Shown here: positions 1 to 64,000 of the stretch, in pieces
How the letters are laid out: every line of letters begins with the position of its first letter
Position numbering within the stretch: the first letter of the stretch is position 1
NCBI RefSeq assembly: GCF_002261355.1
Contig: NZ_NEVU01000003.1
Coordinates: forward strand, 1,674,001-1,738,000
Source: Bordetella genomosp. 12
GTDB taxonomy: Bacteria; Pseudomonadota; Gammaproteobacteria; Burkholderiales; Burkholderiaceae_B
Reading direction: 5' to 3'
DNA length: 64,000 bases
The notes under the pieces: generated by a model
Databases searched by the model: none
The model's input: the letters and a program-made list of their open reading frames with translations, nothing else
What the model was told of the DNA's origin: nothing
Made by a program: the position numbers and the translations under genes

Positions 1-1142
1 AAGGCATCCGCCGGGCGCGGCAGCTCGGCCTGTTCGCCACGGAAGACGTCGGTCATGGCCTCGACCATGGCCGGCAACTCGCGGCTGCGGTGGAACTGAC
101 TGCGCAACCAGCGCGCGTCATTGCCGCCGCGCAAGACCTCGTCGCGCAGGGAATGCAGGATGTCCGCCGTGCCCAGTTCCTCGGCCACCGGCGCCAGGCG
201 CTCGAACAACTGCTTCATGTGATCCGAAAGGCGCACACGCTGGCCCTCGGCCGTGACATAGCTGCCATGCAATCCGAAGCGGCACGCCTGGAAGTGATTG
301 CTGCGGTAAGCCAGCCAGGCCTTGGTAGGCGGGGCCGGTTCGCGGCTCAGCAGCACGGCCAATGCCTGGGCAAAAGCGCCCAGCTGGCAGGCCCGCTCGA
401 CGGTCAGCGGCGTGTCGCAGACGCGGATCTCCACCGTGCCGAACTCGGGCTTGGGCCGAATATCCCAGTAAAGATCCTTGATGCTTTCGGCCAGGCCGCT
501 TTCGCGCAGCTCCGCCAGATGCGCCTCGAAGCGGTACCAATCACTCACGTCCGGCGGCATGTGGCCGGCCAGCGGGAAGCTGTTGACGGCATTGAGCCGG
601 GCGCAGGAAAACAGCGTATCCACACCCTCGCGATAGGGGGAGGAGGCCGACAGCGCGATGAAATGCGGCACATAGGGCGACAGCCCATGGACCAGCTTTA
701 CCGCTGCGTCGCCCGAGGTCACGCCCAAGTGGATATGCTGGCCGAAGACGGTGAACTGGCGGGCCAGATAACCGTACATTTCGGCCAGGTACTGAAAGCG
801 CGGCGTATCGGAGATGGAGCGTTCCTGCCAGCGCATGAAAGGATGGGTGCCGCCGCCGCTGACGCCCACACCGACGGCGTCCGCCGCCTCGCACAGGGCA
901 TCGCGCATCTCGCGCATTTCCGCCAGCAGGCCGGCCGGGTGCTCATGTACCGAAGAATTCAGCTCGATCATCGAGCGGGTGATTTCAGGTTTGACGCGGT
1001 CGGCCACGGGGTGGTTGGCCAGTTGCGCGAGCAGCTCATCGGAAGCCGCCGTCAGATCGAAGCTTGCCGTGTCGATCAGTTGGAGTTCCAGTTCAATGCC
1101 CAAGGTATTGGGGGAAGAGGAAACGAACGGGATTTGTTCCAT
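1..1142 (-). CDS. ybdK: YbdK-type carboxylate-amine ligase (glutamate-cysteine ligase family 2), C-terminus cut by window edge
   Basis: The minus strand reads open from an ATG at 1142 to the left edge, about 380 codons, with no stop inside the window. A good ribosome site (AAGGAG) sits just upstream of the ATG. The protein begins [20 protein letters not shown], carrying the GIELE signature of glutamate-cysteine ligase family 2. Further on are FGQHIHLGV, which looks like the metal/ATP-binding histidine region, and [12 protein letters not shown]. Family members make a weak ATP-dependent gamma-glutamyl-cysteine-type bond; the physiological role is unclear. Usual family length is 370-400 residues, so little is missing. 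The gene appears to be transcribed alone. Confidence 0.85.
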
Positions 1143-1527
1143 CTCCGGCTCCTTGTGATTGCTGTTGAGGGATGCGCCGTTTGACCTTGAAGCCCGGATG
1201 CTGCCCGGGGGGTGCGTGACGGCATCTAGTGATTGCATGATAGCCGCGAGTTTGTGGCAAAAAGATTGAAATTCGTGACATTTATCGGCGTTATCGCCAC
1301 ATCACGCAAATCGCTCTAAGAGGTGCGTGATAGCAAGCACTCACACTCAAGTATTGACGCGGCCTGCCCGGGTGCGCGGACCGCAGAGCCGCGCCAGCAT
1401 TGGCTGAAAACCGGCACAGGGAAAACCCGAGGCAGCGTTTTTTCCGGGGCAAAATGGGGGTTACAAAACCCCGTGGCGGTAAGCGTTTGCCGCTGGTTAC
1501 GAAGCTGACAAGACCCGCGGCGGGCCC
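1143..1527. other. Intergenic region between ybdK and trkH
   Basis: This 385-base gap separates the start of ybdK (minus) from the end of trkH (minus). It must hold the ybdK promoter and the trkH terminator. The short open frames here lack family motifs and ribosome sites, so I do not call them genes. The word GGTGCGTGA occurs at 1211-1219 and again at 1322-1330. A small hairpin at 1457-1472 is annotated separately. I found no convincing -35/-10 pair. Confidence 0.6.
1457..1472 (-). terminator. Possible terminator downstream of trkH
   Basis: GGGGTT and AACCCC form a 6-bp stem with a 4-base loop. Read on the minus strand the stem is followed by CCATTTTG, so it could end the trkA-trkH transcript. 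The stem is short and the T-run weak. Confidence 0.4.
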
Positions 1528-2997
1528 TTATTTCCGCCAGAACCAGGGGGTGAAAAGCACCAGCACCGTCAGCAATTCCAGGCGCCCGATGAGCATGGCG
1601 AAGGTGCAGATCCAGACCTGAAAATCGCTCAGCACCGCATAGTGGCCCATGGGGCCCAACACGCCCAGGCCCGGCCCGGTGTTGTTGATCATGGCCATGA
1701 CGGCCGAAAACGCCGTGGTCAGATCCAGGCCCGACAGCAAGAGCAAACTGCTCAAGACGCCTACCGAGAGGCCGTAGACCAGCATGAACGCCAGCACGGA
1801 GAACATCACGCGCTGATCGACGATGCGGCTGCCTATCCGCACCGGGCTGACGGCGTGCGGATGCAGCATGGTGACGAGCTCATTGCGAGCCTGCTTGATC
1901 AGCAGGATCACCCGGATCATTTTGATGCCCCCGCCGGTGGAACCGGCCGAGGTGGCAAAGGCCGACAGCAGAAGCATGGTCAGCGGCGCAAACAAAGGCC
2001 AGGCGCCGTAATCGGCATTGGCGTAGCCCGTGGTCGTAGCCACCGAAATCGTGTTGAACATGCCGTAGCGCAAGGCCTGCAGCGGATCGGTATAGACGTG
2101 CTTGAAGAACAAGTAGACGGATATCACCAGGCCCGCGCCCAGCACGACGGCCAGATAGGGGATGGTCTGAGGGCAGGTCAGGTAAGGCCGGAAACTGCGC
2201 TGGCGCAGGGCATTGAAATGGGTGGCGAAGTTGATGCCCGAGATCAGCATGAAGACGATGGCCACCAGCTCGACCGGCACCGAGTCGAATCTGAGAAAAC
2301 CCTCGTCATAGGTGGAAAAACCGCCCAGGCCCATGGTCGTGGCCATGTGCGCCCAGGCGTCGAACCACGACAGCCCCACGGCGCGATAGGCCAGAAAACA
2401 CAGGATGGAAAAACCGAAGTAGACCGCGTAGAGCGCCTTGGCCGTGCTGGCGATACGCGGCGTGAGCCGCTCGTCCTTCATGGGCCCGGGCGTTTCCGCA
2501 CGCACGACCTGATGCCCGCCCACGCCCAGCAGCGGCAGGATGGCCACGGCCAGCACCAGGATGCCCATGCCGCCGATCCAGATGAGCGTGGCGCGCCAGA
2601 GATTGATCGACGGCGGCAGATGGTTCAGGTTGGTCAGCACCGTCGCGCCCGTGGTCGTCAGGCCCGACATCGCCTCGAAATAGGCGTGCGTGAAGGACAG
2701 CGGCTGACCGATCTGCGAGTAATAAAGCAGCAAGGGGATGGCCGCCAGCAGCGGCAGCCCGACCCACACGATGGACACCAGCAGAAAGCCATCGCGGGCG
2801 TGCAGCTCGCTGCGCCAGCGATGCGCGGCCAGGCAGACCCCGGTGCCGATGCCCATGGCCAGCCCGAAGCCTTCGACAAAGGCCCGCAGACCCGCGTCCT
2901 GGCCCACCCAGGCCACGCCCAGGGGAATGAGCATGGTGAGCGCGAACACCACCATGGTCAGTCCGAGTACGTAAAACGTGGCCAGCAAACGCTTCAT
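1528..2997 (-). CDS. trkH: Trk potassium uptake transmembrane subunit TrkH
   Basis: A 489-residue polytopic membrane protein, the usual TrkH length. It forms the potassium-translocating pore of the Trk system in the inner membrane and works with the cytosolic regulator TrkA. Glycine-rich pore-loop segments typical of the TrkH/TrkG/KtrB family are visible, for example MSGLTTTGATVL near residue 110, TTMGLGGFSTYDEG near 220 and SAGSTGGGIKM near 350. The gene starts 27 bases after the trkA stop on the same strand, so the two are almost certainly co-transcribed. The ATG at 2997 places the first membrane segment immediately after the start. Confidence 0.93.
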   Translation of the reverse strand: MKRLLATFYVLGLTMVVFALTMLIPLGVAWVGQDAGLRAFVEGFGLAMGIGTGVCLAAHRWRSELHARDGFLLVSIVWVGLPLLAAIPLLLYYSQIGQPLSFTHAYFEAMSGLTTTGATVLTNLNHLPPSINLWRATLIWIGGMGILVLAVAILPLLGVGGHQVVRAETPGPMKDERLTPRIASTAKALYAVYFGFSILCFLAYRAVGLSWFDAWAHMATTMGLGGFSTYDEGFLRFDSVPVELVAIVFMLISGINFATHFNALRQRSFRPYLTCPQTIPYLAVVLGAGLVISVYLFFKHVYTDPLQALRYGMFNTISVATTTGYANADYGAWPLFAPLTMLLLSAFATSAGSTGGGIKMIRVILLIKQARNELVTMLHPHAVSPVRIGSRIVDQRVMFSVLAFMLVYGLSVGVLSSLLLLSGLDLTTAFSAVMAMINNTGPGLGVLGPMGHYAVLSDFQVWICTFAMLIGRLELLTVLVLFTPWFWRK

Positions 2998-3024
2998 GAT
3001 CGGGTCATGGGCCCCAGAGCGGGT

Positions 3025-4404
3025 TCAGAAGAAAGATGCCGATACCTGGAACAGCTTTTCCACCCGCGCCATCTGCTGCCGGGTGGGCACAAACACAATG
3101 ACGTGGTCATCGTTTTCGATCACGGTATCGCCGTCAGGCAGGAGGATCTCATCTTCGCGCACCAGCGCGCCGATGCTGGCCCCCTTGGGCAGGCGAATAT
3201 CGCCCACCCGGCGCCCCACCACTCGCGAGGTCGCGCGATCGCCATGCGCGACGGCTTCCAGCGCCTCGGCCACGCCCTGGCGCAGGCGATGCACCGCCAC
3301 CACATCGCCGCGGCGCACGTGGCGCAGCAGCTCGCTCATGGTCGCCTGCGATGGCGACACGGCGATGTCGATGTGACTGCCTTGCATGAGCTCGCCGTAG
3401 GCATGCCGGTTGATGAGCGCAATCACCTTGCGCGCGCCCATGCGCTTGGCCAGCAGCGAGGACATGATGTTGTCCTCGTCGTCGCTGGTCAGCGCCAGCC
3501 AGGTGTCCATGTCCTGGATGTTCTCCCGCTCGAGCAGCGCCTCATCCGTGCCGCTGCCATGCAGCACGAGCACGTTGGAGGGCAGCTCGGCGGCCAGATA
3601 CTCGCATCGCTTTTCGTTGCGCTCGATGATGCGCACGCTGTAGTTTTCTTCGGCCAGCTGGCGGGCTAGCCGCAAGCCGATGTTGCCGCCCCCGGCGATC
3701 ATCACCCGGTGCACGGACTTCTCGGCTTCGCGCAGCTGGCGCACCGCCCGGCGGGCGTGGCGGCTGTCGACCACCAGCACGACCTCGTCGCCCGGCGCGA
3801 TCACCGTGCCCAACCCGGCATGCAGCGGGCGGCCGTCGCGCAAGACATCGATGATGCGGGCGGTGACATCGGGCCAGACTTCGCGCAGGCGATCCACCGG
3901 CGCGTGGGCCATGGGGCTGCCATGCCCCACCCGCACGGTCACGACACTCAACCTGCCCTCGGCGAACTCCACGACCTGCAGGGCTTCCGGAAACTCGATG
4001 AGACTGTGCAGATAGGTCGTGACGCTGCGCTCGGGACTGATCAGGGCGTCGATACAGAATCCCTCATCGCCCATGAGCTCGGGATGGTCGGCGAATTCCG
4101 GGGCGCGTATGCGAGCGATGCGGCGCGGCACATTGAACACCTGCCGGGCGATCTTGCAGGTGACCATGTTGACCGAATCCGACGCGGCACAGGCAATCAG
4201 CAGATCGGTATCGGCCGCGCCGGCGGCCTCGAGCACGGATACCTGGGTGGCATCCCCCTGCATGACACGCAGGTCGAAACGCTCCTGGAGATAGCTCAGC
4301 TGCCCGGGCTGAACGTCCACCACCGTGATGTCGTTCTCCTCGGACACCAGGTTTTCGGCCACGCTGGTACCAACGCGGCCGGCTCCCACGATGAGGATTT
4401 TCAT
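3025..4404 (-). CDS. trkA: Trk potassium uptake NAD-binding regulator TrkA
   Basis: A 459-residue cytosolic protein with two tandem RCK modules. The first Rossmann motif is MKILIVGAGRVGTSVAENL at the N-terminus and the second is MIAGGGNIGLRLARQLA near residue 235; each half ends with a TrkA-C domain. It binds NAD(H) or ATP and gates TrkH. The start codon overlaps the stop of the upstream response regulator (ATGA at 4401-4404), indicating translational coupling. This places potassium uptake in one transcription unit with an NtrYX-like two-component system, an arrangement I recall from related beta-proteobacteria. Confidence 0.95.
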   Translation of the reverse strand: MKILIVGAGRVGTSVAENLVSEENDITVVDVQPGQLSYLQERFDLRVMQGDATQVSVLEAAGAADTDLLIACAASDSVNMVTCKIARQVFNVPRRIARIRAPEFADHPELMGDEGFCIDALISPERSVTTYLHSLIEFPEALQVVEFAEGRLSVVTVRVGHGSPMAHAPVDRLREVWPDVTARIIDVLRDGRPLHAGLGTVIAPGDEVVLVVDSRHARRAVRQLREAEKSVHRVMIAGGGNIGLRLARQLAEENYSVRIIERNEKRCEYLAAELPSNVLVLHGSGTDEALLERENIQDMDTWLALTSDDEDNIMSSLLAKRMGARKVIALINRHAYGELMQGSHIDIAVSPSQATMSELLRHVRRGDVVAVHRLRQGVAEALEAVAHGDRATSRVVGRRVGDIRLPKGASIGALVREDEILLPDGDTVIENDDHVIVFVPTRQQMARVEKLFQVSASFF

Positions 4405-5090
4405 GAGCCTCGCTTGCGCGCGGATTCAATGCCCAGTTGCTTGAGCTTGCGGTAGAGGTGGGTGCGTTCCAGCCCGGTGCGCTCGGACACACGGGTCATG
4501 CTGTGGTTCTCGCGCACGAGGTGGTATTCGAAATAAATCCGCTCGAACTCATCGCGTGCCTCACGCAACGGCTGATCCAGCGAAATGCTGCCCAGCTGGC
4601 CGTTGTTGGCCGAGGCCGGTTCGCCCGCGGCGGGATGGGCCACGGCCACGGGGGGATCCAACTCGTCTTCGAGCGCGATGGCCGGTGTGGCGTGGACCAC
4701 GGGCGCGGCTGCCGCAGCGGGCAGACGCCCACGCGCCAGGCCGGCGGCGATGGTTTTGAGCAAGCGCTGCAAGGTGATGGGCTTTTCGAGGAAGTCCATC
4801 GCGCCGATGCGCGTGGCCTCGACAGCGGTATCGATCGTCGCATGCCCGCTCATCATGATGACCGGCATGTCCAGCAGGCCCTGGGATGCCCACTCTTTGA
4901 GCAGGCTCACCCCGTCGGTGTCCGGCATCCAGATGTCCAGCAAAACCAGATCCGGACGCGAGCGCAGCCGGGCGGCACGGGCTTGCGCCGCGTTCTCCGC
5001 CAATTCAACCGTGTGTCCTTCGTCGTAAAGAATCTCCGACAGGAGTTCGCGAATGCCAACTTCGTCGTCGACCACCAGAATTCTGGCCAT
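4401..5090 (-). CDS. NtrX-like response regulator without the AAA+ domain
   Basis: 229 residues. An N-terminal receiver domain (ILVVDDEVGIREL, phospho-acceptor D52 in LVLLDIWMPD, then MSGHATIDTAVEA and EKPI) is followed by a roughly 60-residue low-complexity linker and a C-terminal Fis-type helix-turn-helix (HSMTRVSERTGLERTHLYRKLKQLGI). The central AAA+ sigma54-activation domain of canonical NtrX/NtrC proteins (about 240 residues) is absent, so it should not be a sigma54 activator. It lies 11 bases after the sensor kinase gene and overlaps trkA by four bases. Its partner is very likely the upstream NtrY-like kinase. Confidence 0.88.
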   Translation of the reverse strand: MARILVVDDEVGIRELLSEILYDEGHTVELAENAAQARAARLRSRPDLVLLDIWMPDTDGVSLLKEWASQGLLDMPVIMMSGHATIDTAVEATRIGAMDFLEKPITLQRLLKTIAAGLARGRLPAAAAAPVVHATPAIALEDELDPPVAVAHPAAGEPASANNGQLGSISLDQPLREARDEFERIYFEYHLVRENHSMTRVSERTGLERTHLYRKLKQLGIESARKRGS

Positions 5091-5101
5091 AAACCTTTCA
5101 C

Positions 5102-7399
5102 CTATTGCGTAGCCGCATTATGCTTTTGTTGCAAGGTCTCGTCCATAGTATCGGACGCACTCGCCAAGCGGGTCAACAAGATAGAGACCCTCGCGCCGCC
5201 TTCCTTGCGGTTGGCAATATCGATGCGCCCGCCATGTTCTTCCACGATCTTACGCACAATTGCCAATCCTAGCCCGGTGCCATGGGCCTTGGTCGTGACA
5301 TAAGGCTCGAAGGCGCGCTGCATCACCTGCGGCGGAAAGCCCGGGCCATTGTCTGCCACCGTAAACCGGACCGCGGCAGTTTCCGACCCGTCTGAGTGCG
5401 GAATGCGGGTGAGCTGGGTGACGACCTTGACCTGGGCGTCTTCGCCTTTTTCATTGACCGCGTCCCTGGCGTTAGCTAGCAGATTATGAATGACCTGGCG
5501 CAGTTGTGTGAGGTCGCCCTCGATGACGGGCAGGCCCTCGGCCAGCTCGGCGTCCAGCCGGGGGCCGCCATTGCGCGCCTGACCGTCGATCGGATCCCAA
5601 CCATAGAGCGCCAGCACGTCGGCCACCAGGCCGTTGAAATCGATCGGCTGCATGACCGCGGGCGGCGTGCGCGCATACTCGCGGAAATCATCCACCATCT
5701 GCTTGAGCGAGCCCACCTGGTTGACGATGGTATTGGTGGCGCGTTCGAGCATCTGCGCCTCGCGGGGCGGCAGGTGATCGGCCAGCTTCATCGCCAGGCG
5801 TTCGGCCGAAAGCTGGATGGGCGTGAGCGGATTCTTGATTTCGTGGGCCAGGCGCCGGGCCACTTCGCCCCAGGCCATGGTGCGGTTGGCCGAAATGACC
5901 TCGGTGATGTCGTCGAAGACGACCAGATAGCCATTGCCCCGGCCATCAACGCGCAAATGCGTGCCGCGCGCCAGCAGAATGATGGGCTGCGCCCCGGCCT
6001 GCGCCGGCGTGATCTCGAACTGCTGCTGCCAATGCTGGCGCTCGGAGCCTACCGCCGCGTGGGCGGAAAACGCTTCGCGCACGGTGCCGGCGAACTCGAG
6101 CATGCCATCGGCGGTCTCCAGCGGCCGGCCGATGACCGAGCGCAGATCGGCCTGCAGGATGTTCTGCGCCCCCTGGTTGACGGTGGTCACCCGGAAGGAC
6201 TCATCAAAGGCCATGACCCCGGAGGACAGGTTGGCCAGCACGCTTTCCAGATAGACATTGGTGCGCTCGAGCTGCCGCCGGTTGCTCTCGACCATCTGGC
6301 GCGCCTCGTCGAGCTGGCGCGTCATGGCGTTGAAAGAGCGGGTCAGGTGGCCGAGCTCGTCGCGCGCGGGCGGCTCGGGCAGGGGGCGGTAATCGCCCAC
6401 GCTCACCGCCTGCGTGCCGGCGGCCAGGGAGAGCAGCGGGCGCACCAGGCGTTTGGACAGCGACAATGCCACGGCAATGGCGGCAAACACCGCCAGCAGC
6501 AGCGCGAGGGTCAGCGTGATGCCATAGAGCTTGCGCAGGCCCAGCCGCGACAGCGCCAGCTCCTGGTAGTCGCGAAAGCCCTGCTGCACGCGATTGGCGT
6601 TGTGCGCGATCTGCTCGGGCACGTTCTGCATCAGCTGCAGCCAACGCGGCTCACCGGCGCCGGCCAGCGAGCTGTCAAAGCGCACGGGCGTATTGAGCGG
6701 GATCACCACCCGCAGATGCAAACCGTCTTCGGCGCCCGCGATGCCGGGATCGTCGGCTTCGGCGGCCGAATACCCGCGCGCCAGTTTGAGCTGGTTCAGA
6801 ACGGTGGACGGCGGCGTGGGCGGCACCAGCTGGCCGAATTTGTTGGTCGAAAAGGCCAGCGGCCGGCCGCTGCCGGTAAACACCAAGGCCTCCTGAACGC
6901 CGTTGCTCTCGCGCAGCCGGGTCAGGGCCAGCGGAATATCGGCATCAGGCAGGTTGTTCAGTTCGGAGGCCATGGCGCGGGCCCGCGCATCCAGATCCGC
7001 CAGTTGCGAGTCCAGCGCGGCGCGTCCGAGGTTCAGCCCCGCCTCCAGGGCGCTATCGACGCGGACGTTGAACCAGGATTCGATCGAGCGCGACAGAAAC
7101 TGCACCGACAGGGTGTAGATCAGCGCCCCCGGCACCACGCCGATCAGGGCAAAGGCCAGCGCGAAGCGCGCCGTCAGCCGCGCGCCGAACATCCGGCGCC
7201 GGATCTGCCGCGCCAGACGGACCGTCAGCGCGACCACCCAGACAAAGAGCGCCAGGGCGAACACGCCGTTGAGGATGAGCAGCACGTCGTAGTAGCGCGC
7301 CAGGCGCGATGCGCTGCCCGTGGACCAGACCAGCAGGCCCAGCAAGGACAGCCCGCTGACGGCCCCGATGATCAGGGCCAGCCGCAACAAGACTCTCAT
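5102..7399 (-). CDS. NtrY-like membrane sensor histidine kinase
   Basis: 765 residues from the ATG at 7399, which overlaps the preceding stop as ATGA; an in-frame upstream ATG at 7447 lies inside the DUF4390 gene and is less likely. Order: N-terminal membrane segments, periplasmic sensor region, a membrane segment near residue 300, HAMP, PAS (ESVLANLSSGVMAFDE), HisKA with phospho-acceptor H519 in RRLAHEIKNPLTP, then HATPase (LLANARDAV, DNGPGF, TGLGLAIVRKIVEEHGG). This matches NtrY, which senses redox or nitrogen-related signals in other proteobacteria. It phosphorylates the response regulator encoded 11 bases downstream. The signal here is unknown. Confidence 0.9.
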   Translation of the reverse strand: MRVLLRLALIIGAVSGLSLLGLLVWSTGSASRLARYYDVLLILNGVFALALFVWVVALTVRLARQIRRRMFGARLTARFALAFALIGVVPGALIYTLSVQFLSRSIESWFNVRVDSALEAGLNLGRAALDSQLADLDARARAMASELNNLPDADIPLALTRLRESNGVQEALVFTGSGRPLAFSTNKFGQLVPPTPPSTVLNQLKLARGYSAAEADDPGIAGAEDGLHLRVVIPLNTPVRFDSSLAGAGEPRWLQLMQNVPEQIAHNANRVQQGFRDYQELALSRLGLRKLYGITLTLALLLAVFAAIAVALSLSKRLVRPLLSLAAGTQAVSVGDYRPLPEPPARDELGHLTRSFNAMTRQLDEARQMVESNRRQLERTNVYLESVLANLSSGVMAFDESFRVTTVNQGAQNILQADLRSVIGRPLETADGMLEFAGTVREAFSAHAAVGSERQHWQQQFEITPAQAGAQPIILLARGTHLRVDGRGNGYLVVFDDITEVISANRTMAWGEVARRLAHEIKNPLTPIQLSAERLAMKLADHLPPREAQMLERATNTIVNQVGSLKQMVDDFREYARTPPAVMQPIDFNGLVADVLALYGWDPIDGQARNGGPRLDAELAEGLPVIEGDLTQLRQVIHNLLANARDAVNEKGEDAQVKVVTQLTRIPHSDGSETAAVRFTVADNGPGFPPQVMQRAFEPYVTTKAHGTGLGLAIVRKIVEEHGGRIDIANRKEGGARVSILLTRLASASDTMDETLQQKHNAATQ

Positions 7400-7980
7400 G
7401 AGGGATCCCGCGCCGGCGCGGTCAGGGTAAAGGAGAACTCCCGCCACGGCGTGGAAGCGGCCCAGGCGCTGCTATTCAAGGCGTTGACCTGGAAGGGGCG
7501 CGCAAGCAAAGACGTGTCCAACCGCACCCGCAGCTGGCCGGTATAGACCTCACCGGCCTCGAACTCGGACGCATCGGCCACGCGCCAATCGCGAATCCGT
7601 CTGACCACGTCCATGGCGTCGTCCAGCGAAGCCACATTCAAGGAGAGCTCTCCCTGCCCCACCCGCCACTGGCGCGTCAGGGCGTTATAGCTGACCCGCC
7701 AGGTCATGCTGGTATCGACCAGGCTGCGGTCGAACCACCACCAGCGCGCCTTGGTGATCTGGATGTCCGCCGTGAAATACAACGGCAGGCCGCGTTGGGC
7801 GGCATCGCGCAACTGGTCGTTGAGCGGGAAATCGACATCCGCATTGATGCCCAGGCGGCCGTCCTGAATGATGGGGTCTATCATCTGCACCGTCGGTTCG
7901 GCGGCAAATGCCCGCCCTCCCCCTCCGAACCAAAAAGGGGCGGTAGCCAACAAGAAGGCGGCAATTAGACGAACAATCAT
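7396..7980 (-). CDS. DUF4390 exported protein
   Basis: 194 residues starting with a hydrophobic signal sequence (MIVRLIAAFLLATAPFWFGG) that suggests export. The rest resembles DUF4390, a beta-rich family of unknown function, with segments such as LYFTADIQITKARWWWFDR and the C-terminal AREFSFTL-like strand. The stop overlaps the start of the NtrY-like kinase by four bases. In beta-proteobacteria this family regularly sits between rsmB and ntrY, so it may assist periplasmic signal sensing, but no function is shown by the sequence. The 42-base gap to rsmB suggests a common operon. Confidence 0.82.
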   Translation of the reverse strand: MIVRLIAAFLLATAPFWFGGGGRAFAAEPTVQMIDPIIQDGRLGINADVDFPLNDQLRDAAQRGLPLYFTADIQITKARWWWFDRSLVDTSMTWRVSYNALTRQWRVGQGELSLNVASLDDAMDVVRRIRDWRVADASEFEAGEVYTGQLRVRLDTSLLARPFQVNALNSSAWAASTPWREFSFTLTAPARDPS

Positions 7981-8022
7981 GGACTTTCAATAGGGGCATG
8001 CTTTGTCCCTATTCTTGGCGAT

Positions 8023-9354
8023 TCAGCGCCGCTTGGCAAACAAGGCATAGAAAAAACCATCATGCTGCGACTCGGGTGTTGCATTCACAGCAACTGGCAG
8101 CAATTGGCCCGGGGAAGGCAGGGCCTCGGCGTCGGGATGCCGGGCCGCAAATGCCTGCGCCTGGGCCTGACCTTCCGCCGGGAAAATGGAACACGTCACA
8201 TAGAGCAGATGTCCGCCCGGCGCGACCAGTTCCCACAAGGCATCGGCAATGCGCGCCTGCAGGGCCGCCGTGCGCGCCACATCGGGGGCGCGCCGCAGCC
8301 AGCGAATGTCGGGATGGCGCCGCACGATGCCCGATGCCGTGCACGGCACATCGGCCAGCACCGCGTCGAAAGGCTTGCCATCCCACCACGCGCGCGGGTT
8401 GGCCGCGTCGCCGGTGACCAGCCGGGCCCCGCTCAGGCCCAGACGCTCGAGGTTCTGCCCCACCCGTTCCAGCCGCCGGGCGTCATTGTCCAGCGCCACC
8501 AGATCCAGTTGCGCCATCTCCAGCATGTGCGCGGTCTTGCCGCCGGGGGCGGCGCAGGCATCCAGCACCCGCATCCCGTCGGCCAAGGGCAGCAGCGGCG
8601 CGGCCAGCTGCGCGCCGGCGTCCTGGACCGACCACCACCCCTGGGCATAGCCCGGCAATTGCGTGACCGGCCTGGGCTCGAGCACGACCAGACCGAAGGC
8701 GCCGGTTTCACGCACGGCCAATCCGGCCGCCGTGAACGCCTCGACCACCTGCTCGCGGCTGGCGCGGCGCCGGTTGACCCGCAGCGTCAGCGGGGCGGGC
8801 ACGTTGGCCGCCTGCAGCAGCGTCTGCCACTGCTGGGGATACGCCTGCCGCAGCGTCTTGATCCACCACTGGGGGTGATTCCAGCGCACCACCGGATCAT
8901 TGGCCAATTCGGCGGCAAACGCCTCGCGTTCGCGCAGAAAGCGTCTCAGGCTGCCGTTGATCAGCCCTTTGAAGCCCGCCAGGCGCTTGCTGTCCGCCGC
9001 CGCCGTCACGGCCTGATCGACCACGGTATGCGGGGCATAGACCGGCATGCCCGGCACCACCTGTCCGGGCTGGTCCGGCGCTTTGAGCAGCGCCAGCGAC
9101 ACCCGCAGCAGGGCCCCGGCCAGCGGCGCGGGTTCGCGCGGCACCAGCCGGTTGGCGATCGTGTCGGCCCACCCCATGTAGCGCATGGCGTGAAACGACA
9201 CGGCCTGGGTCGCGGGCCGCAAGCCAGGCTCGGTCTCGGCCAGGGCGTCGGTGAGAGAACGGCCCTCGTCGACTGCCTGCACCGCGGCAGCGGCGGACAG
9301 GAGAACAGCGGACAAGGGCGGGGCCAGATTGCCCGATTCGGAAGCAGAAGCCAT
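8023..9354 (-). CDS. rsmB: 16S rRNA (cytosine-967-C5)-methyltransferase RsmB
   Basis: 443 residues from the ATG at 9354 (MASASESGNLAPPLSAVLL); an in-frame ATG at 9366 is an alternative. An N-terminal NusB-like RNA-binding domain (about residues 10-150) precedes the SAM-dependent methyltransferase domain. The latter shows LDACAAPGGKTAHMLE, the motif IV cysteine in DVPCTASGIVRRHPDI and the second catalytic cysteine in VTCSIFPAE. It methylates C967 of 16S rRNA in the cytosol. It heads the rsmB-DUF4390-ntrYX-trkAH series on the minus strand. Confidence 0.93.
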   Translation of the reverse strand: MASASESGNLAPPLSAVLLSAAAAVQAVDEGRSLTDALAETEPGLRPATQAVSFHAMRYMGWADTIANRLVPREPAPLAGALLRVSLALLKAPDQPGQVVPGMPVYAPHTVVDQAVTAAADSKRLAGFKGLINGSLRRFLREREAFAAELANDPVVRWNHPQWWIKTLRQAYPQQWQTLLQAANVPAPLTLRVNRRRASREQVVEAFTAAGLAVRETGAFGLVVLEPRPVTQLPGYAQGWWSVQDAGAQLAAPLLPLADGMRVLDACAAPGGKTAHMLEMAQLDLVALDNDARRLERVGQNLERLGLSGARLVTGDAANPRAWWDGKPFDAVLADVPCTASGIVRRHPDIRWLRRAPDVARTAALQARIADALWELVAPGGHLLYVTCSIFPAEGQAQAQAFAARHPDAEALPSPGQLLPVAVNATPESQHDGFFYALFAKRR

Positions 9355-9412
9355 GCGGAATTCCATATGCAGAGCCGCTATGGTAGCCGCTGGGCGCCCC
9401 TGTCTGCTGGCC

Positions 9413-9430
9413 GGCGCCCGAAGGGGCGCC
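9413..9430 (-). terminator. Hairpin between acyl-CoA dehydrogenase gene and rsmB
   Basis: GGCGCCC (9413-9419) pairs with GGGCGCC (9424-9430) around a 4-base loop. It lies in the gap after the acyl-CoA dehydrogenase stop and before rsmB on the minus strand. There is no T-run, so it may be a stabilising or Rho-assisted end. Confidence 0.4.
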
Positions 9431-9466
9431 TCAGGCGACGGGTCTGCGGCCGCGGGCCGGGACCCT

Positions 9467-10648
9467 TTACGCCGGAGAACGCAGCAATTCGCGGCTGATG
9501 ATGAGCTTTTGCACCTCGGTGGCGCCCTCGTATATGCGCAAAGCGCGAATGTCGCGATATAGCCGCTCCAGAATATGGCCGCGCACAACGCCTTTGCCGC
9601 CGAACATCTGCTGGATCCGGTCGATGACGCGCTGCGCCGCCTCGGTCGCCGCCATCTTGGCCATGGCGGTTTCCATGGTCGAAGACACCTGCTGCACGTC
9701 CCGCACCCAGGCCGCCCGGTAAGTCAGCAACGCCGATTGATCGATCTCGGTCGCGGCATCGCCCAGCGCCGCCTGGGTGATCTGGAAATCCGCCAGCGTC
9801 CGGCCAAACATCCGCCGCTGGCGGACATGGTCCAGGCCCTCGGCCAGCGCCCGGCGGGCAAAGCCCAGGGCCGCTGCGGCCACCGACGTTCGAAAGACGT
9901 CCAGGGTGCGCATGGCGATCTTGAACCCCTGCCCGGCCCCTCCCAGCATCTGATGCGCGGGAACCCGGCAGTGCTCCAGGCGCAGCGTGGCCAAGGGGTG
10001 AGGCGAGATCACGTCGATCTGCTCCTGCACCACAAGCCCGGGCGTGTCGGCATCGACGATAAAGGCGGAAATGCCGCCCGAACCCGAAGCGCCCGTGCGG
10101 GCGAAAACACAATAAAAATCGGCCAAGCCGCCGTTGGAAATCCAGGTCTTGCAGCCATCGAGCACATAGTCCTGGCCGCTAGGCTGCGCGCGACACTGCA
10201 AGGCCGCGACGTCCGACCCGGCATCGGGTTCGGACAAGGCAAAAGCCGCGATCTTGCGGCCCTGGGCCACGGCGGGCAGATAGGCGGCCTGCTGCCTCGG
10301 ATCGCCCGCCAGGGAAATGGCGCCGCTGCCCAAGCCCTGCATGGCAAAAGCGAAGTCCGCCAGCGCATGGTGACGCGCCAACGTTTCGCGGATGACGCAC
10401 AGGCTGCGCGCATCGAGCGCGGGCAAGGCGCCGCCCAGATCGGCGTTCGGACCGGCCGGCACGCAGTAGCGCAACCACCCTGCCCGGCCCAGCGCATCCA
10501 CCCACTGACGGCAGGCGATATGGACGTCGTCGTGCGCAAGACCTGCCGCGTGCTCCTGGCACCACCGGTCGAGCGACTCGGCCAGCACACCGTGGCGGGT
10601 CTCCAGAAAGGGCCATTGCAACCAACTCCGTGCTTGCCGCTCGCTCAT
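9467..10648 (-). CDS. Acyl-CoA dehydrogenase family flavoenzyme
   Basis: 393 residues, normal for the family. It oxidises an acyl-CoA to the 2-enoyl-CoA using FAD and passes electrons to ETF. Visible landmarks are [13 protein letters not shown] in the middle domain, [11 protein letters not shown], and the C-terminal [43 protein letters not shown], which contains the usual YEGATEVQ stretch. The substrate is not evident; glutaryl-, short-chain and cyclic acyl-CoA forms all belong here. The start lies two bases after the stop of the Bug receptor gene, so the two are co-transcribed and probably serve the same substrate. Confidence 0.9.
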
Positions 10649-10650
10649 GC

Positions 10651-11610
10651 CTACTCCTTACCCGCAAATTGCTGCAGCAAAGGCGTCCAGCCAACCAGCG
10701 TGTCTTTCACATACTGGCCAAAGGCCGCCGCATCGCGGAAATCCACCTTCAGACCAAACTGGTCTGCGCAATTGGCGAATTCCGGCGTGCGCGTGGCGAC
10801 TTCGAAAGCGTCCTGCAGCTTCTTCACGTTGGCCGGATCCATCCCGGCCGGCCCGGACACGCCCAAGAGACTGGGCGCCACCAGGTCGTAGCCTTGCTCC
10901 TTGAGCGTGGGCGCGTCGAATCCTTGCATGCGCTCATCGGTGTACACCGCCAGCAGACGCAAGCGGCCATCCCGGACATAGGGCACCCATTCGGCCGTCT
11001 GAGCCATGAAATCCACGTCCCCGCGCAGCAGCGCCGAAATGGATTCGGGGCCGCTCTTATACGGCACATGCACCCACTGCGTGCCGATCGCCTGCGCCAG
11101 CCGCTCGGTGGTCAGATGCTGCGGCGTACCGATGCCGGCGGTGCTGTAACTCATGGACTTCTTGCTGCGCTTGGCCGCCGCAGTCAGATCCGCCAGCGTT
11201 TTGTAGGGGGAGTCGGCACGTACCAGCAGCCCGACCTGGTACTGGGCCACCATGGCAATGGGGGTGAGCTCCTTGGTGACGTCGTACTTATTGCCGGGAT
11301 TGAGCACTTGATTGAGCACGCCGCCGGTCGACAGGGAGGCGATGCTGTAGCCATCGGGGCGTTGCCGGGTGATGTAACTGACCGACAGCGACGAGCCCGC
11401 GCCCGGCCGGTTCTCGATGATCACCGTCTGGCCGAGCTTCTTGCCGACGTCATTGGCCAGCACCCGGTTGCAGACGTCCGTGCCCCCGCCCGCGCCGTAA
11501 CCGACGACCAGGCTGATGGGATTGCTGGGATAGCCCGCGGCCAGGGCAGACGCGCCAGACAGCGACAGGCAGGCCCAGGCCGCTGCCCGCTTGATGAGGG
11601 AGTGTTTCAT
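10651..11610 (-). CDS. Bug/TctC-family periplasmic solute-binding protein
   Basis: 319 residues with a clear signal peptide (basic start, hydrophobic core, cleavage near [10 protein letters not shown]). The Bug fold motifs are present: [35 protein letters not shown] and [22 protein letters not shown]. Such proteins capture small carboxylates in the periplasm for tripartite tricarboxylate transporters. No TctA or TctB gene is nearby, so it must share a distant transporter or act as a sensor. It heads the minus-strand half of a divergent catabolic locus and shares an operon with an acyl-CoA dehydrogenase. Confidence 0.9.
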
Positions 11611-11808
11611 TGCAGTTTGTCTCCATGGTCTTGAGCCGCTGGGGCAGCTTCTTTTGCGATGGCTGTCGCACAGGCGCGACGTCAGTCATTTTGCACGGAT
11701 AAAAGGTCATATATATAGATGTTTGTACTAATGCCTTTTTTTGGGCATGGCCGATAAGCTCCCAGCAAAACAGGACAGGCAGGCAGCGACCTGCAAGGAG
11801 ACAGCGAA
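11611..11808. promoter_or_regulatory. Divergent promoter region of the Bug/acyl-CoA dehydrogenase and SDR/cyclase/ligase units
   Basis: This 198-base gap separates two divergent units and is more AT-rich than the genes around it. The palindromic word ATATATATA lies at 11709-11717. ATGCC (11731-11735) and GGCAT flank a T-run nearby. These are candidate sites for the GntR/UTRA regulator encoded at 15195-15953. The ribosome site AAGGAGACAG before the GTG at 11809 is clear. No unambiguous -35/-10 pair is visible. Confidence 0.4.
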
Positions 11809-12522
11809 GTGAGCAGCAAGCGCGTACTGGTGACGGGCGCCAGCAAAGGGATAGGCAAAGCCGTCTGCGAACGCCTGACGGCCGACGGATATCAGGTGGT
11901 GGGCGTTGCCCGCACGCCGCCGTCCAACCCGCCTGCCGGCATGGTGTTTCACGCCGTCGACCTCGGCGACAACGACGCCGTGGCGGCTTTCCTGGCCGGA
12001 CCCGCGGCAAGCGGGCCGTTCTACGGCCTGGTGAACAACGTCGGCATGGTGCCCATCGGCAAGCTGGAAGATGTCCAGCCCGACGACCTGTACCGCGCCG
12101 TCCAGCTCAATATCGAAGTCGCGTTGCGCTTCACGCAGGCCGTGGCAGGCGGCATGCGTTCACAAGGCATTGGCCGGATCGTGAACATGGCCTCGCGCGC
12201 CGCGCTGGGTAAACCGCAGCGCAGCATCTACAGCATGACCAAGGCGGGTCTGATCGGCATGACTCGGACCTGGGCCCTGGAACTTGCCAGCGCCGGCGTG
12301 ACCGTCAATGCCATCGCCCCGGGCCCCATCGAAACCGACTTCTTCGCCGGCGCCAACGATCAGGCGCGCACCCGGCAACTGCTGGCCGGCATACCGGTAG
12401 GCCGCATGGGCAAGCCCGAAGACGTCGCCCACGCGGTGGCTTATTTCATGGACGAGCGCTGCGGATTCGTCACCGGCCAGACCCAGATGGTCTGCGGCGG
12501 CATGACCATCGGCGCGGCCTGA
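11809..12522 (+). CDS. Short-chain dehydrogenase/reductase
   Basis: 237 residues starting with GTG behind AAGGAG. It is a classical SDR with the cofactor motif TGASKGIG (residues 9-16), NNVG in place of NNAG, the catalytic serine in IVNMASRAALG, and YSMTK as the YxxxK catalytic pair. The C-terminal strand GFVTGQTQMVCGGMTIG resembles FabG-type oxidoreductases. It probably oxidises or reduces a hydroxy/keto group of the pathway intermediate with NAD(P). It is the first gene of a plus-strand operon with a cyclase-family hydrolase, a CoA ligase and a GntR regulator. Confidence 0.9.
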   Translation: MSSKRVLVTGASKGIGKAVCERLTADGYQVVGVARTPPSNPPAGMVFHAVDLGDNDAVAAFLAGPAASGPFYGLVNNVGMVPIGKLEDVQPDDLYRAVQLNIEVALRFTQAVAGGMRSQGIGRIVNMASRAALGKPQRSIYSMTKAGLIGMTRTWALELASAGVTVNAIAPGPIETDFFAGANDQARTRQLLAGIPVGRMGKPEDVAHAVAYFMDERCGFVTGQTQMVCGGMTIGAA

Positions 12523-12545
12523 CACACCCGATACTGAGGAAGCAA

Positions 12546-13589
12546 ATGAAACGCTGGACACAACGACCGGAAGGCTCCACCTGGGGCGATTTCGGCGAAC
12601 ATGATCAACTGGGCCGCGTCAACCTGATCGGCTCCGAACAGGTGCTCAAAGGCGTCAAGGAAGTCAGACAGGGCAGCGTGTTCTGCCTGTCCCTGCCACT
12701 GGATCTGCCGGGCGGCATGGCATTGAATCCGCGCCGTAAACCGCCTCGCCTGAGCGGCACCGAGCGCGATGGGGTGCCGTACATGAACTTCCCGATGGAA
12801 AAGCTCGACCCCTCCTCCATCGATGTGTTGAGCGACGACCAGGTCGTCATGTCTTTGCAGTACTCCACGCAATGGGATGCGCTCGCCCATGTGGGGGCGT
12901 ACTTCGACACCGACGGCAGCGGCGCGCCGCGCAAGGTCTACTACAACGGCTACCAGGCCGGCCAGGACATCCTGGACGCCGGCACGCCGCACGGCCATGG
13001 GGACTGCTGCGGTAGCGGCAGCCACGCCATGGGCGCGCTCAAGCTTGGCATCGAGAACTTCGCCGTCAAGGGCATGCAGGGCCGTGGCGTGCTGGTGGAC
13101 TTCACGCGCCACTATGGCCGCGAGCGCACGCTGATCGGATATCGCGAACTCATGGAGGTGATGCACAAAGATGGCGTCACGGTCGAGCCCGGCGACATGC
13201 TCGTGCTGCGCACGGGGTTCGCGGAGCTCATCACCGAGATGGCGGGCAGCCCCGATCCGGACAGGCTGCACCACGCCTGCTGCGTGCTCGATGGCGCCGA
13301 CGAGGCCTTGCTGGCGTGGATCAGCGACAGCGGCATTGCCGCCATCTGCGCCGACAACTACGCCGTCGAAGCCTATCCGGCCCGCGAGCGCGAGGGCAAG
13401 AAGTCTTTGCTCCCCTTGCATCATCACTGCCTGTTCAAGCTGGGCTTGCCGCTGGCCGAACTCTGGTACCTCAAGGACCTGGCCGAGGCCTTGCACGCCG
13501 CCGGGCGCAACCGCTTCCTGCTGACCGCGCCGCCGCTGCGCCTGCCCGGCGCCGTCGGATCGCCCGTCACGCCGATTGCCACGCTCTGA
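12546..13589 (+). CDS. Cyclase-family metal-dependent hydrolase (PF04199-like)
   Basis: 347 residues. It resembles the cyclase/kynurenine-formamidase-like superfamily, here the variant with QWDALAHVGAYFD in place of the usual HxGTHxDxP metal motif. A later segment, GMQGRGVLVDFTRHYG, and the C-terminal LPLHHHCLFKLGLPLAELWYL also fit. Members hydrolyse lactams, formamides or lactones with a bound metal; isatin hydrolase and KynB are examples. The reaction here is not identifiable. It lies 23 bases after the SDR gene and 10 before the ligase gene, so it is part of the operon. Confidence 0.82.
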   Translation: MKRWTQRPEGSTWGDFGEHDQLGRVNLIGSEQVLKGVKEVRQGSVFCLSLPLDLPGGMALNPRRKPPRLSGTERDGVPYMNFPMEKLDPSSIDVLSDDQVVMSLQYSTQWDALAHVGAYFDTDGSGAPRKVYYNGYQAGQDILDAGTPHGHGDCCGSGSHAMGALKLGIENFAVKGMQGRGVLVDFTRHYGRERTLIGYRELMEVMHKDGVTVEPGDMLVLRTGFAELITEMAGSPDPDRLHHACCVLDGADEALLAWISDSGIAAICADNYAVEAYPAREREGKKSLLPLHHHCLFKLGLPLAELWYLKDLAEALHAAGRNRFLLTAPPLRLPGAVGSPVTPIATL

Positions 13590-13599
13590 GGCCCGCAGC

Positions 13600-15192
13600 A
13601 TGAATTTCCATACGCTTATTCAGGCGCACGCGGCGCGTACGCCCCAACGCATTGCCTTTCAGGATCAGGACCGCGCACTGGACTACGCCGGCCTGCTGGC
13701 CGAGGTGGAGCGGCTGTCCGGCCTCATGCATGAACACGGCGCGCGACGCGGCGAGCGGCTGGCGCTTTGGATGCCCAACTGCATCGAATGGCTGGTGACC
13801 TTTCTGGCCTGCGCACGGCTGGGCATGACGGTGGTGGCGGTCAATACGCGCTTTCGCGAGCACGAGGTCGGGCAGCTGCTGGCGCGCGGCCGCTGCACCT
13901 GGCTGGCCATGTGGCCGGATTTCAAGGGCCTGCCCTTCGCCGACACACTCAAGCGCATCGATCCGGCCATCCTGCGCCCCCTGCGCGGCGTCATCGCCGT
14001 GGGCGAGCGCGAGCCGCTGACAACCATTGCCGCCCTGCCCGACGCACTGCCCTATACGGCGCGCGGCAAGCAATCAGACGTCCGGCTCGAAGACCCCGGC
14101 CAGGAAAGCGACGGCGCCCTGGTCTACACCACCTCGGGCACGACCTCGGCGCCCAAGCTGGTGCTGCATCGCCAGGCTGGCCTCATCGCGCACGGCCACA
14201 TCGCCGCGCAGGCCTATGGCATCGATGCGGACAGCATCGTGCTGCTGGCCTCGCCCTTGTGCGGCGCTTTCGGCTTCTCCACCATGCTGGCCGGGCTGAC
14301 GCAGGCCGCGACCCTGGTGTCGTTGGCGGTGTTCGATGCCGCGGCCACGGCGCGCCAGATCCGCGAGCATGGCGTGACCCACACCTTCGCCAACAACGAA
14401 TTCATCGATCACGTCCTGCGGCAGGCCGAAGGCCAGCCCCGGCCCTATCCTTCTTTGCGCTACGTCGGCTTTGCGAGCTTTTCGCCGGCCATGGACGATC
14501 TGCCTGAACGCGCCCGCCAGGCGGGTCTGCCTATCGCCGGGCTGTACGGGTCCAGCGAATTGCAGGCCCTGGTGGCCGGCCACCGCTTGCAGACCGATTG
14601 GCCGCAGCGTCGCGTCGCCGGTGGCACCATCGCCGCGCCAGAGGGCCGCGTGCGCGCGATCGACCCGGACAGTGGCGCCATCCTGCCCCACGGCGCCATC
14701 GGCCAGATCGAAATCAAGGCGCCGAGCCTCATGGCCGAGTATCTGGACGACCCGGAGGCGACCCGCAAGGCCATCAGCGCCGACGGTTTTTTCCGCACGG
14801 GAGATCTGGGTTACACCCTCGATGAGCGCCTGTTCATTTTCCAGGGCCGCGATGGGGACCACCTGCGCCTGGGCGGCTTTCTGGTCTCGCCACTGGAAAT
14901 CGAGCAATTCATCGAAGCCTTGCCCGGCGTGGCCGGCGCACAGGTCGTCGGCGCGCAGTGGCAGGGCAAGACGGTGGCGGTCGCCTTCGTGCGCCGCAAC
15001 GCGGCGGACACGGATGAGCGCGCTATCATTGACGCCTGCCAGACCGCCATGGCGAAGTTCAAAGTCCCGCATCGCGTGATCTTCGTGGAGGACTTCCCCA
15101 TGGTGCAAAGCGCCAACTCCAACAAAGTGCAAAAACACGTGCTGCGCCAGCAAGCCCAGGCCATTCTGGACGACCGCCAGCCCCCGACCTAG
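13600..15192 (+). CDS. AMP-forming acyl-CoA synthetase/ligase family
   Basis: 530 residues from the ATG at 13600. ANL superfamily motifs: the P-loop LVYTTSGTTSAPKLVLH (with S for the usual G before the proline), GLYGSSELQ, FRTGDLGYTLDERLFIFQGRDGDHLRLGGFLVSPLEIE, and a C-terminal lysine in NKVQKHVLRQ. The enzyme would activate a carboxylic acid with ATP and load CoA. The partly divergent motifs suggest an unusual acid substrate. Context suggests it supplies the CoA ester for the acyl-CoA dehydrogenase encoded divergently at 9467-10648. Confidence 0.88.
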   Translation: MNFHTLIQAHAARTPQRIAFQDQDRALDYAGLLAEVERLSGLMHEHGARRGERLALWMPNCIEWLVTFLACARLGMTVVAVNTRFREHEVGQLLARGRCTWLAMWPDFKGLPFADTLKRIDPAILRPLRGVIAVGEREPLTTIAALPDALPYTARGKQSDVRLEDPGQESDGALVYTTSGTTSAPKLVLHRQAGLIAHGHIAAQAYGIDADSIVLLASPLCGAFGFSTMLAGLTQAATLVSLAVFDAAATARQIREHGVTHTFANNEFIDHVLRQAEGQPRPYPSLRYVGFASFSPAMDDLPERARQAGLPIAGLYGSSELQALVAGHRLQTDWPQRRVAGGTIAAPEGRVRAIDPDSGAILPHGAIGQIEIKAPSLMAEYLDDPEATRKAISADGFFRTGDLGYTLDERLFIFQGRDGDHLRLGGFLVSPLEIEQFIEALPGVAGAQVVGAQWQGKTVAVAFVRRNAADTDERAIIDACQTAMAKFKVPHRVIFVEDFPMVQSANSNKVQKHVLRQQAQAILDDRQPPT

Positions 15193-15194
15193 CC

Positions 15195-15953
15195 ATGGCC
15201 CAGCCGTCCCTGCCGCAAGCGCACGCCTCCGAGGTTCTGTCCCGCAGCAAGTTGCCGCTGTATCTGCAACTGGCGGCGGAGTTTCGCCGCAATATCGCGC
15301 AAGGCGTCTGGCTGCCCGATCAGCAAATTCCCTCGCTGGAAGACCTGATGGCGCACTACCGGGTGGCCCGCATGACACTGCGCAACGCCCTGGGCATCCT
15401 CGAAGAAGAAGGCTACATCCGGCGCGGGCGGGGCAAGGGCACCTTCGTGCGCAGCGATCTGCCCGGGGTGACGGAACTGCAGATACCGTCAAACTGGGAA
15501 GAAACCGTGGCCCTGAGCGATCTGCTGGGCACCGAGAGCATCGCCGACGGCGCACATGCCATCGCCACGCTGCCCGAACTCGGCATGGCGTTTTCCGGCC
15601 AGTATGCGCAAGCCTACCGCCATCTGTGCCGCCTGCATGTCAAAGATGGCGTGCCGTATTGCTTCAGCGAGGTCTACCTCGCCGAGGACTTGTTCAAACG
15701 GCACAAGGCGGCCTTTCTCAAAGCGGCGGCCGCCTCGGTCATCGCTCGTATCCCCGGGCTGAAGATCGGCCAGGCGCGGCAGAAAATCACCATCGCCGAC
15801 GCCGGCATCGAATCGGCCCGCGCGCTGAACCTCAACGTCGGCGACAGCGTGGCCGAGGTGCGCCGCTACGCCTGTGACGACGAGCGCCTCATCTACTTTG
15901 CCCGGCTCGAGTTCCCCACCAAATTCGTAAAACTGGAGTTCGATCTTTGCTGA
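15195..15953 (+). CDS. GntR-family regulator with UTRA ligand-binding domain (HutC type)
   Basis: 252 residues; the start lies two bases after the ligase stop. The N-terminal winged helix (LPLYLQLAAEFRRNIAQGVW, IPSLEDLMAHYRVARMTLRNALGILEEEGYIRRGRGKGTFV) is followed by a UTRA effector domain (about residues 95-250) ending IYFARLEFPTKFVKLEFDL. HutC-type regulators usually repress their own pathway and release DNA on binding the substrate. As the last gene of the operon it most likely controls the divergent locus centred on 11611-11808. Confidence 0.9.
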   Translation: MAQPSLPQAHASEVLSRSKLPLYLQLAAEFRRNIAQGVWLPDQQIPSLEDLMAHYRVARMTLRNALGILEEEGYIRRGRGKGTFVRSDLPGVTELQIPSNWEETVALSDLLGTESIADGAHAIATLPELGMAFSGQYAQAYRHLCRLHVKDGVPYCFSEVYLAEDLFKRHKAAFLKAAAASVIARIPGLKIGQARQKITIADAGIESARALNLNVGDSVAEVRRYACDDERLIYFARLEFPTKFVKLEFDLC

Positions 15954-15963
15954 GCGCCGCTCA
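15951..15963. terminator. Small hairpin spanning two convergent stop codons
   Basis: TGAGC (15951-15955) and GCTCA (15959-15963) form a 5-bp stem. Its outer ends are the stop codons of the GntR gene and the convergent LysR gene. It could act as a minimal bidirectional end signal, but the stem is short. Confidence 0.3.
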
Positions 15964-16860
15964 CGCGAATGACTGTTGCTCCAGCGCCTGGCCGAGATAA
16001 TCCAGCAGCACGCGCACCCGGCTGGCGAGCAGCCGCTGATGGGTCAACAAGGCATAGATGGGCCGGGGCGCGGGTTCGCACTCAGGCAGCACCGGCCTCA
16101 GGCGGCCCTGCGCCACATGATCGGCAAAGGCCCAGGCCGGCGCGTAGACAATCCCCGCGCCGGCGACCGCGGCGGCCATCACACCGTCCAGAACGTTGGA
16201 CCGCATACGCACCCGCGGACGCACGGCCACCAGATTGTCGCCCTCGCGCAGCCACCATTCCTGCTCGTTCGCATGCGGGCTGAACACCAGCCCGTCATGC
16301 TGGGCCAGATCGGTCAGGCGGCGCGGTTCGCCGCGGCGCTGCAAGTAAGCCGGCGCGGCCGCCAAAGCCCAACGGATCGCCCCCAGTTTGCGGGCCACGA
16401 GGCTGGAGTCGGGCTGCGGGCCGACAACGATGGCGATGTCTATCCCCTCCTCCAGCAGATTGACGGGCCGATCGAGCAGCGACACATCCAGCGTCACCTG
16501 GGGATAACGCAGCAGAAACGTGGCCAGCAAAGGCACCAGGTGGACGCGGCCCAGCAATAAAGGGGCGGTCAGCTGCAAGCGTCCGGCGGGCTCGGCGGCC
16601 TCGGCGCTCAGCCCCGCTTCCATCTCATGGATTTCGGCCAACATGCGCTTGGCGCCCTGGTAATAGCGCCGCCCCGCTTCGGTGACCAGCAGTTTGCGGG
16701 TGGAGCGCACCAACAGACGCGTGCCCAGCCGGTTTTCCAGCGCGCTCATGTGGCGGCTCACCGAGGCCAGCGACAGGCCCGTCAACCGGGCCGCCGCGGA
16801 CAGGCTGCCCTGATCGACCGCGGCCACGAACAATGCCATTTCGTCGGGACGGGGAATCAT
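15961..16860 (-). CDS. LysR-family transcriptional regulator
   Basis: 299 residues from the ATG at 16860, which directly precedes the typical LysR start (MIPRPDEMALFVAAVDQGSLSAAARLTGLSL); an in-frame start at 16914 would add an unusual tail. The N-terminal winged helix occupies residues 1-60 and the substrate-binding domain the remainder. The sequence pattern (RHMSALENRLGTRLLVRSTRKLLVTEAG) fits the CrgA/DmlR-like subgroup. It is divergent from the MFS transporter gene 104 bases away, so it probably controls that exporter. Confidence 0.88.
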   Translation of the reverse strand: MIPRPDEMALFVAAVDQGSLSAAARLTGLSLASVSRHMSALENRLGTRLLVRSTRKLLVTEAGRRYYQGAKRMLAEIHEMEAGLSAEAAEPAGRLQLTAPLLLGRVHLVPLLATFLLRYPQVTLDVSLLDRPVNLLEEGIDIAIVVGPQPDSSLVARKLGAIRWALAAAPAYLQRRGEPRRLTDLAQHDGLVFSPHANEQEWWLREGDNLVAVRPRVRMRSNVLDGVMAAAVAGAGIVYAPAWAFADHVAQGRLRPVLPECEPAPRPIYALLTHQRLLASRVRVLLDYLGQALEQQSFA

Positions 16861-16964
16861 CGCCACTCTTTCAAATTTGAATGGATACCTTGCAGATATT
16901 AGTCTTCTCTGCAAGAAGCTGCGCTTTCATAATCCCCACCTTCGAGACTTCTCCAGGAGCCGGC

Positions 16965-18176
16965 ATGCCCGCCGCTTCCGCTCAAGCCCCCCTGCCCTCG
17001 GCGCTGGACGCCAGCCTGCTGGCGACACTGGCCGCCGCCTGCGGTGTGTTCGTGGCCAGCATCTATTTCAATCAACCGCTGCTGGAACTGCTGCTGCAAG
17101 CCTTCCCGCACGACGCGGCCATCGTCAACCTCATTCCCACCGCCACGCAGCTGGGTTTTGCCTGCGGACTGCTGTTGCTGGTGCCCCTGGGCGACCGCGT
17201 CAATCGCCGGCATCTCATTCTGTGTCAGTCCGCGGGCTTGTGCCTGGCGCTGGCCGGGCTGTCCCTGGCGCCCGCGGCCTGGAGCGCAGCCCTGATCTCG
17301 GTCTGTGTCGGCATTGGCGGCTCGGTGGCTCAGCAGATCGTCCCCCTCGCCGCCGAGCTGGCCCATCCGCAACGCCGCGGCCAGGTCGTGGGCACGGTCA
17401 TGAGCGGCCTGCTCTGCGGCATCCTGCTGGGGCGCGTAGTAGGCGGCTTTGCCGGCGAACACTGGGGCTGGCGAGCCGCCTTCGGCCTGGGTGCGGCCGC
17501 CTGCGCCCTGATGTGGCTCATCCTGCTGGTCAAACTGCCCTCTACCCGCCCTCAGACCACGCACCGCTATGGCGAACTCATGCGCTCGCTGCGGGGTCTG
17601 TGGCGGTCTGAACCGCAGTTGCGCCGCGCAACGCGCGTGCAGGCCCTGCTCTTCGGCGCCTTCATTGGCATGTGGACCATCCTGGCCCTGTATCTCGATC
17701 AAGCCTTCGGGCTGGGCGCGGACGTGGCCGGCCTGATGGGTGTCGTGGGCGCGGCCGGCATTCTCATGGCCCCGCTGGCCGGCCGCATCGCCGACCGGCG
17801 CGGCCCGCACAGCGTGATCGCCTTGGGCGTGTTCATCATGCTGGTCTCTTTCGTGATCCTGGGCGCCTGGGCCAGCCTCATCGGCCTGGTTGTGGGCATC
17901 CTGTTGGTAGACATCGGCGAGCAAGCGGCCATGATCGCCAACCAGCATGTGGTCTATGCCCTGCGCCCGGAAGCGCGCAGCCGCCTGAACACGCTCTACA
18001 TGACCGGCATGTTCCTGGGCGCGGCGGCCGGCTCCTGGGGCGCGGGCCTGGCCTGGCATGCCGGCGGCTGGAAGCTGGCCTGCCTGCTGTGGGGCGTGTT
18101 GTGCGCCCTGGCCTGGCTCGTGCATGCCCGGGGCCGGCCGGCGCCTGCGCCCGCGACGGGACGCCACACCGGATAG
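16965..18176 (+). CDS. MFS transporter (12-TM, drug-efflux-like)
   Basis: 403 residues from the ATG at 16965, preceded by a good CAGGAG ribosome site; an in-frame upstream ATG at 16881 would overlap the LysR promoter. About twelve hydrophobic segments are present, with the MFS loop motif LGDRVNRRHLI between segments 2 and 3 and its repeat GRIADRRGPHSVI between 8 and 9. It resembles proton-coupled exporters of the YgaY/NepI kind. The substrate is unknown. The divergent LysR gene next to it is the likely regulator. Confidence 0.88.
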   Translation: MPAASAQAPLPSALDASLLATLAAACGVFVASIYFNQPLLELLLQAFPHDAAIVNLIPTATQLGFACGLLLLVPLGDRVNRRHLILCQSAGLCLALAGLSLAPAAWSAALISVCVGIGGSVAQQIVPLAAELAHPQRRGQVVGTVMSGLLCGILLGRVVGGFAGEHWGWRAAFGLGAAACALMWLILLVKLPSTRPQTTHRYGELMRSLRGLWRSEPQLRRATRVQALLFGAFIGMWTILALYLDQAFGLGADVAGLMGVVGAAGILMAPLAGRIADRRGPHSVIALGVFIMLVSFVILGAWASLIGLVVGILLVDIGEQAAMIANQHVVYALRPEARSRLNTLYMTGMFLGAAAGSWGAGLAWHAGGWKLACLLWGVLCALAWLVHARGRPAPAPATGRHTG

Positions 18177-18203
18177 GCCGCCGAGCACCCTACGGCATTG
18201 CCG

Positions 18204-18209
18204 TATAAT
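18204..18209 (+). promoter_or_regulatory. Possible -10 box upstream of the small HTH gene
   Basis: A perfect TATAAT lies in the 115-base gap before the HTH/rimO genes. No good -35 hexamer is seen at the expected distance, so this is a weak promoter call. Confidence 0.35.
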
Positions 18210-18291
18210 CCCGCATCTTCGGCCTGCGCCTCCCCCGGCGCGGCGGCCCAGGCCGCGGGGGCATCCCCCCCGCCCGTGAACAGATCAAGCC

Positions 18292-18537
18292 ATGAAACAA
18301 GCAGCCCCGCCGCAGCGTCCCGCGCGGTGGCCGGCGTCGCGCATCAGTGAGGCCCGCAATCGCGTGGGACTGCCGCAGGCAGACTTCGCCGATCTGCTGG
18401 GCGTCAGTGTGCGCACCCTGCAGGATTGGGAACAAGGCCGCCGCAATCCTTCGGGCGCGGCCCAGACCCTGCTGCGGGTGGCGATTCTCCATCCGGAGAC
18501 GCTGCGCGACCTGCCACCCATGGACGAGACGGCCTGA
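18292..18537 (+). CDS. Small XRE/HigA-type helix-turn-helix protein
   Basis: 81 residues. A single HTH covers most of the protein: ISEARNRVGLPQADFADLLGVSVRTLQDWEQGRRNPSGAAQTLL, the pattern of NadS/HigA-like antitoxins and small XRE regulators. The upstream gap (115 bases) is too short for a HigB/RelE toxin, and downstream is rimO, so it looks like an orphan. The rimO start lies 49 bases downstream, so both may share a transcript. The target is unknown. Confidence 0.8.
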   Translation: MKQAAPPQRPARWPASRISEARNRVGLPQADFADLLGVSVRTLQDWEQGRRNPSGAAQTLLRVAILHPETLRDLPPMDETA

Positions 18538-18586
18538 ATAACTCCGCGACGCGGCCGCAGGCCGCGCGCAACTACGGTGAACGATA

Positions 18587-20017
18587 GTGGAAATCCTGGA
18601 AACATCCCGGGCCGGCAAAGGCCCCAGCAGCGCCGCAGGTTCAACGCCTGCCACCCTTCAGGCGCCGGCCGCAAGCCAAGCGGCCAGCAGCGGCTCGAGC
18701 GGCCGCGCGCCGCGCGTGGGCTTTGTCAGCCTGGGCTGTCCGAAGGCGCTCGTGGACTCCGAGCGCATCCTCACGCAGCTGCGCACCGAGGGCTATGAGG
18801 TCACGCCCGAGTACAACGACGCCGATGTGGTGGTCGTCAATACCTGTGGCTTCATCGACAGCGCCAAGGCCGAATCGCTGGACGCGATCGGCGAAGCGCT
18901 GGCCGAAAACGGCAAGGTCATCGTCACCGGCTGTATGGGCGTGGAAGAGTCGGTGATCCGCGAGGTGCATCCCAGCGTGCTGGCCGTGACCGGCCCGCAG
19001 CAATACGAGCAGGTCGTGCGCGCCGTGCACACGGCCGCGCCGCCGCGCCTGGATCACAATCCCTACGTCGATCTGGTGCCGCCGCAGGGCGTCAAGCTCA
19101 CGCCGCGCCACTACGCCTACCTGAAGATCTCCGAAGGCTGCAATCACCGCTGCAGCTTCTGCATCATCCCGTCCATGCGCGGCAATCTGGTCAGCCGCCC
19201 GGTGGGCGACGTGCTCAGCGAAGCCGAGCGCCTGGTCAAAGCCGGCGTCAAAGAGCTGCTGGTCATCTCGCAAGACACCAGCGCCTATGGCGTGGATCTG
19301 AAGTACCGCAGCGGCTTCTGGAACGGCCGTCCGGTCAAAACGCGCATGACCGAAATGTGCGATGCCTTGTCCGAACTCGGCGTCTGGACCCGGCTGCATT
19401 ACGTCTACCCTTATCCCAGCGTCGACGACATCATCCCGCTGATGGCCGACGGCCGCGTGCTGCCCTATCTGGATATCCCCTTCCAGCATGCCAGCCCGCG
19501 CATTCTCAAAGCCATGAAGCGTCCCGCCTTCGAGGACAAGACGCTGGCGCGCATCCATCAATGGCGCGCCGCCTGTCCGGACCTGACCATACGCTCGACC
19601 TTCATCGTCGGGTTCCCCGGCGAGACCGAAGCGGATTTCCAGTACTTGCTCGACTGGATGAGCGAGGCGCAGCTCGACCGCGTGGGCTGTTTCCAGTATT
19701 CGCCCGTGGAAGGCGCGCCGGCCAACGAGCTGGCCGACCCGGTGCCCGACGCCGTCAAGCAGGAGCGCTGGGAGCGCTTCATGGAGCACCAACAGGCGAT
19801 TTCGGCGGCGCGCCTGCAACGACGCATCGGCCGCGAGATCGATGTGCTCATCGATGAGGTCGATGAAGAGGGCGCGGTGGGCCGCTCCAGCGCCGATGCG
19901 CCCGAGATCGACGGCTGCGTATATGTCTCGACGGACACGCCGGTCAAGCCGGGCGACATGGTCCGCGTGCGGGTCACCGACGCCGATGAGTACGACCTCT
20001 GGGCCGATCGCATCTGA
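18587..20017 (+). CDS. rimO: Ribosomal protein S12 methylthiotransferase RimO
   Basis: 476 residues from a GTG. It is a radical-SAM methylthiotransferase that adds a methylthio group to an aspartate of ribosomal protein S12. The N-terminal cluster cysteines are C51 ([12 protein letters not shown]), C87 (NTCGF) and C116 (TGCMG). The radical-SAM triad is C185, C189 and C192 in [19 protein letters not shown]-terminal TRAM domain ends the protein ([16 protein letters not shown]). The first 42 residues are an Ala/Ser/Gly-rich extension absent from most RimO proteins; no ATG start is available before the conserved core, so the GTG at 18587 is the best choice. Confidence 0.93.
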
Positions 20018-20024
20018 CCGGCAG

Positions 20025-20049
20025 GGGTCATCGCCTGCGGCGATGACCC
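20025..20049. terminator. Terminator between convergent rimO and LysR genes
   Basis: GGGTCATCGCC (20025-20035) and GGCGATGACCC (20039-20049) form a perfect 11-bp stem with a 3-base loop. It lies 8 bases after the rimO stop and just before the LysR stop on the other strand. It lacks a T-run on either side but is well placed for both genes. Confidence 0.65.
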
Positions 20050-20056
20050 GCCCGCC

Positions 20057-20947
20057 TTACAACTGCGGCCGGCTCAAATGGTCGACAAACAGCTTGGCCG
20101 CGGTGGGCAGCGCGTCAAAGGCGCGCACGCAGATCTGAATTTTGCGGCGCGCCCAAGGCTCGGTCAGCGGGATGATGCGAATGTTGAACATGGCGGAGTA
20201 ACGCTGCGCCAGATCCAGCGGCAGCACGCCCACGCCCAGCCCCGAATCCACCATAAAGCAAAGCGCGTCAAAACCGGTGACCTGCACCTTGAGCTTGACG
20301 GTGCGCTTGGCGCCGCTGGCCGCATGCGACAGGATACGGTTGATGGCGCTGCCGCGATGCAGGCCGATGAAGTCATACTCCAGCGCGTCGACGAAACGAA
20401 AACCCGCGGTGGCCTGCAACGGATGCGTGGCCGGCACCACCAGCGCGAGCATGTCTTCCCGATAGGGCAGGATCTCCACGTCGTGGTCGGGCACCGTACC
20501 TGAAAAAATGCCCACATCGGCGGCGTTTTCCGCCACGGCCTTGATAATGGCGGGCGTGATTTTCTCTTCGAGATCCACCTGAACGTTCGGATATTCACCC
20601 AGGAAATCCTTGATGTCCCGTGGCAGGAACTGCGTGATGGCCGAAATATTGGCGAATACACGCACGAAACCGCGCAGGCCGCTGGCGTACTCGCGCATGC
20701 GCACTGCCACTTCATCCAGCTCGTGCAGGGCGCGCCGCGCCATGGTCGACAGGGCGAAGCCGGCCGGCGTGGGGTGTATCCCCTTGTTGGTGCGGGTCAA
20801 CAGGCGAATGCCCAGGTTCTCTTCCAGCTCGCTGACGCGCTTGCTGACCGCCGCCGCGGCGATGTGCTCCTGCTCGGCGGCCGCGGCAATCGTGCCCAGC
20901 TCGACCACGCTGATGAAAAGCTTGAGGGAGGTGGGATCGAGACGCAT
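20057..20947 (-). CDS. LysR-family regulator of the adjacent GMC/ALDH/HAAT/CoA-lyase operon
   Basis: 296 residues starting MRLDPTSLKLFISVVELGTIAAAAEQEHIAAAAVSKRVSELE, the standard LysR winged helix, followed by a periplasmic-binding-protein-like effector domain (FVRVFANISAITQFLPRDIKDFLGEYPNVQVDLEE). It is transcribed divergently from the aldehyde dehydrogenase gene with 188 bases between them. LysR proteins so placed normally activate the divergent operon in response to a pathway compound. A 6-bp inverted repeat at 21029-21046 is a candidate binding site. Confidence 0.9.
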   Translation of the reverse strand: MRLDPTSLKLFISVVELGTIAAAAEQEHIAAAAVSKRVSELEENLGIRLLTRTNKGIHPTPAGFALSTMARRALHELDEVAVRMREYASGLRGFVRVFANISAITQFLPRDIKDFLGEYPNVQVDLEEKITPAIIKAVAENAADVGIFSGTVPDHDVEILPYREDMLALVVPATHPLQATAGFRFVDALEYDFIGLHRGSAINRILSHAASGAKRTVKLKVQVTGFDALCFMVDSGLGVGVLPLDLAQRYSAMFNIRIIPLTEPWARRKIQICVRAFDALPTAAKLFVDHLSRPQL

Positions 20948-21028
20948 GCAACGGCCAGCCCGGAAAAGGTTACGGCGCCCATTTTAGCCACGACGGCAGC
21001 CGTCATCGCATTTGGTGATGGCAGCATC

Positions 21029-21046
21029 GCTAAACACTGCTTTAGC
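21029..21046. promoter_or_regulatory. Candidate LysR binding site between divergent LysR and aldehyde dehydrogenase genes
   Basis: GCTAAA (21029-21034) and TTTAGC (21041-21046) are inverted around six bases in the 188-base divergent gap. The size and dyad resemble LysR half-sites. A second partial dyad (CATC...GATG) lies just upstream at about 21004-21020. Confidence 0.4.
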
Positions 21047-21135
21047 CGCTGCGCGCGCCATTGCTAGACTCGCCCCAAAATGGCCTCGATGTCACCGACA
21101 TGGGGCGATAAGTTCGATGTGGAAGACGAGACAGC

Positions 21136-22605
21136 ATGAAATTGCAGAATGCCCAGCTGCTGCGGCAGCAGGCCTATATCGGCGGCCAATGGTGCGACGC
21201 CGACAGCCAAGCCACCATCACCGTACGCAATCCGCATGACGGCAGCAGCCTGGGAACGGTTCCCAACCTGGGCGCCGCGGAAACGGCCCGCGCCATCGCG
21301 GCCGCCGACCGTGCGCTGCCGGCCTGGCGCGCCAAGACGGGCAAGGAGCGCGGCGCGATTCTGCGCAAATGGCATCAACTCATCGAGGCCCATGCCGACG
21401 ACCTGGCCCTGCTGCTCACGCTGGAACAAGGCAAGCCCCTGGCCGAAGCCCGAGGCGAGCTGAACTACGCCCTGTCTTTCGTGGAATGGTTCGCCGAGGA
21501 AGCCAAGCGCGTCTACGGCGACGTGCTGCCCAGCCCCCGGGGCGACCAGCGCATGATGGCCATCCGCCAGCCGGTCGGCGTGGTGGCGGCCATCATCGCC
21601 TGGAATTTCCCGTCGGCGCTAGTCACGCGCAAAGTCAGCCCGGCGCTGGCGGCGGGCTGCACCGTGGTGCTCAAGCCCTCCGAACTCACGCCGTTTACCG
21701 CGCTGGCGCTGGCCTGGCTGGGCGAACAGGCCGGCATCCCGCCTGGCGTGCTCAACGTGGTCATTGGCGACCCCGCGCCCATCGGCGCCGAGCTTTCCGG
21801 CAACAGCACGGTGCGCAAGCTCACCTTTACCGGCTCGACCCAGACGGGTCGCCTGCTGATGCAGCAAAGCGCCGCCAACATCAAGAAGCTTTCGCTCGAA
21901 CTGGGCGGCAACGCGCCGTTCATCGTGTTCGAGGACGCCGACCTGGACGACGCGGTGCAGGGGCTGATGGCCTCGAAGTTCCGCAATGCCGGCCAGACCT
22001 GCGTGTGCGCCAATCGCGTCTACGTGCATGCATCCGTGGCGCAGTCCTTCACGGACAAGCTGCAAGCCGAGATCCAACAACTCAAGCTGGGCGGCGGCCT
22101 GCAACCCGGCGTCACGCTGGGCCCGCTGATCGATCAGCGCGCCGTGGACAAAGTGCGTGGCCTGGTCGAGGACGCCCGCGCCAAGGGCGCCCGCATACTG
22201 ACCGGCGGCCAGCTTCAGGCCGAGGGCAGCCTGCTCTATGAAGCCACGTTGCTGACCGGCGTGACCGACGCCATGGACATCGCCCATCAGGAGATCTTCG
22301 GGCCGGTCGTGGGCATCAGCACCTTCGAAGACGAAGCGGCCGTTCTGACCCGCGCCAACGACAGCGAGTCGGGCCTGGCCGCGTATTTCTACACCGCCAA
22401 CCTGGAGCGCGTCTGGCGCGTCATGGAAGGCCTGGAGTACGGCATCGTGGGCGTCAATACGGGCGCAGTCTCCAACGAGGTCGGCCCCTTTGGCGGCATC
22501 AAGGAGTCGGGCGTCGGCCGCGAAGGCTCGAAGTACGGCATCGAAGAGTTCCTGGAAATCAAATACGTCTGCCTCGCCGGCAAGACGTTCAACGCCGCAC
22601 GCTGA
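21136..22605 (+). CDS. NAD(P)-dependent aldehyde dehydrogenase, succinate-semialdehyde dehydrogenase (GabD) type
   Basis: 489 residues, typical for GabD-type enzymes. Cofactor region IAWNFPSALVTRKVSPALAAG and FTGSTQTGRLL; catalytic E255 in LELGGNAPFIVFEDADLDDA; nucleophile C289 in NAGQTCVCANRVYV; C-terminal PFGGIKESGVGREGSKYGIEEFLEIKYV. It oxidises an aldehyde, often one carrying a distal carboxylate, to the acid. It starts an operon and is followed 7 bases later by a GMC alcohol oxidoreductase, so the aldehyde it uses is probably that enzyme's product. Nothing nearby suggests GABA metabolism. Confidence 0.92.
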   Translation: MKLQNAQLLRQQAYIGGQWCDADSQATITVRNPHDGSSLGTVPNLGAAETARAIAAADRALPAWRAKTGKERGAILRKWHQLIEAHADDLALLLTLEQGKPLAEARGELNYALSFVEWFAEEAKRVYGDVLPSPRGDQRMMAIRQPVGVVAAIIAWNFPSALVTRKVSPALAAGCTVVLKPSELTPFTALALAWLGEQAGIPPGVLNVVIGDPAPIGAELSGNSTVRKLTFTGSTQTGRLLMQQSAANIKKLSLELGGNAPFIVFEDADLDDAVQGLMASKFRNAGQTCVCANRVYVHASVAQSFTDKLQAEIQQLKLGGGLQPGVTLGPLIDQRAVDKVRGLVEDARAKGARILTGGQLQAEGSLLYEATLLTGVTDAMDIAHQEIFGPVVGISTFEDEAAVLTRANDSESGLAAYFYTANLERVWRVMEGLEYGIVGVNTGAVSNEVGPFGGIKESGVGREGSKYGIEEFLEIKYVCLAGKTFNAAR

Positions 22606-22612
22606 AACCGCC

Positions 22613-24247
22613 ATGAATCAAGCACAGCAATCGTCCCTGCGGGATGCGGACCGTTACGACTATGTGATCGTGGGTTCGGGCGCCGCCGGCGCCATCCTGG
22701 CCAATCGTCTCAGCGCCCGCGGCGCGACGGTCTGCGTGCTGGAAGCCGGCCCGCCGGATCACAGCCCCTGGCTGCATATCCCGGCCGGTTTCATCAAGGC
22801 GGTGTTCAACAACAAGTACGCCTGGCAGTTCTCCAGCGAGCCGACCGATCTGACCAACGGCCGCCGCGTGCCGATTCCGCAAGGCCGCACGCTGGGCGGC
22901 TCGACCTCGATCAACGGCCTGGTCTACAACCGCGGCCAGGCGGCCGATTACGACCACTGGGCCAGTCTGGGCAACACCGGCTGGTCGTATGAGGAAGTCC
23001 TGCCCTACTTCAAGTCCATGGAACGGCGCATCGGCGGCGACTCGCGCTATCGCGGACGCACGGGCGAGCTGCCGGTCACGGACATCGACTGGATTCACCC
23101 CTTGTGCGAGGCCTTCATCGCCGGCGCCGAGGAACAGGGCCTGCCGCGCAATCCCGACTACAACGGCGCCAGCCAGGCCGGCGTCGGTTACTTTCAGCGC
23201 ACCATCGACCGGGGCTGGCGCATGAGCACGGCGCGCTGCTTTCTGCGCCCCGCCATGGCGAAGAAGAACCTGACCGTTCGCACGCATGCGCAAGCCACCC
23301 AGGTGCTGTTCGAAGGCAACCGCGCGGTCGGCGTCGCGTACTGTGATCCGCGTCACCCGTCGGCTGCGCGCAGCGTGCGGGCCAACCGCGAGGTCATCGT
23401 GGCCAGCGGCGCCATCAACACGCCCAAGCTGTTGCAGCTCTCGGGGCTGGGTCCGGCCGATTTCCTGCGCGAGATGAACATCCCGGTCGTGCGCGATCTG
23501 CCCGGCGTGGGCGAGAACCTGAGCGACCACTACTCGGTCCGCGTGGTGGCCCGCGTCAAGCAAAGCCAGACCATGAACGAGCTGGTCAAGGGCCTGAACC
23601 TGGTCGGGCAAGTCAGCCGCTGGCTGCTCAAGCGCCCCAGCATCATGGCCCTGAGCCCCTCGCTGCTGCACTACTTCTGGAAATCGCTGCCCGAACTGGA
23701 CGCTCCCGATCTGCAAGGCGTCTTCACGCCGGCCAGCTACAAGGAAGGTTATGTCGGCGTCTTGGATGACTTCCCCGGCATGACCGCCGGGGTGTGGCAG
23801 CACCGGCCGCAGAGCCGGGGCCAGGTGCGCGTGCGCAGCGCCGATCCCATGCAGGATCCCCTGATCCGCGCCAACTACCTCAGCCACCCCGACGACCAGA
23901 TCACGCTGGTGCGCGGCATACGCCTGGCGCGCAGCCTGCTGCAGTCGCAGGCGCTGGCCCCCTATTTCGATGGCGAGGCGCTGCCCGGCCCTCTGTGCCA
24001 GTCGGATACCGAATTGCTGGATTTCGCCCGCCGCTACGGCGTGTCTTCGTACCACGTCAATGGCACGGCCCGCATGGGCCCGGCCGGCGACCGTCTGGCG
24101 GTGGTCGATCCCCAGCTCCGTGTCCACGGCGTGCAGAACCTGCGCGTCGTCGATTCTTCCGTCATGCCCGCGATGCCTTCGGCCAATATTTGCGCGGCCA
24201 CCATGATGATAGGCAACAAGGCTGCGGATCTGATCAAGCAGTCCTGA
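22613..24247 (+). CDS. GMC-family FAD-dependent alcohol oxidoreductase (choline-dehydrogenase-like)
   Basis: 544 residues from the ATG at 22613. The dinucleotide motif YDYVIVGSGAAGAILANRLS (residues 15-34) binds FAD. The GMC signature GRTLGGSTSINGLVYNRG lies near residues 90-108, and the C-terminal active-site region is SYHVNGTARMGP followed by PSANICAATMMIGNKAADLI. Such enzymes oxidise primary alcohols to aldehydes. The partner aldehyde dehydrogenase gene lies immediately upstream, giving a two-step alcohol-to-acid conversion. No betaine genes are near, so choline is an unlikely substrate. Confidence 0.92.
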   Translation: MNQAQQSSLRDADRYDYVIVGSGAAGAILANRLSARGATVCVLEAGPPDHSPWLHIPAGFIKAVFNNKYAWQFSSEPTDLTNGRRVPIPQGRTLGGSTSINGLVYNRGQAADYDHWASLGNTGWSYEEVLPYFKSMERRIGGDSRYRGRTGELPVTDIDWIHPLCEAFIAGAEEQGLPRNPDYNGASQAGVGYFQRTIDRGWRMSTARCFLRPAMAKKNLTVRTHAQATQVLFEGNRAVGVAYCDPRHPSAARSVRANREVIVASGAINTPKLLQLSGLGPADFLREMNIPVVRDLPGVGENLSDHYSVRVVARVKQSQTMNELVKGLNLVGQVSRWLLKRPSIMALSPSLLHYFWKSLPELDAPDLQGVFTPASYKEGYVGVLDDFPGMTAGVWQHRPQSRGQVRVRSADPMQDPLIRANYLSHPDDQITLVRGIRLARSLLQSQALAPYFDGEALPGPLCQSDTELLDFARRYGVSSYHVNGTARMGPAGDRLAVVDPQLRVHGVQNLRVVDSSVMPAMPSANICAATMMIGNKAADLIKQS

Positions 24248-24309
24248 CCCACAAGCAGTTCCGATCGTTAAGGCACCCCGTATAAGGGGCACGCCCAGGA
24301 GACAACGCA

Positions 24310-25500
24310 GTGAAACACAACAACCCGCTCAAGGCTCTTGTCCTGACCGCCGCTTTGCTGGCCAGCGCCAGCGCACTGGCCGACGACATCAAGATCGGCT
24401 TTAACAGCGATATGTCGGCCACCGGCTCGGCCGACTTCGGTATTTCGGCTCTGGCCGGCGCCCGTCAGGCTGCCGACGAGCTCAACGCCGCAGGCGGCGT
24501 GCTGGGCAAGAAGGTCGTCATCGTGGCGCGCGACGACGTGGGCGCGCCGCCCAAGGCCATCCAGAACACCAACGAACTGGTGGACAACGAGAAGGTCAAC
24601 GCCATGCTGGGCGGCGTGAACTCGGGCAACATGCTTGCCTGGCTGCACATCGCGCAACAGAAGAAGATCCCGACGATCTCGCCGGTTGCCACGGCCACCG
24701 ATATCACGGGCCGCTACACCAAGTCGCCGCCGAACTACATCTTCCGCGTCTCCATGCGCGACCGCGACCAGATCGCGCTGCTGGCGGCCTACGCGGCACG
24801 CGCCAGCAAGAACGGCAAGGTCGCCATCATCGCCGACACCACCGGCTATGGTCAGCAAGGCGCCAAGGATGCGCTGGAGATCCTCGAGCTGCACAACATC
24901 AAGCCGGTGGCCAACGAGAAGTTCGGTCCGAAAGACACCGACATGAGCTCGCAGCTCAACAAGATCAAGAGCTCCGGCGCCGATACGCTCATCGTCTACG
25001 CACTGTCGGACTCCAATGCGCACGTCATGCGCAGCCTGGAGAAGATCGGCTACTTCCCGACCACGCTGGCCTCCTGGGCCAACCTGAGCTCGCCGTTCCT
25101 GCGCATCGCCGGGCCAGAACTGGCCAAGAAGATGATCTTCACCGCCTCGATCACCGAAGACTCTTCGGCTGACTCCAAGGCACTGTATGACACGCTCATG
25201 AAGCGCGACGGCCGCCTGCCCACCTATGTGATGGCCGCCCAGGCCTATGACTCGGTCAAGCTGCTGGCCGCCGCCATGGAGCAAGCCAAGTCCACCGATG
25301 GCGAGAAGGTACAAGCCGCGCTGGAGAATCTGCAGCAAGCCAAGGGCGTCATCAAGACCTATAACAAGCCCTTTACGGCAGACAACCACGAAGCCCTGTC
25401 GGTCAAGGATTTCCGACTGGTGCGCTGGGTCGATGGCAAGGTGGTCTCGGTCGATGACGAGATCGTCAAGGCCATCACGCCGGCAGACCTCAAGCTCTGA
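24310..25500 (+). CDS. HAAT-family ABC transporter substrate-binding protein (LivK-like)
   Basis: 396 residues starting with GTG behind CAGGAGAC. A signal peptide (HNNPLKALVLTAALLASASALA) precedes the mature domain IKIGFNSDMSATGSADFG. Type I periplasmic-binding features follow, including NAMLGGVNSGNMLAW, VAIIADTTGYGQQGAKDALE and the C-terminal TADNHEALSVKDFRLVRW. The family binds branched-chain amino acids but also hydroxy acids, amides and aromatic acids. Being inside a catabolic operon, its ligand is likely that pathway's substrate. It lies 62 bases after the GMC gene. Confidence 0.92.
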   Translation: MKHNNPLKALVLTAALLASASALADDIKIGFNSDMSATGSADFGISALAGARQAADELNAAGGVLGKKVVIVARDDVGAPPKAIQNTNELVDNEKVNAMLGGVNSGNMLAWLHIAQQKKIPTISPVATATDITGRYTKSPPNYIFRVSMRDRDQIALLAAYAARASKNGKVAIIADTTGYGQQGAKDALEILELHNIKPVANEKFGPKDTDMSSQLNKIKSSGADTLIVYALSDSNAHVMRSLEKIGYFPTTLASWANLSSPFLRIAGPELAKKMIFTASITEDSSADSKALYDTLMKRDGRLPTYVMAAQAYDSVKLLAAAMEQAKSTDGEKVQAALENLQQAKGVIKTYNKPFTADNHEALSVKDFRLVRWVDGKVVSVDDEIVKAITPADLKL

Positions 25501-25510
25501 TCGACGCAAG

Positions 25511-25538
25511 GCGCGTCCCTGTCGCGGCAGGGGCGCGC
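25511..25538 (+). terminator. Intercistronic hairpin between binding-protein and LivH genes
   Basis: An 11-bp stem (25511-25521 with 25528-25538, one G-U pair) with a 6-base loop lies 10 bases after the binding-protein stop. It has no T-run. It probably protects the upstream message or partly limits read-through, giving more binding protein than permease. Confidence 0.55.
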
Positions 25539-25554
25539 TGGCAAGGATTCCAGC

Positions 25555-26469
25555 ATGCAATTACTACAAGCCATACTCAGTGGATTGGCCATGGGCAGCG
25601 TGTATGCCCTGGTCGCGTTCGGTTTCAGCATCACCTACACCACGACCAAGACCTTCAACTTCGGCCAAGGGGCGTTTCTGGCCCTGGCCGGGCTCATCGG
25701 CATCAGCGCCATCGTGCTGGTCACCCAGGGCAAGCTGATCGGTTTTCCGTCACCGCAGGACGTCACCTGGGGCAGCTTCCTGTTCGCCCTGGCCGCGGCC
25801 ATGCTGGTGTTGGCCCTGCTGGGCTACGTGCTCTACATCACCGCCATCAAGCACTTCGTGGGCGAGGCCGGTCTGTCCTGGGTCATGAGCACCATCGGCT
25901 TTGGCATCATCATCCAGAACCTGGCTCTGCTCATCTGGGGCCCGGCGCCCATCGCCGTAGCCTCGCCGCTGGGCGAGGGCGTGGTCAACATCCTGGGCGC
26001 CGGTGTGCGGCCGCAGGAGATCCTGGTCTTTGCCACCACCCTGGTCCTGATGATCGTGCTGGACTGGGCGCTGCATCGCACCAAGATGGGCAAGGCCGTG
26101 CGCGCCGTCGCCTTCAGTAAATCGGCCGCCAGCCTCATGGGCATCAATGCCAACGCGGTCGCCGTGGGTGTCTTCGCCATCAGCTCGGCCCTGGCCGCGG
26201 TTGCGGGCGTCATGGTTGCCCCCATCGCCACGGCTTCCGTCTTCGTCGGCACGCTGCTCTCGCTCAAGGCCTTCTCGGCCGCCATCCTCGGCGGCCTGGA
26301 GAACCCGCGCGGCTGCATCTTCGGCGGCTTTCTGATCGGCCTGCTGGAATCCCTCATCGGCCTTTGGTACTCCAATCTGCGCGAGATCGCTGTCTTCGCG
26401 CTCATCATCGTCGTGCTCTATTTCCGGCCCGCCGGCATCCTGGGCCGTGTCCACGCGGAGAAAGTATGA
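25555..26469 (+). CDS. livH: HAAT ABC transporter permease LivH type
   Basis: 304 residues with about eight hydrophobic segments. Family hallmarks are the start MQLLQAILSGLAMGSVYALVAFGFSITY, the NFGQGAFLALAGL loop, and LKAFSAAILGGLENPRGCIFGGFLIGLLES near the C-terminus. It forms half of the inner-membrane channel with the LivM part of the next protein. Its stop overlaps the next start (ATGA at 26466-26469), indicating translational coupling. Confidence 0.93.
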   Translation: MQLLQAILSGLAMGSVYALVAFGFSITYTTTKTFNFGQGAFLALAGLIGISAIVLVTQGKLIGFPSPQDVTWGSFLFALAAAMLVLALLGYVLYITAIKHFVGEAGLSWVMSTIGFGIIIQNLALLIWGPAPIAVASPLGEGVVNILGAGVRPQEILVFATTLVLMIVLDWALHRTKMGKAVRAVAFSKSAASLMGINANAVAVGVFAISSALAAVAGVMVAPIATASVFVGTLLSLKAFSAAILGGLENPRGCIFGGFLIGLLESLIGLWYSNLREIAVFALIIVVLYFRPAGILGRVHAEKV

Positions 26470-28223
26470 ATCTGCGTCCTCTCCTCGTCCCGCTGTGCGT
26501 GGCCGCTCTGGCCGTGGCTGCCGCCTACTCGGGTTTGAACGATTTCTACCTGCTCATCCTCTTTAACATCGGCGTGTATTACATCGCCGCCACGGGCTTT
26601 AACATCCTGGTCGGCCAGACCGGCCAGAAGTCCCTGGGCCACGCCGGCCTGTTCGGCGTGGGCGCCTACACGGTGGCGCTGCTCACGGTGAACTACCAGG
26701 TCAACCCCTGGCTGGCGCTGGCCGCGGCCATCGTGATCTCGGCCCTGTTCGGCGTGGCCATCGCGCTGCCCGCGCTCAAGGTCAAAGGCCCCAGCCTGGC
26801 CATGGTCACCATCGCCTTCGGCCTGCTCATCGAGAAGATCGTCTCCGAATGGACCGACGTCTTCAAGGGCCAGGAGGGCTTTTACGGCATCACCGGCCTG
26901 ACCTGGGGCGGCGCGCCGCTCGACGGGCGCCAGTGGGTGGTCGTGGTGGTGGTGATCGGCCTGCTGCTGCATGCGGCCACCTCGCTGCTGCTCAACGGCC
27001 GCTTCGGCCGCGGCTTTGCCGCCGTGCGCACCTCGGAGATCGCCGCCGGCAGCGTGGGCATCAGCGTCTACCGCTTCAAGATCCTGGCCTTTGTCATCAG
27101 CGCCATCACCTGCGGCATCGCCGGCGGCCTGGTGGCCCAGCAAAACCAGTACATCAACTCCGACTTCGTCAACTTCAACCTCTCGGTCTTCTTCCTGGTG
27201 CTGGTGCTCTTTGGCGGGCGCTCGCCCACCGGGTCCTTCCTGGGCGCGGTGGTGCTGACCGTGATCGATGCCATGCTCGCGCGCTGGCCCGAGGTGCAGC
27301 ACTTCGCCTATGGCCTGATCCTGCTGTTCGCGCTCTATGCCATGCCCGAAGGCCTGTCCGGCCTGCTGGCGCGCGTGCTGCCGCGCCGCAGCCTGCTCTC
27401 GGCCCGCGAGCGCGAGGCCATCAAACCCTGGTCGCCCACGCAGACCCGCAAGCAAGGCGCCGGCGACCTGCTGGTGGTCAAGGACCTGTACAAGGCCTTC
27501 GGCGGCGTGGTGCCCACCAACAAGGTGTCCTTCAGCATCCAGGAAGGCAGCATCGTCTCGCTCATCGGCCCCAACGGCGCGGGCAAGACCACCACGCTGA
27601 ACCTGCTCTCCGGGCTGGTCACGCCCGATGCGGGCAGCATCCGCTTCAAGGATCACGACCTGGTGGGCCTGCCGGCCGATCAGATCGCCTCGCTGGGCAT
27701 CGGGCGCACCTTCCAGAACCTCAAGCTCTTCGAGGGCCTGAGCACGCTGGAGAACGTCATGGTGGGCCTGTACCGCGTGCAGCGCTCCGGCTTCTGGGCC
27801 AACCTGCTGGGTCTGCCCTCCAGCCTGGCCGAGGAGCGGCGCATGCGCCGCGAGGCCTATGCCATCCTGAAGTTCTTCGAACTCGAGCGCTACGCCGATG
27901 ACGCGGCCAACAGCCTGCCCTACGGCCTGCAGCGCCGCCTGGAGATCGCCCGCGCGGTGGCCGCCATGCCCGAGCTGCTCTTGCTCGACGAGCCGGCCGC
28001 GGGCCTGAACCCTGCCGAGACCGACGCGCTCACCGGACTGATCGCCCGGCTGCGCGACAAGGGCCTGACGGTGCTGCTCATCGAGCATCACATGGACCTC
28101 GTCATGGCCATCTCGGATCAGATCGTGGTGCTGGACTATGGCGTGAAGATCGCCAGCGGCCTGCCCGCCCAGATCCAGGAGAACCCCAAAGTCATCGAAG
28201 CCTACCTGGGCGCCCCGGCGTAG
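26466..28223 (+). CDS. Fused HAAT permease (LivM) and ATP-binding subunit (LivG)
   Basis: 585 residues from the ATG overlapping the livH stop. The first 310 or so residues are the LivM-type permease (NIGVYYIAATGFNILVGQTGQKSLGHAGLFGVGAY, GGRSPTGSFLGAVVLTVIDAM). After a short linker the rest is a LivG-type ATPase: Walker A GPNGAGKTT, IGRTFQNLKLFEGLSTLENVMVG, LPYGLQRRLEIARAVA as signature region, Walker B LLLLDEPAAGLNP, and H-loop IEHHMD. LivM and LivG are separate proteins in Escherichia coli; fusion is seen in many beta-proteobacteria. It energises import together with LivF. Confidence 0.93.
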   Translation: MNLRPLLVPLCVAALAVAAAYSGLNDFYLLILFNIGVYYIAATGFNILVGQTGQKSLGHAGLFGVGAYTVALLTVNYQVNPWLALAAAIVISALFGVAIALPALKVKGPSLAMVTIAFGLLIEKIVSEWTDVFKGQEGFYGITGLTWGGAPLDGRQWVVVVVVIGLLLHAATSLLLNGRFGRGFAAVRTSEIAAGSVGISVYRFKILAFVISAITCGIAGGLVAQQNQYINSDFVNFNLSVFFLVLVLFGGRSPTGSFLGAVVLTVIDAMLARWPEVQHFAYGLILLFALYAMPEGLSGLLARVLPRRSLLSAREREAIKPWSPTQTRKQGAGDLLVVKDLYKAFGGVVPTNKVSFSIQEGSIVSLIGPNGAGKTTTLNLLSGLVTPDAGSIRFKDHDLVGLPADQIASLGIGRTFQNLKLFEGLSTLENVMVGLYRVQRSGFWANLLGLPSSLAEERRMRREAYAILKFFELERYADDAANSLPYGLQRRLEIARAVAAMPELLLLDEPAAGLNPAETDALTGLIARLRDKGLTVLLIEHHMDLVMAISDQIVVLDYGVKIASGLPAQIQENPKVIEAYLGAPA

Positions 28224-28232
28224 GAGCCAGTC

Positions 28233-28955
28233 ATGAGCAGATTGCTAGATATCCAGAACCTCTCGGTCAACTACGGCGCGGTCAACGCGCTCAAGGAAGT
28301 GTCGCTGCACGTCGAGCGCCACGAGATCGTGACCATCATCGGCGGCAACGGGGCGGGCAAGAGCAGCATGATGCGCGCGCTCTCGGGCATCGAGAAATCC
28401 ACCGGCCAGGTGCTGCTCGAGGGCCAGGACCTGGCCGGCATCCCCGCGCACCAGCGCGTGGGCCTGGGCATCGCCCATGTGCCCGAAGGCCGGCAGGTCT
28501 TCCCGGACCAGACCGTTCACGACAACCTGCTGCTTGGCGCGTTTCTGCGGCGTGAGCCCCAGGCCGTGCTCGATGCCGAGATCGAAACCTGCTTTGCGAT
28601 GTTCCCGCGCCTCAAAGAGCGGCGCGAACAGTACGCGGGCACTTTGTCCGGCGGCGAGCAGCAGATGCTGGCCATCTGCCGCGCCCTGATGAGCAAACCC
28701 CGCATCCTGATGCTCGATGAGCCCTCGCTGGGCCTGGCCCCGCTCATCGTCGCGGAGATCTTCCGCATCATCCGCGCGCTCAAGGAACAGGGCATGACCA
28801 TCCTGCTGGTCGAGCAAATGGCCAACCAGGCCCTGGCCATCTCCGACCGCGCCTATGTGCTCGAGGTCGGCAGTATCGTGATGCAGGGCAGCGGCCAGGA
28901 ACTGCTGGCCAGCGAACGCGTGCGCCAGGCCTATCTGGGCAAACACAAGCATTGA
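28233..28955 (+). CDS. livF: HAAT ABC transporter ATP-binding protein LivF
   Basis: 240 residues, standard LivF size. Walker A GGNGAGKSS, the GIAHVPEGRQVFPDQTVHDNLLLGA segment, signature LSGGEQQMLAICRALM, Walker B ILMLDEPSLGLAP, and H-loop LLVEQ. It pairs with the LivG half of the preceding fused protein. The gene lies 9 bases after the fusion gene and 11 before the CoA-transferase gene, so transport and metabolism genes are on one message. Confidence 0.95.
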   Translation: MSRLLDIQNLSVNYGAVNALKEVSLHVERHEIVTIIGGNGAGKSSMMRALSGIEKSTGQVLLEGQDLAGIPAHQRVGLGIAHVPEGRQVFPDQTVHDNLLLGAFLRREPQAVLDAEIETCFAMFPRLKERREQYAGTLSGGEQQMLAICRALMSKPRILMLDEPSLGLAPLIVAEIFRIIRALKEQGMTILLVEQMANQALAISDRAYVLEVGSIVMQGSGQELLASERVRQAYLGKHKH

Positions 28956-28966
28956 CGGGACTTAGC

Positions 28967-30157
28967 ATGTCAACCAAACCCCTGAGCGGCATCCGTGTTC
29001 TCGAGCTGGGCCAGCTCATCGCCGGCCCTTTCGCGGCCAAGATGCTGGGCGAGTTCGGCGCCGAAATCATCAAGATCGAGCCTCCCGGCAAGGGCGATCC
29101 CTTGCGCAACTGGCGCCTCATTCATGAGGGCACCTCTGTCTGGTGGCAGGTCCAGTCGCGCAACAAAAAATCGGTCAGCCTGGATCTGCGCCAACCCGAA
29201 GCGCAGGATCTCATCCGCAAGCTGGTGACCGAGGTGGATGTCGTCATCGAGAACTTCAAGCCGGGCACGATGGAAGGCTGGGGCCTGGGCTGGGAAGATC
29301 TGCGCGCCATCAACCCGCGCCTGGTCATGCTGCGGGTCTCGGGCTACGGCCAGACCGGGCCGTACCGCGATCTGCCGGGCTTCGGGGCCATCGGCGAGGC
29401 CATGGGCGGCCTGCGCCACCTGAGCGGCGAACCCGGCCGCACCCCGGTGCGCGTGGGCGTGTCCATCGGCGACTCGCTGTCGGCGCTGCACGGGGTGATC
29501 GGCATTCTGCTGGCTTTGCGTTCGCGCGATGCCACCGGCGTCGGTCAGTGGATCGATGTCGCGCTGTATGAGTCCGTCTTCAACATGATGGAAAGCCTGC
29601 TGCCGGAATACGCCGTCTTCGGTGAAGTCCGCCAGGCCGCGGGCAGCAGCCTGCCGGGCATCGCGCCCAGCAACGCCTACCGCTGCCAGGACAACAAGTA
29701 TGTGCTGATCGCCGGCAACGGCGACAGCATCTTCAAGCGCCTGATGGGCGTGATCGGCCGCCCTGAGCTGGCCGACGCCCCCGACCTGGCCAACAACGCC
29801 GGCCGCGTCAAACATGTCGAAATGCTCGATGCGGCCATTTCGGAATGGACCGGCCGCCATGACCAGGAAACGGTGCTGGCTGCGCTGAATCAAGGCCAGA
29901 TTCCGGCGGGCAAGATCTACGACGTGGCCGACATCGCCGCCGACCCGCATTACCGGGCGCGCGACATGATCATCGACGAGCAGCTTGCCGACGGCACCCC
30001 GATCCAGGTGCCCGGCATCGTCCCCAAGCTGTCCGGCACCCCCGGCGAAATCGCCAGCGCCGCCCCCACCCTGGGCCAACACACCGACGAAGTGCTGGAA
30101 AGCCTGGGCGTGGACGCTCAGCAACGGGCGCAATGGCGCTCGCGCGGGCTCATCTGA
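28967..30157 (+). CDS. CaiB/BaiF family III CoA-transferase
   Basis: 396 residues from the ATG at 28967. Family III CoA-transferase features include MLGEFGAEIIKIEPPGKGDPLRNW, SLDLRQPEAQDLI, ENFKPGTMEGWGL and GFGAIGEAMGGLRHLSGEPGRTPVRVGVSIGDSLSALHG, where D169 is at the position of the catalytic aspartate that forms the acyl intermediate. It would move CoA from a donor such as succinyl-CoA to a carboxylic acid. Known members use oxalate, carnitine, mesaconate, citramalate, and in the human homologue SUGCT glutarate and 3-hydroxy-3-methylglutarate. The lyase gene follows 11 bases downstream. Confidence 0.92.
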   Translation: MSTKPLSGIRVLELGQLIAGPFAAKMLGEFGAEIIKIEPPGKGDPLRNWRLIHEGTSVWWQVQSRNKKSVSLDLRQPEAQDLIRKLVTEVDVVIENFKPGTMEGWGLGWEDLRAINPRLVMLRVSGYGQTGPYRDLPGFGAIGEAMGGLRHLSGEPGRTPVRVGVSIGDSLSALHGVIGILLALRSRDATGVGQWIDVALYESVFNMMESLLPEYAVFGEVRQAAGSSLPGIAPSNAYRCQDNKYVLIAGNGDSIFKRLMGVIGRPELADAPDLANNAGRVKHVEMLDAAISEWTGRHDQETVLAALNQGQIPAGKIYDVADIAADPHYRARDMIIDEQLADGTPIQVPGIVPKLSGTPGEIASAAPTLGQHTDEVLESLGVDAQQRAQWRSRGLI

Positions 30158-30168
30158 GAAAACGCATC

Positions 30169-31092
30169 ATGGACAACACGGGCAAGAAACTCTACATCCA
30201 GGAAGTCGCCCCCCGTGACGGCTTCCAGAACGAACGCCAGTTCATCGACACCGAAGACAAAATCGCCTTCATCGATAAGCTGTCGGCCAGCGGCTTTGCC
30301 AAGATCGAGGTCACCTCGTTCACCTCGCCCAAGGCCATCCCGGCCCTGCGCGATGCCGAAATGGTGATGCACCGCATTCAGCGCAATCCGGACGTGGTCT
30401 ACACGGTGCTGGTGCCCAATGTGCGCGGCGCGCAACGCGCCATGGAATGCAAGGTCGACGAAGTCAATCTGGTGATGTCGGTCAGCGAAACGCACAACCG
30501 GGCCAACCTGCGCATGACGCGCGAGCAGTCGCTCGAACAACTGGCGGAAGTCATTGCGGTCGTGCGCGACAGTGGCATCGCCATCAATGTCTCGCTGTCC
30601 ACCGTGTTCGGCTGCCCGATGCAGGGCGACATCAATGCGTTTGACGTCTACGAGCTGGTGGGCCGCTTCGCTTCCTTGGGCGTCGAGGGCATCACGCTGT
30701 GCGACACCACCGGGATGGCCTATCCCTCGCAGGTCCGCCGTATCTGCGCGGAAACCCGGCGCCTGTTTCCCGGCGTGGGATTGACGCTGCACTTTCACAA
30801 TACGCGCGGCATGGCGCTGGCCAACACCATGGCCGCGCTCGAAGCGGGCATCGACCGTTTCGACGCCTCGCTGGGCGGGCTGGGCGGCTGCCCCTATGCG
30901 CCCGGCGCCAGCGGCAACGCCTGCACCGAAGAGCTGGTCCATATGCTCAACCTCATGGGCTATGACACCGGCATCGACGTCGAGCGGCTGCTGGAGATCT
31001 CCGCCACGCTGCCCGCCCTCGTCGGCCATGACATCCCCAGCCAATTGCTCAAGGCCGGCACGCGCTCGCGTCTGCATCCCCCTCCGGCCTGA
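30169..31092 (+). CDS. HMG-CoA-lyase family enzyme (HNTRG variant)
   Basis: 307 residues from the ATG at 30169. It is a DRE-TIM metallolyase: R16-D17 in EVAPRDGFQNE, metal ligands H208 and H210 in LHFHNTRGMALANT, and catalytic-loop C241 and N250 in GGLGGCPYAPGASGNACTEELV. The segment after the metal histidines is HNTRGMAL rather than the HDTYGQAL of classical HMG-CoA lyase, which is present in the second copy at 43058. The reaction would cleave a 3-hydroxyacyl-CoA such as HMG-CoA or citramalyl-CoA into smaller CoA esters and a keto acid. It is the last gene of the operon. Confidence 0.88.
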   Translation: MDNTGKKLYIQEVAPRDGFQNERQFIDTEDKIAFIDKLSASGFAKIEVTSFTSPKAIPALRDAEMVMHRIQRNPDVVYTVLVPNVRGAQRAMECKVDEVNLVMSVSETHNRANLRMTREQSLEQLAEVIAVVRDSGIAINVSLSTVFGCPMQGDINAFDVYELVGRFASLGVEGITLCDTTGMAYPSQVRRICAETRRLFPGVGLTLHFHNTRGMALANTMAALEAGIDRFDASLGGLGGCPYAPGASGNACTEELVHMLNLMGYDTGIDVERLLEISATLPALVGHDIPSQLLKAGTRSRLHPPPA

Positions 31093-31109
31093 CCCTGCGC
31101 ACAGAGGCC

Positions 31110-31137
31110 GTGGCGGCGTGCCTGAGGGCGCCGCCAC
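31110..31137 (+). terminator. Hairpin ending the catabolic/transport operon
   Basis: GTGGCGGCG (31110-31118) pairs with CGCCGCCAC (31129-31137) with a 10-base loop, 17 bases after the lyase stop. The following bases are AATTGCG, so there is no T-run; placement supports a terminator role. Confidence 0.5.
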
Positions 31138-31200
31138 AATTGCGTAAACTAGAGCGATTCCTCATCCGGCCGGCATCATGCCGGCCCCGCTTTAGCAGCC

Positions 31201-31788
31201 ATGCCTCTCAAACGAATCTGTGTGTATTGCGGCTCCAACGGTGGCCGCCAGCCCGAATACCTCGAACAGGCCCACGCCTTCGGCCAGCAGCTTGCCCAGC
31301 GTGGCATCGGCCTGGTCTATGGCGGCGCGGCCGTCGGCCTGATGGGCGCCGTCGCTGACGGCGCCCTGCAAGCGGGCGGACACGTCATCGGCGTCATCCC
31401 CGAAAGCCTGATGCAGAAAGAACTTGCCCACCGCGGCCTGAGTGAGCTGCACGTGGTGCAATCCATGCACGAGCGCAAGACCATGATGGCCCAACTCGCC
31501 GAAGGTTTTGTGGCGTTGCCCGGCGGGGCCGGCACGCTCGAAGAACTGTTCGAGACCTGGACCTGGGCGCAGCTGGGCATGCACCAGAAGCCCTGCGGCC
31601 TGCTCAACATCGCCGGCTATTACGACGACCTCGCCCGCTTTCTGGACCACACCGTTGCGGAAGCCTTCATGCGGCCGCAACATCGTGCCATGCTGGCGAT
31701 AGAACGCGACGCCGCGACCCTGCTGGACCGCTTTGCCACCTACGAACCGCCCACCGTATCCAAGTGGATCAGCCAGGGCGAACACTGA
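31201..31788 (+). CDS. LOG-family protein (TIGR00730 type phosphoribohydrolase)
   Basis: 195 residues. It shows the LOG motif PGGAGTLEELFETWTWAQLG (about residues 106-125) and the Rossmann-like start ICVYCGSNGG with VYGGAAVGLMGAVADGAL. LOG enzymes release the base from cytokinin nucleotides and, more generally, hydrolyse nucleoside monophosphates to base and ribose-5-phosphate. The bacterial role is often nucleotide salvage or clean-up. It heads a compact four-gene plus-strand group with spacings of 10, -4 and 12 bases. Confidence 0.92.
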   Translation: MPLKRICVYCGSNGGRQPEYLEQAHAFGQQLAQRGIGLVYGGAAVGLMGAVADGALQAGGHVIGVIPESLMQKELAHRGLSELHVVQSMHERKTMMAQLAEGFVALPGGAGTLEELFETWTWAQLGMHQKPCGLLNIAGYYDDLARFLDHTVAEAFMRPQHRAMLAIERDAATLLDRFATYEPPTVSKWISQGEH

Positions 31789-31798
31789 CGCGCACATC

Positions 31799-32377
31799 AT
31801 GACCCAGACCGCCGCCTCGACCACCGCCACCTGCCTGCGCAACTACTTCCATGCCAAGGACGAGAACCGGCCCTGGTACATGGCGCGCGCCTTCGCCCCG
31901 GATGCCCTGCTGGAGATGCGCCTGCACACGCAGGCCATCGCCTTTCCGCCCCAGGCACGCGGGCTGGAGGCCATCACCGACACGCTGGTGCGAAAGTTCG
32001 GGCAAACCTACGAAAACGTCTTCACCTTCTATCTGACCGCGCCGCCCGACGCGGCGGCGCTGGCCGGTTTTTCATGCGACTGGTTCGTGGGCATGACGGA
32101 CAAGGCCAGCGGCGCGGTGCGCGTGGGGGCCGGCCGCTATGACTGGCTGTTCCAGCCCGAGCCCTATCTGGCGCGCCAACTGAGCATCACCATCGATGTC
32201 ATGGAGGTGCTGCCGCCTACCGCGCAGTCCGCCGTACTCGGCTGGCTGACGCAATTACCCTATCCCTGGACCGACGCCGCGCGCATCGTATCGGCCGCCC
32301 CGCCCATCGAGGCGCTGGCGCCCGTCATGCACTGGTTACGCCATCAGACCGCGCCGGCCACTCAGACTCTGCCATGA
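31799..32377 (+). CDS. Uncharacterised NTF2/SnoaL-like protein
   Basis: 192 residues from the ATG at 31799. No named family is clear to me. The start (CLRNYFHAKDENRPWYMARAFAPDALLEMRL) followed by GLEAITDTLVRKF and a strand-rich C-terminal part resembles NTF2-like/SnoaL folds, where a cone-shaped pocket binds small molecules. No signal peptide or membrane segment is seen. Its end overlaps the start of the HAD gene by four bases, so it is translated together with it. Confidence 0.7.
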   Translation: MTQTAASTTATCLRNYFHAKDENRPWYMARAFAPDALLEMRLHTQAIAFPPQARGLEAITDTLVRKFGQTYENVFTFYLTAPPDAAALAGFSCDWFVGMTDKASGAVRVGAGRYDWLFQPEPYLARQLSITIDVMEVLPPTAQSAVLGWLTQLPYPWTDAARIVSAAPPIEALAPVMHWLRHQTAPATQTLP

Positions 32378-33006
32378 AGTACTCCCTCGTGGCCTTCGAT
32401 TTCGATGGCACCCTGGCCGACACCCTGCCCTGGATGGAATCCATCCTGCACGATGTGGCCGAAAAGTTCGGCTTTCGCAAGCCAGACGCCGAAGAGCGCC
32501 TGCGCCTGCGCCAGCACAGCGCCTACGACATCATGAAGCAGCTGGGTATCCCGCTCTGGAAAGCCCCGGCCATCCTCGCCTTCGTACGCCAGGCCATGGA
32601 AGACGCCGTGCCCAAGGTCTCCTTGTTTCCGGGCGTCGACGCCATGCTGCGTGCCGTGCACGGCAGCGGCTCGCGTATGGCCGTGGTCAGTTCCAACTCG
32701 ACCGCCAACGTGCAGCGCGTGCTCGGGCCGGCACTGGCCCCCTTGATCGCCGATTACGCCTGCGGCACCGATCTGTTCGGCAAACCCGCCAAGATCGAAC
32801 ACTTGCTGCGCGACACGCACATCGCCGCCAGCCAGGCCATCCTGATCGGCGACGAAATCCGCGATATCGAGGCCGCCCGCAAGACCGGCGTCGATAGCGG
32901 CGTGGTGGCCTGGGGTTACAACCGTGAAGCGACCCTGCGTGAACATCAACCCGACCTGGTCTTCAGCAACGTGCACGAACTTGCCCGCTCGCTCCTGCCC
33001 GCCTGA
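32374..33006 (+). CDS. HAD-superfamily hydrolase (phosphoglycolate-phosphatase-like)
   Basis: 210 residues. HAD motif I is DFDGTLADT (residues 9-17; nucleophile D9, acid D11), motif II is VVSSNST, and motif IV is LIGDEIRDIEAARKTG. A helical cap follows motif I. Members dephosphorylate small phosphate esters; substrate is not predictable. It overlaps the upstream gene (ATGA) and lies 12 bases before the PPOX gene. With LOG producing ribose-5-phosphate and base, a role in nucleotide or sugar-phosphate clean-up is possible but inferred only from position. Confidence 0.9.
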   Translation: MKYSLVAFDFDGTLADTLPWMESILHDVAEKFGFRKPDAEERLRLRQHSAYDIMKQLGIPLWKAPAILAFVRQAMEDAVPKVSLFPGVDAMLRAVHGSGSRMAVVSSNSTANVQRVLGPALAPLIADYACGTDLFGKPAKIEHLLRDTHIAASQAILIGDEIRDIEAARKTGVDSGVVAWGYNREATLREHQPDLVFSNVHELARSLLPA

Positions 33007-33018
33007 CTCCCGAGCCCC

Positions 33019-33645
33019 ATGACTCCCGATCCGCGCTATCTCGTCACCGATGCGGTGGACCTCGCTCAACGTTATGGAGAGCCTGCGGGGCCATCGCTGG
33101 CCAAAGAGGCCGATCATGTGCATCCGCATTACCGGGCCTTCATCGCCGCGGCGCCCTTTGCCATCCTGGCCACCGCCGGATCAGAGGGATTGGATGCCTC
33201 GCCGCGCGGCGACCCCGCCGGCTTCGTGACCATCGAAGATGACCACACGCTGCTGCTGCCCGACAGGCGCGGCAACAACCGCATCGACAGCCTGCGCAAC
33301 GTGCTCGACGATCCGCGGGTCGCCTTGCTCTTTCTCATCCCCGGCATCGGCGAGACACTGCGCGTCAACGGCCGGGCACAGATCAGCGTGGATCCGGGCC
33401 TGCTCGAGCGCTTCAGCATGGATGGCAAAACGCCGCGTTCGGTGCTCATCATCCATGTCGAGAAAGTGTATTTCCAGTGTGCCCGGGCCATTGTGCGCTC
33501 CGGGCTGTGGGATCCGGCCCGGCAAATTGCCCGCGACACGCTGCCCAGCACCGGCCGCATGCTGGCCGACCTGAGCGCCGGCACCATCGATGGCGTGGCT
33601 TACGACCGCGACTTGCCCGAACGCATGCGCGGCACGCTGTACTGA
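33019..33645 (+). CDS. Pyridoxamine-5'-phosphate-oxidase-like FMN-binding protein
   Basis: 208 residues. The split-barrel PPOX fold is indicated by FAILATAGSEGLDASPRGDPAGFVTIEDDHTLLLPDRRGNNRIDSLRNVLDDPRVALLFLIPG and VEKVYFQCARAIVRSGLW. This is the MSMEG_1061-like subgroup, which binds FMN or F420; the substrate is unknown. It ends the LOG-NTF2-HAD-PPOX group and converges with fmt, only 8 bases between the two stops. Confidence 0.88.
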   Translation: MTPDPRYLVTDAVDLAQRYGEPAGPSLAKEADHVHPHYRAFIAAAPFAILATAGSEGLDASPRGDPAGFVTIEDDHTLLLPDRRGNNRIDSLRNVLDDPRVALLFLIPGIGETLRVNGRAQISVDPGLLERFSMDGKTPRSVLIIHVEKVYFQCARAIVRSGLWDPARQIARDTLPSTGRMLADLSAGTIDGVAYDRDLPERMRGTLY

Positions 33646-33653
33646 GGCCCTGA

Positions 33654-34586
33654 TCAGGGCTGCCAGCCACGCACGAAGACCTCGGCCGGTTGGCGCTTGC
33701 CGCCGGCTTTCTGCAATTCCAGCAGACGCAGCACACCCTGCCCGGTTGCCAGATCCACCCCTTGCGCCGTTGCGCGCACGACCGTGCCGGGCACCGCGGT
33801 GCTGTGCTCGGGCAGCGCCTGCGCGCGCCACACCTTTACCGGCTCGGCCAGGCCGGGCAGCCGCAGGCTCGCGCCGGGCACCGGATTGAAGGCCCGGATG
33901 CGCCGCTCGAGGATCTGGGCGCTTTGGCCGAAATCCAATGCCGCCTCGGCCTTGTCCAACTTGGCGGCGTAGGTCACCCCTTGTTCAGGCTGTTTGCGCG
34001 GCGCGAGCCCGACCAGGTCCGCCAGCGCCGCCACGATGGCTTCGGCGCCCGCTTCGGCCAGGGCGTCGTGTAGAGCGGCGGCCGTGGTCTGGCCATCAAT
34101 GGGCACGACCCGCTCGAGCAGCATATCGCCCGTGTCCAGCCCTTCATCCATCTGCATGATAGTCACGCCGGTACGCTCATCGCCAGCCTCGATCGCCCGT
34201 TGTATGGGCGCGGCGCCGCGCCAGCGGGGCAGGAGGCTGGCGTGAATGTTCAGGCAGCCCCGCGCCGGGAGATCCAGCGTCCAGCGCGGCAGGATGAGGC
34301 CGTAGGCGGCCACCACCATGACTTCCGGTGCGATCTCGGCCAGGCGTGCCTGGATGGCCTGCGCTTCGTCGGGATACCGCCCGTCCAGGCGCAGACTGCG
34401 CGGTTGCGCCACCTCGATGCCGGCCGCTAGCGCGGCCGCTTTCACCGGACTGGGTGTCAGTTTCAGGCCGCGGCCCGCCGGGCGGTCGGGCTGCGTCAAT
34501 ACCAGCGCAACTTCGTGACCCGCGGCCAACAGCGCTTGCAGGGCGAGGCGGGCGAAATCCGGCGTGCCGGCGAAAACGATGCGCAT
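33654..34586 (-). CDS. fmt: Methionyl-tRNA formyltransferase
   Basis: 310 residues from the ATG at 34586 ([20 protein letters not shown]). It formylates initiator Met-tRNA using 10-formyl-tetrahydrofolate. The catalytic region [44 protein letters not shown] is intact, including the Asn, His and Asp residues of the active site, and the C-terminal OB-like tRNA-binding domain follows. def lies upstream on the same strand, the usual partner, but a terminator-like hairpin separates the two. Confidence 0.96.
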
Positions 34587-34645
34587 GGGGAAACTTCCAG
34601 AGTTGGGCAAAGCGATATTGTGAAACCGGCGCCGGAAAACACAAA

Positions 34646-34663
34646 GCCCGCCAGATGGCGGGC
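34646..34663 (-). terminator. Intrinsic terminator between def and fmt
   Basis: GCCCGCCA (34646-34653) and TGGCGGGC (34656-34663) form an 8-bp stem. Read on the minus strand, it is followed by TTTGTGTTTTCC, the layout of a factor-independent terminator. It lies 24 bases after the def stop and before the fmt start. Confidence 0.6.
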
Positions 34664-34687
34664 CAGCCTCACGCGGCGAGGCGGGGT

Positions 34688-35200
34688 TCAAGCGCGCAAG
34701 GCTTCGCGCTCGGCCTTTTTCAGGCGGGTCTTGATGCGGTTTTGCTTGAGCACGGACAGGTACTCGACAAAGACCTTGCCGTCGAGGTGATCGATCTCGT
34801 GCTGCACGCAAACGGCCAGCAGGCCTTCGGCCTCGAACTCAAACGGCTGCCCCTGGGCATCGAGCGCCTTGCAGCGGACGCGGGCGGCGCGCTTGACCTC
34901 GTCATACACGCCGGGCACGGACAGACAGCCCTCTTCGTAGACCTGCAGCTCTTCGCTCATCCAGGTGATTTCCGGATTGATGAGCGCGAGCAAGTTCTTG
35001 CCATCTTCGGAGACGTCGATGACGATGACGCGCTCATGGACGTCGACCTGCGTGGCGGCCAGACCCACGCCCGGCGCGTCGTACATGGTTTCGGCCATGT
35101 CCTTGACGAGCTGGCGGATGCGGTCATCCACGACCGCGACCGGCTTGGCCACCTTGTGCAGGCGAGGATCGGGATAACGAAGGATGGGAAGCAAGGCCAT
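34688..35200 (-). CDS. def: Peptide deformylase
   Basis: 170 residues from the ATG at 35200. All three deformylase motifs are present: GVGLAATQ (motif 1), EGCLSVPG with the metal cysteine (motif 2), and HEIDHLDGK with the two metal histidines (motif 3). It removes the N-formyl group from new proteins using Fe2+ or a similar metal. It partners functionally with Fmt encoded downstream. An in-frame upstream start at 35224 is less likely because [21 protein letters not shown] is the usual deformylase start. Confidence 0.97.
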
Positions 35201-35306
35201 GGAAAAGTCGAAATTACCGAACAATGATGCGTAGACTCATATGATAGTTCATCAGAAACCGGATTTCTAATAGTTTTCAGCTAAGCCCCGCATAGACCTT
35301 GCCCGC

Positions 35307-36545
35307 TCAGGTCACGGCCGCGCGCTGGCGAAACTGCGGCTGGTCCCAGGCCCGCGTATCCAGCACGTCGCGCAAGACCTCCACCGCGTCCCATACATCG
35401 GCGTAGCCCACATACAAAGGCGTCAGGCCAAAACGCAGCACCTCGGGCTCGCGGTAATCACCGATCACCCCGCGCGCGATCAACGCCTGTATGACGGCAT
35501 AACCTTCCGGATGCCGAAAACTCACATGACTGCCACGCCGGGCATGCGCCTCGGGCGTGATGAGCGCAAGCGGGTGGTCGGCGCAACGCTGGCGTACCAG
35601 GGCGATGAACAAATCGCTCAGCGCCAGGGACTTGCGGCGCACGTCGGCCATGTCGGCCTGCGCGGCGATATCCAGCCCGCACTCGACCAGCGCCAGCGAG
35701 GTGATCGGCTGCGTCCCGCACAGATAGCGGCGCACGCCCTCGGCCGGTTCGTAGCGGTCCAGCATGGCAAACGGCCGCTTGTGGCTCCACCAGCCCGACA
35801 GCGGCTGCCAGAATGTATTCTGGTGGCGCGGCGCCACCCACAGAAAGGCCGGCGCGCCCGGCCCGCCGTTGAGGTATTTATACGTGCAGCCCACCGCAAA
35901 GTCCGCCCCATCGGCCGACAGCGCCAGCGGCACCGCCCCGGCGGCGTGGGCCAGATCCCAGATAACCAGCGCCCCGCAGGCATGAGCCTGCGCCGACACC
36001 GCCGCCATGTCGTACATGGCGCCGCTGCGGTAATTGACGTGCGACAGCACCACCACGGCCACATCATCGGTCAAGGCATCGGCCAGCGACAGTTGGTCGT
36101 CGATCAGGCGCAAGGCATAGCCCTGATCGAGAAAATCCATCATCCCCTCGATCATGTACAGATCGGTCGGAAAATTATCGCGCTCGGAAACGATGACCTT
36201 GCGGCCTGCCTGGGTGCGCAAAGCGGCCGCCAATACTTTGAACAAATTGAGCGAGGTACTGTCGGTGACCACGACCTCCTGCCCCGCCACGCCCAAAAGC
36301 GGCGCGAGCTTGGCTCCCAGCCTGACCGGCAAATCGAACCAGCCAGCGGTATTCCAGCTGCGGATCAGATCCTGCCCCCATTGCTGCGCCACCACGGCCG
36401 CCGCGCAGGCATCAGCCGCGCGCGGCTTGGCGCCGAGTGAATTGCCGTCGAGATAGAGCACCCCAGGCGGCAGTTCAAACTGTTGTTTCAAAGGCGCCAG
36501 GACATCGGCCCGGTCCGCCGCCACGCATTCGTCACGGGTATGCAT
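35307..36545 (-). CDS. kynU: Kynureninase
   Basis: 412 residues from the ATG at 36545 ([26 protein letters not shown]). It is a PLP enzyme that cleaves kynurenine to anthranilate and alanine in tryptophan breakdown. Characteristic parts are [32 protein letters not shown], and the PLP lysine in [19 protein letters not shown]. KynA and KynB, the other enzymes of the pathway, are not in the window. A divergent Lrp/AsnC regulator 142 bases away is most likely its KynR-type activator. Confidence 0.95.
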
Positions 36546-36687
36546 TGCTGATCCGTAAAAGCTGCTCGAGAAGGCTTTCATACTAGCAGCGGGCCCGGTC
36601 GCCTGCATTGCAAACTTCCCATGACATCGGCGCTGTTATGCACGATTATTCGACTCATTGGAGACAAAACCGCAGGAATTGCTAAAA

Positions 36688-37152
36688 ATGACGCTGGATT
36701 CGATAGACCTGAAAATAATCGCCCTGCTGCGGCAAGAGGGACGGCTGAGCAATCAGCACCTGGCCGAGCGGGTGGCGCTGTCGCCCTCGGCCTGCCTGCG
36801 CCGGCTGCGCACCCTGGAAGAAGGCGGCGTCATCCTGGGCTATCAGGCGGTCGTCGACCCGCGCCACACAGGCCAGGCGTTCGAGGCCATCGTCCATGTC
36901 AGCCTGGATCAGGCGCAGCCGCACTGGCATGAGGCTTTCGTGGCCCAACTGGCCGGCTGGCCCGAGGTCCACGAAGCCAGCATCGTCACCGGCGCCAGCA
37001 ACTACATCCTGCAAGTCCGCACCGAGGATCTGGCGGCATTCTCGACGTTCGTCGTGGACAAACTCAACCGCGCGCACGGGGTGCGCGAGATCTGCTCGCA
37101 TATCGTGATGCGCAAAGTCAAAGCGCCAGGCCAGCCTGCCACATTGCGTTGA
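36688..37152 (+). CDS. Lrp/AsnC-family regulator, probable KynR
   Basis: 154 residues from the ATG at 36688 (an in-frame TTG at 36658 is less likely). The N-terminal winged helix is MTLDSIDLKIIALLRQEGRLSNQHLAERVALSPSACLRRLRTLEEGGVILGYQAVVD. The C-terminal RAM effector domain includes SIVTGASNYILQVRTEDL. It is divergent from kynU with 142 bases between. In Pseudomonas and Burkholderia, kynR has the same placement and activates kyn genes in response to kynurenine, so I infer the same role here. Confidence 0.88.
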   Translation: MTLDSIDLKIIALLRQEGRLSNQHLAERVALSPSACLRRLRTLEEGGVILGYQAVVDPRHTGQAFEAIVHVSLDQAQPHWHEAFVAQLAGWPEVHEASIVTGASNYILQVRTEDLAAFSTFVVDKLNRAHGVREICSHIVMRKVKAPGQPATLR

Positions 37153-37190
37153 CAGGCCGTCCTGGCGCCCGAGCCCTCAGGCGTGAGCCC

Positions 37191-37403
37191 TTAGCAGCAG
37201 GCGATGCGCTTGCCGCCACCATAGCGAGCGCTCTGACGCTCGCGGAAGAAGGCCTCGTACGTCATCGGCTCCTGGTCAGGGTGGGTGCGGCGCATATGCT
37301 CGACATAGTTTTGATAATCGGGCACGCCGACCATCAAGCGCAGCGTCTGTCCCAGATAGCGGCCGGCGGTGCTGGCCGCCTGGCCCATATTGCTGAATAA
37401 CAT
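37191..37403 (-). CDS. YbdD/YjiX-family small protein (CstA partner)
   Basis: 70 residues: begins MLFSNMGQAASTAGRYLGQTLRLMVGVPDYQNYVEHM, then HPDQEPMTYEAFFRERQSARYGGG and ends RIACC. This is the conserved YbdD/YjiX (DUF466) protein that sits beside carbon starvation transporters across bacteria. The two C-terminal cysteines and the GVPDYxxYVxHMRxxHP core are the family hallmark. Its role is thought to be tied to CstA/BtsT function, but the mechanism is not clear. It lies 13 bases after the cstA stop, so both come from one message. Confidence 0.92.
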   Translation of the reverse strand: MLFSNMGQAASTAGRYLGQTLRLMVGVPDYQNYVEHMRRTHPDQEPMTYEAFFRERQSARYGGGKRIACC

Positions 37404-37416
37404 AAGCGCCTCCCTG

Positions 37417-39501
37417 TCAGTGCGAGCTCGCCGCGGGCGTGGCGGGCATGGGTTGATACGGCGTTTCCTGCGCGGTGGGCTGGTTGTTGGCGCGCGCGCG
37501 CATCACCGAGCGTATGCCGAAAACCACCACGCTGATCACCACGAACATGAAGATACCGCACAGGCTGGCGTTGATGTAGTCGTTCATGACCACGCGGCCC
37601 ATCTCCTGCAAGGACTTGGCCGGCGCCAGCACCTTGCCCTCGGCGATGGCGGCGTTGTAGCGCGCCGCGTGGGCCAGGAAGCTCACCTTGGGATCGGCGT
37701 CGAAAATCTTCTGCCAGCCGGCGGTCAGCGTGCAAGCCAGCAGCCAGAGGGTCGGCAAAATCGTGACCCAGGCGTAACGGTCGCGCTTCATCTTGAACAG
37801 CACCACCGTGCCCAGCATGAGCGCCACCGCGGCCAGCATCTGGTTGGCGATACCGAACAGCGGCCACAAGGTGTTAATGCCACCCAGCGGATCCACCACG
37901 CCCTGATGCAGGAAATACCCCCAGGCAGCCACGCACAGGCCGGTGGCGATAAGGTTGGCAGGCAAGGATTCGGTGCGCTTGAGCGACGGCACGAACGTGC
38001 CCAGCAGATCTTGCAGCATGAAGCGGCCAGCGCGGGTGCCGGCATCGACGGCCGTCAGGATGAACAGCGCTTCGAAGAGAATCGCGAAGTGGTACCAGAA
38101 AGCCATCAGCGCCGGCCCGCCCAGGACCTGGTGCAGAATGTGCGCCATGCCCACGGCCAGCGTGGGTGCGCCGCCAGCGCGCGAGATGATGGTGCTCTCG
38201 CCCACGTCCTTGGCGGTTTGCACCAGTTCGGCCGGCGTGATTACGAAGCCCCAGCTGGAGACCACCTGGGCCACCTGATCCGGCGTGGTGCCAATGACGG
38301 CTGCCGGACTGTTCATCGCGTAATAGATGCCCGGCTCGATCACGCAAGCCGCCACCAGGGCCATGATGGCCACGAAGGACTCCATCAGCATGCCGCCGTA
38401 GCCGATGTAGCGCGCCTGGGTTTCGTTTTCGATCAGCTTGGGCGTGGTGCCCGAGGAGATCAAGGCATGAAAGCCCGACACCGCGCCGCAGGCGATGGTG
38501 ATGAACAGGAAGGGGAACAGATTGCCCGACCACACCGGACCGCTGCCGTCGACGAACTTCGTCAGCGCCGGCATTTTCAATTCAGGCGCCACGATCAGGA
38601 TGCCGATGGCCAACGCAAGAATGGTACCGATCTTCAGGAAGGTCGAGAGGTAATCGCGCGGCGCCAGCAGCAACCACACGGGCAGCACCGCGGCGACGAA
38701 GCCATAGCCGATCAGAACCCAGGTCAGGCCCACGCCGTCGAAATCGAAATGCTGCGCCCAGGTGGGGCTTTCGGCGACATTCTGGCCAAAGATGATGGCG
38801 GCCATCAGCAACACGAAGCCGATGACGGAGATCTCACCGATGCGGCCCGGCCGGATGTAGCGCAGATACACGCCCATGAAGATGGCGATCGGTATCGTGG
38901 CGGCCACCGTGAACGTGCCCCAAGGCGAATGCGTGAGCGCCTTGACCACGATCAGGGCCAGCACCGCCAGAATGATGACCATGATCATGAAAGCGCCGAA
39001 CAGCGCGATCACGCCCGGGACCGTGCCGAGCTCTTCTCTGACCAATTCGCCCAGCGAACGGCCATCGCGGCGCGTGGAGATGAACAGGATGGTGAAATCC
39101 TGCACCGCGCCGGCAAAGACCACGCCGGCAAGAATCCACAGCATGCCAGGCAGATAACCCATCTGCGCGGCCAGCACGGGACCGACCAGGGGGCCAGCGC
39201 CCGCGATGGCGGCAAAGTGGTGGCCGAACAGCACGTGCTTGTTCGTCGGCACGTAATCCAGCCCGTCGTTGTACTTCCAGGCCGGCGTCATGCGCGTGCC
39301 GTCCAACTGGAAGACCTTATTGGCGATGAAACGGCTGTAATAGCGGTAGGCGATCAGGTAGACGCAGACGGCGGCAATCACCACCCACAGCGCATTGACG
39401 GTCTCGCCACGCGCCAGCGCAACGGTGCCGAGCGCGAACGCGCCCAGAATCGCCACGGCCACCCAGACCAGATGTTGGCCCAGTCCCTTACTGGTATGCA
39501 T
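37417..39501 (-). CDS. cstA: Carbon starvation protein CstA (pyruvate/peptide transporter family)
   Basis: 694 residues from the ATG at 39501, directly behind a strong GGAGGAG ribosome site. It is a large polytopic membrane protein. CstA hallmarks are NALWVVIAAVCVYLIAYRYYSRFIANKVFQLD, TPAWKYNDGLDYVPTNKHVLFGHHFAAIAGAGPLVGPVLAAQMGYLPG and SGFHALISSGTTPKLI. Escherichia coli CstA and BtsT take up pyruvate and peptides. A sensor kinase/response regulator pair is encoded divergently 263 bases away. Confidence 0.95.
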   Translation of the reverse strand: MHTSKGLGQHLVWVAVAILGAFALGTVALARGETVNALWVVIAAVCVYLIAYRYYSRFIANKVFQLDGTRMTPAWKYNDGLDYVPTNKHVLFGHHFAAIAGAGPLVGPVLAAQMGYLPGMLWILAGVVFAGAVQDFTILFISTRRDGRSLGELVREELGTVPGVIALFGAFMIMVIILAVLALIVVKALTHSPWGTFTVAATIPIAIFMGVYLRYIRPGRIGEISVIGFVLLMAAIIFGQNVAESPTWAQHFDFDGVGLTWVLIGYGFVAAVLPVWLLLAPRDYLSTFLKIGTILALAIGILIVAPELKMPALTKFVDGSGPVWSGNLFPFLFITIACGAVSGFHALISSGTTPKLIENETQARYIGYGGMLMESFVAIMALVAACVIEPGIYYAMNSPAAVIGTTPDQVAQVVSSWGFVITPAELVQTAKDVGESTIISRAGGAPTLAVGMAHILHQVLGGPALMAFWYHFAILFEALFILTAVDAGTRAGRFMLQDLLGTFVPSLKRTESLPANLIATGLCVAAWGYFLHQGVVDPLGGINTLWPLFGIANQMLAAVALMLGTVVLFKMKRDRYAWVTILPTLWLLACTLTAGWQKIFDADPKVSFLAHAARYNAAIAEGKVLAPAKSLQEMGRVVMNDYINASLCGIFMFVVISVVVFGIRSVMRARANNQPTAQETPYQPMPATPAASSH

Positions 39502-39764
39502 AGAACTCCTCCTGCAGGCTGATCGCGAACTGACGATCCTCGGGGCGGGTCTGCCTTGCCTGCTGTGTTGTCGTGGAGCGGCTGACCGCCACCCACCCGT
39601 TTCGGGCGGCAATAGTATTTCCATTCGGCACACGGCAAACAAGCGCGCCACTACGCAGGCGGATTACGTATTGCTGCGTAATTTTGGGGACGCATTAATG
39701 CCCAAGGCATGTCTCAATCTCGGCGAAAATGCTCGAAAAATCAACCCCCGGTTCTTGGCATTCC
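39502..39764. promoter_or_regulatory. Divergent control region of cstA and the cache sensor kinase
   Basis: 263 bases separate cstA (minus) from the kinase gene (plus). The half nearest the kinase is AT-richer. The region must hold both promoters and, by inference, the binding site of the response regulator at 41153-41782. No clear inverted repeat stands out. Confidence 0.4.
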
Positions 39765-41156
39765 ATGAAACTGCGTTCAAAAATCCTGCTGCTGGCGGTG
39801 GTGCCTCTGCTGGTCGCTGTCAGCGCCATTGCGCTGGGCATCACCATGCAGACGCTGGAACTGGCCCGGCACCAGAAGGAAGTGCTGCGCGCGGCCTGGA
39901 TCGACACCAAGGAAGCCGAGTTGCGCCACTATGTGCGGCTGGCCCACAGCGCCATCGCGCCGCTGCTGGCCGCGCCGGACACCCCTCAGACCCGGGCGCG
40001 GGCCCTGGAAACACTGTCCAACATGGAGTTCGACCGCGACGGATACTTCTTCGTCTACGGCCTGGATGGCGTCAGCCTCATGCATCCCCGGCAGCCGGAG
40101 CTGGTAGGCCGCAATCTGCGCGATATGCGCGACCGCGAAGGCAATCTGGTCATCCGCGACCTGCTGGCCGCCGCGCGGGCCGGCGGCGCGGCCGGCAGCC
40201 CCATCCGCTATCTCTGGGAAAAGCCCTCGGCGCACGATACGGTGCGCAAGCTGGGCTACGTCATGGAAGTCCAGCCGTGGGGCTGGATGATAGGCACCGG
40301 AATCTATATTGACGATGTCCAGCACACCCTGGCCGAGGTCGATGCGGCCGTGCAGAGCAGCATCAGCGAGATGATCGGGTGGGTCGGCGGCATCTCTGCC
40401 CTGTGCCTGGTTTTCGTCGCGGTGTGCGGCCTGGCCCTGAACATCAGTGACCAACGCCAGTCCGACGCCAAGCTGCGTCTGTTGGCGCGGCAGGTGGTGC
40501 GCAGCCAGGAGGACGAACGCGCCAGGCTGTCGCGCGAACTGCACGACGGGCTCAGCCAGGTGCTCGTGTCCATCAAACTGCAACTCGAAGCCGCGCGCGC
40601 CCGGCTCAAACGCAGCCCGGCCGACGCCACGCAACAGGTCGATCCGCTGCTCGAAGGCGCGCTGGCGCGGCTCAATGGCGCGGTCGGCGAAATGCGGCGC
40701 ATCTCCCACAACTTGCGCCCCACCCTGCTCGATGACCTGGGCCTGCCGGCCGCCCTGGAACATCTCACGCACGAACCTTGGGAAACACCGCAAGGAACAC
40801 TGCACGCACAATTGCGCGTGCAGGGCACGCCCAGGCCGCTGCCCGAGAATCAGGCCACGGCGCTGTTCCGCCTGGCTCAGGAAGCCCTGGCCAATACGCT
40901 GCGCCATGCCCGGGCCACCCGGGTCGACATGGACCTGCGTTACGCTGTCGAACACACCGAGCTCATTATTCATGACAATGGCCGCGGTTTTGACCTGCAT
41001 GCCGTGCGCGATGACCCGCGTGATGGCATCGGTCTGCACAATATGACCGAACGTATGGCCACCCTGGGCGGCGAGCTCGACATACAGAGCGGCCGCCAAG
41101 GCACCACCCTGCACGCCAGGCTGCCCCGCGCAGCCGCCACCGAGGCCTTTGCATGA
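39765..41156 (+). CDS. Cache-domain sensor histidine kinase (NarX/HisKA_3 type)
   Basis: 463 residues from the ATG at 39765; an in-frame ATG at 39729 is an alternative. A membrane segment (KILLLAVVPLLVAVSAIALGI) leads to a periplasmic single-cache domain (FDRDGYFFVYGLDGVSLMHPRQPELVGRNLRDMRD and VQPWGWMIGTGIYIDDV), then a second membrane segment. The HisKA_3 domain has the phospho-acceptor in RLSRELHDGLSQVLVSIK, and the HATPase has NTLRHARATRVD and DNGRGFD. Related cache kinases (MctS type) sense pyruvate-like carboxylates. Position beside cstA suggests the same. Confidence 0.9.
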   Translation: MKLRSKILLLAVVPLLVAVSAIALGITMQTLELARHQKEVLRAAWIDTKEAELRHYVRLAHSAIAPLLAAPDTPQTRARALETLSNMEFDRDGYFFVYGLDGVSLMHPRQPELVGRNLRDMRDREGNLVIRDLLAAARAGGAAGSPIRYLWEKPSAHDTVRKLGYVMEVQPWGWMIGTGIYIDDVQHTLAEVDAAVQSSISEMIGWVGGISALCLVFVAVCGLALNISDQRQSDAKLRLLARQVVRSQEDERARLSRELHDGLSQVLVSIKLQLEAARARLKRSPADATQQVDPLLEGALARLNGAVGEMRRISHNLRPTLLDDLGLPAALEHLTHEPWETPQGTLHAQLRVQGTPRPLPENQATALFRLAQEALANTLRHARATRVDMDLRYAVEHTELIIHDNGRGFDLHAVRDDPRDGIGLHNMTERMATLGGELDIQSGRQGTTLHARLPRAAATEAFA

Positions 41157-41782
41157 GCCCCACGCGTATTTTGCTGATCGACGATCACGCGCTCGTGCGC
41201 GATGGCCTGAAGCTGCATCTGGAATCTCACCCCGATTGCGTGGTCGTGGGTGAAGCCGACCACGCCCAGGCCGCCCTGGATCTGCTGGCGCGCTGCGCCC
41301 CCGAAGCGATGCCCGACCTGGTGCTGCTCGACCTGTACATGCGCGGCATCGACGGGCTGGAACTGGCCCGGCTGCTGCACGAACGTTATCCCCAGACCGC
41401 CGTGCTCATCCTCTCCATGCATGACAACATGGAGTACATGCTGCAAGCCGTGCGCGCCGGCGCCCGGGGCTACCTGCTCAAGGACGAACCGGCCGAAGAC
41501 ATTCTCACGGCCATCGAGGCCGTGATGGCCGGCCGCAGCTATTTCAGCCCCCGTGTTTCCATGAAACTGGCGCAAAGCTGTGCGCCCGCGTCGCTGCTGA
41601 CGCAGCGCGAGCGGGAAATCCTGCGCCATATCGGGCTGGGCCTGGCCAATAAACAGATCGCCCAGGCGCTCGACCTGTCGGTGCGCACGGTCGAAACCCA
41701 TCGCCAGAACCTCAAGCGCAAGCTGGGCATCGAAGGCCAGGCCGAGCTCATCAAATACGCCATCGAGCACCGCGTCCTCTGA
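41153..41782 (+). CDS. NarL/LuxR-type response regulator
   Basis: 209 residues. Receiver domain with acidic pair D10-D11 (LLIDDHALVRDGL), phospho-acceptor D60 in LVLLDLYMRGIDG, and LSMHDNMEYMLQAVRAGARGYLLKDEP. The C-terminal LuxR helix-turn-helix is LTQREREILRHIGLGLANKQIAQALDLSVRTVETHRQNLKRKLGI. The start overlaps the kinase stop (ATGA), so the two form one unit. The most likely target is the divergent cstA-ybdD operon. Confidence 0.92.
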   Translation: MSPTRILLIDDHALVRDGLKLHLESHPDCVVVGEADHAQAALDLLARCAPEAMPDLVLLDLYMRGIDGLELARLLHERYPQTAVLILSMHDNMEYMLQAVRAGARGYLLKDEPAEDILTAIEAVMAGRSYFSPRVSMKLAQSCAPASLLTQREREILRHIGLGLANKQIAQALDLSVRTVETHRQNLKRKLGIEGQAELIKYAIEHRVL

Positions 41783-41804
41783 GCGGGGCCGCGCAGTGCG
41801 ATCT

Positions 41805-41819
41805 GGCGGCCACGCCGCC
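41805..41819 (+). terminator. Small hairpin between the response regulator and dprA genes
   Basis: GGCGGC (41805-41810) and GCCGCC (41814-41819) form a 6-bp stem with a CAC loop, 22 bases after the response regulator stop. There is no T-run. Confidence 0.35.
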
Positions 41820-41872
41820 GGCGCCGCCTGCCTGCTACGCTTGCGGCTGGCTCTTCTTTCGCTCTGCCCGCC

Positions 41873-42982
41873 ATGCCCCTGCAACACAGCCCTGATGAAC
41901 TCGCCGCCTGGCTGCGCCTGTCCCTCGAACCCGGCGTGGGCCCGGTCACGGCCTGTGGCCTGCTGCGCGCCTTCGGCCTGCCGCAGGCGCTCTACGCGCA
42001 AAGCGCCAGCGCGCTGGCGCGCCAACTGCCGCAGCATCTGGCCATACAGTTGGCCACCGAGGCCGAACCGGCGCTGCAAGCCCTGGTGGCCCGCGGGCTC
42101 GAATGGGCCGCCGCCCAAGACCAGCACATCCTGACCCTGGGCGATGCCGCCTATCCGCAATCGCTGCTGAGCATCACGGACCCGCCTGTGCTGCTGTATG
42201 TCAAAGGCCGGCCGGAGCTGCTCAACCGGCCGACGCTCGCCGTGGTCGGCGCCCGCAACGCCACGCCCATGGGAGCGCAGACTGCCCGCGCCTTTGCCCG
42301 CCACCTGGCCGCGCATGGCTGGTGCGTGGCCAGCGGCCTGGCGCTGGGTATCGACGCGGCCGCGCACGAGGGCGCCTTGGCGGCGGGCCCCGACGGCGGC
42401 GGGACCGTGGCGGTGCTGGGTACCGGCATCGATCGCATTTATCCGGCGTCCAATCGCAATCTGGCGCATGCCATCGCCGCGAGCGGCGCCCTGGTCTCCG
42501 AGTTCGCCCTGGGCAGCGGCGCGCAAGCGCATCACTTCCCGCAACGCAACCGGCTGGTCGCAGGCCTGGCGCGGGGGGTACTGGTCGTGGAGGCGGCGCG
42601 CCAGAGCGGCTCGCTCATCACCGCCCGGCTGGCCGGCGAAAGCGGCCGCGAGGTCTTTGCCATCCCGGGTTCGATTCATTCGCCGCTGTCGCGCGGCTGC
42701 CACGCCCTCATCCGGCAGGGGGCCAAACTGGTCGAAACCGCCCAGGACATCACCGACGAGCTGGGTTCGCCGCAACGCCCGGGCCCCGCCCGCGAGCCCG
42801 CCCCCGCCGCGCCGCCGGCCAGCGCGGTCCAGGCAGCCCTCGGCCACGATCCGCTGGACCGCGACACCCTGGCCGGCCTGAGCGGCGCGGATGCGGCCAC
42901 CCTGGCCGCCGAACTCACCGAACTGGAACTCGGCGGATGGGTGGCGCGCCTGGACGATGGCCGCTACCAGCGCATCCGCTAG
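41873..42982 (+). CDS. dprA: DNA-processing protein DprA (Smf)
   Basis: 369 residues. The Rossmann-like core that binds single-stranded DNA and loads RecA during natural transformation is seen in TLAVVGARNATPMGAQTARAFARHLAAHGWCVASGLALGIDAAAHEGAL, AVLGTGIDRIYPASNRNLAHAI and RNRLVAGLARGVLVVEAARQSGSLITARLAGESGREVFAIPGSI. A C-terminal winged-helix domain (DPLDRDTLAGLSGADAATLAAELTELELGGWVARLDDGRYQRI) follows. DprA is found even in bacteria not known to be competent. In many relatives it sits near def-fmt, which here lie about 7 kb away. Confidence 0.94.
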   Translation: MPLQHSPDELAAWLRLSLEPGVGPVTACGLLRAFGLPQALYAQSASALARQLPQHLAIQLATEAEPALQALVARGLEWAAAQDQHILTLGDAAYPQSLLSITDPPVLLYVKGRPELLNRPTLAVVGARNATPMGAQTARAFARHLAAHGWCVASGLALGIDAAAHEGALAAGPDGGGTVAVLGTGIDRIYPASNRNLAHAIAASGALVSEFALGSGAQAHHFPQRNRLVAGLARGVLVVEAARQSGSLITARLAGESGREVFAIPGSIHSPLSRGCHALIRQGAKLVETAQDITDELGSPQRPGPAREPAPAAPPASAVQAALGHDPLDRDTLAGLSGADAATLAAELTELELGGWVARLDDGRYQRIR

Positions 42983-43057
42983 CCTGCCCGCCTGCCGTGC
43001 GCAGGCTGATCTACACTTGGCGATCTTCCGGATTCGCGCCACCCATCAGGAACAGAC

Positions 43058-43966
43058 ATGCCTTTGCCTTCCCGCGTCAAGATTGTCGAAGTCTCCCCCC
43101 GCGACGGTCTGCAGAACGAAAAAGAATTCGTCCCCACCGATATCAAAGTGGAGCTGGTCGACCGCCTCAGCGCGGCGGGCTTCCCCAATGTGGAAGCGGC
43201 GTCCTTCGTCTCGCCGAAATGGGTGCCGCAGATGGCTGACGGCGCCGAGGTCATGGGCCGCATCGCGCGCCGGCCAGGCACGATCTACTCGGTCCTGACG
43301 CCCAACCTGAAAGGCCTGGAAGGCGCGCTGGCCGCCAAGGCCGACGAGATTGTCATCTTTGGCGCGGCCAGCGAAGCGTTCTCGCAGAAAAACATCAATT
43401 GCTCCATCGCGGAATCCATCGCCCGCTTCGAGCCGGTGGCCGAGGCCGCGCGCGCTGCCGGCCTGCGCGTGCGCGGCAGCATCAGCTGTGCGCTGGGCTG
43501 CCCCTATCAGGGCGAGGTGGCCATCGACAGCGTGGTGGACGTGGCGCGCCGTTTCCAGGCGCTGGGCTGCGATGAGATCGATGTGGCCGACACCATCGGC
43601 GTGGGCACGCCGCGCCGCGTGCGCGAGGTCATGAGCGCGGTCAGCGCCATCGTGGATCCCGCCAGGCTGTCGGGGCATTTCCATGACACCTATGGCCAGG
43701 CGCTGGCCAATATCCTGGCGGCCCTGGAAACCGGCATCACGATCTTCCACAGCTCGGTCTCGGGACTGGGCGGCTGCCCCTATGCCAAAGGCGCCACGGG
43801 CAACGTGGCCACCGAAGATGTGCTCTACATGCTGCGCGGCCTGGATATCGATACCGGCGTGGATTTCGACGCCGTGGTGGACATCGGCCAATGGATGGCC
43901 GCCAACCTGAACCGCAAGGGATCCAGCCGCGCCGGCAACGCGATTGCCGCCAAGCGCCAGGCCTGA
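43058..43966 (+). CDS. Hydroxymethylglutaryl-CoA lyase (classical type)
   Basis: 302 residues. R15-D16 in EVSPRDGLQNEKEFV, metal ligands H207 and H209 in GHFHDTYGQALANIL, and C240 with N249 in GLGGCPYAKGATGNVATEDVLYML are the catalytic set of HMG-CoA lyase. It splits HMG-CoA to acetoacetate and acetyl-CoA at the end of leucine breakdown. No other leucine genes are adjacent. It matches the classical HDTYGQAL form, unlike the variant lyase at 30169, so the genome carries two distinct members. Confidence 0.93.
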   Translation: MPLPSRVKIVEVSPRDGLQNEKEFVPTDIKVELVDRLSAAGFPNVEAASFVSPKWVPQMADGAEVMGRIARRPGTIYSVLTPNLKGLEGALAAKADEIVIFGAASEAFSQKNINCSIAESIARFEPVAEAARAAGLRVRGSISCALGCPYQGEVAIDSVVDVARRFQALGCDEIDVADTIGVGTPRRVREVMSAVSAIVDPARLSGHFHDTYGQALANILAALETGITIFHSSVSGLGGCPYAKGATGNVATEDVLYMLRGLDIDTGVDFDAVVDIGQWMAANLNRKGSSRAGNAIAAKRQA

Positions 43967-44012
43967 GGCGCACAGGCCGCGTAGAATCCAGGTTTTACGC
44001 CTGAGGCCATCC

Positions 44013-44477
44013 ATGACTGCAACCGCGCCATCGCCCCAAGCACGGGCCGCGCTCCTGCAAGAGATCGGCCCGCTGCCCCTCAATGGTCAAGCCTGGCCCG
44101 ATTGGGTCCGTATCCTGGCCTGGATTCTGCTGGCGGCGCTGGGCGTGCAACTGTTCAGCAGCGCCGCGCAGATGCCGCCAGGCCAGCTCAATCTGCTGCT
44201 GGCTGCGGTGGTGGGCCTGAGTTTTCTTGGGCTGGGGCTGGTGTCCTGGTTCATGCAGCAGTCCATCACCACGATCGATGACCAGGGCCTGCACCAGAGC
44301 TGGTTCACGCGGCGCGAGGTCGCCTGGGACGACATCCGTTTCGCCCGCTTCATGCCCTGGCTGTTTTCCAAACGCCTGGTGGTGTTTACGCGCCAGGGCC
44401 GTCCGGTGGTGTTTCAGGGCGGCACACGCGAACTGCAGGCCGCCTTCGCGAAGATTTCGCAGTTATACCGCCGCTGA
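44013..44477 (+). CDS. Small membrane protein of unknown function
   Basis: 154 residues from the ATG at 44013. Two membrane segments (VRILAWILLAALGVQLF and LNLLLAAVVGLSFLGLGLVSWF) are followed by a basic, PH-like cytosolic part (ITTIDDQGLHQSWFTRREVAWDDIRFARFMPWLFSKRLVVFTRQGRPVVFQGG). The layout resembles bacterial PH-domain membrane proteins. The function is not known. It converges with the receptor gene at 44535. Confidence 0.7.
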   Translation: MTATAPSPQARAALLQEIGPLPLNGQAWPDWVRILAWILLAALGVQLFSSAAQMPPGQLNLLLAAVVGLSFLGLGLVSWFMQQSITTIDDQGLHQSWFTRREVAWDDIRFARFMPWLFSKRLVVFTRQGRPVVFQGGTRELQAAFAKISQLYRR

Positions 44478-44502
44478 CCCGGGCGGCGCGCGCCCGGGTG
44501 GG

Positions 44503-44525
44503 GCGCTGGCCTTGCAGGCCAGCGC
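44503..44525. terminator. Hairpin between convergent membrane-protein and receptor genes
   Basis: GCGCTGGCC (44503-44511) and GGCCAGCGC (44517-44525) form a perfect 9-bp stem with a 5-base loop. It lies between the two convergent stops, with a second GC palindrome just before it at about 44478-44497. Confidence 0.55.
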
Positions 44526-44534
44526 GGCCCCGCC

Positions 44535-45551
44535 TCAGCGGATGGGCAGGGCGTACATCAGGCCGCCCTGGTTCCATTGCGCGTTCAGGCCACGCGCGAT
44601 TTTCAGCGGGCTGCCCTGGCCGACGTTGCGGTCAAAGCTCTCGCCGTAATTGCCCACCTGCTTGATGATGTTGTAGGCCCATTTTTCGTCCAGGCCCATA
44701 TTGGCGCCCGCGCCCGGCACCACGCCCAGGATGCGGCGGATGTTGGGATTTTCGCTCTTGGCCTGCTCATCCACATTGGCCGACGTCACGCCGTATTCTT
44801 CCGCCTCGATCATGGCCGACAGCGCCCAGTGCACGATGTTCAGCCAGGCATCGTCGCCCTGGCGCACGAAGGGGCCCAGCGGCTCCTTGGAGATGATTTC
44901 CGGCAGCACGACGTAATCATCCGGTTTGTCGAGCTTGGAGATGCGGATCGAAGCCAGGCCCGAGGCATCGGTACTGAAGACATCGCAGCGGCCCGAGGCA
45001 AAAGCGTTGACCACTTCATTGAAGGTCTCGATCACCACAGGCTTGTAGGTGACCTTGTTGGCGCGCGCCCAATCCGCCAGCGTGTTCTCGTTGGACGTAC
45101 CGGTCTGCAGGCAGATGGTCGCGCCATTGAGATCCTTGGCGCTCTTGACGCCCAGTTTCTTGGGCACCAGAAAGCCCTGGCCGTCATAGAAGTTGATGCC
45201 GGCATGAATGATGCCCAGGGCCGTATCGCGCTGCTGGGTCACCGTGGTGTTGCGGGTCAGCACATCCACCTCGCCCGACTGCAGCGCGGTGAAGCGCTGC
45301 TGGGAATTCAGGGGCACGATCTTGATCTTGTCGGCATCGCCCAGGACCGCCGCGGCCACCGCCCGGCACAGATCGACATCCAGGCCACGCCATACGCCCT
45401 TGGCGTCGGGTGCCGAAAATCCGGCAAACCCCGTCGTCGTACCGCACACGACTTCGCCGCGTTTCTTGACCACGTCCAGCGTGGCGCCCTGCGCGCTTTG
45501 CACGCCGGCCAGGGACAGGGCGCCAAGCGCCACCAGAGCTGCAATCTTCAT
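44535..45551 (-). CDS. AapJ/BztA-type amino-acid ABC transporter substrate-binding protein
   Basis: 338 residues with a signal peptide (MKIAALVALGALSLAGVQSAQGA). The mature part begins TLDVVKKRGEVVCGTTTGFAGFSAPDAKGVWRGLDVDLCRAVAAAVLGD, with NTTVTQQRDTALGIIHAGINFYDGQGFLV and the C-terminal PLKIARGLNAQWNQGGLMYALPIR typical of the general L-amino-acid receptor. It binds many amino acids in the periplasm. The usual permease and ATPase genes (aapQMP) are not beside it, which is unusual; downstream is a convergent unrelated gene. An aminotransferase gene lies 136 bases upstream on the same strand. Confidence 0.9.
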   Translation of the reverse strand: MKIAALVALGALSLAGVQSAQGATLDVVKKRGEVVCGTTTGFAGFSAPDAKGVWRGLDVDLCRAVAAAVLGDADKIKIVPLNSQQRFTALQSGEVDVLTRNTTVTQQRDTALGIIHAGINFYDGQGFLVPKKLGVKSAKDLNGATICLQTGTSNENTLADWARANKVTYKPVVIETFNEVVNAFASGRCDVFSTDASGLASIRISKLDKPDDYVVLPEIISKEPLGPFVRQGDDAWLNIVHWALSAMIEAEEYGVTSANVDEQAKSENPNIRRILGVVPGAGANMGLDEKWAYNIIKQVGNYGESFDRNVGQGSPLKIARGLNAQWNQGGLMYALPIR

Positions 45552-45687
45552 ACCGTACTCCTCTCTTTACCCAGCATGGCGCCTTGGGCGCCGAAACGTC
45601 CGCAAGCGTACCGAGAACGGGCGCGCAGGCAAAATAACCTGCGCGCTGCCCGATATAGCCGCAAGGCCTAAGGCCGCGACGCGCCGC

Positions 45688-46929
45688 TCAGGCGGCCAGT
45701 GAAATCGACACCGGTTCGTTGGCCTCGCAGGCCGCCAGCGCCTGGGCCAGCCGATTGATGCCCAGCGCGATCTTGGCTTCGTTCATCGTGGCAAACGACA
45801 TGCGCATGGCGTACCTATCGGCCTGGGACTCATCGGGGTAGAACGCCTTGCCGGGCACATAGACCACTTCTTTTTCGATGGCGTAAGGCAGCAGCCGCGT
45901 CGCATCGATGTCGCCATTGAGCCGCGCCCAGAAAAACATCCCGCCCTCCGGCTTGGAGAACACCACCCGGCCCGGCAGCTCCCGCGCCAGGGCTTCGGCC
46001 AGGGCGTCGCAGCGCAGGCCATAGGCCTGGCGGATCCGCGGCACGTGCCGGGCATAGTGGCCATCGGCCAGATACTGCGCCACGATCTCCTGGATCCAGG
46101 CCGAGCAGGCCATGTCGTCGGCCGCCTTGGCGCTCACGCAGCGGCGGCGCACCTCGGCCGGGGCGATCATCCAGCCGATGCGCAACCCGGGCGCCATGGT
46201 TTTGGACATGCTGGAGATATAGACCGCCCAGTTGCGCTGTTCGGCATCGGCCAGCGCGGCGATGGGCGGCAGCATCTCGCCGGCGAACCGCAATTCGCCG
46301 TACGGATCGTCCTCGACGATCAGGAAGCGGTGCTTGACCGCCAGCTCCAGCAGACGCAGCCGCCGCTGACGGCTGATGGTCGCGCCGCAGGGATTGGAAA
46401 ACGAAGCCACCACGCAGACCATCTTGGGCTTGACGCGCGCGGCCAGCTCATCGAGGGCATCGACGTCTATGCCTTGCGGCCCGGACTCGACGGTATGCAC
46501 GTTGGCGCCCGTGTACAGCAGCGCCTGCACCGAATTCGGGAACGACGGGCTTTCGATGATGACGTTGTCGCCCTTTTGCAGCATCACCCGGGCCAGCAGC
46601 GCCATCGATTGCTGCGAGCCGCCGGTGACGGCCAGCTCGGTATCCGCGTCGCAATGCAAGCCGCGCTCGGCCGACAGCCGGGCCAACTCGTGGCGCAGAC
46701 TGGCCTGCCCGTCGATATTGGAATACTGCAGGCAGCTCCCCAACCGGGTCAGCACCTGGTTCGAGGCGCTGGACAGGCCATCGATGTCGAACAGCTCCTG
46801 CGCCGGATAGCCGCCCGCCATGGAAATCGTGCCCGCGCGCAGGGCGTAGGGCATGAGCGAGCGGATCGGCGGAATGTAGGGCGCCTGAAACGGCGGGGCA
46901 AAAGCGTAGTCGGTTGCGGCAAGGGACAT
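45688..46929 (-). CDS. PLP-dependent aminotransferase, 2-aminoadipate/aromatic (AAT-I fold) type
   Basis: 413 residues. It has no DNA-binding domain, so it is an enzyme rather than a MocR regulator. Visible are MAGGYPAQELFDIDGLSSAS, LAVTGGSQQSMALLARVMLQKGDNVIIESPSF, VASFSNPCGATISRQRRLRLLELA, and the PLP lysine in SMSKTMAPGLRIGWM. This subgroup (LysN/ARO8-like) transfers amino groups from 2-aminoadipate, aromatic or branched amino acids. A co-directional amino-acid receptor gene follows, suggesting use of an imported amino acid. Confidence 0.9.
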   Translation of the reverse strand: MSLAATDYAFAPPFQAPYIPPIRSLMPYALRAGTISMAGGYPAQELFDIDGLSSASNQVLTRLGSCLQYSNIDGQASLRHELARLSAERGLHCDADTELAVTGGSQQSMALLARVMLQKGDNVIIESPSFPNSVQALLYTGANVHTVESGPQGIDVDALDELAARVKPKMVCVVASFSNPCGATISRQRRLRLLELAVKHRFLIVEDDPYGELRFAGEMLPPIAALADAEQRNWAVYISSMSKTMAPGLRIGWMIAPAEVRRRCVSAKAADDMACSAWIQEIVAQYLADGHYARHVPRIRQAYGLRCDALAEALARELPGRVVFSKPEGGMFFWARLNGDIDATRLLPYAIEKEVVYVPGKAFYPDESQADRYAMRMSFATMNEAKIALGINRLAQALAACEANEPVSISLAA

Positions 46930-47151
46930 GGGAGCGAACGTAGACGATCCACGTCACGTGGCGGCGCGGCCAGCCCTGGCCGCGCTTGCGAGGCGCCAAG
47001 CAACGATGGCTTAATTCTTGAAATATGAAGTGCTTTGCCGATTCTATGCCTGCAAGGCATGTCCGGCAAAGCGGTCTCGCCGGCTCGCCGCAGCCGGCCT
47101 AAACTATGCCGTCATGGCCCGATCCGGCCCCGCCAACCACGAGAACCCCGC

Positions 47152-47850
47152 ATGACCGACTCCATGGCCACCCGCCTGGCCGCCATCGAACAACGTATCG
47201 CCCAGGCCTGCGAGCGCGCGGGCCGCCCGGCGGGCAGTGTCGAACTGCTGCCGGTAAGCAAGACCTTCGACGCCAATGCCGTGCGCCAGGCCGCCGCGCT
47301 GGGATTGCGCCGCTTCGGCGAGAACAAAACCCAGGAAATCCGCGAGAAGGCCGAGCCCTTGGCCGAGCTAGGGCTGTCCTGGGTGATGATCGGCCACCTG
47401 CAAACCAACAAGGTCAAGGATGTGGTGCGCGACGTGGCCGAAGTCCAGTCCCTGGATCGCCAGGAGCTGGCCGACGCCCTGCAGCGCCGGCTGGCGTCTG
47501 CCGGGCGCAGCCTGGACGTGCTGATCCAGGTCAAAACCTCGCCCGAACCCAGCAAGTTCGGGCTGCCACCCGAAGCCCTGCCGGGCTTGCTGACCCACCT
47601 GAGCGAGGCTTGCCCGGCCCTGCGCGTGCAGGGCCTCATGACCATGGCCGTCAATTCGGAAGACAGCGCCGCGGTGCGTGCCTGCTTTCGGCGGCTGCGC
47701 GAATTGCGCGACACGCTGGCCTGCCCGGCGCTGCCGCTGCAGCGGCTGTCCATGGGCATGAGCGGCGACTTCGAAATCGCCATCGAAGAAGGCTCCACGG
47801 AGGTGCGCATCGGCAGCGCGCTGTTTGGCGCGCGCAGCTACGCAATCTGA
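47152..47850 (+). CDS. yggS: YggS-family PLP-binding protein (PLP homeostasis)
   Basis: 232 residues from the ATG at 47152. It has a single alanine-racemase-like barrel with the PLP lysine in LLPVSKTFDANAV, then RRFGENKTQEIREKAE, WVMIGHLQTNKVKDV, and RLSMGMSGDFEIAIEEGSTEVRIGSALFG. It binds PLP and buffers the free pool; no catalytic activity is established. In many bacteria it lies by pilus or proC genes, but not here. Confidence 0.95.
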   Translation: MTDSMATRLAAIEQRIAQACERAGRPAGSVELLPVSKTFDANAVRQAAALGLRRFGENKTQEIREKAEPLAELGLSWVMIGHLQTNKVKDVVRDVAEVQSLDRQELADALQRRLASAGRSLDVLIQVKTSPEPSKFGLPPEALPGLLTHLSEACPALRVQGLMTMAVNSEDSAAVRACFRRLRELRDTLACPALPLQRLSMGMSGDFEIAIEEGSTEVRIGSALFGARSYAI

Positions 47851-47942
47851 AGCAAGACAGGCGGCAAGGGCGGCGGCATAATGAGCGCCGTAAAGGCGCA
47901 GCATCGCGCCTCATAACGATAATGTCCGCTAGGAGACAAGCC

Positions 47943-48908
47943 ATGCACAAGCATGCCAAGCGCCTGTTGGCGTTTGCCGCCCTGAGTATTGCCGCCACCG
48001 CCTCGGCCCAGAACTGGCCCAACCAACCCATCCGCTGGATCGTGCCTTATCCGGCCGGCGGCGGCGCGGACGTCGTCGCCCGCACCGTGGCCAGCGGGCT
48101 GGAAAAACCGCTGGGCCAGACCATCGTGGTGGAGAACCGCCCGGGAGCGGCCACCATCATCGGCGCCACCGCGATCGCTCAGGCCGAACCCAACGGCTAT
48201 ATGGTGGGCACCGCCGACTCCGGCACGCTGGCCTTCAATCCCTCGCTCTACAGCAAGCTGTCATACGACCCGGCCAAGTTCAGCTACGTCGGCGGCATCG
48301 CGCGCTTCCCGCTGCTGCTGGCGGTCAACGCCAACTCCCCGTTCAAGACGGTGGACGATGTGCTGCAGGCCGCGCGCAAAGAGCCGGGCAAACTCACCGC
48401 CGCCTCGGCGGGCGCCGGGTCGCCCCATCACCTCGCGCTGGAACTGTTCAAACAGCGGGCCAACGTCAACATCCTGCACGTGCCTTACAAGGGCGCGGCG
48501 CCCGCCATCCAGGATCTGCTGGGCGGACAGGTGGACGTCATGTTCATCGATCTGGCTGCCGGCCTGCCCAACGTCAAGGCCGGCAAACTGCGCGTGCTGG
48601 CAGCGGCCACGCCCGAACGCCTGAAGACCTTGCCGGATGCGCCGACCATGGCCGAACAAGGCGTGCCCGACTTCACGGCCTATGCCTGGCAGGGCATGGT
48701 CGCCCCGGCCGGCCTGCCGCAACCGGTGATGGACAAACTGTCGGCCGAACTGCAAAAGACCATCACGTCCGAAGCCGTCTCGCAGAAACTCAACGACATG
48801 GGCGTCGAGCCCATGCCCATGAGCCCGCAGGCGTTCCAGGCCTTCGCCGAACGCGAGCGCGCCGCCTGGGCCGACGTCATCAAAAAGGCCAACATCCATC
48901 TGGAGTGA
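47943..48908 (+). CDS. Bug/TctC-family periplasmic solute-binding protein
   Basis: 321 residues from the ATG at 47943, with a signal peptide (KHAKRLLAFAALSIAATASAQ). Bug motifs: PIRWIVPYPAGGGADVVARTVASGL, VVENRPGAATIIGATAIAQAEPNGY, and ILHVPYKGAAPAIQDLLGGQVDVMF. It captures an organic acid or similar small molecule. No TctAB genes are in the window. It converges with the GntR gene next door and may feed the FAH/hydrolase/amidohydrolase operon beyond it, but this is inferred from position only. Confidence 0.9.
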   Translation: MHKHAKRLLAFAALSIAATASAQNWPNQPIRWIVPYPAGGGADVVARTVASGLEKPLGQTIVVENRPGAATIIGATAIAQAEPNGYMVGTADSGTLAFNPSLYSKLSYDPAKFSYVGGIARFPLLLAVNANSPFKTVDDVLQAARKEPGKLTAASAGAGSPHHLALELFKQRANVNILHVPYKGAAPAIQDLLGGQVDVMFIDLAAGLPNVKAGKLRVLAAATPERLKTLPDAPTMAEQGVPDFTAYAWQGMVAPAGLPQPVMDKLSAELQKTITSEAVSQKLNDMGVEPMPMSPQAFQAFAERERAAWADVIKKANIHLE

Positions 48909-48934
48909 GGCGCACCGCGCCTGCCCTGATGAAC

Positions 48935-48964
48935 CGCTATAGGGCGCCCGGGCGCCCTATAGCG
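48935..48964. terminator. Perfect 30-bp palindrome between convergent Bug and GntR genes
   Basis: Positions 48935-48949 and 48950-48964 are exact reverse complements, starting CGCTATAGGGCG. As RNA it makes a very stable hairpin from either strand, so it probably ends both convergent transcripts. There is no T-run. Confidence 0.65.
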
Positions 48965-49001
48965 GGCTGGCCGCGCCGCCAGCTTACGGCCATCCCCGGC
49001 A

Positions 49002-49721
49002 TCACGGCTCGCCAATCATGCCGTTGCGGACTTCCAGCAGATGCTGGCGCACAGCCGCGCTGGCCGAGTCGGCATCGCGTACGCGCAAGGCATCGACGAT
49101 GGCACGATGCTGGGCCCGATAACGCGCCAGCCTTTCAGGGGTCAGGCTGCGTTGCTTGAGCGACTCCCATTCGGGCTGTTTGCGAACGCCGTTGATGGCG
49201 TCATACAGGTCGATCAATAGATTATTGTGCGCTGCGCTCAGGATGGCCTGGTGCAGCATGCCGTCCCAATACTCGAAATCAAGCACGGTGCCGGCCTTCT
49301 CGCTCTCGAGCAGGCAGTGCGCGATCTGTTGCAGGTCTCGCCCCGACGCACGCGTGGCCGCCAGTTCGACAAACTGCGGCTCGATCAACAAGCGCAACTC
49401 CATCACTTCCGCCGGGCTCGCGCCGTGGATGCGCTGCAGCAGGGACTCCACCGCGCCGCTGGCCGCAGGGGGCGATTCAGCCACGAAGGTGCCGCGGCCG
49501 ACGTGGCGCGTAATCAACCCCTCGCTTTCCAACTGATCCATGACTTTGCGCAGCGTGTTGCGCGCCAGGCCGAACTGCTCGACCAGATCCCGCTCGGCCG
49601 GCAATCGATAGCCGGCCGGCCATGTGCCATCGGCAATGCGTTTGCACACATGCTGCATGAGCGCGGCGCTGCCGTGTTGGGCCTTGCTGCGCAAGCCCTG
49701 CCTGGGGGCCGGATTCTGCAT
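49002..49721 (-). CDS. GntR-family regulator with FCD domain (FadR type)
   Basis: 239 residues from the ATG at 49721, behind GCGAGG. The N-terminal winged helix is YRLPAERDLVEQFGLARNTLRKVMDQLESEGLITRHVGRGTFVAE. The FCD effector domain has helices starting VMELRLLIEPQFVELAATRAS and later DLYDAINGVRKQPEW and YRAQHRAIVDALRVRDADSASAAVRQHL, which carry the usual metal or acid-binding histidines. It is divergent from the FAH-family gene 158 bases away. Repeated TTGGTTCA/ATGGTTCA words in that gap, one overlapping its own -10 box, suggest self-repression and control of the operon. Confidence 0.9.
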   Translation of the reverse strand: MQNPAPRQGLRSKAQHGSAALMQHVCKRIADGTWPAGYRLPAERDLVEQFGLARNTLRKVMDQLESEGLITRHVGRGTFVAESPPAASGAVESLLQRIHGASPAEVMELRLLIEPQFVELAATRASGRDLQQIAHCLLESEKAGTVLDFEYWDGMLHQAILSAAHNNLLIDLYDAINGVRKQPEWESLKQRSLTPERLARYRAQHRAIVDALRVRDADSASAAVRQHLLEVRNGMIGEP

Positions 49722-49879
49722 CGTTGAACCTCGCAATATTTGAACCAATTATAGTCCAATTTACGCAGCGCCGTCTAGTGGTTTTCGCTATGTACCGCAA
49801 CTTTCTAGATGACCGCGCGGATGGAGTACGCAATAATGGTTCACGTTGATTAACATTGGTTCATTATTGGATTACCCGT
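49722..49879. promoter_or_regulatory. Divergent promoter/operator region of the GntR gene and the FAH-hydrolase operon
   Basis: For the GntR gene a minus-strand -10 box TATAAT is at 49748-49753 with a TAGACG-like -35 at 49772-49777 (18-base spacer). The word TTGGTTCA occurs on the minus strand at 49740-49748, overlapping the -10. On the plus strand ATGGTTCA is at 49836-49843 and TTGGTTCA at 49856-49863. CAATAATG (49831-49838) and CATTATTG (49862-49869) are inverted. These are candidate GntR operators on both promoters. Confidence 0.5.
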
Positions 49880-50767
49880 ATGAAACTGCTGACCTTCCGC
49901 AAGACCTCGGGCGATACCCAGGTCGCTCAACTGACCGCCGATGGCATGGTGCAACCCCTGGCCTACGCCGATGGCCGCGCGGTCGAGGATTTGCTTGCGC
50001 TGATCGCCAGCGCCGCCCCCTTGAGCGCGCTCAAGCCCGATGGCGCGGCCCAACCCCTGTCGGCCGTCAAGCTGCTCGCGCCCATTCCCCGCCCGGCCCG
50101 CAACCTGTTCTGCGTGGGCAAGAACTACACCAATCATGCGCAAGAGTTCACCAAGAGCGGGTTCGATGCCGGCCAGACCGCAGCCGATGCCATCCCGACC
50201 GACCCCATCGTGTTCTCCAAGACCCCGGAGACGGTCATCGCCCATGGCGAATGCATCTGGGATGCCGCGGAGGTAAGCACGGCGGTCGACTACGAGGCCG
50301 AACTGGCCGTGATCATCGGCAAGGGCGGACGCGGCATTTCGCGGGCTGACGCGATGTCGCATGTGTGGGGCTACACCATCATCAACGACGTGACCGCCCG
50401 CGACTGGCAAAAACGCCACAAGCAATGGCATATGGGCAAATCCTTCGACACCTTCGGCCCGATGGGCCCCGTGGCCGTGACCGCCGACGAAATCGACGGC
50501 AGCAACCTCGATGTCAAAGCCTGGGTCAACGGCGAACTGCGCCAGGACGCCAACACGCGCGACCTGATTTTCGACATCCCGGCCCTGATCGAAACCCTGT
50601 CCCGGGGCATCACGCTCAAGCCGGGCGACATCATCGCCACCGGCACGCCCGAAGGGGTGGGCATCGGGTTCAACCCGCCTCGCTTTCTCCAACGCGGCGA
50701 TGTGGTCGCAATCGAGATCTCCGGCATCGGCCGCCTGGAAAACGTCATCGGTGAGGCCAAGGCATGA
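49880..50767 (+). CDS. Fumarylacetoacetate-hydrolase (FAH) family protein
   Basis: 295 residues from the ATG at 49880. FAH-fold motifs: RNLFCVGKNYTNHAQEF, PIVFSKTPETVIAHGECI, the metal-binding DYEAELAVIIGKGGRGI, WGYTIINDVTARDWQKRHKQWHMGKSFDTFGPMGP, and LKPGDIIATGTPEGVGIGF. Members hydrolyse C-C bonds of acylpyruvates or isomerise and decarboxylate ring-cleavage products. It opens an operon with an alpha/beta hydrolase (overlapping by 4 bases) and an amidohydrolase. The substrate is not known. Confidence 0.9.
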   Translation: MKLLTFRKTSGDTQVAQLTADGMVQPLAYADGRAVEDLLALIASAAPLSALKPDGAAQPLSAVKLLAPIPRPARNLFCVGKNYTNHAQEFTKSGFDAGQTAADAIPTDPIVFSKTPETVIAHGECIWDAAEVSTAVDYEAELAVIIGKGGRGISRADAMSHVWGYTIINDVTARDWQKRHKQWHMGKSFDTFGPMGPVAVTADEIDGSNLDVKAWVNGELRQDANTRDLIFDIPALIETLSRGITLKPGDIIATGTPEGVGIGFNPPRFLQRGDVVAIEISGIGRLENVIGEAKA

Positions 50768-51543
50768 GCTCCGCACAAATCAATGGTCTGTGGGTCGAGG
50801 ATTCCGGCGGCGAGGGCCAGGCCGTGCTGTGCATACACGGCCTGGGCGGAAGCTCCAATTTCTGGTCTCCCGTGCTCAGCGCCTTCGGTGAGCGGCGCGT
50901 CATCCGCCCCGACCTGGCCGGCGCCGGGCGCAGCGGCCCTGCGGCCCCTGGCCTGAGCATCGCGGCGCACGTGCAATCCTTGCTCGGCGTACTCGACACC
51001 CTGGGCATCGAGCAGGCCGATGTCGTGGCGCACTCCATGGGCACCATCATCGCGCAGCACCTTGCCGTCCTGCATCCGCGCCGCGTGCGCTCGCTCGCGC
51101 TGTTCGGTCCGCTGGCCGCCCCGGCCGAGGCGGCCCGCGCACCCACCCGCCAACGCGCCGCCCTGGCTCGCAGCGGACCGGCCGCCATGCAGGACATCGC
51201 CGACCTCATCGTCAAAGCCGCCACCAGCAGCGAAACCAAGACCGAACGCCCGACCGCGCTGGCCCTGGTGCGCGAGTCGATCATGCGGCAATCGCCCGAA
51301 GGCTACGCGCAGAACTGCGAAGCACTGGCCGACGCCACGTCCGCCGAGGTCGAGACGCTCGCCATTCCCGTGCTGTTGGTCACCGGCGACGAGGACGGCG
51401 TCGGCACCCCGGCCGGGACCGCGGCGCTGGCGCAACGGCTGACCGATTCCCGGTCTTACGTTCTGCAAGGATGCGGCCACTGGACGACTTACGAAAAGCC
51501 CTTCGAGAGCGCCCGCATCCTCACGGATTTCTATAAGCCATAG
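50764..51543 (+). CDS. Alpha/beta-hydrolase (lactonase/esterase-like)
   Basis: 259 residues; start overlaps the upstream stop (ATGA). Oxyanion region LCIHGLGGSSNFW, nucleophile serine in VVAHSMGTIIAQHLAVLHP, acid residue in LLVTGDEDGVGTP, and catalytic histidine in LQGCGHWTTYEKP. It resembles 3-oxoadipate enol-lactonases and ring-cleavage hydrolases. With the FAH-family enzyme before it, it could open a lactone or split a ring-fission product. The true substrate is unknown. Confidence 0.9.
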   Translation: MSSAQINGLWVEDSGGEGQAVLCIHGLGGSSNFWSPVLSAFGERRVIRPDLAGAGRSGPAAPGLSIAAHVQSLLGVLDTLGIEQADVVAHSMGTIIAQHLAVLHPRRVRSLALFGPLAAPAEAARAPTRQRAALARSGPAAMQDIADLIVKAATSSETKTERPTALALVRESIMRQSPEGYAQNCEALADATSAEVETLAIPVLLVTGDEDGVGTPAGTAALAQRLTDSRSYVLQGCGHWTTYEKPFESARILTDFYKP

Positions 51544-51575
51544 CGCGCGCAGCTTGCACCATCAGGAGACAAATC

Positions 51576-52934
51576 ATGAATAAGATCGCCATCAGCAATG
51601 TATCCATCTTCGACGGCAGCGGCGCCGACCCCTACCCCGGCGAAGTACTGATCGAAGGCAACCGCATCAAATCCATCGCCCGCCGGGGCGAGTACCTGGA
51701 AACCGGCGAAGCCAGAATCATCGACGGCCAGGGCGCGCTGCTCATGCCCGGCATGACCGAAGGGCACACCCACTTCTCGTGGAATGATCAACCCAGTCTG
51801 TCGGCGATTCAGTTCATGCCGCCGGAGGAGCACATTCTGTGGTGCGTGCGCGTGGCCAAGCGCTATCTCGAGATGGGCTGGACAAGCGCCTTGGGCGCGG
51901 CCACCGCCAAGCCCCGTCTGGACGTGGTGACACGCAATGTGATTGAAACGGGCGCCTTCCCCGGCCCGCGCTATCTGGCCGGCAGCCAGGAAATCACCAC
52001 GCCCGGCGGCCTGGGCGACAACACCTTGCCGCACTTGCCCGATCCGAGCATGAACTTCGGCGCGGTCTGTAATGGCCCCGAAGACATGCGCCGCATCGTG
52101 CGCATGTTCGTCAAGCTCGGCGTAGACCACCTCAAGATCAATCTCTCGGGCGAATACATCGCCGGCATACCGGCCGAATCCAATCCCTTCTCGGAAGAAG
52201 AGATCGCCATGCTGGCCGCCGAGGCGCGCCTGGCCGGCAAACGCGTCGCGGCTCACGCCCGATCCAAAGAGTCGGTCAAGGCCTGCGTCAGACACGGTTT
52301 CGAACTGGTGTTTCATGCCAGCTTCGCCGACGAAGAGGCGCTGGACATGCTGGAGGCCAACAAGGACAAGCATTTCGTCGTCCCCGGCCTGGGTTGGCTG
52401 GTCAACACGCTGTACAACGCCGCGGAGTACGGCATCACCGAAGAGATCGCCACCAAGATGGGCTACCGGCGCGAACTGGAGGTCGCGGCGGAAAGCCTGA
52501 GCAAGATGCACAAGCGCGGCATACGCGTACTGCCAGGCGGCGACTATGGCTTTGCCTGGATGCCGCATGGCACCAACGCGCGCGATCTCGAGTATCTGGT
52601 GAAGTACGTCGGGATGACGCCCAAGGAAGCCCTGGTCGCCGCAACCAAGTACGGCGCCGAGTTGATGCAGCGTCCCGAAGAGCTCGGGCAAATCAAAGAA
52701 GGCTTTCTGGCCGACGTCATCCTCATCGATGGCAACCCCATCGAGAACCTGAGCCTGCTGCAAGACCCGCAAAAGATTCTGATGGTGATGAAGGACGGCG
52801 AGATTTACAAAAATCAGCGCACCATCCTGCCCGCGCGCGGCGTCATTCGCTCCATCTATGGCGGCAATCCCTTGGTGGAAGCGGGCGTGCGCAAAGAAGC
52901 CCCCGCCGATCCGATGAACTCCAGAACCGCGTAA
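51576..52934 (+). CDS. Amidohydrolase-family metal-dependent hydrolase (imidazolonepropionase-like)
   Basis: 452 residues behind CAGGAGAC. Metal-binding HxH is in EGHTHFSW, the metal lysine is probably in LKINLSGEYIAG, and later metal histidines are in VAAHARSKESVKAC and LVFHASFADEEALDML. The final aspartate region is LPGGDYGFAWMPHGTNARDLEYLVKYVGMTPKEALVAATKYGAELM. Such enzymes cleave amide or ester bonds in rings or peptides. It ends the FAH-hydrolase-amidohydrolase operon, 32 bases after the alpha/beta-hydrolase gene. The substrate is not known. Confidence 0.9.
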   Translation: MNKIAISNVSIFDGSGADPYPGEVLIEGNRIKSIARRGEYLETGEARIIDGQGALLMPGMTEGHTHFSWNDQPSLSAIQFMPPEEHILWCVRVAKRYLEMGWTSALGAATAKPRLDVVTRNVIETGAFPGPRYLAGSQEITTPGGLGDNTLPHLPDPSMNFGAVCNGPEDMRRIVRMFVKLGVDHLKINLSGEYIAGIPAESNPFSEEEIAMLAAEARLAGKRVAAHARSKESVKACVRHGFELVFHASFADEEALDMLEANKDKHFVVPGLGWLVNTLYNAAEYGITEEIATKMGYRRELEVAAESLSKMHKRGIRVLPGGDYGFAWMPHGTNARDLEYLVKYVGMTPKEALVAATKYGAELMQRPEELGQIKEGFLADVILIDGNPIENLSLLQDPQKILMVMKDGEIYKNQRTILPARGVIRSIYGGNPLVEAGVRKEAPADPMNSRTA

Positions 52935-52965
52935 GGGGCGCGCCCTGCAAGGCATTGCCCGCGGC

Positions 52966-53004
52966 GGGCGCGCTCACGGTGAGGCGAGCGCGCGGCGCGC
53001 GCCC
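52966..53004. terminator. GC-rich hairpin between convergent amidohydrolase and TonB-receptor genes
   Basis: GGGCGCGC (52966-52973) and GCGCGCCC (52997-53004) can pair with a 23-base loop. The gap of 84 bases holds several other GC palindromes, so the exact structure is uncertain. Confidence 0.35.
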
Positions 53005-53018
53005 GGCCCGGCATCCTG

Positions 53019-55286
53019 CTAGTAGCGGATCTCCAGATTGACCGCGACATTGCGCCCCGGCGCGGTGTAGCGGTTCAGCCCTTCGCCATCCGGGTCGATG
53101 CGGCCGGTGGTCCCGAAGGTGGCCAGAGAACGCAAGGTGTCCCAACGGAAATAGCGCCTGTCAAAGAGGTTGTAGATGCCCGCCGACAAGGTCATGTTCG
53201 ACCCGAGGCGGGCATAGGCGCTCAGGTCCACCAGAAAGACGGCCTGGCTGAGATACCGGGAGGGTTCTCGGACGGCGCCGCGCGCGCCGTAGGTCGTGCG
53301 CACCGTATCGCGCTCGCGTTTGGCGCCATGGTGCACGAGATCGGCGCGCACGCCCCAGGCCGCGGTGTCATAGAAAATACCCGCCACGACTTGCAGCGGC
53401 TGCAAGGCGCGCAGGCCATCTCCCAGACTGGTGCGCCCGCGCATGAAGCTGGCCCGCAGATCCATGCCCAGGCCCCGGGGCGCGCCCAGAGCATGGTGGG
53501 CGTCGAGCATCCCCTTGAGTTCCACCCCCCAGACCTTGGCCCGGTCGATGTTCTGCTGCTGGAAATAATCCTCGATCTGAAGCGGCGCAATACCCCAGGG
53601 GTTGAAGGGCTCGTAGAAAGGATTGGGCACCTCGCGCGTGCTGTGACGCTCTTCGATGAAGTCGCGGTAGCGGGTCTGGAACAGGGCTACGGCCAGGTTG
53701 CCCGCCTGTCCGTGCGCGGCCAGGGTCAGCTCCTGGTTCAGCGCGCGCTCGGCCTTCAGGCCCGGATTGGGCAAGAAGTAATTGAATCCACGCCGAAAGC
53801 GGAAGTACAGCTCCTGGGCCGACGGCGCGCGAAAACCTTGCGATACGGCGTAGCTCAGGCGCAAGTGCTTGGTCAGATCATGGTGCAGCTTCCCGAACCA
53901 GCTGCCTGCCGCAAAGCGGCGCTGCCCGACGGCTTCCAATCCGTAACCGGGCGCCACCCCGGGGGTGGGCTGATGCGCATAACGGTCAAAACGCCAGCCC
54001 AGCTCGCCGCGCCACGCCTGGCTCAGTTCGAAGGCGTCCATCAACTTGGCGCTCACACTGCGCACCCGCACCGGATCGACGATGCTGTAGCTGCTCTGCC
54101 CGCCCGCGGAATTCTTGAAGAACAAGCGATCGGTATTGTCGTTGTGCAAGCGGCGCTGCGTCCATGACAGTTCGCCCGAGACGCGGTGCCGCCCCCAGGC
54201 CGTATCCCACGCCCGTGCCGCCGCCTCTAGCCGCCACTGGCGATCGCGCTGGGTCGTGCGGCGGTCATAGCGCTGATCGAGAAAGCCATCCTTGATGTCA
54301 CGGTTCTCCGTCAGCGCGCGCTGCAAGACGTTCTGCAGATGCAGGCCGGCCGACAGCGATTCGAGCACGCCGTCTGCCGGCGTCCAGCGATAGGTCAGCG
54401 CCTGCCGCTTGTAAGGCGAGCTGTCCCACGCCTGGCGTGTCTGGCCGAAGGCGCTGTAAGACCGCTCATCGGTGAAGCGCCGCTCAGCACGCTCGTCGTG
54501 CGAGAGCTGTACGCAATGGCCGCGGACCACGCAGACGTCCAGTTTGCTCAGCCAGGCCTGTGTATGCGCGTCCACCGGATCGGGCCGGCCGCGGCTGCGC
54601 CCGGCAATATCCTGGCCGCCGCCGTAATGCATGAGCTCGTGCCCGGAACGCCGCGTGTACTGCAGAAACACACTGGTTCCCAGATCGCCCAGGCGCGCCC
54701 CCGCGCCCGCCACGCCCACCCACTCCCGGCTGCGCGAGGCGTAACCCAGCTTGCTGTAGGCGCCGGCCGTCTTGCCCGGGTCGACGAAGTCGTTGATGTC
54801 TTTGGTCAGGAATTGCACGGAGCCGCCTATCCCGCCGCTACCGGACGAATAGGAGTCCGCGCCCTTGTGCAGCGTGACCTGTTTCATGTGCTCCAGCTCG
54901 ACGCTGTTGCGGTTGCCGTTCAGGTAGCCGTAGCCGAGGTAGACCTCGGGCAGGAAATACTCGGCCTGCGCCACGCCATCGACCGTGACGGCGACACGGT
55001 TGCCCTCGACGCCCCGCATGGCATAGCCGTTGGCGCCGGCTCGGCCGCCTTCGGCCACCGTGACACCCGGGATATGGCGCACCAGATCGCGCGCGTCAAA
55101 GACGTTCTCGCGGCTGATCTGGCTCGCGCTGCGCACGTCGGTGGAGGTGGATTCGGCTTCAGCCTCGACCTGGATAGCTTCGAGCTGCCAGGCCGGCACG
55201 GGCTGCGCGGCCTCGGATGAGGGGTCGGCCATGACCGGCGAGGCCGCCAGCAATGACCAGAGGGCAAGGGGATGACGAACTGCCAT
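53019..55286 (-). CDS. TonB-dependent outer-membrane receptor (hemoglobin/transferrin-receptor-like)
   Basis: 755 residues with a short signal peptide (cut near PVMADPSSEA) and a plug domain starting LEAIQVEAE (TonB box), DARDLVRHIPGVTVAEGGRAGANGYAMRGVEGNRVAVTVDGV and KGADSYSSGSGGIGGSVQFLTKDI. A 22-strand barrel follows and ends in a C-terminal tyrosine (NLEIRY). It carries the FRAP motif (485-488) and an NPGL box (507-510) like heme receptors, but no histidine lies between them. It takes up a metal complex with TonB energy. The next gene upstream on the same strand is a PCu(A)C copper chaperone. Confidence 0.9.
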   Translation of the reverse strand: MAVRHPLALWSLLAASPVMADPSSEAAQPVPAWQLEAIQVEAEAESTSTDVRSASQISRENVFDARDLVRHIPGVTVAEGGRAGANGYAMRGVEGNRVAVTVDGVAQAEYFLPEVYLGYGYLNGNRNSVELEHMKQVTLHKGADSYSSGSGGIGGSVQFLTKDINDFVDPGKTAGAYSKLGYASRSREWVGVAGAGARLGDLGTSVFLQYTRRSGHELMHYGGGQDIAGRSRGRPDPVDAHTQAWLSKLDVCVVRGHCVQLSHDERAERRFTDERSYSAFGQTRQAWDSSPYKRQALTYRWTPADGVLESLSAGLHLQNVLQRALTENRDIKDGFLDQRYDRRTTQRDRQWRLEAAARAWDTAWGRHRVSGELSWTQRRLHNDNTDRLFFKNSAGGQSSYSIVDPVRVRSVSAKLMDAFELSQAWRGELGWRFDRYAHQPTPGVAPGYGLEAVGQRRFAAGSWFGKLHHDLTKHLRLSYAVSQGFRAPSAQELYFRFRRGFNYFLPNPGLKAERALNQELTLAAHGQAGNLAVALFQTRYRDFIEERHSTREVPNPFYEPFNPWGIAPLQIEDYFQQQNIDRAKVWGVELKGMLDAHHALGAPRGLGMDLRASFMRGRTSLGDGLRALQPLQVVAGIFYDTAAWGVRADLVHHGAKRERDTVRTTYGARGAVREPSRYLSQAVFLVDLSAYARLGSNMTLSAGIYNLFDRRYFRWDTLRSLATFGTTGRIDPDGEGLNRYTAPGRNVAVNLEIRY

Positions 55287-55533
55287 GATGTCCTGTACTC
55301 CGGAATAAGCAACAGGACGCGCTGGCCGAAAGAAAATGGGTGAGCAGCATGGCCAAGCCCGCGCCGCGCCAGAGGCGGCGCGCCGGTCAAAAAACCCCCG
55401 CCGGTGGCGGGAAAGCTCTCACGATGACGCAAGGCCGGGCAAAGGCCGCGGCCGGTGGCCTGAATCAGATCAAACGAGAAGGAAGCTGGCCGGCAAGGAT
55501 TTGCGAGGTTGCAACAATGACGTGGCCAAAACA
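55287..55533 (-). promoter_or_regulatory. Leader region of the TonB-receptor gene
   Basis: Between the terminator after the PCu(A)C gene and the receptor start lie about 250 bases. They contain an intrinsic terminator (55397-55411) and a further GC-rich hairpin near 55360-55385 before the receptor ribosome site AGGA. On the minus strand TTGATCTGATTCAG at 55460-55473 is a partial FNR/Anr-like site (8 of 10 key bases). The layout suggests the receptor is controlled by its leader. Confidence 0.4.
55397..55411 (-). terminator. Intrinsic terminator inside the TonB-receptor leader
   Basis: CCCGCC (55397-55402) and GGCGGG (55406-55411) form a tight stem with a 3-base loop. On the minus strand it is followed by GGTTTTTTG, a clear T-run. 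It lies 165 bases after the PCu(A)C stop and 110 before the receptor start. Confidence 0.65.
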
Positions 55534-55555
55534 AAACAGGCCCGCAGGCCTGTTT
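55534..55555 (-). terminator. Intrinsic terminator of the PCu(A)C gene
   Basis: AAACAGGCC (55534-55542) pairs with GGCCTGTTT (55547-55555) with a 4-base loop, followed on the minus strand by TGTTTTGG. It lies 21 bases after the stop codon, an ordinary factor-independent terminator. Confidence 0.75.
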
Positions 55556-55576
55556 GCTCACTGCCCGCCAGACGGC

Positions 55577-56062
55577 TCAGTGCTTCATATGGCCGTGGTC
55601 CATGCCCGGATTGTGGCTGACCGCCTTGATCTTGAAATTCACGCCGACCTCGCCGGCTTTTTCGAACTTCAGGATGGCCGGCACCGTACCGCCTTCGGCA
55701 AAGGGCGACTTCAACTTGAGAAACATCACGTGATAGCCGCCCGGCTTGAGTTCGACCTTGCCGTCGGCCGGCACGACGATACCGCCATCGACTTCGCGCA
55801 TGCGCGCCATGCCGTTTTCATTCTTGACGGTGTGCAGTTCGACGCGCTCGGCGGCCGGCGAAGTCACCGCCAGAAGACGGTCTGCCACCTTGCCGTCGTT
55901 TTCGATCTCCAGATAGCCCGCGCCGTTCTCCTGGCCCGGCGCCGAGGCCCGCACCCACAGATCATCCACCTCGATCTGGCCGACCTTGTAGTCAGCGGCC
56001 ATGGCCGTCGCACCCGTGGTCAGCGCCAGCGTGGCCGCAAAGACGAACTTACGCAAAGTCAT
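55577..56062 (-). CDS. Periplasmic copper chaperone PCu(A)C
   Basis: 161 residues with a signal peptide (MTLRKFVFAATLALTTGATAMA). The copper(I) site uses H77 (RVELHTV), M88 in the GMARMRE segment, and H111 and M113 (GGYHVMFLKL), matching the H-X10-M-X21/22-H-X-M motif of the family. It delivers copper to the CuA centre of cytochrome oxidase. A metal-binding tail, HNPGMDHGHMKH, ends the protein and could carry a second copper. A TonB receptor gene lies downstream on the same strand. Confidence 0.94.
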   Translation of the reverse strand: MTLRKFVFAATLALTTGATAMAADYKVGQIEVDDLWVRASAPGQENGAGYLEIENDGKVADRLLAVTSPAAERVELHTVKNENGMARMREVDGGIVVPADGKVELKPGGYHVMFLKLKSPFAEGGTVPAILKFEKAGEVGVNFKIKAVSHNPGMDHGHMKH

Positions 56063-56101
56063 CGCATTACTCCAAAGCTATACCGGCTCGCAGCCGGCGG
56101 G

Positions 56102-57016
56102 TTACCCAGCCTGGCCCTGGCGCGTGCGCACCAGGGCGCGGGCGGCGGCCAGAACGGAATCCGTCAGGACCGACATCGCTTGGGAGTTTACTCGCCAATG
56201 CTGCCAATAGATGGGGACATCCTCCCAGGCACGGCTGCGCAAAGGCACGAGCCGGCCACTGTCCAGCTCGTCCTTGATGAGAGGAAGCGGATTCATGGTC
56301 CACCCCAGCCCATCGAGCGTTGCCTGCACGAAAGCGCGGCTCGATGGCACCCACCAGACGGGCGGCTGCCATGGCTGGCTGCGCATGATGCGGCGGGCGA
56401 AGCGGGCCTGCAGCCCGTCCTTGCGATTGAATACCAGCACGGGAGCCACGGCCAGGGTGCGTGCATTGACGCCCTGCACAAAATGCCGCGCCAGAAAATC
56501 CGGCGAACAGGTCGCCACGTAGCGCATGCTGCCCAACGGGTGGATGCGGCAGCCCTGTACCGGCTCGGCCAGTGTGGTCACCGCGCCCAGCACCGTGCCG
56601 TTACGCAGCAAGGCGGCGGTGTGGTCCTGATCCTCGGACTGCATGTCCAGCGTGGCACTCGAACGCGCGGCAAAACGGGTTGCCGCAGCGACGAACCAGG
56701 TCTCCAGGCTGTCGTGATTGACGGCCACCGGGATGCTGGCCTGAGTGATCTCGTCTTCGGCCACGCCCAGCCGCTGCAAGGCATCGTGCTCGAGCAAGGC
56801 GGTTTGCTCGGCAAGCTGGACCAGCACCTGGCCATCCGGTGTCGGCCGCGCCGGCACCGTGCGCTGCACCAGCAGCCGGCCGCTGCGGTCCTCCAGCGAC
56901 TTGATACGCTGCGACACGGCCGAGGGCGTCACATGCAGCGCCGCGGCGGCACGCTCAAAGCTGCCTTCGCGCACGACGGCGGCCAGAGCCCGCAAATGAT
57001 CGTGATCCAACTTCAT
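56102..57016 (-). CDS. argP: ArgP/LysG-type LysR regulator of amino-acid export
   Basis: 304 residues from the ATG at 57016 (MKLDHDHLRALAAVVREGSFERAAAALHVTPSAVSQRIKSLEDRSG). ArgP/IciA family features are the QRIKSLEDRSGRLLVQRTVPARPT helix region and VFNRKDGLQARFARRIM in the effector part. It senses lysine and arginine and activates the exporter. The LysE-type exporter gene is divergent, with 173 bases between, which is the classical lysG-lysE arrangement. Confidence 0.92.
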   Translation of the reverse strand: MKLDHDHLRALAAVVREGSFERAAAALHVTPSAVSQRIKSLEDRSGRLLVQRTVPARPTPDGQVLVQLAEQTALLEHDALQRLGVAEDEITQASIPVAVNHDSLETWFVAAATRFAARSSATLDMQSEDQDHTAALLRNGTVLGAVTTLAEPVQGCRIHPLGSMRYVATCSPDFLARHFVQGVNARTLAVAPVLVFNRKDGLQARFARRIMRSQPWQPPVWWVPSSRAFVQATLDGLGWTMNPLPLIKDELDSGRLVPLRSRAWEDVPIYWQHWRVNSQAMSVLTDSVLAAARALVRTRQGQAG

Positions 57017-57189
57017 CGGCGTGCCCGCCCGGGACGGCCGCCCAGGGAAAATCGCATACGCTTTCCTCAATTAAGTTTTGCTTAATATGCTTTATGGAAA
57101 TTAGCTGTATTTCATCGTGAGCACAAGCCAGAATGGCAACATCCTGGCCGGGGAGACGCCCCCGGCCGGCTTCATTCCAGGCTGCAAAG

Positions 57190-57822
57190 ATGTTCACCTT
57201 CACCCTCCCCGCTTTTTTCACCGCCTGGGCCAGCGGCACCGCCACCGGCCTGGGACTGTTCGCCGTGGTTGGCGCGCAAAGCGCCTTTGTGCTGCGTCAG
57301 GGGCTGATGCGCACCCATGTCATGACCGTACTGGCCACCTGCGCCCTCGTCGATGCGGTCTTCATTTTCGGCAGCGTCTGGGGCCTGCAGCGGTTGACGG
57401 AGCAGGTGCCCGGCCTGACGGAGGTCATCCTCTGGTTCGGCGTCGTGTTTCTGGCCTGGTATGGCCTGCAATCGGCGCGCCGCGCCTGGCGCGGCGGCTC
57501 CCTGGCCCATTGCCGTCAGGCCGTCCCCTCGCGCGGCGCGGCCTTGCTGGGCGCGCTGGGATTCTCGTTGCTGAACCCGCACTTCTGGCTGGACATGGTG
57601 GTGGTGGGCTCGCTGGCGCACGGCTTTGCCGACGCCCGGCTGGCTTTCGCCGTCGGCGTACTGACCGCCTCGGTGCTATGGCTGGCGGTACTGGGCGTGG
57701 GGTCGCGCCTGTTCGCGCCCTTTTTCAGCGACGCACGCGCCTGGCGCATCCTCGATGCGCTGATCGCGGTGATCATGCTGGGGCTGGCCTACGCCTTGGC
57801 CACCGGGGATCTGGGCGCCTGA
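57190..57822 (+). CDS. LysE/ArgO-family amino-acid exporter
   Basis: 210 residues from the ATG at 57190. Six membrane segments are visible, with the LysE signature near the start (TATGLGLFAVVGAQSAFVLRQGLMRTHVMTVLATCALVDAVFIFGSVWGL) and LLGALGFSLLNPHFWLDMVVVGSLA in the middle. It exports lysine or arginine from the inner membrane. The ArgP/LysG regulator gene is divergent and almost certainly controls it. Confidence 0.93.
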   Translation: MFTFTLPAFFTAWASGTATGLGLFAVVGAQSAFVLRQGLMRTHVMTVLATCALVDAVFIFGSVWGLQRLTEQVPGLTEVILWFGVVFLAWYGLQSARRAWRGGSLAHCRQAVPSRGAALLGALGFSLLNPHFWLDMVVVGSLAHGFADARLAFAVGVLTASVLWLAVLGVGSRLFAPFFSDARAWRILDALIAVIMLGLAYALATGDLGA

Positions 57823-57881
57823 TCCTGTCCCTATAATGAAGCTCCGATCCTGCCTTGGCCGCGGCTGCGGCCCCAACGCCC

Positions 57882-58787
57882 ATGCGCGGAAACCGAGAGC
57901 CACGCCTGCCGTCCCTGGCTGCCATACAGGCCTTCGAAGCCGCCGCCCGGCTGGGCGGCTTTGAGCCTGCCGGCAAAGAGCTGGGCGTCACGGCCAGCGC
58001 CATCGGCAAACGCATCACCACGCTGGAGGCCCAGCTCGACACGGTCCTGTTCCTGCGGGGCCGCCGCGGCGGCACCCTGACCGCCGCCGGGCGGGAATAC
58101 CTCGAGCAGGTGCGCAGCGCACTCGGACAGTTGTCGGCCGCCACCCTCAAGGCCCGGGTAGAGCCGCCCACCGAATTGCTGCGCGTCGTGTCCACGCCCA
58201 CCTTCGCGCGGCAAGTCCTCATCCCCTATCTGCCCGAGTTCACCGACGCCCACCCCCAGGTCGATCTCGAAATTCTGTTTTCGGTTCCCTATCTCGAGAT
58301 CTCGCCCCCCAATGCCGATTTGTGGATACGTTTCGGCAATGGCCAATACCCGGGCCTGCAGGTCGAGAAGCTGACCCACGACGAGGTCTTCGCCGTGTGC
58401 ACGCCGGCCTATCAGCAGCGTCATGGCCCGTTCGCCCAGCCGCAGGATCTCGCGCGGGCCGCCTTGCTGCGCTGCCCCATGGAACCCTGGCGGCCCTGGT
58501 TCGACCGCGCCGGCCTGGACTGGCCCGAGCCCACCAAGGGCGTATGGCTGGTAGACCTGGGCATGGTCCTGGCCGCGGCCCACGCCGGCCAGGGCGTGGC
58601 GCTCACCCGCCAGACCCTGGCGGCCGAGTGGCTCAACGACGGCAAGCTCATCCGGCTGTTCGACGTGAGTTCGCATGGCGACCTGCAGTACTACCTCTGC
58701 CACGAGCAGCGGCGCCCCCTGCAACGCGGCGCGCGCGCCTTCGCGGCCTGGATCGCCGACGTCTGCGCCCGCATTGCCCGCCGCTGA
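57882..58787 (+). CDS. LysR-family regulator (GcvA-like)
   Basis: 301 residues from the ATG at 57882; a TTG in frame at 57855 is less likely. The winged helix is LPSLAAIQAFEAAARLGGFEPAGKELGVTASAIGKRITTLEAQLDTVLFLRGRRGGTLTAAG, the GcvA subgroup pattern. The effector domain includes LWIRFGNGQYPGLQVEKL. It starts 59 bases after the lysE-type gene on the same strand; a TATAAT-like box at 57832-57837 may give it its own promoter. The target is unknown. Confidence 0.88.
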   Translation: MRGNREPRLPSLAAIQAFEAAARLGGFEPAGKELGVTASAIGKRITTLEAQLDTVLFLRGRRGGTLTAAGREYLEQVRSALGQLSAATLKARVEPPTELLRVVSTPTFARQVLIPYLPEFTDAHPQVDLEILFSVPYLEISPPNADLWIRFGNGQYPGLQVEKLTHDEVFAVCTPAYQQRHGPFAQPQDLARAALLRCPMEPWRPWFDRAGLDWPEPTKGVWLVDLGMVLAAAHAGQGVALTRQTLAAEWLNDGKLIRLFDVSSHGDLQYYLCHEQRRPLQRGARAFAAWIADVCARIARR

Positions 58788-58793
58788 CGCCCT

Positions 58794-58814
58794 GACCGGA
58801 AAATAATTCCGGTC
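58794..58814 (+). terminator. Hairpin after the GcvA-like LysR gene
   Basis: GACCGGAA (58794-58801) and TTCCGGTC (58807-58814) form a perfect 8-bp stem with an AATAA loop, 6 bases after the stop codon. It lacks a T-run. It could also be an operator for the following operon. Confidence 0.5.
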
Positions 58815-59051
58815 AAAGACGGAAATCTGCTCCGATGGCCGCCCTTTCTTCTAGGGATTTACGTGAAACCCGCCGAAAACATAAGTTTCGCGTAAGCATT
58901 CAAGACCAGAGTACCGAGCACAACGAGGAGAGCGCCCCCGCAGCAGCACGATAAAGAGTGGCGCATGAGCTGGTTTTTTCGCAGTAGGACCACCCACCGC
59001 CCAACGCACTTTAGTGTGGGAGGTCCGCATACCAAACTCAACGGAGACATC
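58815..59051 (+). promoter_or_regulatory. Leader of the second HAAT transporter operon
   Basis: 237 bases precede the second binding-protein gene, longer than needed for a simple promoter. Near the start codon GGACC and GGTCC flank CCAC/GTGG pairs (about 58988-59025), able to form a hairpin. The ribosome site ACGGAGAC lies in front of the ATG at 59052. No clear -35/-10 is visible. Confidence 0.4.
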
Positions 59052-60215
59052 ATGGACTTTCGCTTGAAGCTGCTTGCCGGTACCTTGACGCTTGCCCTCT
59101 CGGCGGGGGCTTATGCCGCGGATCCCATCAAGATCGGTGTGGCCGGGCCCTACACGGGGGGGTCTTCCTCCATGGGCGTGAGCATGCGCGACGGCGTGCG
59201 CCTGGCCATCGAAGAAATCAACAAGAACGGCGGCGTGCTGGGCCGCCAGCTGGTCGGCGTCGAGCGCGATGACGAAGCCAAGAATGAGCGCGGCGTGCAG
59301 ATCGCCCAGGAGCTCATCAACAAAGAGCACGTCGTGGCCTCCGTGGGCTACATCAACACCGGGGTTGCCCTGGCATCGCAACGGTTCTACCAGGACGCCA
59401 AGATTCCCGTGATGAACAACGTGGCCACCGGCAGCGTCATCACGCATCAGTTCAAGGCACCGGAATATCCCGACAACTACGTCTTCCGCAATGCCGCGCA
59501 TGACAGCATCCAGGCGCCCATGATCGTCGAAGAAGCCGTGGCGCGCCGCGGCTTCAAGAAGGTCGCCATTCTGGCCGACTCGACCAACTACGGCCAGCTT
59601 GGCCGCGAAGACCTCGAAAAAGCCCTCGCCGCCAAGGGCATCAAGCCCGTGGCCGTCGAAAAGTTCAACATCAAGGATGTGGACATGACGGCCCAGCTGC
59701 TCAAGGCCAAGGAGGCCGGCGCCCAAGCCATCCTGACTTACGGCATCGGTCCTGAACTGGCCCAGATCGCCAACGGCATGGCCAAGCTCGGCTGGAAGGT
59801 GCCCATCATCGGCAGCTGGACACTGTCCATGGCCAACTACATCGACAACTCCGGCGCCAACGGCGAAGGCGCGCGCATGCCGCAGACCTTCATCCAGGAT
59901 CCGGACACGCCGCGCCGCAAGGCCTTCATCGATGCCTATCTGGCCAAGTTCAAGCCCAAGAACAACCGCATCGACTCGCCGGTGTCGGCCGCTCAGGGCT
60001 ATGACTCCATCTACCTGCTGGCCGCGGCCATCAAGCAGGCTGGCACCACCGACGGCCCCAAGGTGCGTGAGGCGCTGGAGAACCTCCAAGCGCCGGTCGA
60101 AGGCGTGGTAATGACCTACAACAAGCCCTTCACGCATGACAACCACGATGCCATCACCGAAAAAGAAGTCGTGATCGGCGAGGTCAAGGGCGGCCGGGTC
60201 GTCAAAGCCCAGTAA
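59052..60215 (+). CDS. HAAT-family ABC transporter substrate-binding protein (LivK-like)
   Basis: 387 residues from the ATG at 59052; the frame is open further upstream, but only this start gives a normal signal peptide (MDFRLKLLAGTLTLALSAGAYA). The mature domain is DPIKIGVAGPYTGGSSSMGVSMRDGVRLAIEEINKNGGVLGRQL, with VAILADSTNYGQLGREDLEKAL and ILTYGIGPELAQIANGM. It resembles receptors for branched-chain amino acids, amides and related compounds. It heads a four-gene transporter operon with no enzyme genes inside the window. Confidence 0.93.
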   Translation: MDFRLKLLAGTLTLALSAGAYAADPIKIGVAGPYTGGSSSMGVSMRDGVRLAIEEINKNGGVLGRQLVGVERDDEAKNERGVQIAQELINKEHVVASVGYINTGVALASQRFYQDAKIPVMNNVATGSVITHQFKAPEYPDNYVFRNAAHDSIQAPMIVEEAVARRGFKKVAILADSTNYGQLGREDLEKALAAKGIKPVAVEKFNIKDVDMTAQLLKAKEAGAQAILTYGIGPELAQIANGMAKLGWKVPIIGSWTLSMANYIDNSGANGEGARMPQTFIQDPDTPRRKAFIDAYLAKFKPKNNRIDSPVSAAQGYDSIYLLAAAIKQAGTTDGPKVREALENLQAPVEGVVMTYNKPFTHDNHDAITEKEVVIGEVKGGRVVKAQ

Positions 60216-60235
60216 ATCCTAAGTTGTTCACCGCA

Positions 60236-60260
60236 GCGCGGGCCCCACCGGGGCCCGCGC
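60236..60260 (+). terminator. Intercistronic hairpin between second binding-protein and LivH genes
   Basis: GCGCGGGCCCC (60236-60246) and GGGGCCCGCGC (60250-60260) form a perfect 11-bp stem with a 3-base loop and no T-run. The same position in the first HAAT operon holds a similar 11-bp stem (25511-25538). Confidence 0.6.
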
Positions 60261-60303
60261 GGTATCCGCTCGGCGCGCGGGCCGGGACTCTCACTGCGCA
60301 TAC

Positions 60304-61179
60304 ATGATGATTCTTCTACAGCTTATCTATAGCGGTATCGCGCTGGGCATGATCTATGCCGTCATAGCGTTCGGATATCAGCTCACGTTCGCCACATCGG
60401 GCACGCTGAACTTCGGCCAGGGGGAGGCCCTGATGCTGGGCGCGCTGGTCGGTCTGACCCTCGTCGGTCTGGGCGTGAATTATTGGGTCATGATTCCCAT
60501 CGTCTGCGTCTTCGGCTTTCTGCAGGGCATGTTCGTCGAGCGGGTCGGCGTGCGTCCGGCGATCAAGACGCGCTCCGAGTTCGGCTGGATCATGGCCACC
60601 ATCGCGCTGGGCATCATCTTTCGCAACGTGGCCGAGAATGTCTGGGGCCGCGACGATCTGCGCTTTCCTTCGCCGCTGCCGGAAGCCCCGCTGAAGATCC
60701 TGGGCGCCAATTTGCTGCCCATGGAACTGCTGGTGGTCTTCGGCGCGCTGGCCATGATGTTGCTGGTCGAGCTGTTCAACCGCAAATCCATCTATGGCAA
60801 AGCCTTCGTGGCCACGTCCAATGACCGTGACGCCGCCGGCCTGATGGGGATCAGCACCGGTCTGGTCATCACGTTTTCCTATGCCATGTCCTCGCTGACC
60901 GCCGCCTTCGCCGGCGTGCTGGTCGCTCCGCTGACGCTGACCGGCGCCACCATGGGTGCCGTGCTGGGCCTGAAAGCCTTTGCGGTAGCCATCATCGGCG
61001 GGCTGTCCAGCGGCATGGGCGTCGTCGTCGGCGGGCTCATCCTGGGCATCGCCGAAACCACCACCGGCTTCTATCTTTCGACCGGCTACAAGGACGTTCC
61101 CGGCCTCGTGCTCCTGCTCCTGGTGCTGACCTTCAAACCCGCCGGCCTGTTCGGCAAGACCGCGATCAAGAAGGTGTAA
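60304..61179 (+). CDS. livH: HAAT ABC transporter permease LivH type
   Basis: 291 residues; a second ATG lies one codon downstream. About eight membrane segments; hallmarks are LQLIYSGIALGMIYAVIAFGYQLTFATSGTLNFGQGEALMLGALVGL and LKAFAVAIIGGLSSGMGVVVGGLILGIAET. It makes half of the channel with the LivM part of the next protein. It starts 88 bases after the receptor stop and ends 5 bases before the fused permease-ATPase gene. Confidence 0.93.
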   Translation: MMILLQLIYSGIALGMIYAVIAFGYQLTFATSGTLNFGQGEALMLGALVGLTLVGLGVNYWVMIPIVCVFGFLQGMFVERVGVRPAIKTRSEFGWIMATIALGIIFRNVAENVWGRDDLRFPSPLPEAPLKILGANLLPMELLVVFGALAMMLLVELFNRKSIYGKAFVATSNDRDAAGLMGISTGLVITFSYAMSSLTAAFAGVLVAPLTLTGATMGAVLGLKAFAVAIIGGLSSGMGVVVGGLILGIAETTTGFYLSTGYKDVPGLVLLLLVLTFKPAGLFGKTAIKKV

Positions 61180-61184
61180 AGCCG

Positions 61185-63107
61185 ATGAAACCTCTGCACC
61201 GAGTCCTGGCCCTCGTGGCCCTGGCCTGCCTGGCGGCCATTCCGCTGGGCGTGACCAACACCTATTATCTGCACCTCATCGAAACCATCATGATTTACTC
61301 GATCCTGTTGTTCGGGCTCGATATCGTGGTGGGTTACACCGGGCAGGTCTCCCTGGGCCATGCCGGCCTGTTCGGCATCGGCTCTTACGTCGCCGGCGTG
61401 CTGGTCTTCCATCTGCAGATGCCGATCTGGATCACCCTGCCCGCGGCCATCATCATCGCGGCCGCTTTCGGGGCGGTGCTGGCGCTGCCCGCGCTGCGCG
61501 TGACGGGCCCGTATCTGGCCATGGTGACCCTGGCCTTCGGGACCATCATCCAGATTCTCATCAATGAGATGACCTTCCTGACCGAAGGGCCGATGGGCAT
61601 CAAGATCAACAAACCGGCCTTCGGCAGCCACATCCTGAACAAACAGGAGTACTTCTGGCTCGTCGCCCTGCTGCTGGTGTTGTCTCTCATCGTGGTGCAC
61701 CGCATCCTGAAGTCGCATCTGGGGCGCTCTTTCGAAGCGCTGCGTGACAGCCCCATCGCGTCGGACTGCATGGGCGTATCAGTCTATCGCCACAAGGTCA
61801 TCGCCTTCGTCATCAGCGCCGGCTTTGCCGGCCTGGCCGGCGCGCTGTACTCCTACTCCGAACAGTACATCTCGCCCAACACCTATAACTTCGAACTGAC
61901 CATCCTGTTTTTGCTGGCCATCATCATGGGCGGGCGCAAGACGCGCACCGGCGCCATTCTGGGCGCCTCCATCATCGTGCTGCTGCCCAAGATGCTGGAT
62001 GACATCGACACCTTCCGCCTCATCGCCCTGGCCGTCGCCATTCTGGTGGCCGCGGGCAGCGCGCTGGCCGTGGCGCGGGGCAAGACCGAGGCGCGCCGTG
62101 TCGCCGTGCCGGTGGTGGGCACCATCGCCCTGGCGGTGTTCGCCTACTGGCTGGACGTCGTCACCGACTGGCGCTTGAGCATTTTCGGCGTGATGATTCT
62201 GTTTGTCGTCTATTACCTGCCAGACGGCATCGTGGGTTTCGTGCGCAACCTGTTCTTCTCCACACGCCGCAAAGCGCTGTCGGTCCGCTCGGAACTGGCC
62301 GACCGCGCCGACGCCGTCCCGACGGCGGCGGCCGGGCCGGCCGAAACGCTGCTGCAGGCGCAAAGCATCCTGATGCAGTTCGGGGGCTTGAAGGCGCTGA
62401 ACAACGTCGACCTTACCGTCAAGCGCGGCACCATCCACGGCCTGATCGGCCCGAATGGGTCGGGCAAGAGCACCATGATGAACGTGCTCACGGGCATCTA
62501 TGTGCCCACGGCCGGCAGCGTCACGTTTGCAGGCCGCTCGCTGGTGGGCCTGACGCCGGCCGAGATTGCGGCCAACGGCGTGGCGCGAACCTTCCAGAAC
62601 GTGCAGCTCTTTGGCGAGATGACGGCGCTGGAGAACGTGCTGGTGGGGCTGCATCACAGCTTCACGACCGGCCTGGGCAATATCGCGCTGCGCACCCCGC
62701 GCTGGAAAAACGAAGAACAACAGGCGCGCGCCCGGGCCCTGGCGCTGCTGGAGTTCGTTGGCCTGGCCGATTATGCCGGCGAAGAGGCGCGCAACCTGCC
62801 CTATGGCAAGCAACGTCTGCTGGAGATCGCCCGTGCGCTGGCGCTCGACCCGCAACTGCTGCTGCTCGATGAGCCGGCCGCAGGCCTGACCGCCCCGGAC
62901 ATCGCCGAGCTGCTGGTCATTATCCGCAAAGTGCGCGACCACGGCATCACCCTCATCCTGATCGAGCATCACATGGACGTGGTCATGAGCGTGTGCGACA
63001 CGGTATCGGTGCTGGACTTCGGGCAGAAGATCGCCGAAGGCCTGCCTGCCGAGATCCAGCAGAACGCCAAAGTCATCGAAGCCTATCTGGGCGGCGCGAC
63101 CGCCTGA
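61185..63107 (+). CDS. Fused HAAT permease (LivM) and ATP-binding subunit (LivG)
   Basis: 640 residues. The first 330 or so form the LivM-type permease (IMIYSILLFGLDIVVGYTGQVSLGHAGLFGIGSYVAGVL, GGRKTRTGAILGASIIVLLP) with extra membrane segments near residues 285-345. The remainder is a LivG-type ATPase: Walker A GPNGSGKST, RTFQNVQLFGEMTALENVLVG, the LPYGKQRLLEIARALA signature region, Walker B LLLLDEPAAGLTAPD, and H-loop IEHHMD. It is the second fusion of this kind in the window. It is 55 residues longer than the first, mainly in the permease-linker part. Confidence 0.93.
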   Translation: MKPLHRVLALVALACLAAIPLGVTNTYYLHLIETIMIYSILLFGLDIVVGYTGQVSLGHAGLFGIGSYVAGVLVFHLQMPIWITLPAAIIIAAAFGAVLALPALRVTGPYLAMVTLAFGTIIQILINEMTFLTEGPMGIKINKPAFGSHILNKQEYFWLVALLLVLSLIVVHRILKSHLGRSFEALRDSPIASDCMGVSVYRHKVIAFVISAGFAGLAGALYSYSEQYISPNTYNFELTILFLLAIIMGGRKTRTGAILGASIIVLLPKMLDDIDTFRLIALAVAILVAAGSALAVARGKTEARRVAVPVVGTIALAVFAYWLDVVTDWRLSIFGVMILFVVYYLPDGIVGFVRNLFFSTRRKALSVRSELADRADAVPTAAAGPAETLLQAQSILMQFGGLKALNNVDLTVKRGTIHGLIGPNGSGKSTMMNVLTGIYVPTAGSVTFAGRSLVGLTPAEIAANGVARTFQNVQLFGEMTALENVLVGLHHSFTTGLGNIALRTPRWKNEEQQARARALALLEFVGLADYAGEEARNLPYGKQRLLEIARALALDPQLLLLDEPAAGLTAPDIAELLVIIRKVRDHGITLILIEHHMDVVMSVCDTVSVLDFGQKIAEGLPAEIQQNAKVIEAYLGGATA

Positions 63108-63125
63108 CGCCCCGGAGACACCCCT

Positions 63126-63848
63126 ATGCTTACTGTGAAGAATCTCGAAGCGGGCTACGGCAAGGTCAAGGTGCTGCACGGCATCAGCCTGGATGTCCCC
63201 AAGGCCAAGGTCGTCACCCTGATCGGCTCCAATGGCGCCGGCAAGACCACCACCATGCGCGCCCTGTCGGGCATGATCCGGCCGTCGGCCGGCGAGATCA
63301 CGCTCGACGGCCGATCGATCGCCGGTCAGGAGTCCTTTCGCATCGCGCGCATGGGACTGGCGCACTCGCCCGAAGGGCGACGCGTCTTTCCGACGCTGTC
63401 GGTCACCGACAACTTGCTGCTCGGCGCTTTTCCGCGCCTGACCGGCAGCCGCCCGCGCGGCGATGTGCAGGCCGATCTGGCGCGGGCAATGGATCTGTTT
63501 CCGCGCCTCAAAGAGCGGCGCGATCAGCTGGCCGGCACCCTGTCAGGCGGCGAGCAGCAAATGCTGGCCATGGCGCGCGCCATCATGCTCAACCCGCAGC
63601 TCGTGCTGCTGGACGAGCCGTCCATGGGGCTGGCGCCGATTCTGGTCGAAGAAGTGTTTCGCATCATCGCCCGCCTCAAGGAACAGGGCGTGACGATGCT
63701 GCTCGTCGAACAGTTCGCCGCGGCGGCGCTCAACGTGGCCGACTACGGCTATGTGCTGGAAAACGGTCGCATCTCGGTACACGGGCCGGCCGAGCAGCTC
63801 AAGCATGACCCGGCCGTGGTCGCCGCGTATCTGGGCGGCGGGCACTGA
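63126..63848 (+). CDS. livF: HAAT ABC transporter ATP-binding protein LivF
   Basis: 240 residues. Walker A GSNGAGKTT, MGLAHSPEGRRVFPTLSVTDNLLLGA, signature LSGGEQQMLAMARAIM, Walker B LVLLDEPSMGLAP, and H-loop LLVEQ. It pairs with the LivG half of the preceding protein. It is 18 bases after that gene and ends the operon; a hairpin at 63865-63888 follows. Confidence 0.95.
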   Translation: MLTVKNLEAGYGKVKVLHGISLDVPKAKVVTLIGSNGAGKTTTMRALSGMIRPSAGEITLDGRSIAGQESFRIARMGLAHSPEGRRVFPTLSVTDNLLLGAFPRLTGSRPRGDVQADLARAMDLFPRLKERRDQLAGTLSGGEQQMLAMARAIMLNPQLVLLDEPSMGLAPILVEEVFRIIARLKEQGVTMLLVEQFAAAALNVADYGYVLENGRISVHGPAEQLKHDPAVVAAYLGGGH

Positions 63849-63864
63849 CTGCTGACATGGCATA

Positions 63865-63888
63865 GCGCGCCGCAAGCCTGCGGCGCGC
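63865..63888. terminator. Terminator between convergent livF and the right-end gene
   Basis: GCGCGCCGCA (63865-63874) and TGCGGCGCGC (63879-63888) form a perfect 10-bp stem with a 4-base loop. It sits between the stops of two convergent genes. No T-run is present. Confidence 0.6.
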
Positions 63889-63895
63889 GGCCGCG

Positions 63896-64000
63896 TCAGT
63901 CTTCGTCCAGCGCCGCGCCATCGGCGCCATAGCGCTTGAGGCCGTCGAGATCCATGACGCGCACCGCGCCATACTCCACTTTGAGCAGGCCGGCCTCTTC
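63896..64000 (-). CDS. C-terminal end of a probable Crp/Fnr-family regulator (cut by window edge)
   Basis: The minus strand has a stop at 63896-63898 and reads open to the right edge, 34 codons: EEAGLLKVEYGAVRVMDLDGL and then KRYGADGAALDED. The LLKVEYGAVRVMDLDGLKRYG pattern matches the wing and last strand of the Crp/Fnr winged-helix domain in beta-proteobacterial regulators. Only this part is visible, so the sensor type cannot be told. Confidence 0.6.
   Translation of the reverse strand, partial: EEAGLLKVEYGAVRVMDLDGLKRYGADGAALDED

Follow-up and report, generated by a model that had tools for sequence, protein, structure and literature searches.

What compound is broken down by a gene set that combines two oxidising enzymes, an importer, a CoA-transferase and a lyase? 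Nine such genes lie at 20057..31092 of the 64,000-nucleotide stretch of Bordetella genomosp. 12 DNA analysed here (the window), eight on the + strand and a LysR gene divergent on the - strand. A sequence-only reading had tentatively assigned them to oxidative catabolism of mevalonate and 3-hydroxy-3-methylglutarate (HMG), with citramalate as the main alternative.

Gene content and organisation

The LysR-type regulator gene (20057..20947, - strand) was followed on the + strand by genes for an SSADH-type aldehyde dehydrogenase (ALDH; 21136..22605), a GMC-family FAD alcohol oxidoreductase (22613..24247), a HAAT-family periplasmic binding protein (24310..25500), a LivH-type permease (25555..26469), a fused LivM permease-LivG ATPase of 585 residues (26466..28223), a LivF ATPase (28233..28955), a CaiB/BaiF family III CoA-transferase (28967..30157) and an HMG-CoA-lyase-family (HMGL-family) lyase (30169..31092). 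The starts of the GMC and lyase genes were revised to about 22613 and about 30169. The transferase may also start at 28952; its catalytic-type aspartate is D169, as first reported, from start 28967, and D174 from 28952. Pfam and NCBIfam confirmed the gene classes (GMC N and C domains, a Peripla_BP_6 receptor, CoA_transf_3, HMGL-like, two BPD_transp_2 permeases and two ABC ATPases). The gene set with its divergent LysR and the full HAAT importer described earlier are thus real and complete, with LivM and LivG fused. Because the + strand genes overlap or are separated by gaps of no more than 62 bp, they are likely to form a single operon.

The ALDH scored above the SSADH cut-off TIGR01780 (649.1 vs 646.35), and its score of 718 against the GabD equivalog fell short of the 828 required. 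In an alignment to 3jz4, it was identical to E. coli SSADH (GabD) at C288, E254, R164, R282 and S445, residues named in the accessible part of PMC2823781, and the carboxylate-binding residues given there were kept. The GMC protein was choline-dehydrogenase-like, under the cut-offs of those models. A search across the order (399 genomes, E 1e-225) matched GMC in 6 genomes, the own genome included; among the five other contexts, one (L268) held no related gene and one (L265) only Mcd.

The lyase, the CoA-transferase and the mevalonate route

The route first proposed runs from mevalonate through mevaldate and HMG to HMG-CoA, which would be cleaved to acetoacetate and acetyl-CoA. The enzyme classes and their order were compatible with it. 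The lyase scored above the HMG-CoA lyase subfamily cut-off NF004283 (350 vs 246), a model that does not separate substrates, and the motifs PRDG, HFH and GGCPYAPGASGN, which we take to hold the catalytic residues, were all present. Among the transferase matches was 9br6, a solved chain named succinate--hydroxymethylglutarate CoA-transferase. However, the transferase scored far under the SUGCT equivalog cut-off NF052585 (276.5 vs 750), and a second HMG-CoA lyase gene at 43058, 12 kb away in the window, outscored the operon lyase against the HMG-CoA lyase model (488 against 350 bits); the two products were 39% identical. The genes beside relatives of the operon have no acetoacetate role, no neighbour found pointed to mevalonate or HMG, and the same transporter genes recurred in an E1/E2 operon of this genome. 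The relatives' neighbours and the second lyase led us to drop mevalonate and HMG as first choice, and we now regard this substrate as very improbable. The architecture of the earlier proposal (oxidoreductase, carboxy-aldehyde dehydrogenase, CoA-transferase, HMGL lyase and importer) stood, and its order of chemical steps is kept as the presumed one.

In the lyase tree, support was obtained for a clade that includes the window protein and counts 12 rows, 10 being GMC-linked; a fork united GMC-linked and VOC-linked lyases without resolution. When the near group (91 rows, at least 66% identity) was compared with the 60% group (12 rows), three positions separated them by the chosen cut-offs, none diagnostic.

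Neighbourhoods of relatives and the proposed substrate

We analyzed the best 80 of at least 577 related stretches, in which the lyase was 66-84% identical; all counts out of 80 refer to this sample. The nine-gene set recurred in 13 loci (11 Achromobacter, 2 Pararobbsia) and in the genomes G100, G062 and G1023, so its association, including the GMC, ALDH, CaiB and lyase genes, is beyond chance. The transferase lay within 3 kb of the lyase in 71/80 loci and was absent from that distance in 9, two being short contigs. A VOC gene of the PA0880 family was directly downstream of the lyase in 49/80 loci and within 6.5 kb in 52. A D-2-hydroxyacid dehydrogenase (at least 35% identical to the L093 protein) was present within 6.5 kb in 39/80 and DctA near the lyase in 20/80. 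A 2-oxotetronate/hydroxypyruvate isomerase gene was directly 3' of the lyase in 11/80 loci, these being the 11 Achromobacter loci among the 13 full operons. The isomerase of L056 scored above the NF043033 cut-off; the dehydrogenase matched only plain 2-hydroxyacid dehydrogenase models and also glyoxylate reductase models, all under cut-off. VOC, isomerase and dehydrogenase were all lacking in 16/80 loci, and none of the 80 held GMC and VOC together. VOC and isomerase were absent from the window operon; the own genome has one VOC and one isomerase (Hyi), both elsewhere, with no visible link to the operon. LysR orthologues of 58-97% identity occurred at three kinds of locus: those that have GMC, those with just a CaiB-HMGL pair, and those where an HMGL of the same family stands alone. 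The LysR beside the remaining relatives was 34-49% identical. Genomes G047 and G005 kept LysR and lyase with neither transferase nor GMC close by.

These neighbours point to C5-branched dicarboxylates, itaconate-like acids, rather than mevalonate. The lactonase family, dehydrogenase, isomerase and DctA, joined in a few cases by itaconate/methylsuccinate genes, match a C5 acid of the succinate type that would be cleaved to a 2-oxoacid and not to acetoacetate. From the enzyme families we infer the substrates and steps as follows. The importer would take up a branched hydroxy-acid bearing a primary alcohol, which the GMC protein and the SSADH-type ALDH would oxidise to a carboxylate, yielding a 2-hydroxy-2-R-succinate. 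The family III transferase would attach CoA, and the lyase would split the resulting citramalyl-CoA-type ester into acetyl-CoA and a 2-oxoacid. Most likely R is CH2OH, in which case itatartarate would be the acid and hydroxypyruvate the 2-oxoacid; the cell would then import 2,4-dihydroxy-2-(hydroxymethyl)butanoate (xyloisosaccharinate) or one of its isomers. Hydroxypyruvate fits because two unrelated enzymes able to act on it adjoin one lyase group. The carboxylate-binding residues kept by the ALDH and the mostly GMC-linked lyase clade also speak for the proposal. We favor this sequence of oxidation, CoA transfer and cleavage, most likely of itatartaryl-CoA to hydroxypyruvate and acetyl-CoA, tentatively and with somewhat less than even confidence. 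The isomerase may instead act on 2-oxotetronate.

The main rival to itatartaryl-CoA is (R)-citramalyl-CoA. Here GMC and ALDH would turn a C5 alcohol such as 2,4-dihydroxy-2-methylbutanoate into (R)-citramalate, which the transferase and lyase, acting like the Chloroflexus Sct/Ccl pair, would convert to pyruvate and acetyl-CoA. A family III transferase adjoins an HMGL-type lyase as this requires, itaconate/methylsuccinate genes are close to some relatives, and other enzymes are needed, as the accessible part of PMC9875883 states that (R)-citramalate is not metabolised via the known Ict/Ccl pathway. However, pyruvate requires neither the D-2-hydroxyacid dehydrogenase (39/80) nor the isomerase (11/80), and citramalate chemically forms no gamma-lactone on which VOC could act. 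The earlier alternative of citramalate thus came nearer than mevalonate, but the relatives' neighbours favor its hydroxymethyl analogue, itatartarate, and we consider citramalate unlikely, if a serious competitor. Another 2-hydroxyacyl-CoA is improbable. Examples are an ester of the malyl-CoA type and 3,3-dimethylmalyl-CoA, which would derive from pantoate and yield isobutyryl-CoA and glyoxylate; the dehydrogenase would then serve as glyoxylate reductase. The sub-cut-off matches to glyoxylate reductase models agree with it, and GMC and ALDH acting on pantoate would chemically yield dimethylmalate, but dimethylmalate forms no gamma-lactone and the itaconate genes near relatives would be left without explanation.

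The link of itatartarate to the VOC family was investigated by tree and context. According to the accessible text of PMC9875883, PA0880 is a 2-hydroxyparaconate lactonase that forms itatartarate, as determined with a deletion mutant, HPLC and GC-MS. In the tree, the PA0880-like group was recognised by gene set, PA0880 itself not being pinpointed; the VOCs of lyase loci formed a clade of their own, adjoining but separate from that of the VOCs encoded in six-gene itaconate clusters, to which they were 61-69% identical. Equally close VOCs (72-84%) occurred in genomes without an adjoining CaiB-HMGL pair. Because of both results, a lactonase role for the VOCs of lyase loci is suggested by analogy only. 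We took 20 VOC contexts of 12 kb each from the 52 Pseudomonas-family genomes with a match. Seven held the itaconate set, one of which (G203) adjoined a CaiB (63%)-HMGL (64%) pair; the pair was absent from the other 13. Itaconate genes adjoined 2/80 loci, L077 (CitE, Ich, Ict and Mcd near the lyase relative) and, more weakly, L090, and were found in three further genomes: G203, G1016 (CaiB 59%-GMC 65% beside Mcd 80% and a fragment of Ict) and G652 (GMC 65% beside Mcd 79%). None of Ict, Ich, CitE, Mcd and MmgE of L247 was found in the window by tblastn (E 1e-30, >38% identity, >60% length), which places the window outside the bacterial itaconate degradation set (Ict-Ich-CitE-type Ccl) found beside some relatives. 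The sparse itaconate links, the separateness of the VOC clade, the equally close VOCs that have no CaiB-HMGL pair beside them, the sub-cut-off dehydrogenase and the missing VOC and isomerase in the window operon count against the itatartarate proposal. So do the 16 loci lacking VOC, isomerase and dehydrogenase, the 9 loci with no transferase within 3 kb, the failure of GMC and VOC to occur together, and the lack of resolution at the lyase fork between GMC-linked and VOC-linked proteins.

The duplicated importer and known systems

The transporter block 25554-28945 was present twice in the genome, 99.68% identical. The copy sits in a second operon (SDR-E1-SDR-E2) with its own receptor gene, 80.9% identical in DNA to that at 24310. 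Its E1 was found in 7/101 family genomes, all 7 also with GMC and 4 with a lyase of at least 66% (hypergeometric 0.015); across the class (E 1e-230), E1 was found in the own genome only (1/369). The importer copy and the constant occurrence of E1 with GMC suggest a pair of related substrates, which may be xylo- and glucoisosaccharinate. The idea that the E1 route and the lyase share a common node is weakened because G087 and G070, which have E1 and GMC, have a lyase of just 56-59%, and the G094 contig ends at the expected lyase position. We put forward as a rather doubtful extension a bacterial route for isosaccharinic acids, in which xyloisosaccharinate is oxidised via GMC/ALDH to itatartarate and then receives CoA from the transferase, and glucoisosaccharinate passes through GMC, the SDRs and a dedicated 2-oxoacid dehydrogenase (E1/E2), both reaching itatartaryl-CoA for cleavage by the HMGL to acetyl-CoA and hydroxypyruvate. 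In Pseudomonas and Burkholderia, lyases of this group would consume fungal itatartarate and 2-hydroxyparaconate. The accessible part of PMC4569480 describes isosaccharinate as a compound not encountered naturally in the wider environment, which counts against the proposal. Among the titles and abstract openings listed in the literature searched (subscription journals largely outside), none described itatartarate cleavage or isosaccharinate genes.

If itatartarate is the substrate, the proposal would name the missing step by which this fungal product, reported to be a dead end in those bacteria that were tested, becomes usable. It would also give a testable role to two widespread, paired genes known to family models only as CoA-transferase and HMG-CoA lyase. 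If isosaccharinate is degraded, the operon would be a candidate for the genes that break down main products of the alkaline degradation of cellulose and xylan, relevant to pulping liquors and to radionuclide mobility in cement-based waste stores. The case would also caution against assigning every CaiB-HMGL pair to leucine, mevalonate or HMG pathways.

Known 2-hydroxyparaconate/itatartarate metabolism (RdoPA; Ustilago Cyp3/Rdo1) supplies the acid proposed for the window operon, but in that metabolism the acid reportedly goes no further, as a dead end, with no cleavage described in the accessible part of PMC9875883. Strains of Pseudomonas putida KT2440 are reported there not to have grown on 2-hydroxyparaconate mixed with itatartarate. 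The same part reports that in P. aeruginosa a family III transferase activates a C5-branched dicarboxylate, from which a lyase then releases acetyl-CoA and a 2-oxoacid; the cluster responsible, PA0878-PA0886 for itaconate/methylsuccinate, comprises Ich, Mcd, RdoPA, MmgE, Ict, CitE-type Ccl and TRAP. The transferase-then-lyase logic would be common to both, and in a few genomes clusters of this kind have relatives of the window genes beside them. In contrast, the window transferase is 29% identical to Ict of L247, the lyase is HMGL-family and not CitE-type, there is no hydratase, GMC and ALDH stand in front, and the importer is of the HAAT type. SUGCT and HMG-CoA lyase belong to the same protein families as the window transferase and lyase, but the transferase is far under the SUGCT cut-off and the lyase only distantly resembles the better-fitting product of 43058. 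The operon also differs, as previously claimed, from mevalonate catabolism of the Pseudomonas mevalonii type, with no HMG-CoA reductase among its nine genes. In Chloroflexus aurantiacus, succinyl-CoA:citramalate CoA-transferase (Sct) and R-citramalyl-CoA lyase (Ccl) convert citramalate to pyruvate and acetyl-CoA and are not known to occur with a GMC, ALDH or importer. This pairing of a family III transferase with an HMGL-type lyase is common to the window operon.

The operon and its distribution

Eight genes on the forward strand (21136 to 31092) form one operon, divergent from a LysR gene (20057-20947). NCBIfam and Pfam assigned them as an SSADH-type aldehyde dehydrogenase (ALDH), a GMC oxidoreductase, an HAAT receptor, LivH, LivM-LivG, LivF, a family III CoA-transferase and an HMGL-family lyase. 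The gene content given by the sequence-only reading was confirmed, but it had missed the fusion of LivM and LivG into one protein, and small start-codon corrections were needed. Given a start at 28967, position 169 of the transferase is Asp. Alignment showed that the ALDH keeps the SSADH carboxylate-binding residues (as named in an excerpt of PMC2823781), and would thus fit a semialdehyde with a far carboxylate, of either a C4 or a C5 backbone.

The lyase was scanned against the named genomes, and the best 80 of at least 577 related stretches were kept, so all counts from this set describe nearest relatives only; gene sets were judged from ORF calls and tblastn. The full set was present in 13 of these 80 loci (11 Achromobacter, Pararobbsia silviterrae and P. 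alpina), and also in genomes G100, G062 and, within the genus, G1023. Locus L133 carried ALDH-GMC-transferase-lyase without the importer, and L070 GMC-transferase-lyase. The majority of the remaining loci, chiefly from Pseudomonas, Burkholderia, Paraburkholderia and Caballeronia, had the transferase-lyase pair, and their LysR was less similar; in nine of the 80, no transferase lay within 3 kb of the lyase.

Two further versions of the operon were also seen. In a 3.7 Mb genome of the same genus (G1024, locus L270) the operon was decayed: LysR and ALDH frames were of full length, GMC and receptor were truncated, and the stretch contained no recognisable transferase or lyase frame. A distant version in another family of the order (G911, L267) had two GMC genes, in the order CaiB (65%), HMGL (59%), GMC (55%), receptor, LivH, LivMG, LivF and GMC (63%); ALDH was absent among the genes called.

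Genes beside related lyases and the mevalonate reading

Among the same best 80 of at least 577 loci, a VOC gene of the PA0880 family lay downstream of the lyase, at most 300 bp away, in 49 and within 6.5 kb in 52; none of the GMC-type loci had it. A D-2-hydroxyacid dehydrogenase, matching general models only and all under cut-off, lay within 6.5 kb in 39, and DctA was nearby in 20. An isomerase was the next gene in 11 loci; these were the Achromobacter members of the 13 full operons, and it adjoined the lyase in no other genus. The one tested, from L056, scored 353 against a cut-off of 325 with the 2-oxotetronate isomerase model, and also matched the hydroxypyruvate isomerase model, under cut-off. 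VOC, dehydrogenase and isomerase were all missing in 16 of the 80. One Caballeronia locus (L206) had an additional SMP-30 lactonase-like gene.

In a tree of 61 of 107 distinct lyase rows, the window lyase fell in a supported clade of 12, 10 of them GMC-linked, and 18 VOC-linked rows fell in a supported clade of 29; the GMC-linked clade, VOC-linked rows and a few others met at one fork with unresolved branching. Since lyases were 66-84% identical across GMC-linked, VOC-linked and other groups, the last two steps (transferase and lyase) are likely, though not certainly, the same in all, judging from sequence.

The sequence-only reading had taken the operon as a route from mevalonate through 3-hydroxy-3-methylglutarate (HMG) to acetoacetate, given that the family III transferase SUGCT acts on HMG; its main alternative was citramalate, handled by a transferase/lyase pair as in Chloroflexus. 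The operon lyase matched the HMG-CoA lyase model with 350 bits, but the gene at 43058 reached 488 bits and fits that model better, which argues against mevalonate or HMG as substrate. Acetoacetate as product would leave the dehydrogenase, isomerase and lactonase family of the relatives without need, and the transferase was far from the SUGCT model.

The second HMGL-family gene (43058-43966, forward strand) is 39% identical to the operon lyase and adjoins dprA; six further ORFs in the vicinity were scanned, and a leucine-catabolism gene name came up for none of them.

A second operon and the proposed substrates

GMC orthologues of at least 68% identity were found in nine of 101 family genomes, and in four of these GMC was grouped with a fused E1, an E2-like gene (taken as parts of a 2-oxoacid dehydrogenase) and one or two SDRs. 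A TRAP-type receptor gene stood beside this group in G087, G083 and G070 (profile-tested in G087 only), and orthologues of the window HAAT importer accompanied it in G061. The E1 orthologue (68-71%) occurred in seven of the 101, all within the nine with GMC (hypergeometric 2e-9, kinship uncorrected). A lyase of at least 66% co-occurred with GMC in six of the nine (6e-4) and with E1 in four of the seven (0.015). Both operons lay side by side in G072; G087 and G070 had the E1 operon and GMC, yet a lyase of only 56-59%.

The window's own genome carries the second operon elsewhere on the contig, as SDR-E1-SDR-GntR-E2-receptor-LivH-LivMG-LivF. LivH, LivM-LivG and LivF make up a 3392 bp block that the genome carries in two copies of 99.68% identity, at window 25554-28945 and at about 168.0-171.4 kb of contig C1 (L237:2460-5851), through recent duplication or gene conversion, whereas the adjoining receptor genes share only 80.9%. 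The combination of one importer and one alcohol oxidoreductase with two receptors points to a pair of related substrates. Another HAAT importer set lies at about 59.1-64.0 kb of the window (identity to the first: receptor 38%, LivH 35%, LivMG 39%, LivF 51%).

The substrates would share the scaffold R'-CH2-C(OH)(CH2OH)-COOH, which we take to be xyloisosaccharinate where R'=CH2OH and glucoisosaccharinate where R'=CHOH-CH2OH. GMC and the SSADH-type ALDH would convert xyloisosaccharinate to itatartarate; GMC and an SDR would convert glucoisosaccharinate to a 2-oxoacid, from which E1/E2 would form itatartaryl-CoA directly. The lyase would then cleave itatartaryl-CoA to acetyl-CoA and hydroxypyruvate, to be taken on by the dehydrogenase or isomerase found in relatives. 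The acid of the operon is probably a C5-branched succinate-type acid; itatartarate is a tentative choice, at slightly below an even chance. Isosaccharinates are unlikely to be the true substrates, and the statement, in an excerpt of PMC4569480, that isosaccharinate is not naturally met in the wider environment counts against them. The proposed scheme is also weakened by the lack of VOC in GMC-type loci, the restriction of the adjacent isomerase to Achromobacter, the below-cut-off dehydrogenase matches, the nine loci with no transferase close to the lyase, and the more distant lyases of G087 and G070.

Relation to itaconate metabolism

VOC matches were present in 52 genomes of the family of P. 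reactans, and 20 contexts were examined. The PA0878-PA0883 gene set was found in seven of the 20 (L246-L249, L256, L257 and L260), and was confirmed by Pfam in L247. In G203, a LysR-transferase (63%)-lyase (64%) unit directly adjoined this set. In G1016 a transferase (59%)-GMC (65%) pair was accompanied by Mcd (80%) and by a fragment of Ict (78% across 130 residues), and in G652 Mcd (79%) adjoined GMC (65%) with no transferase or lyase in view. Itaconate linkage among the best 80 of at least 577 lyase loci was seen in L077, about 5-10 kb from the lyase, and weakly in L090.

Three other clusters were observed. L197 (own genome, C1 1210-1226 kb) contains a further CaiB (34%) and HMGL (43%) pair. 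Behind it lie an acyl-CoA dehydrogenase sharing 64% identity with Mcd and two genes resembling MmgE/PrpD and acyl-CoA ligase; the cluster may encode a different route for a C5-branched acid that uses an HMGL-type lyase. L195 (C1 1442.0-1458.5 kb) holds the sole VOC match of the own genome, beside a LysR gene; ALDH, epimerase, TctC, Ldh_2, RraA and a piece of 2-hydroxyacid dehydrogenase are close by, and this is perhaps a sugar-acid cluster. The cluster at L205 6335-10086 in P. helleri (G111) has genes for MFS, VOC, D-2-hydroxyacid dehydrogenase and RraA-type aldolase but no CaiB-HMGL pair; this VOC family may serve another purpose there.

The VOC of L093 has 127 residues, and solved relatives include GLOD5 and STM3117. 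A tree of 83 VOCs placed those of the six-gene itaconate clusters in a clade of their own, next to the VOCs of lyase loci, and equally similar VOCs were also found without an adjoining CaiB-HMGL pair; for these reasons function is transferred by analogy only. PMC9875883 describes PA0880 as a lactonase acting on 2-hydroxyparaconate; the itatartarate formed was a dead end and accumulated. By that analogy, the VOC of the lyase loci may share the lactonase function of PA0880.
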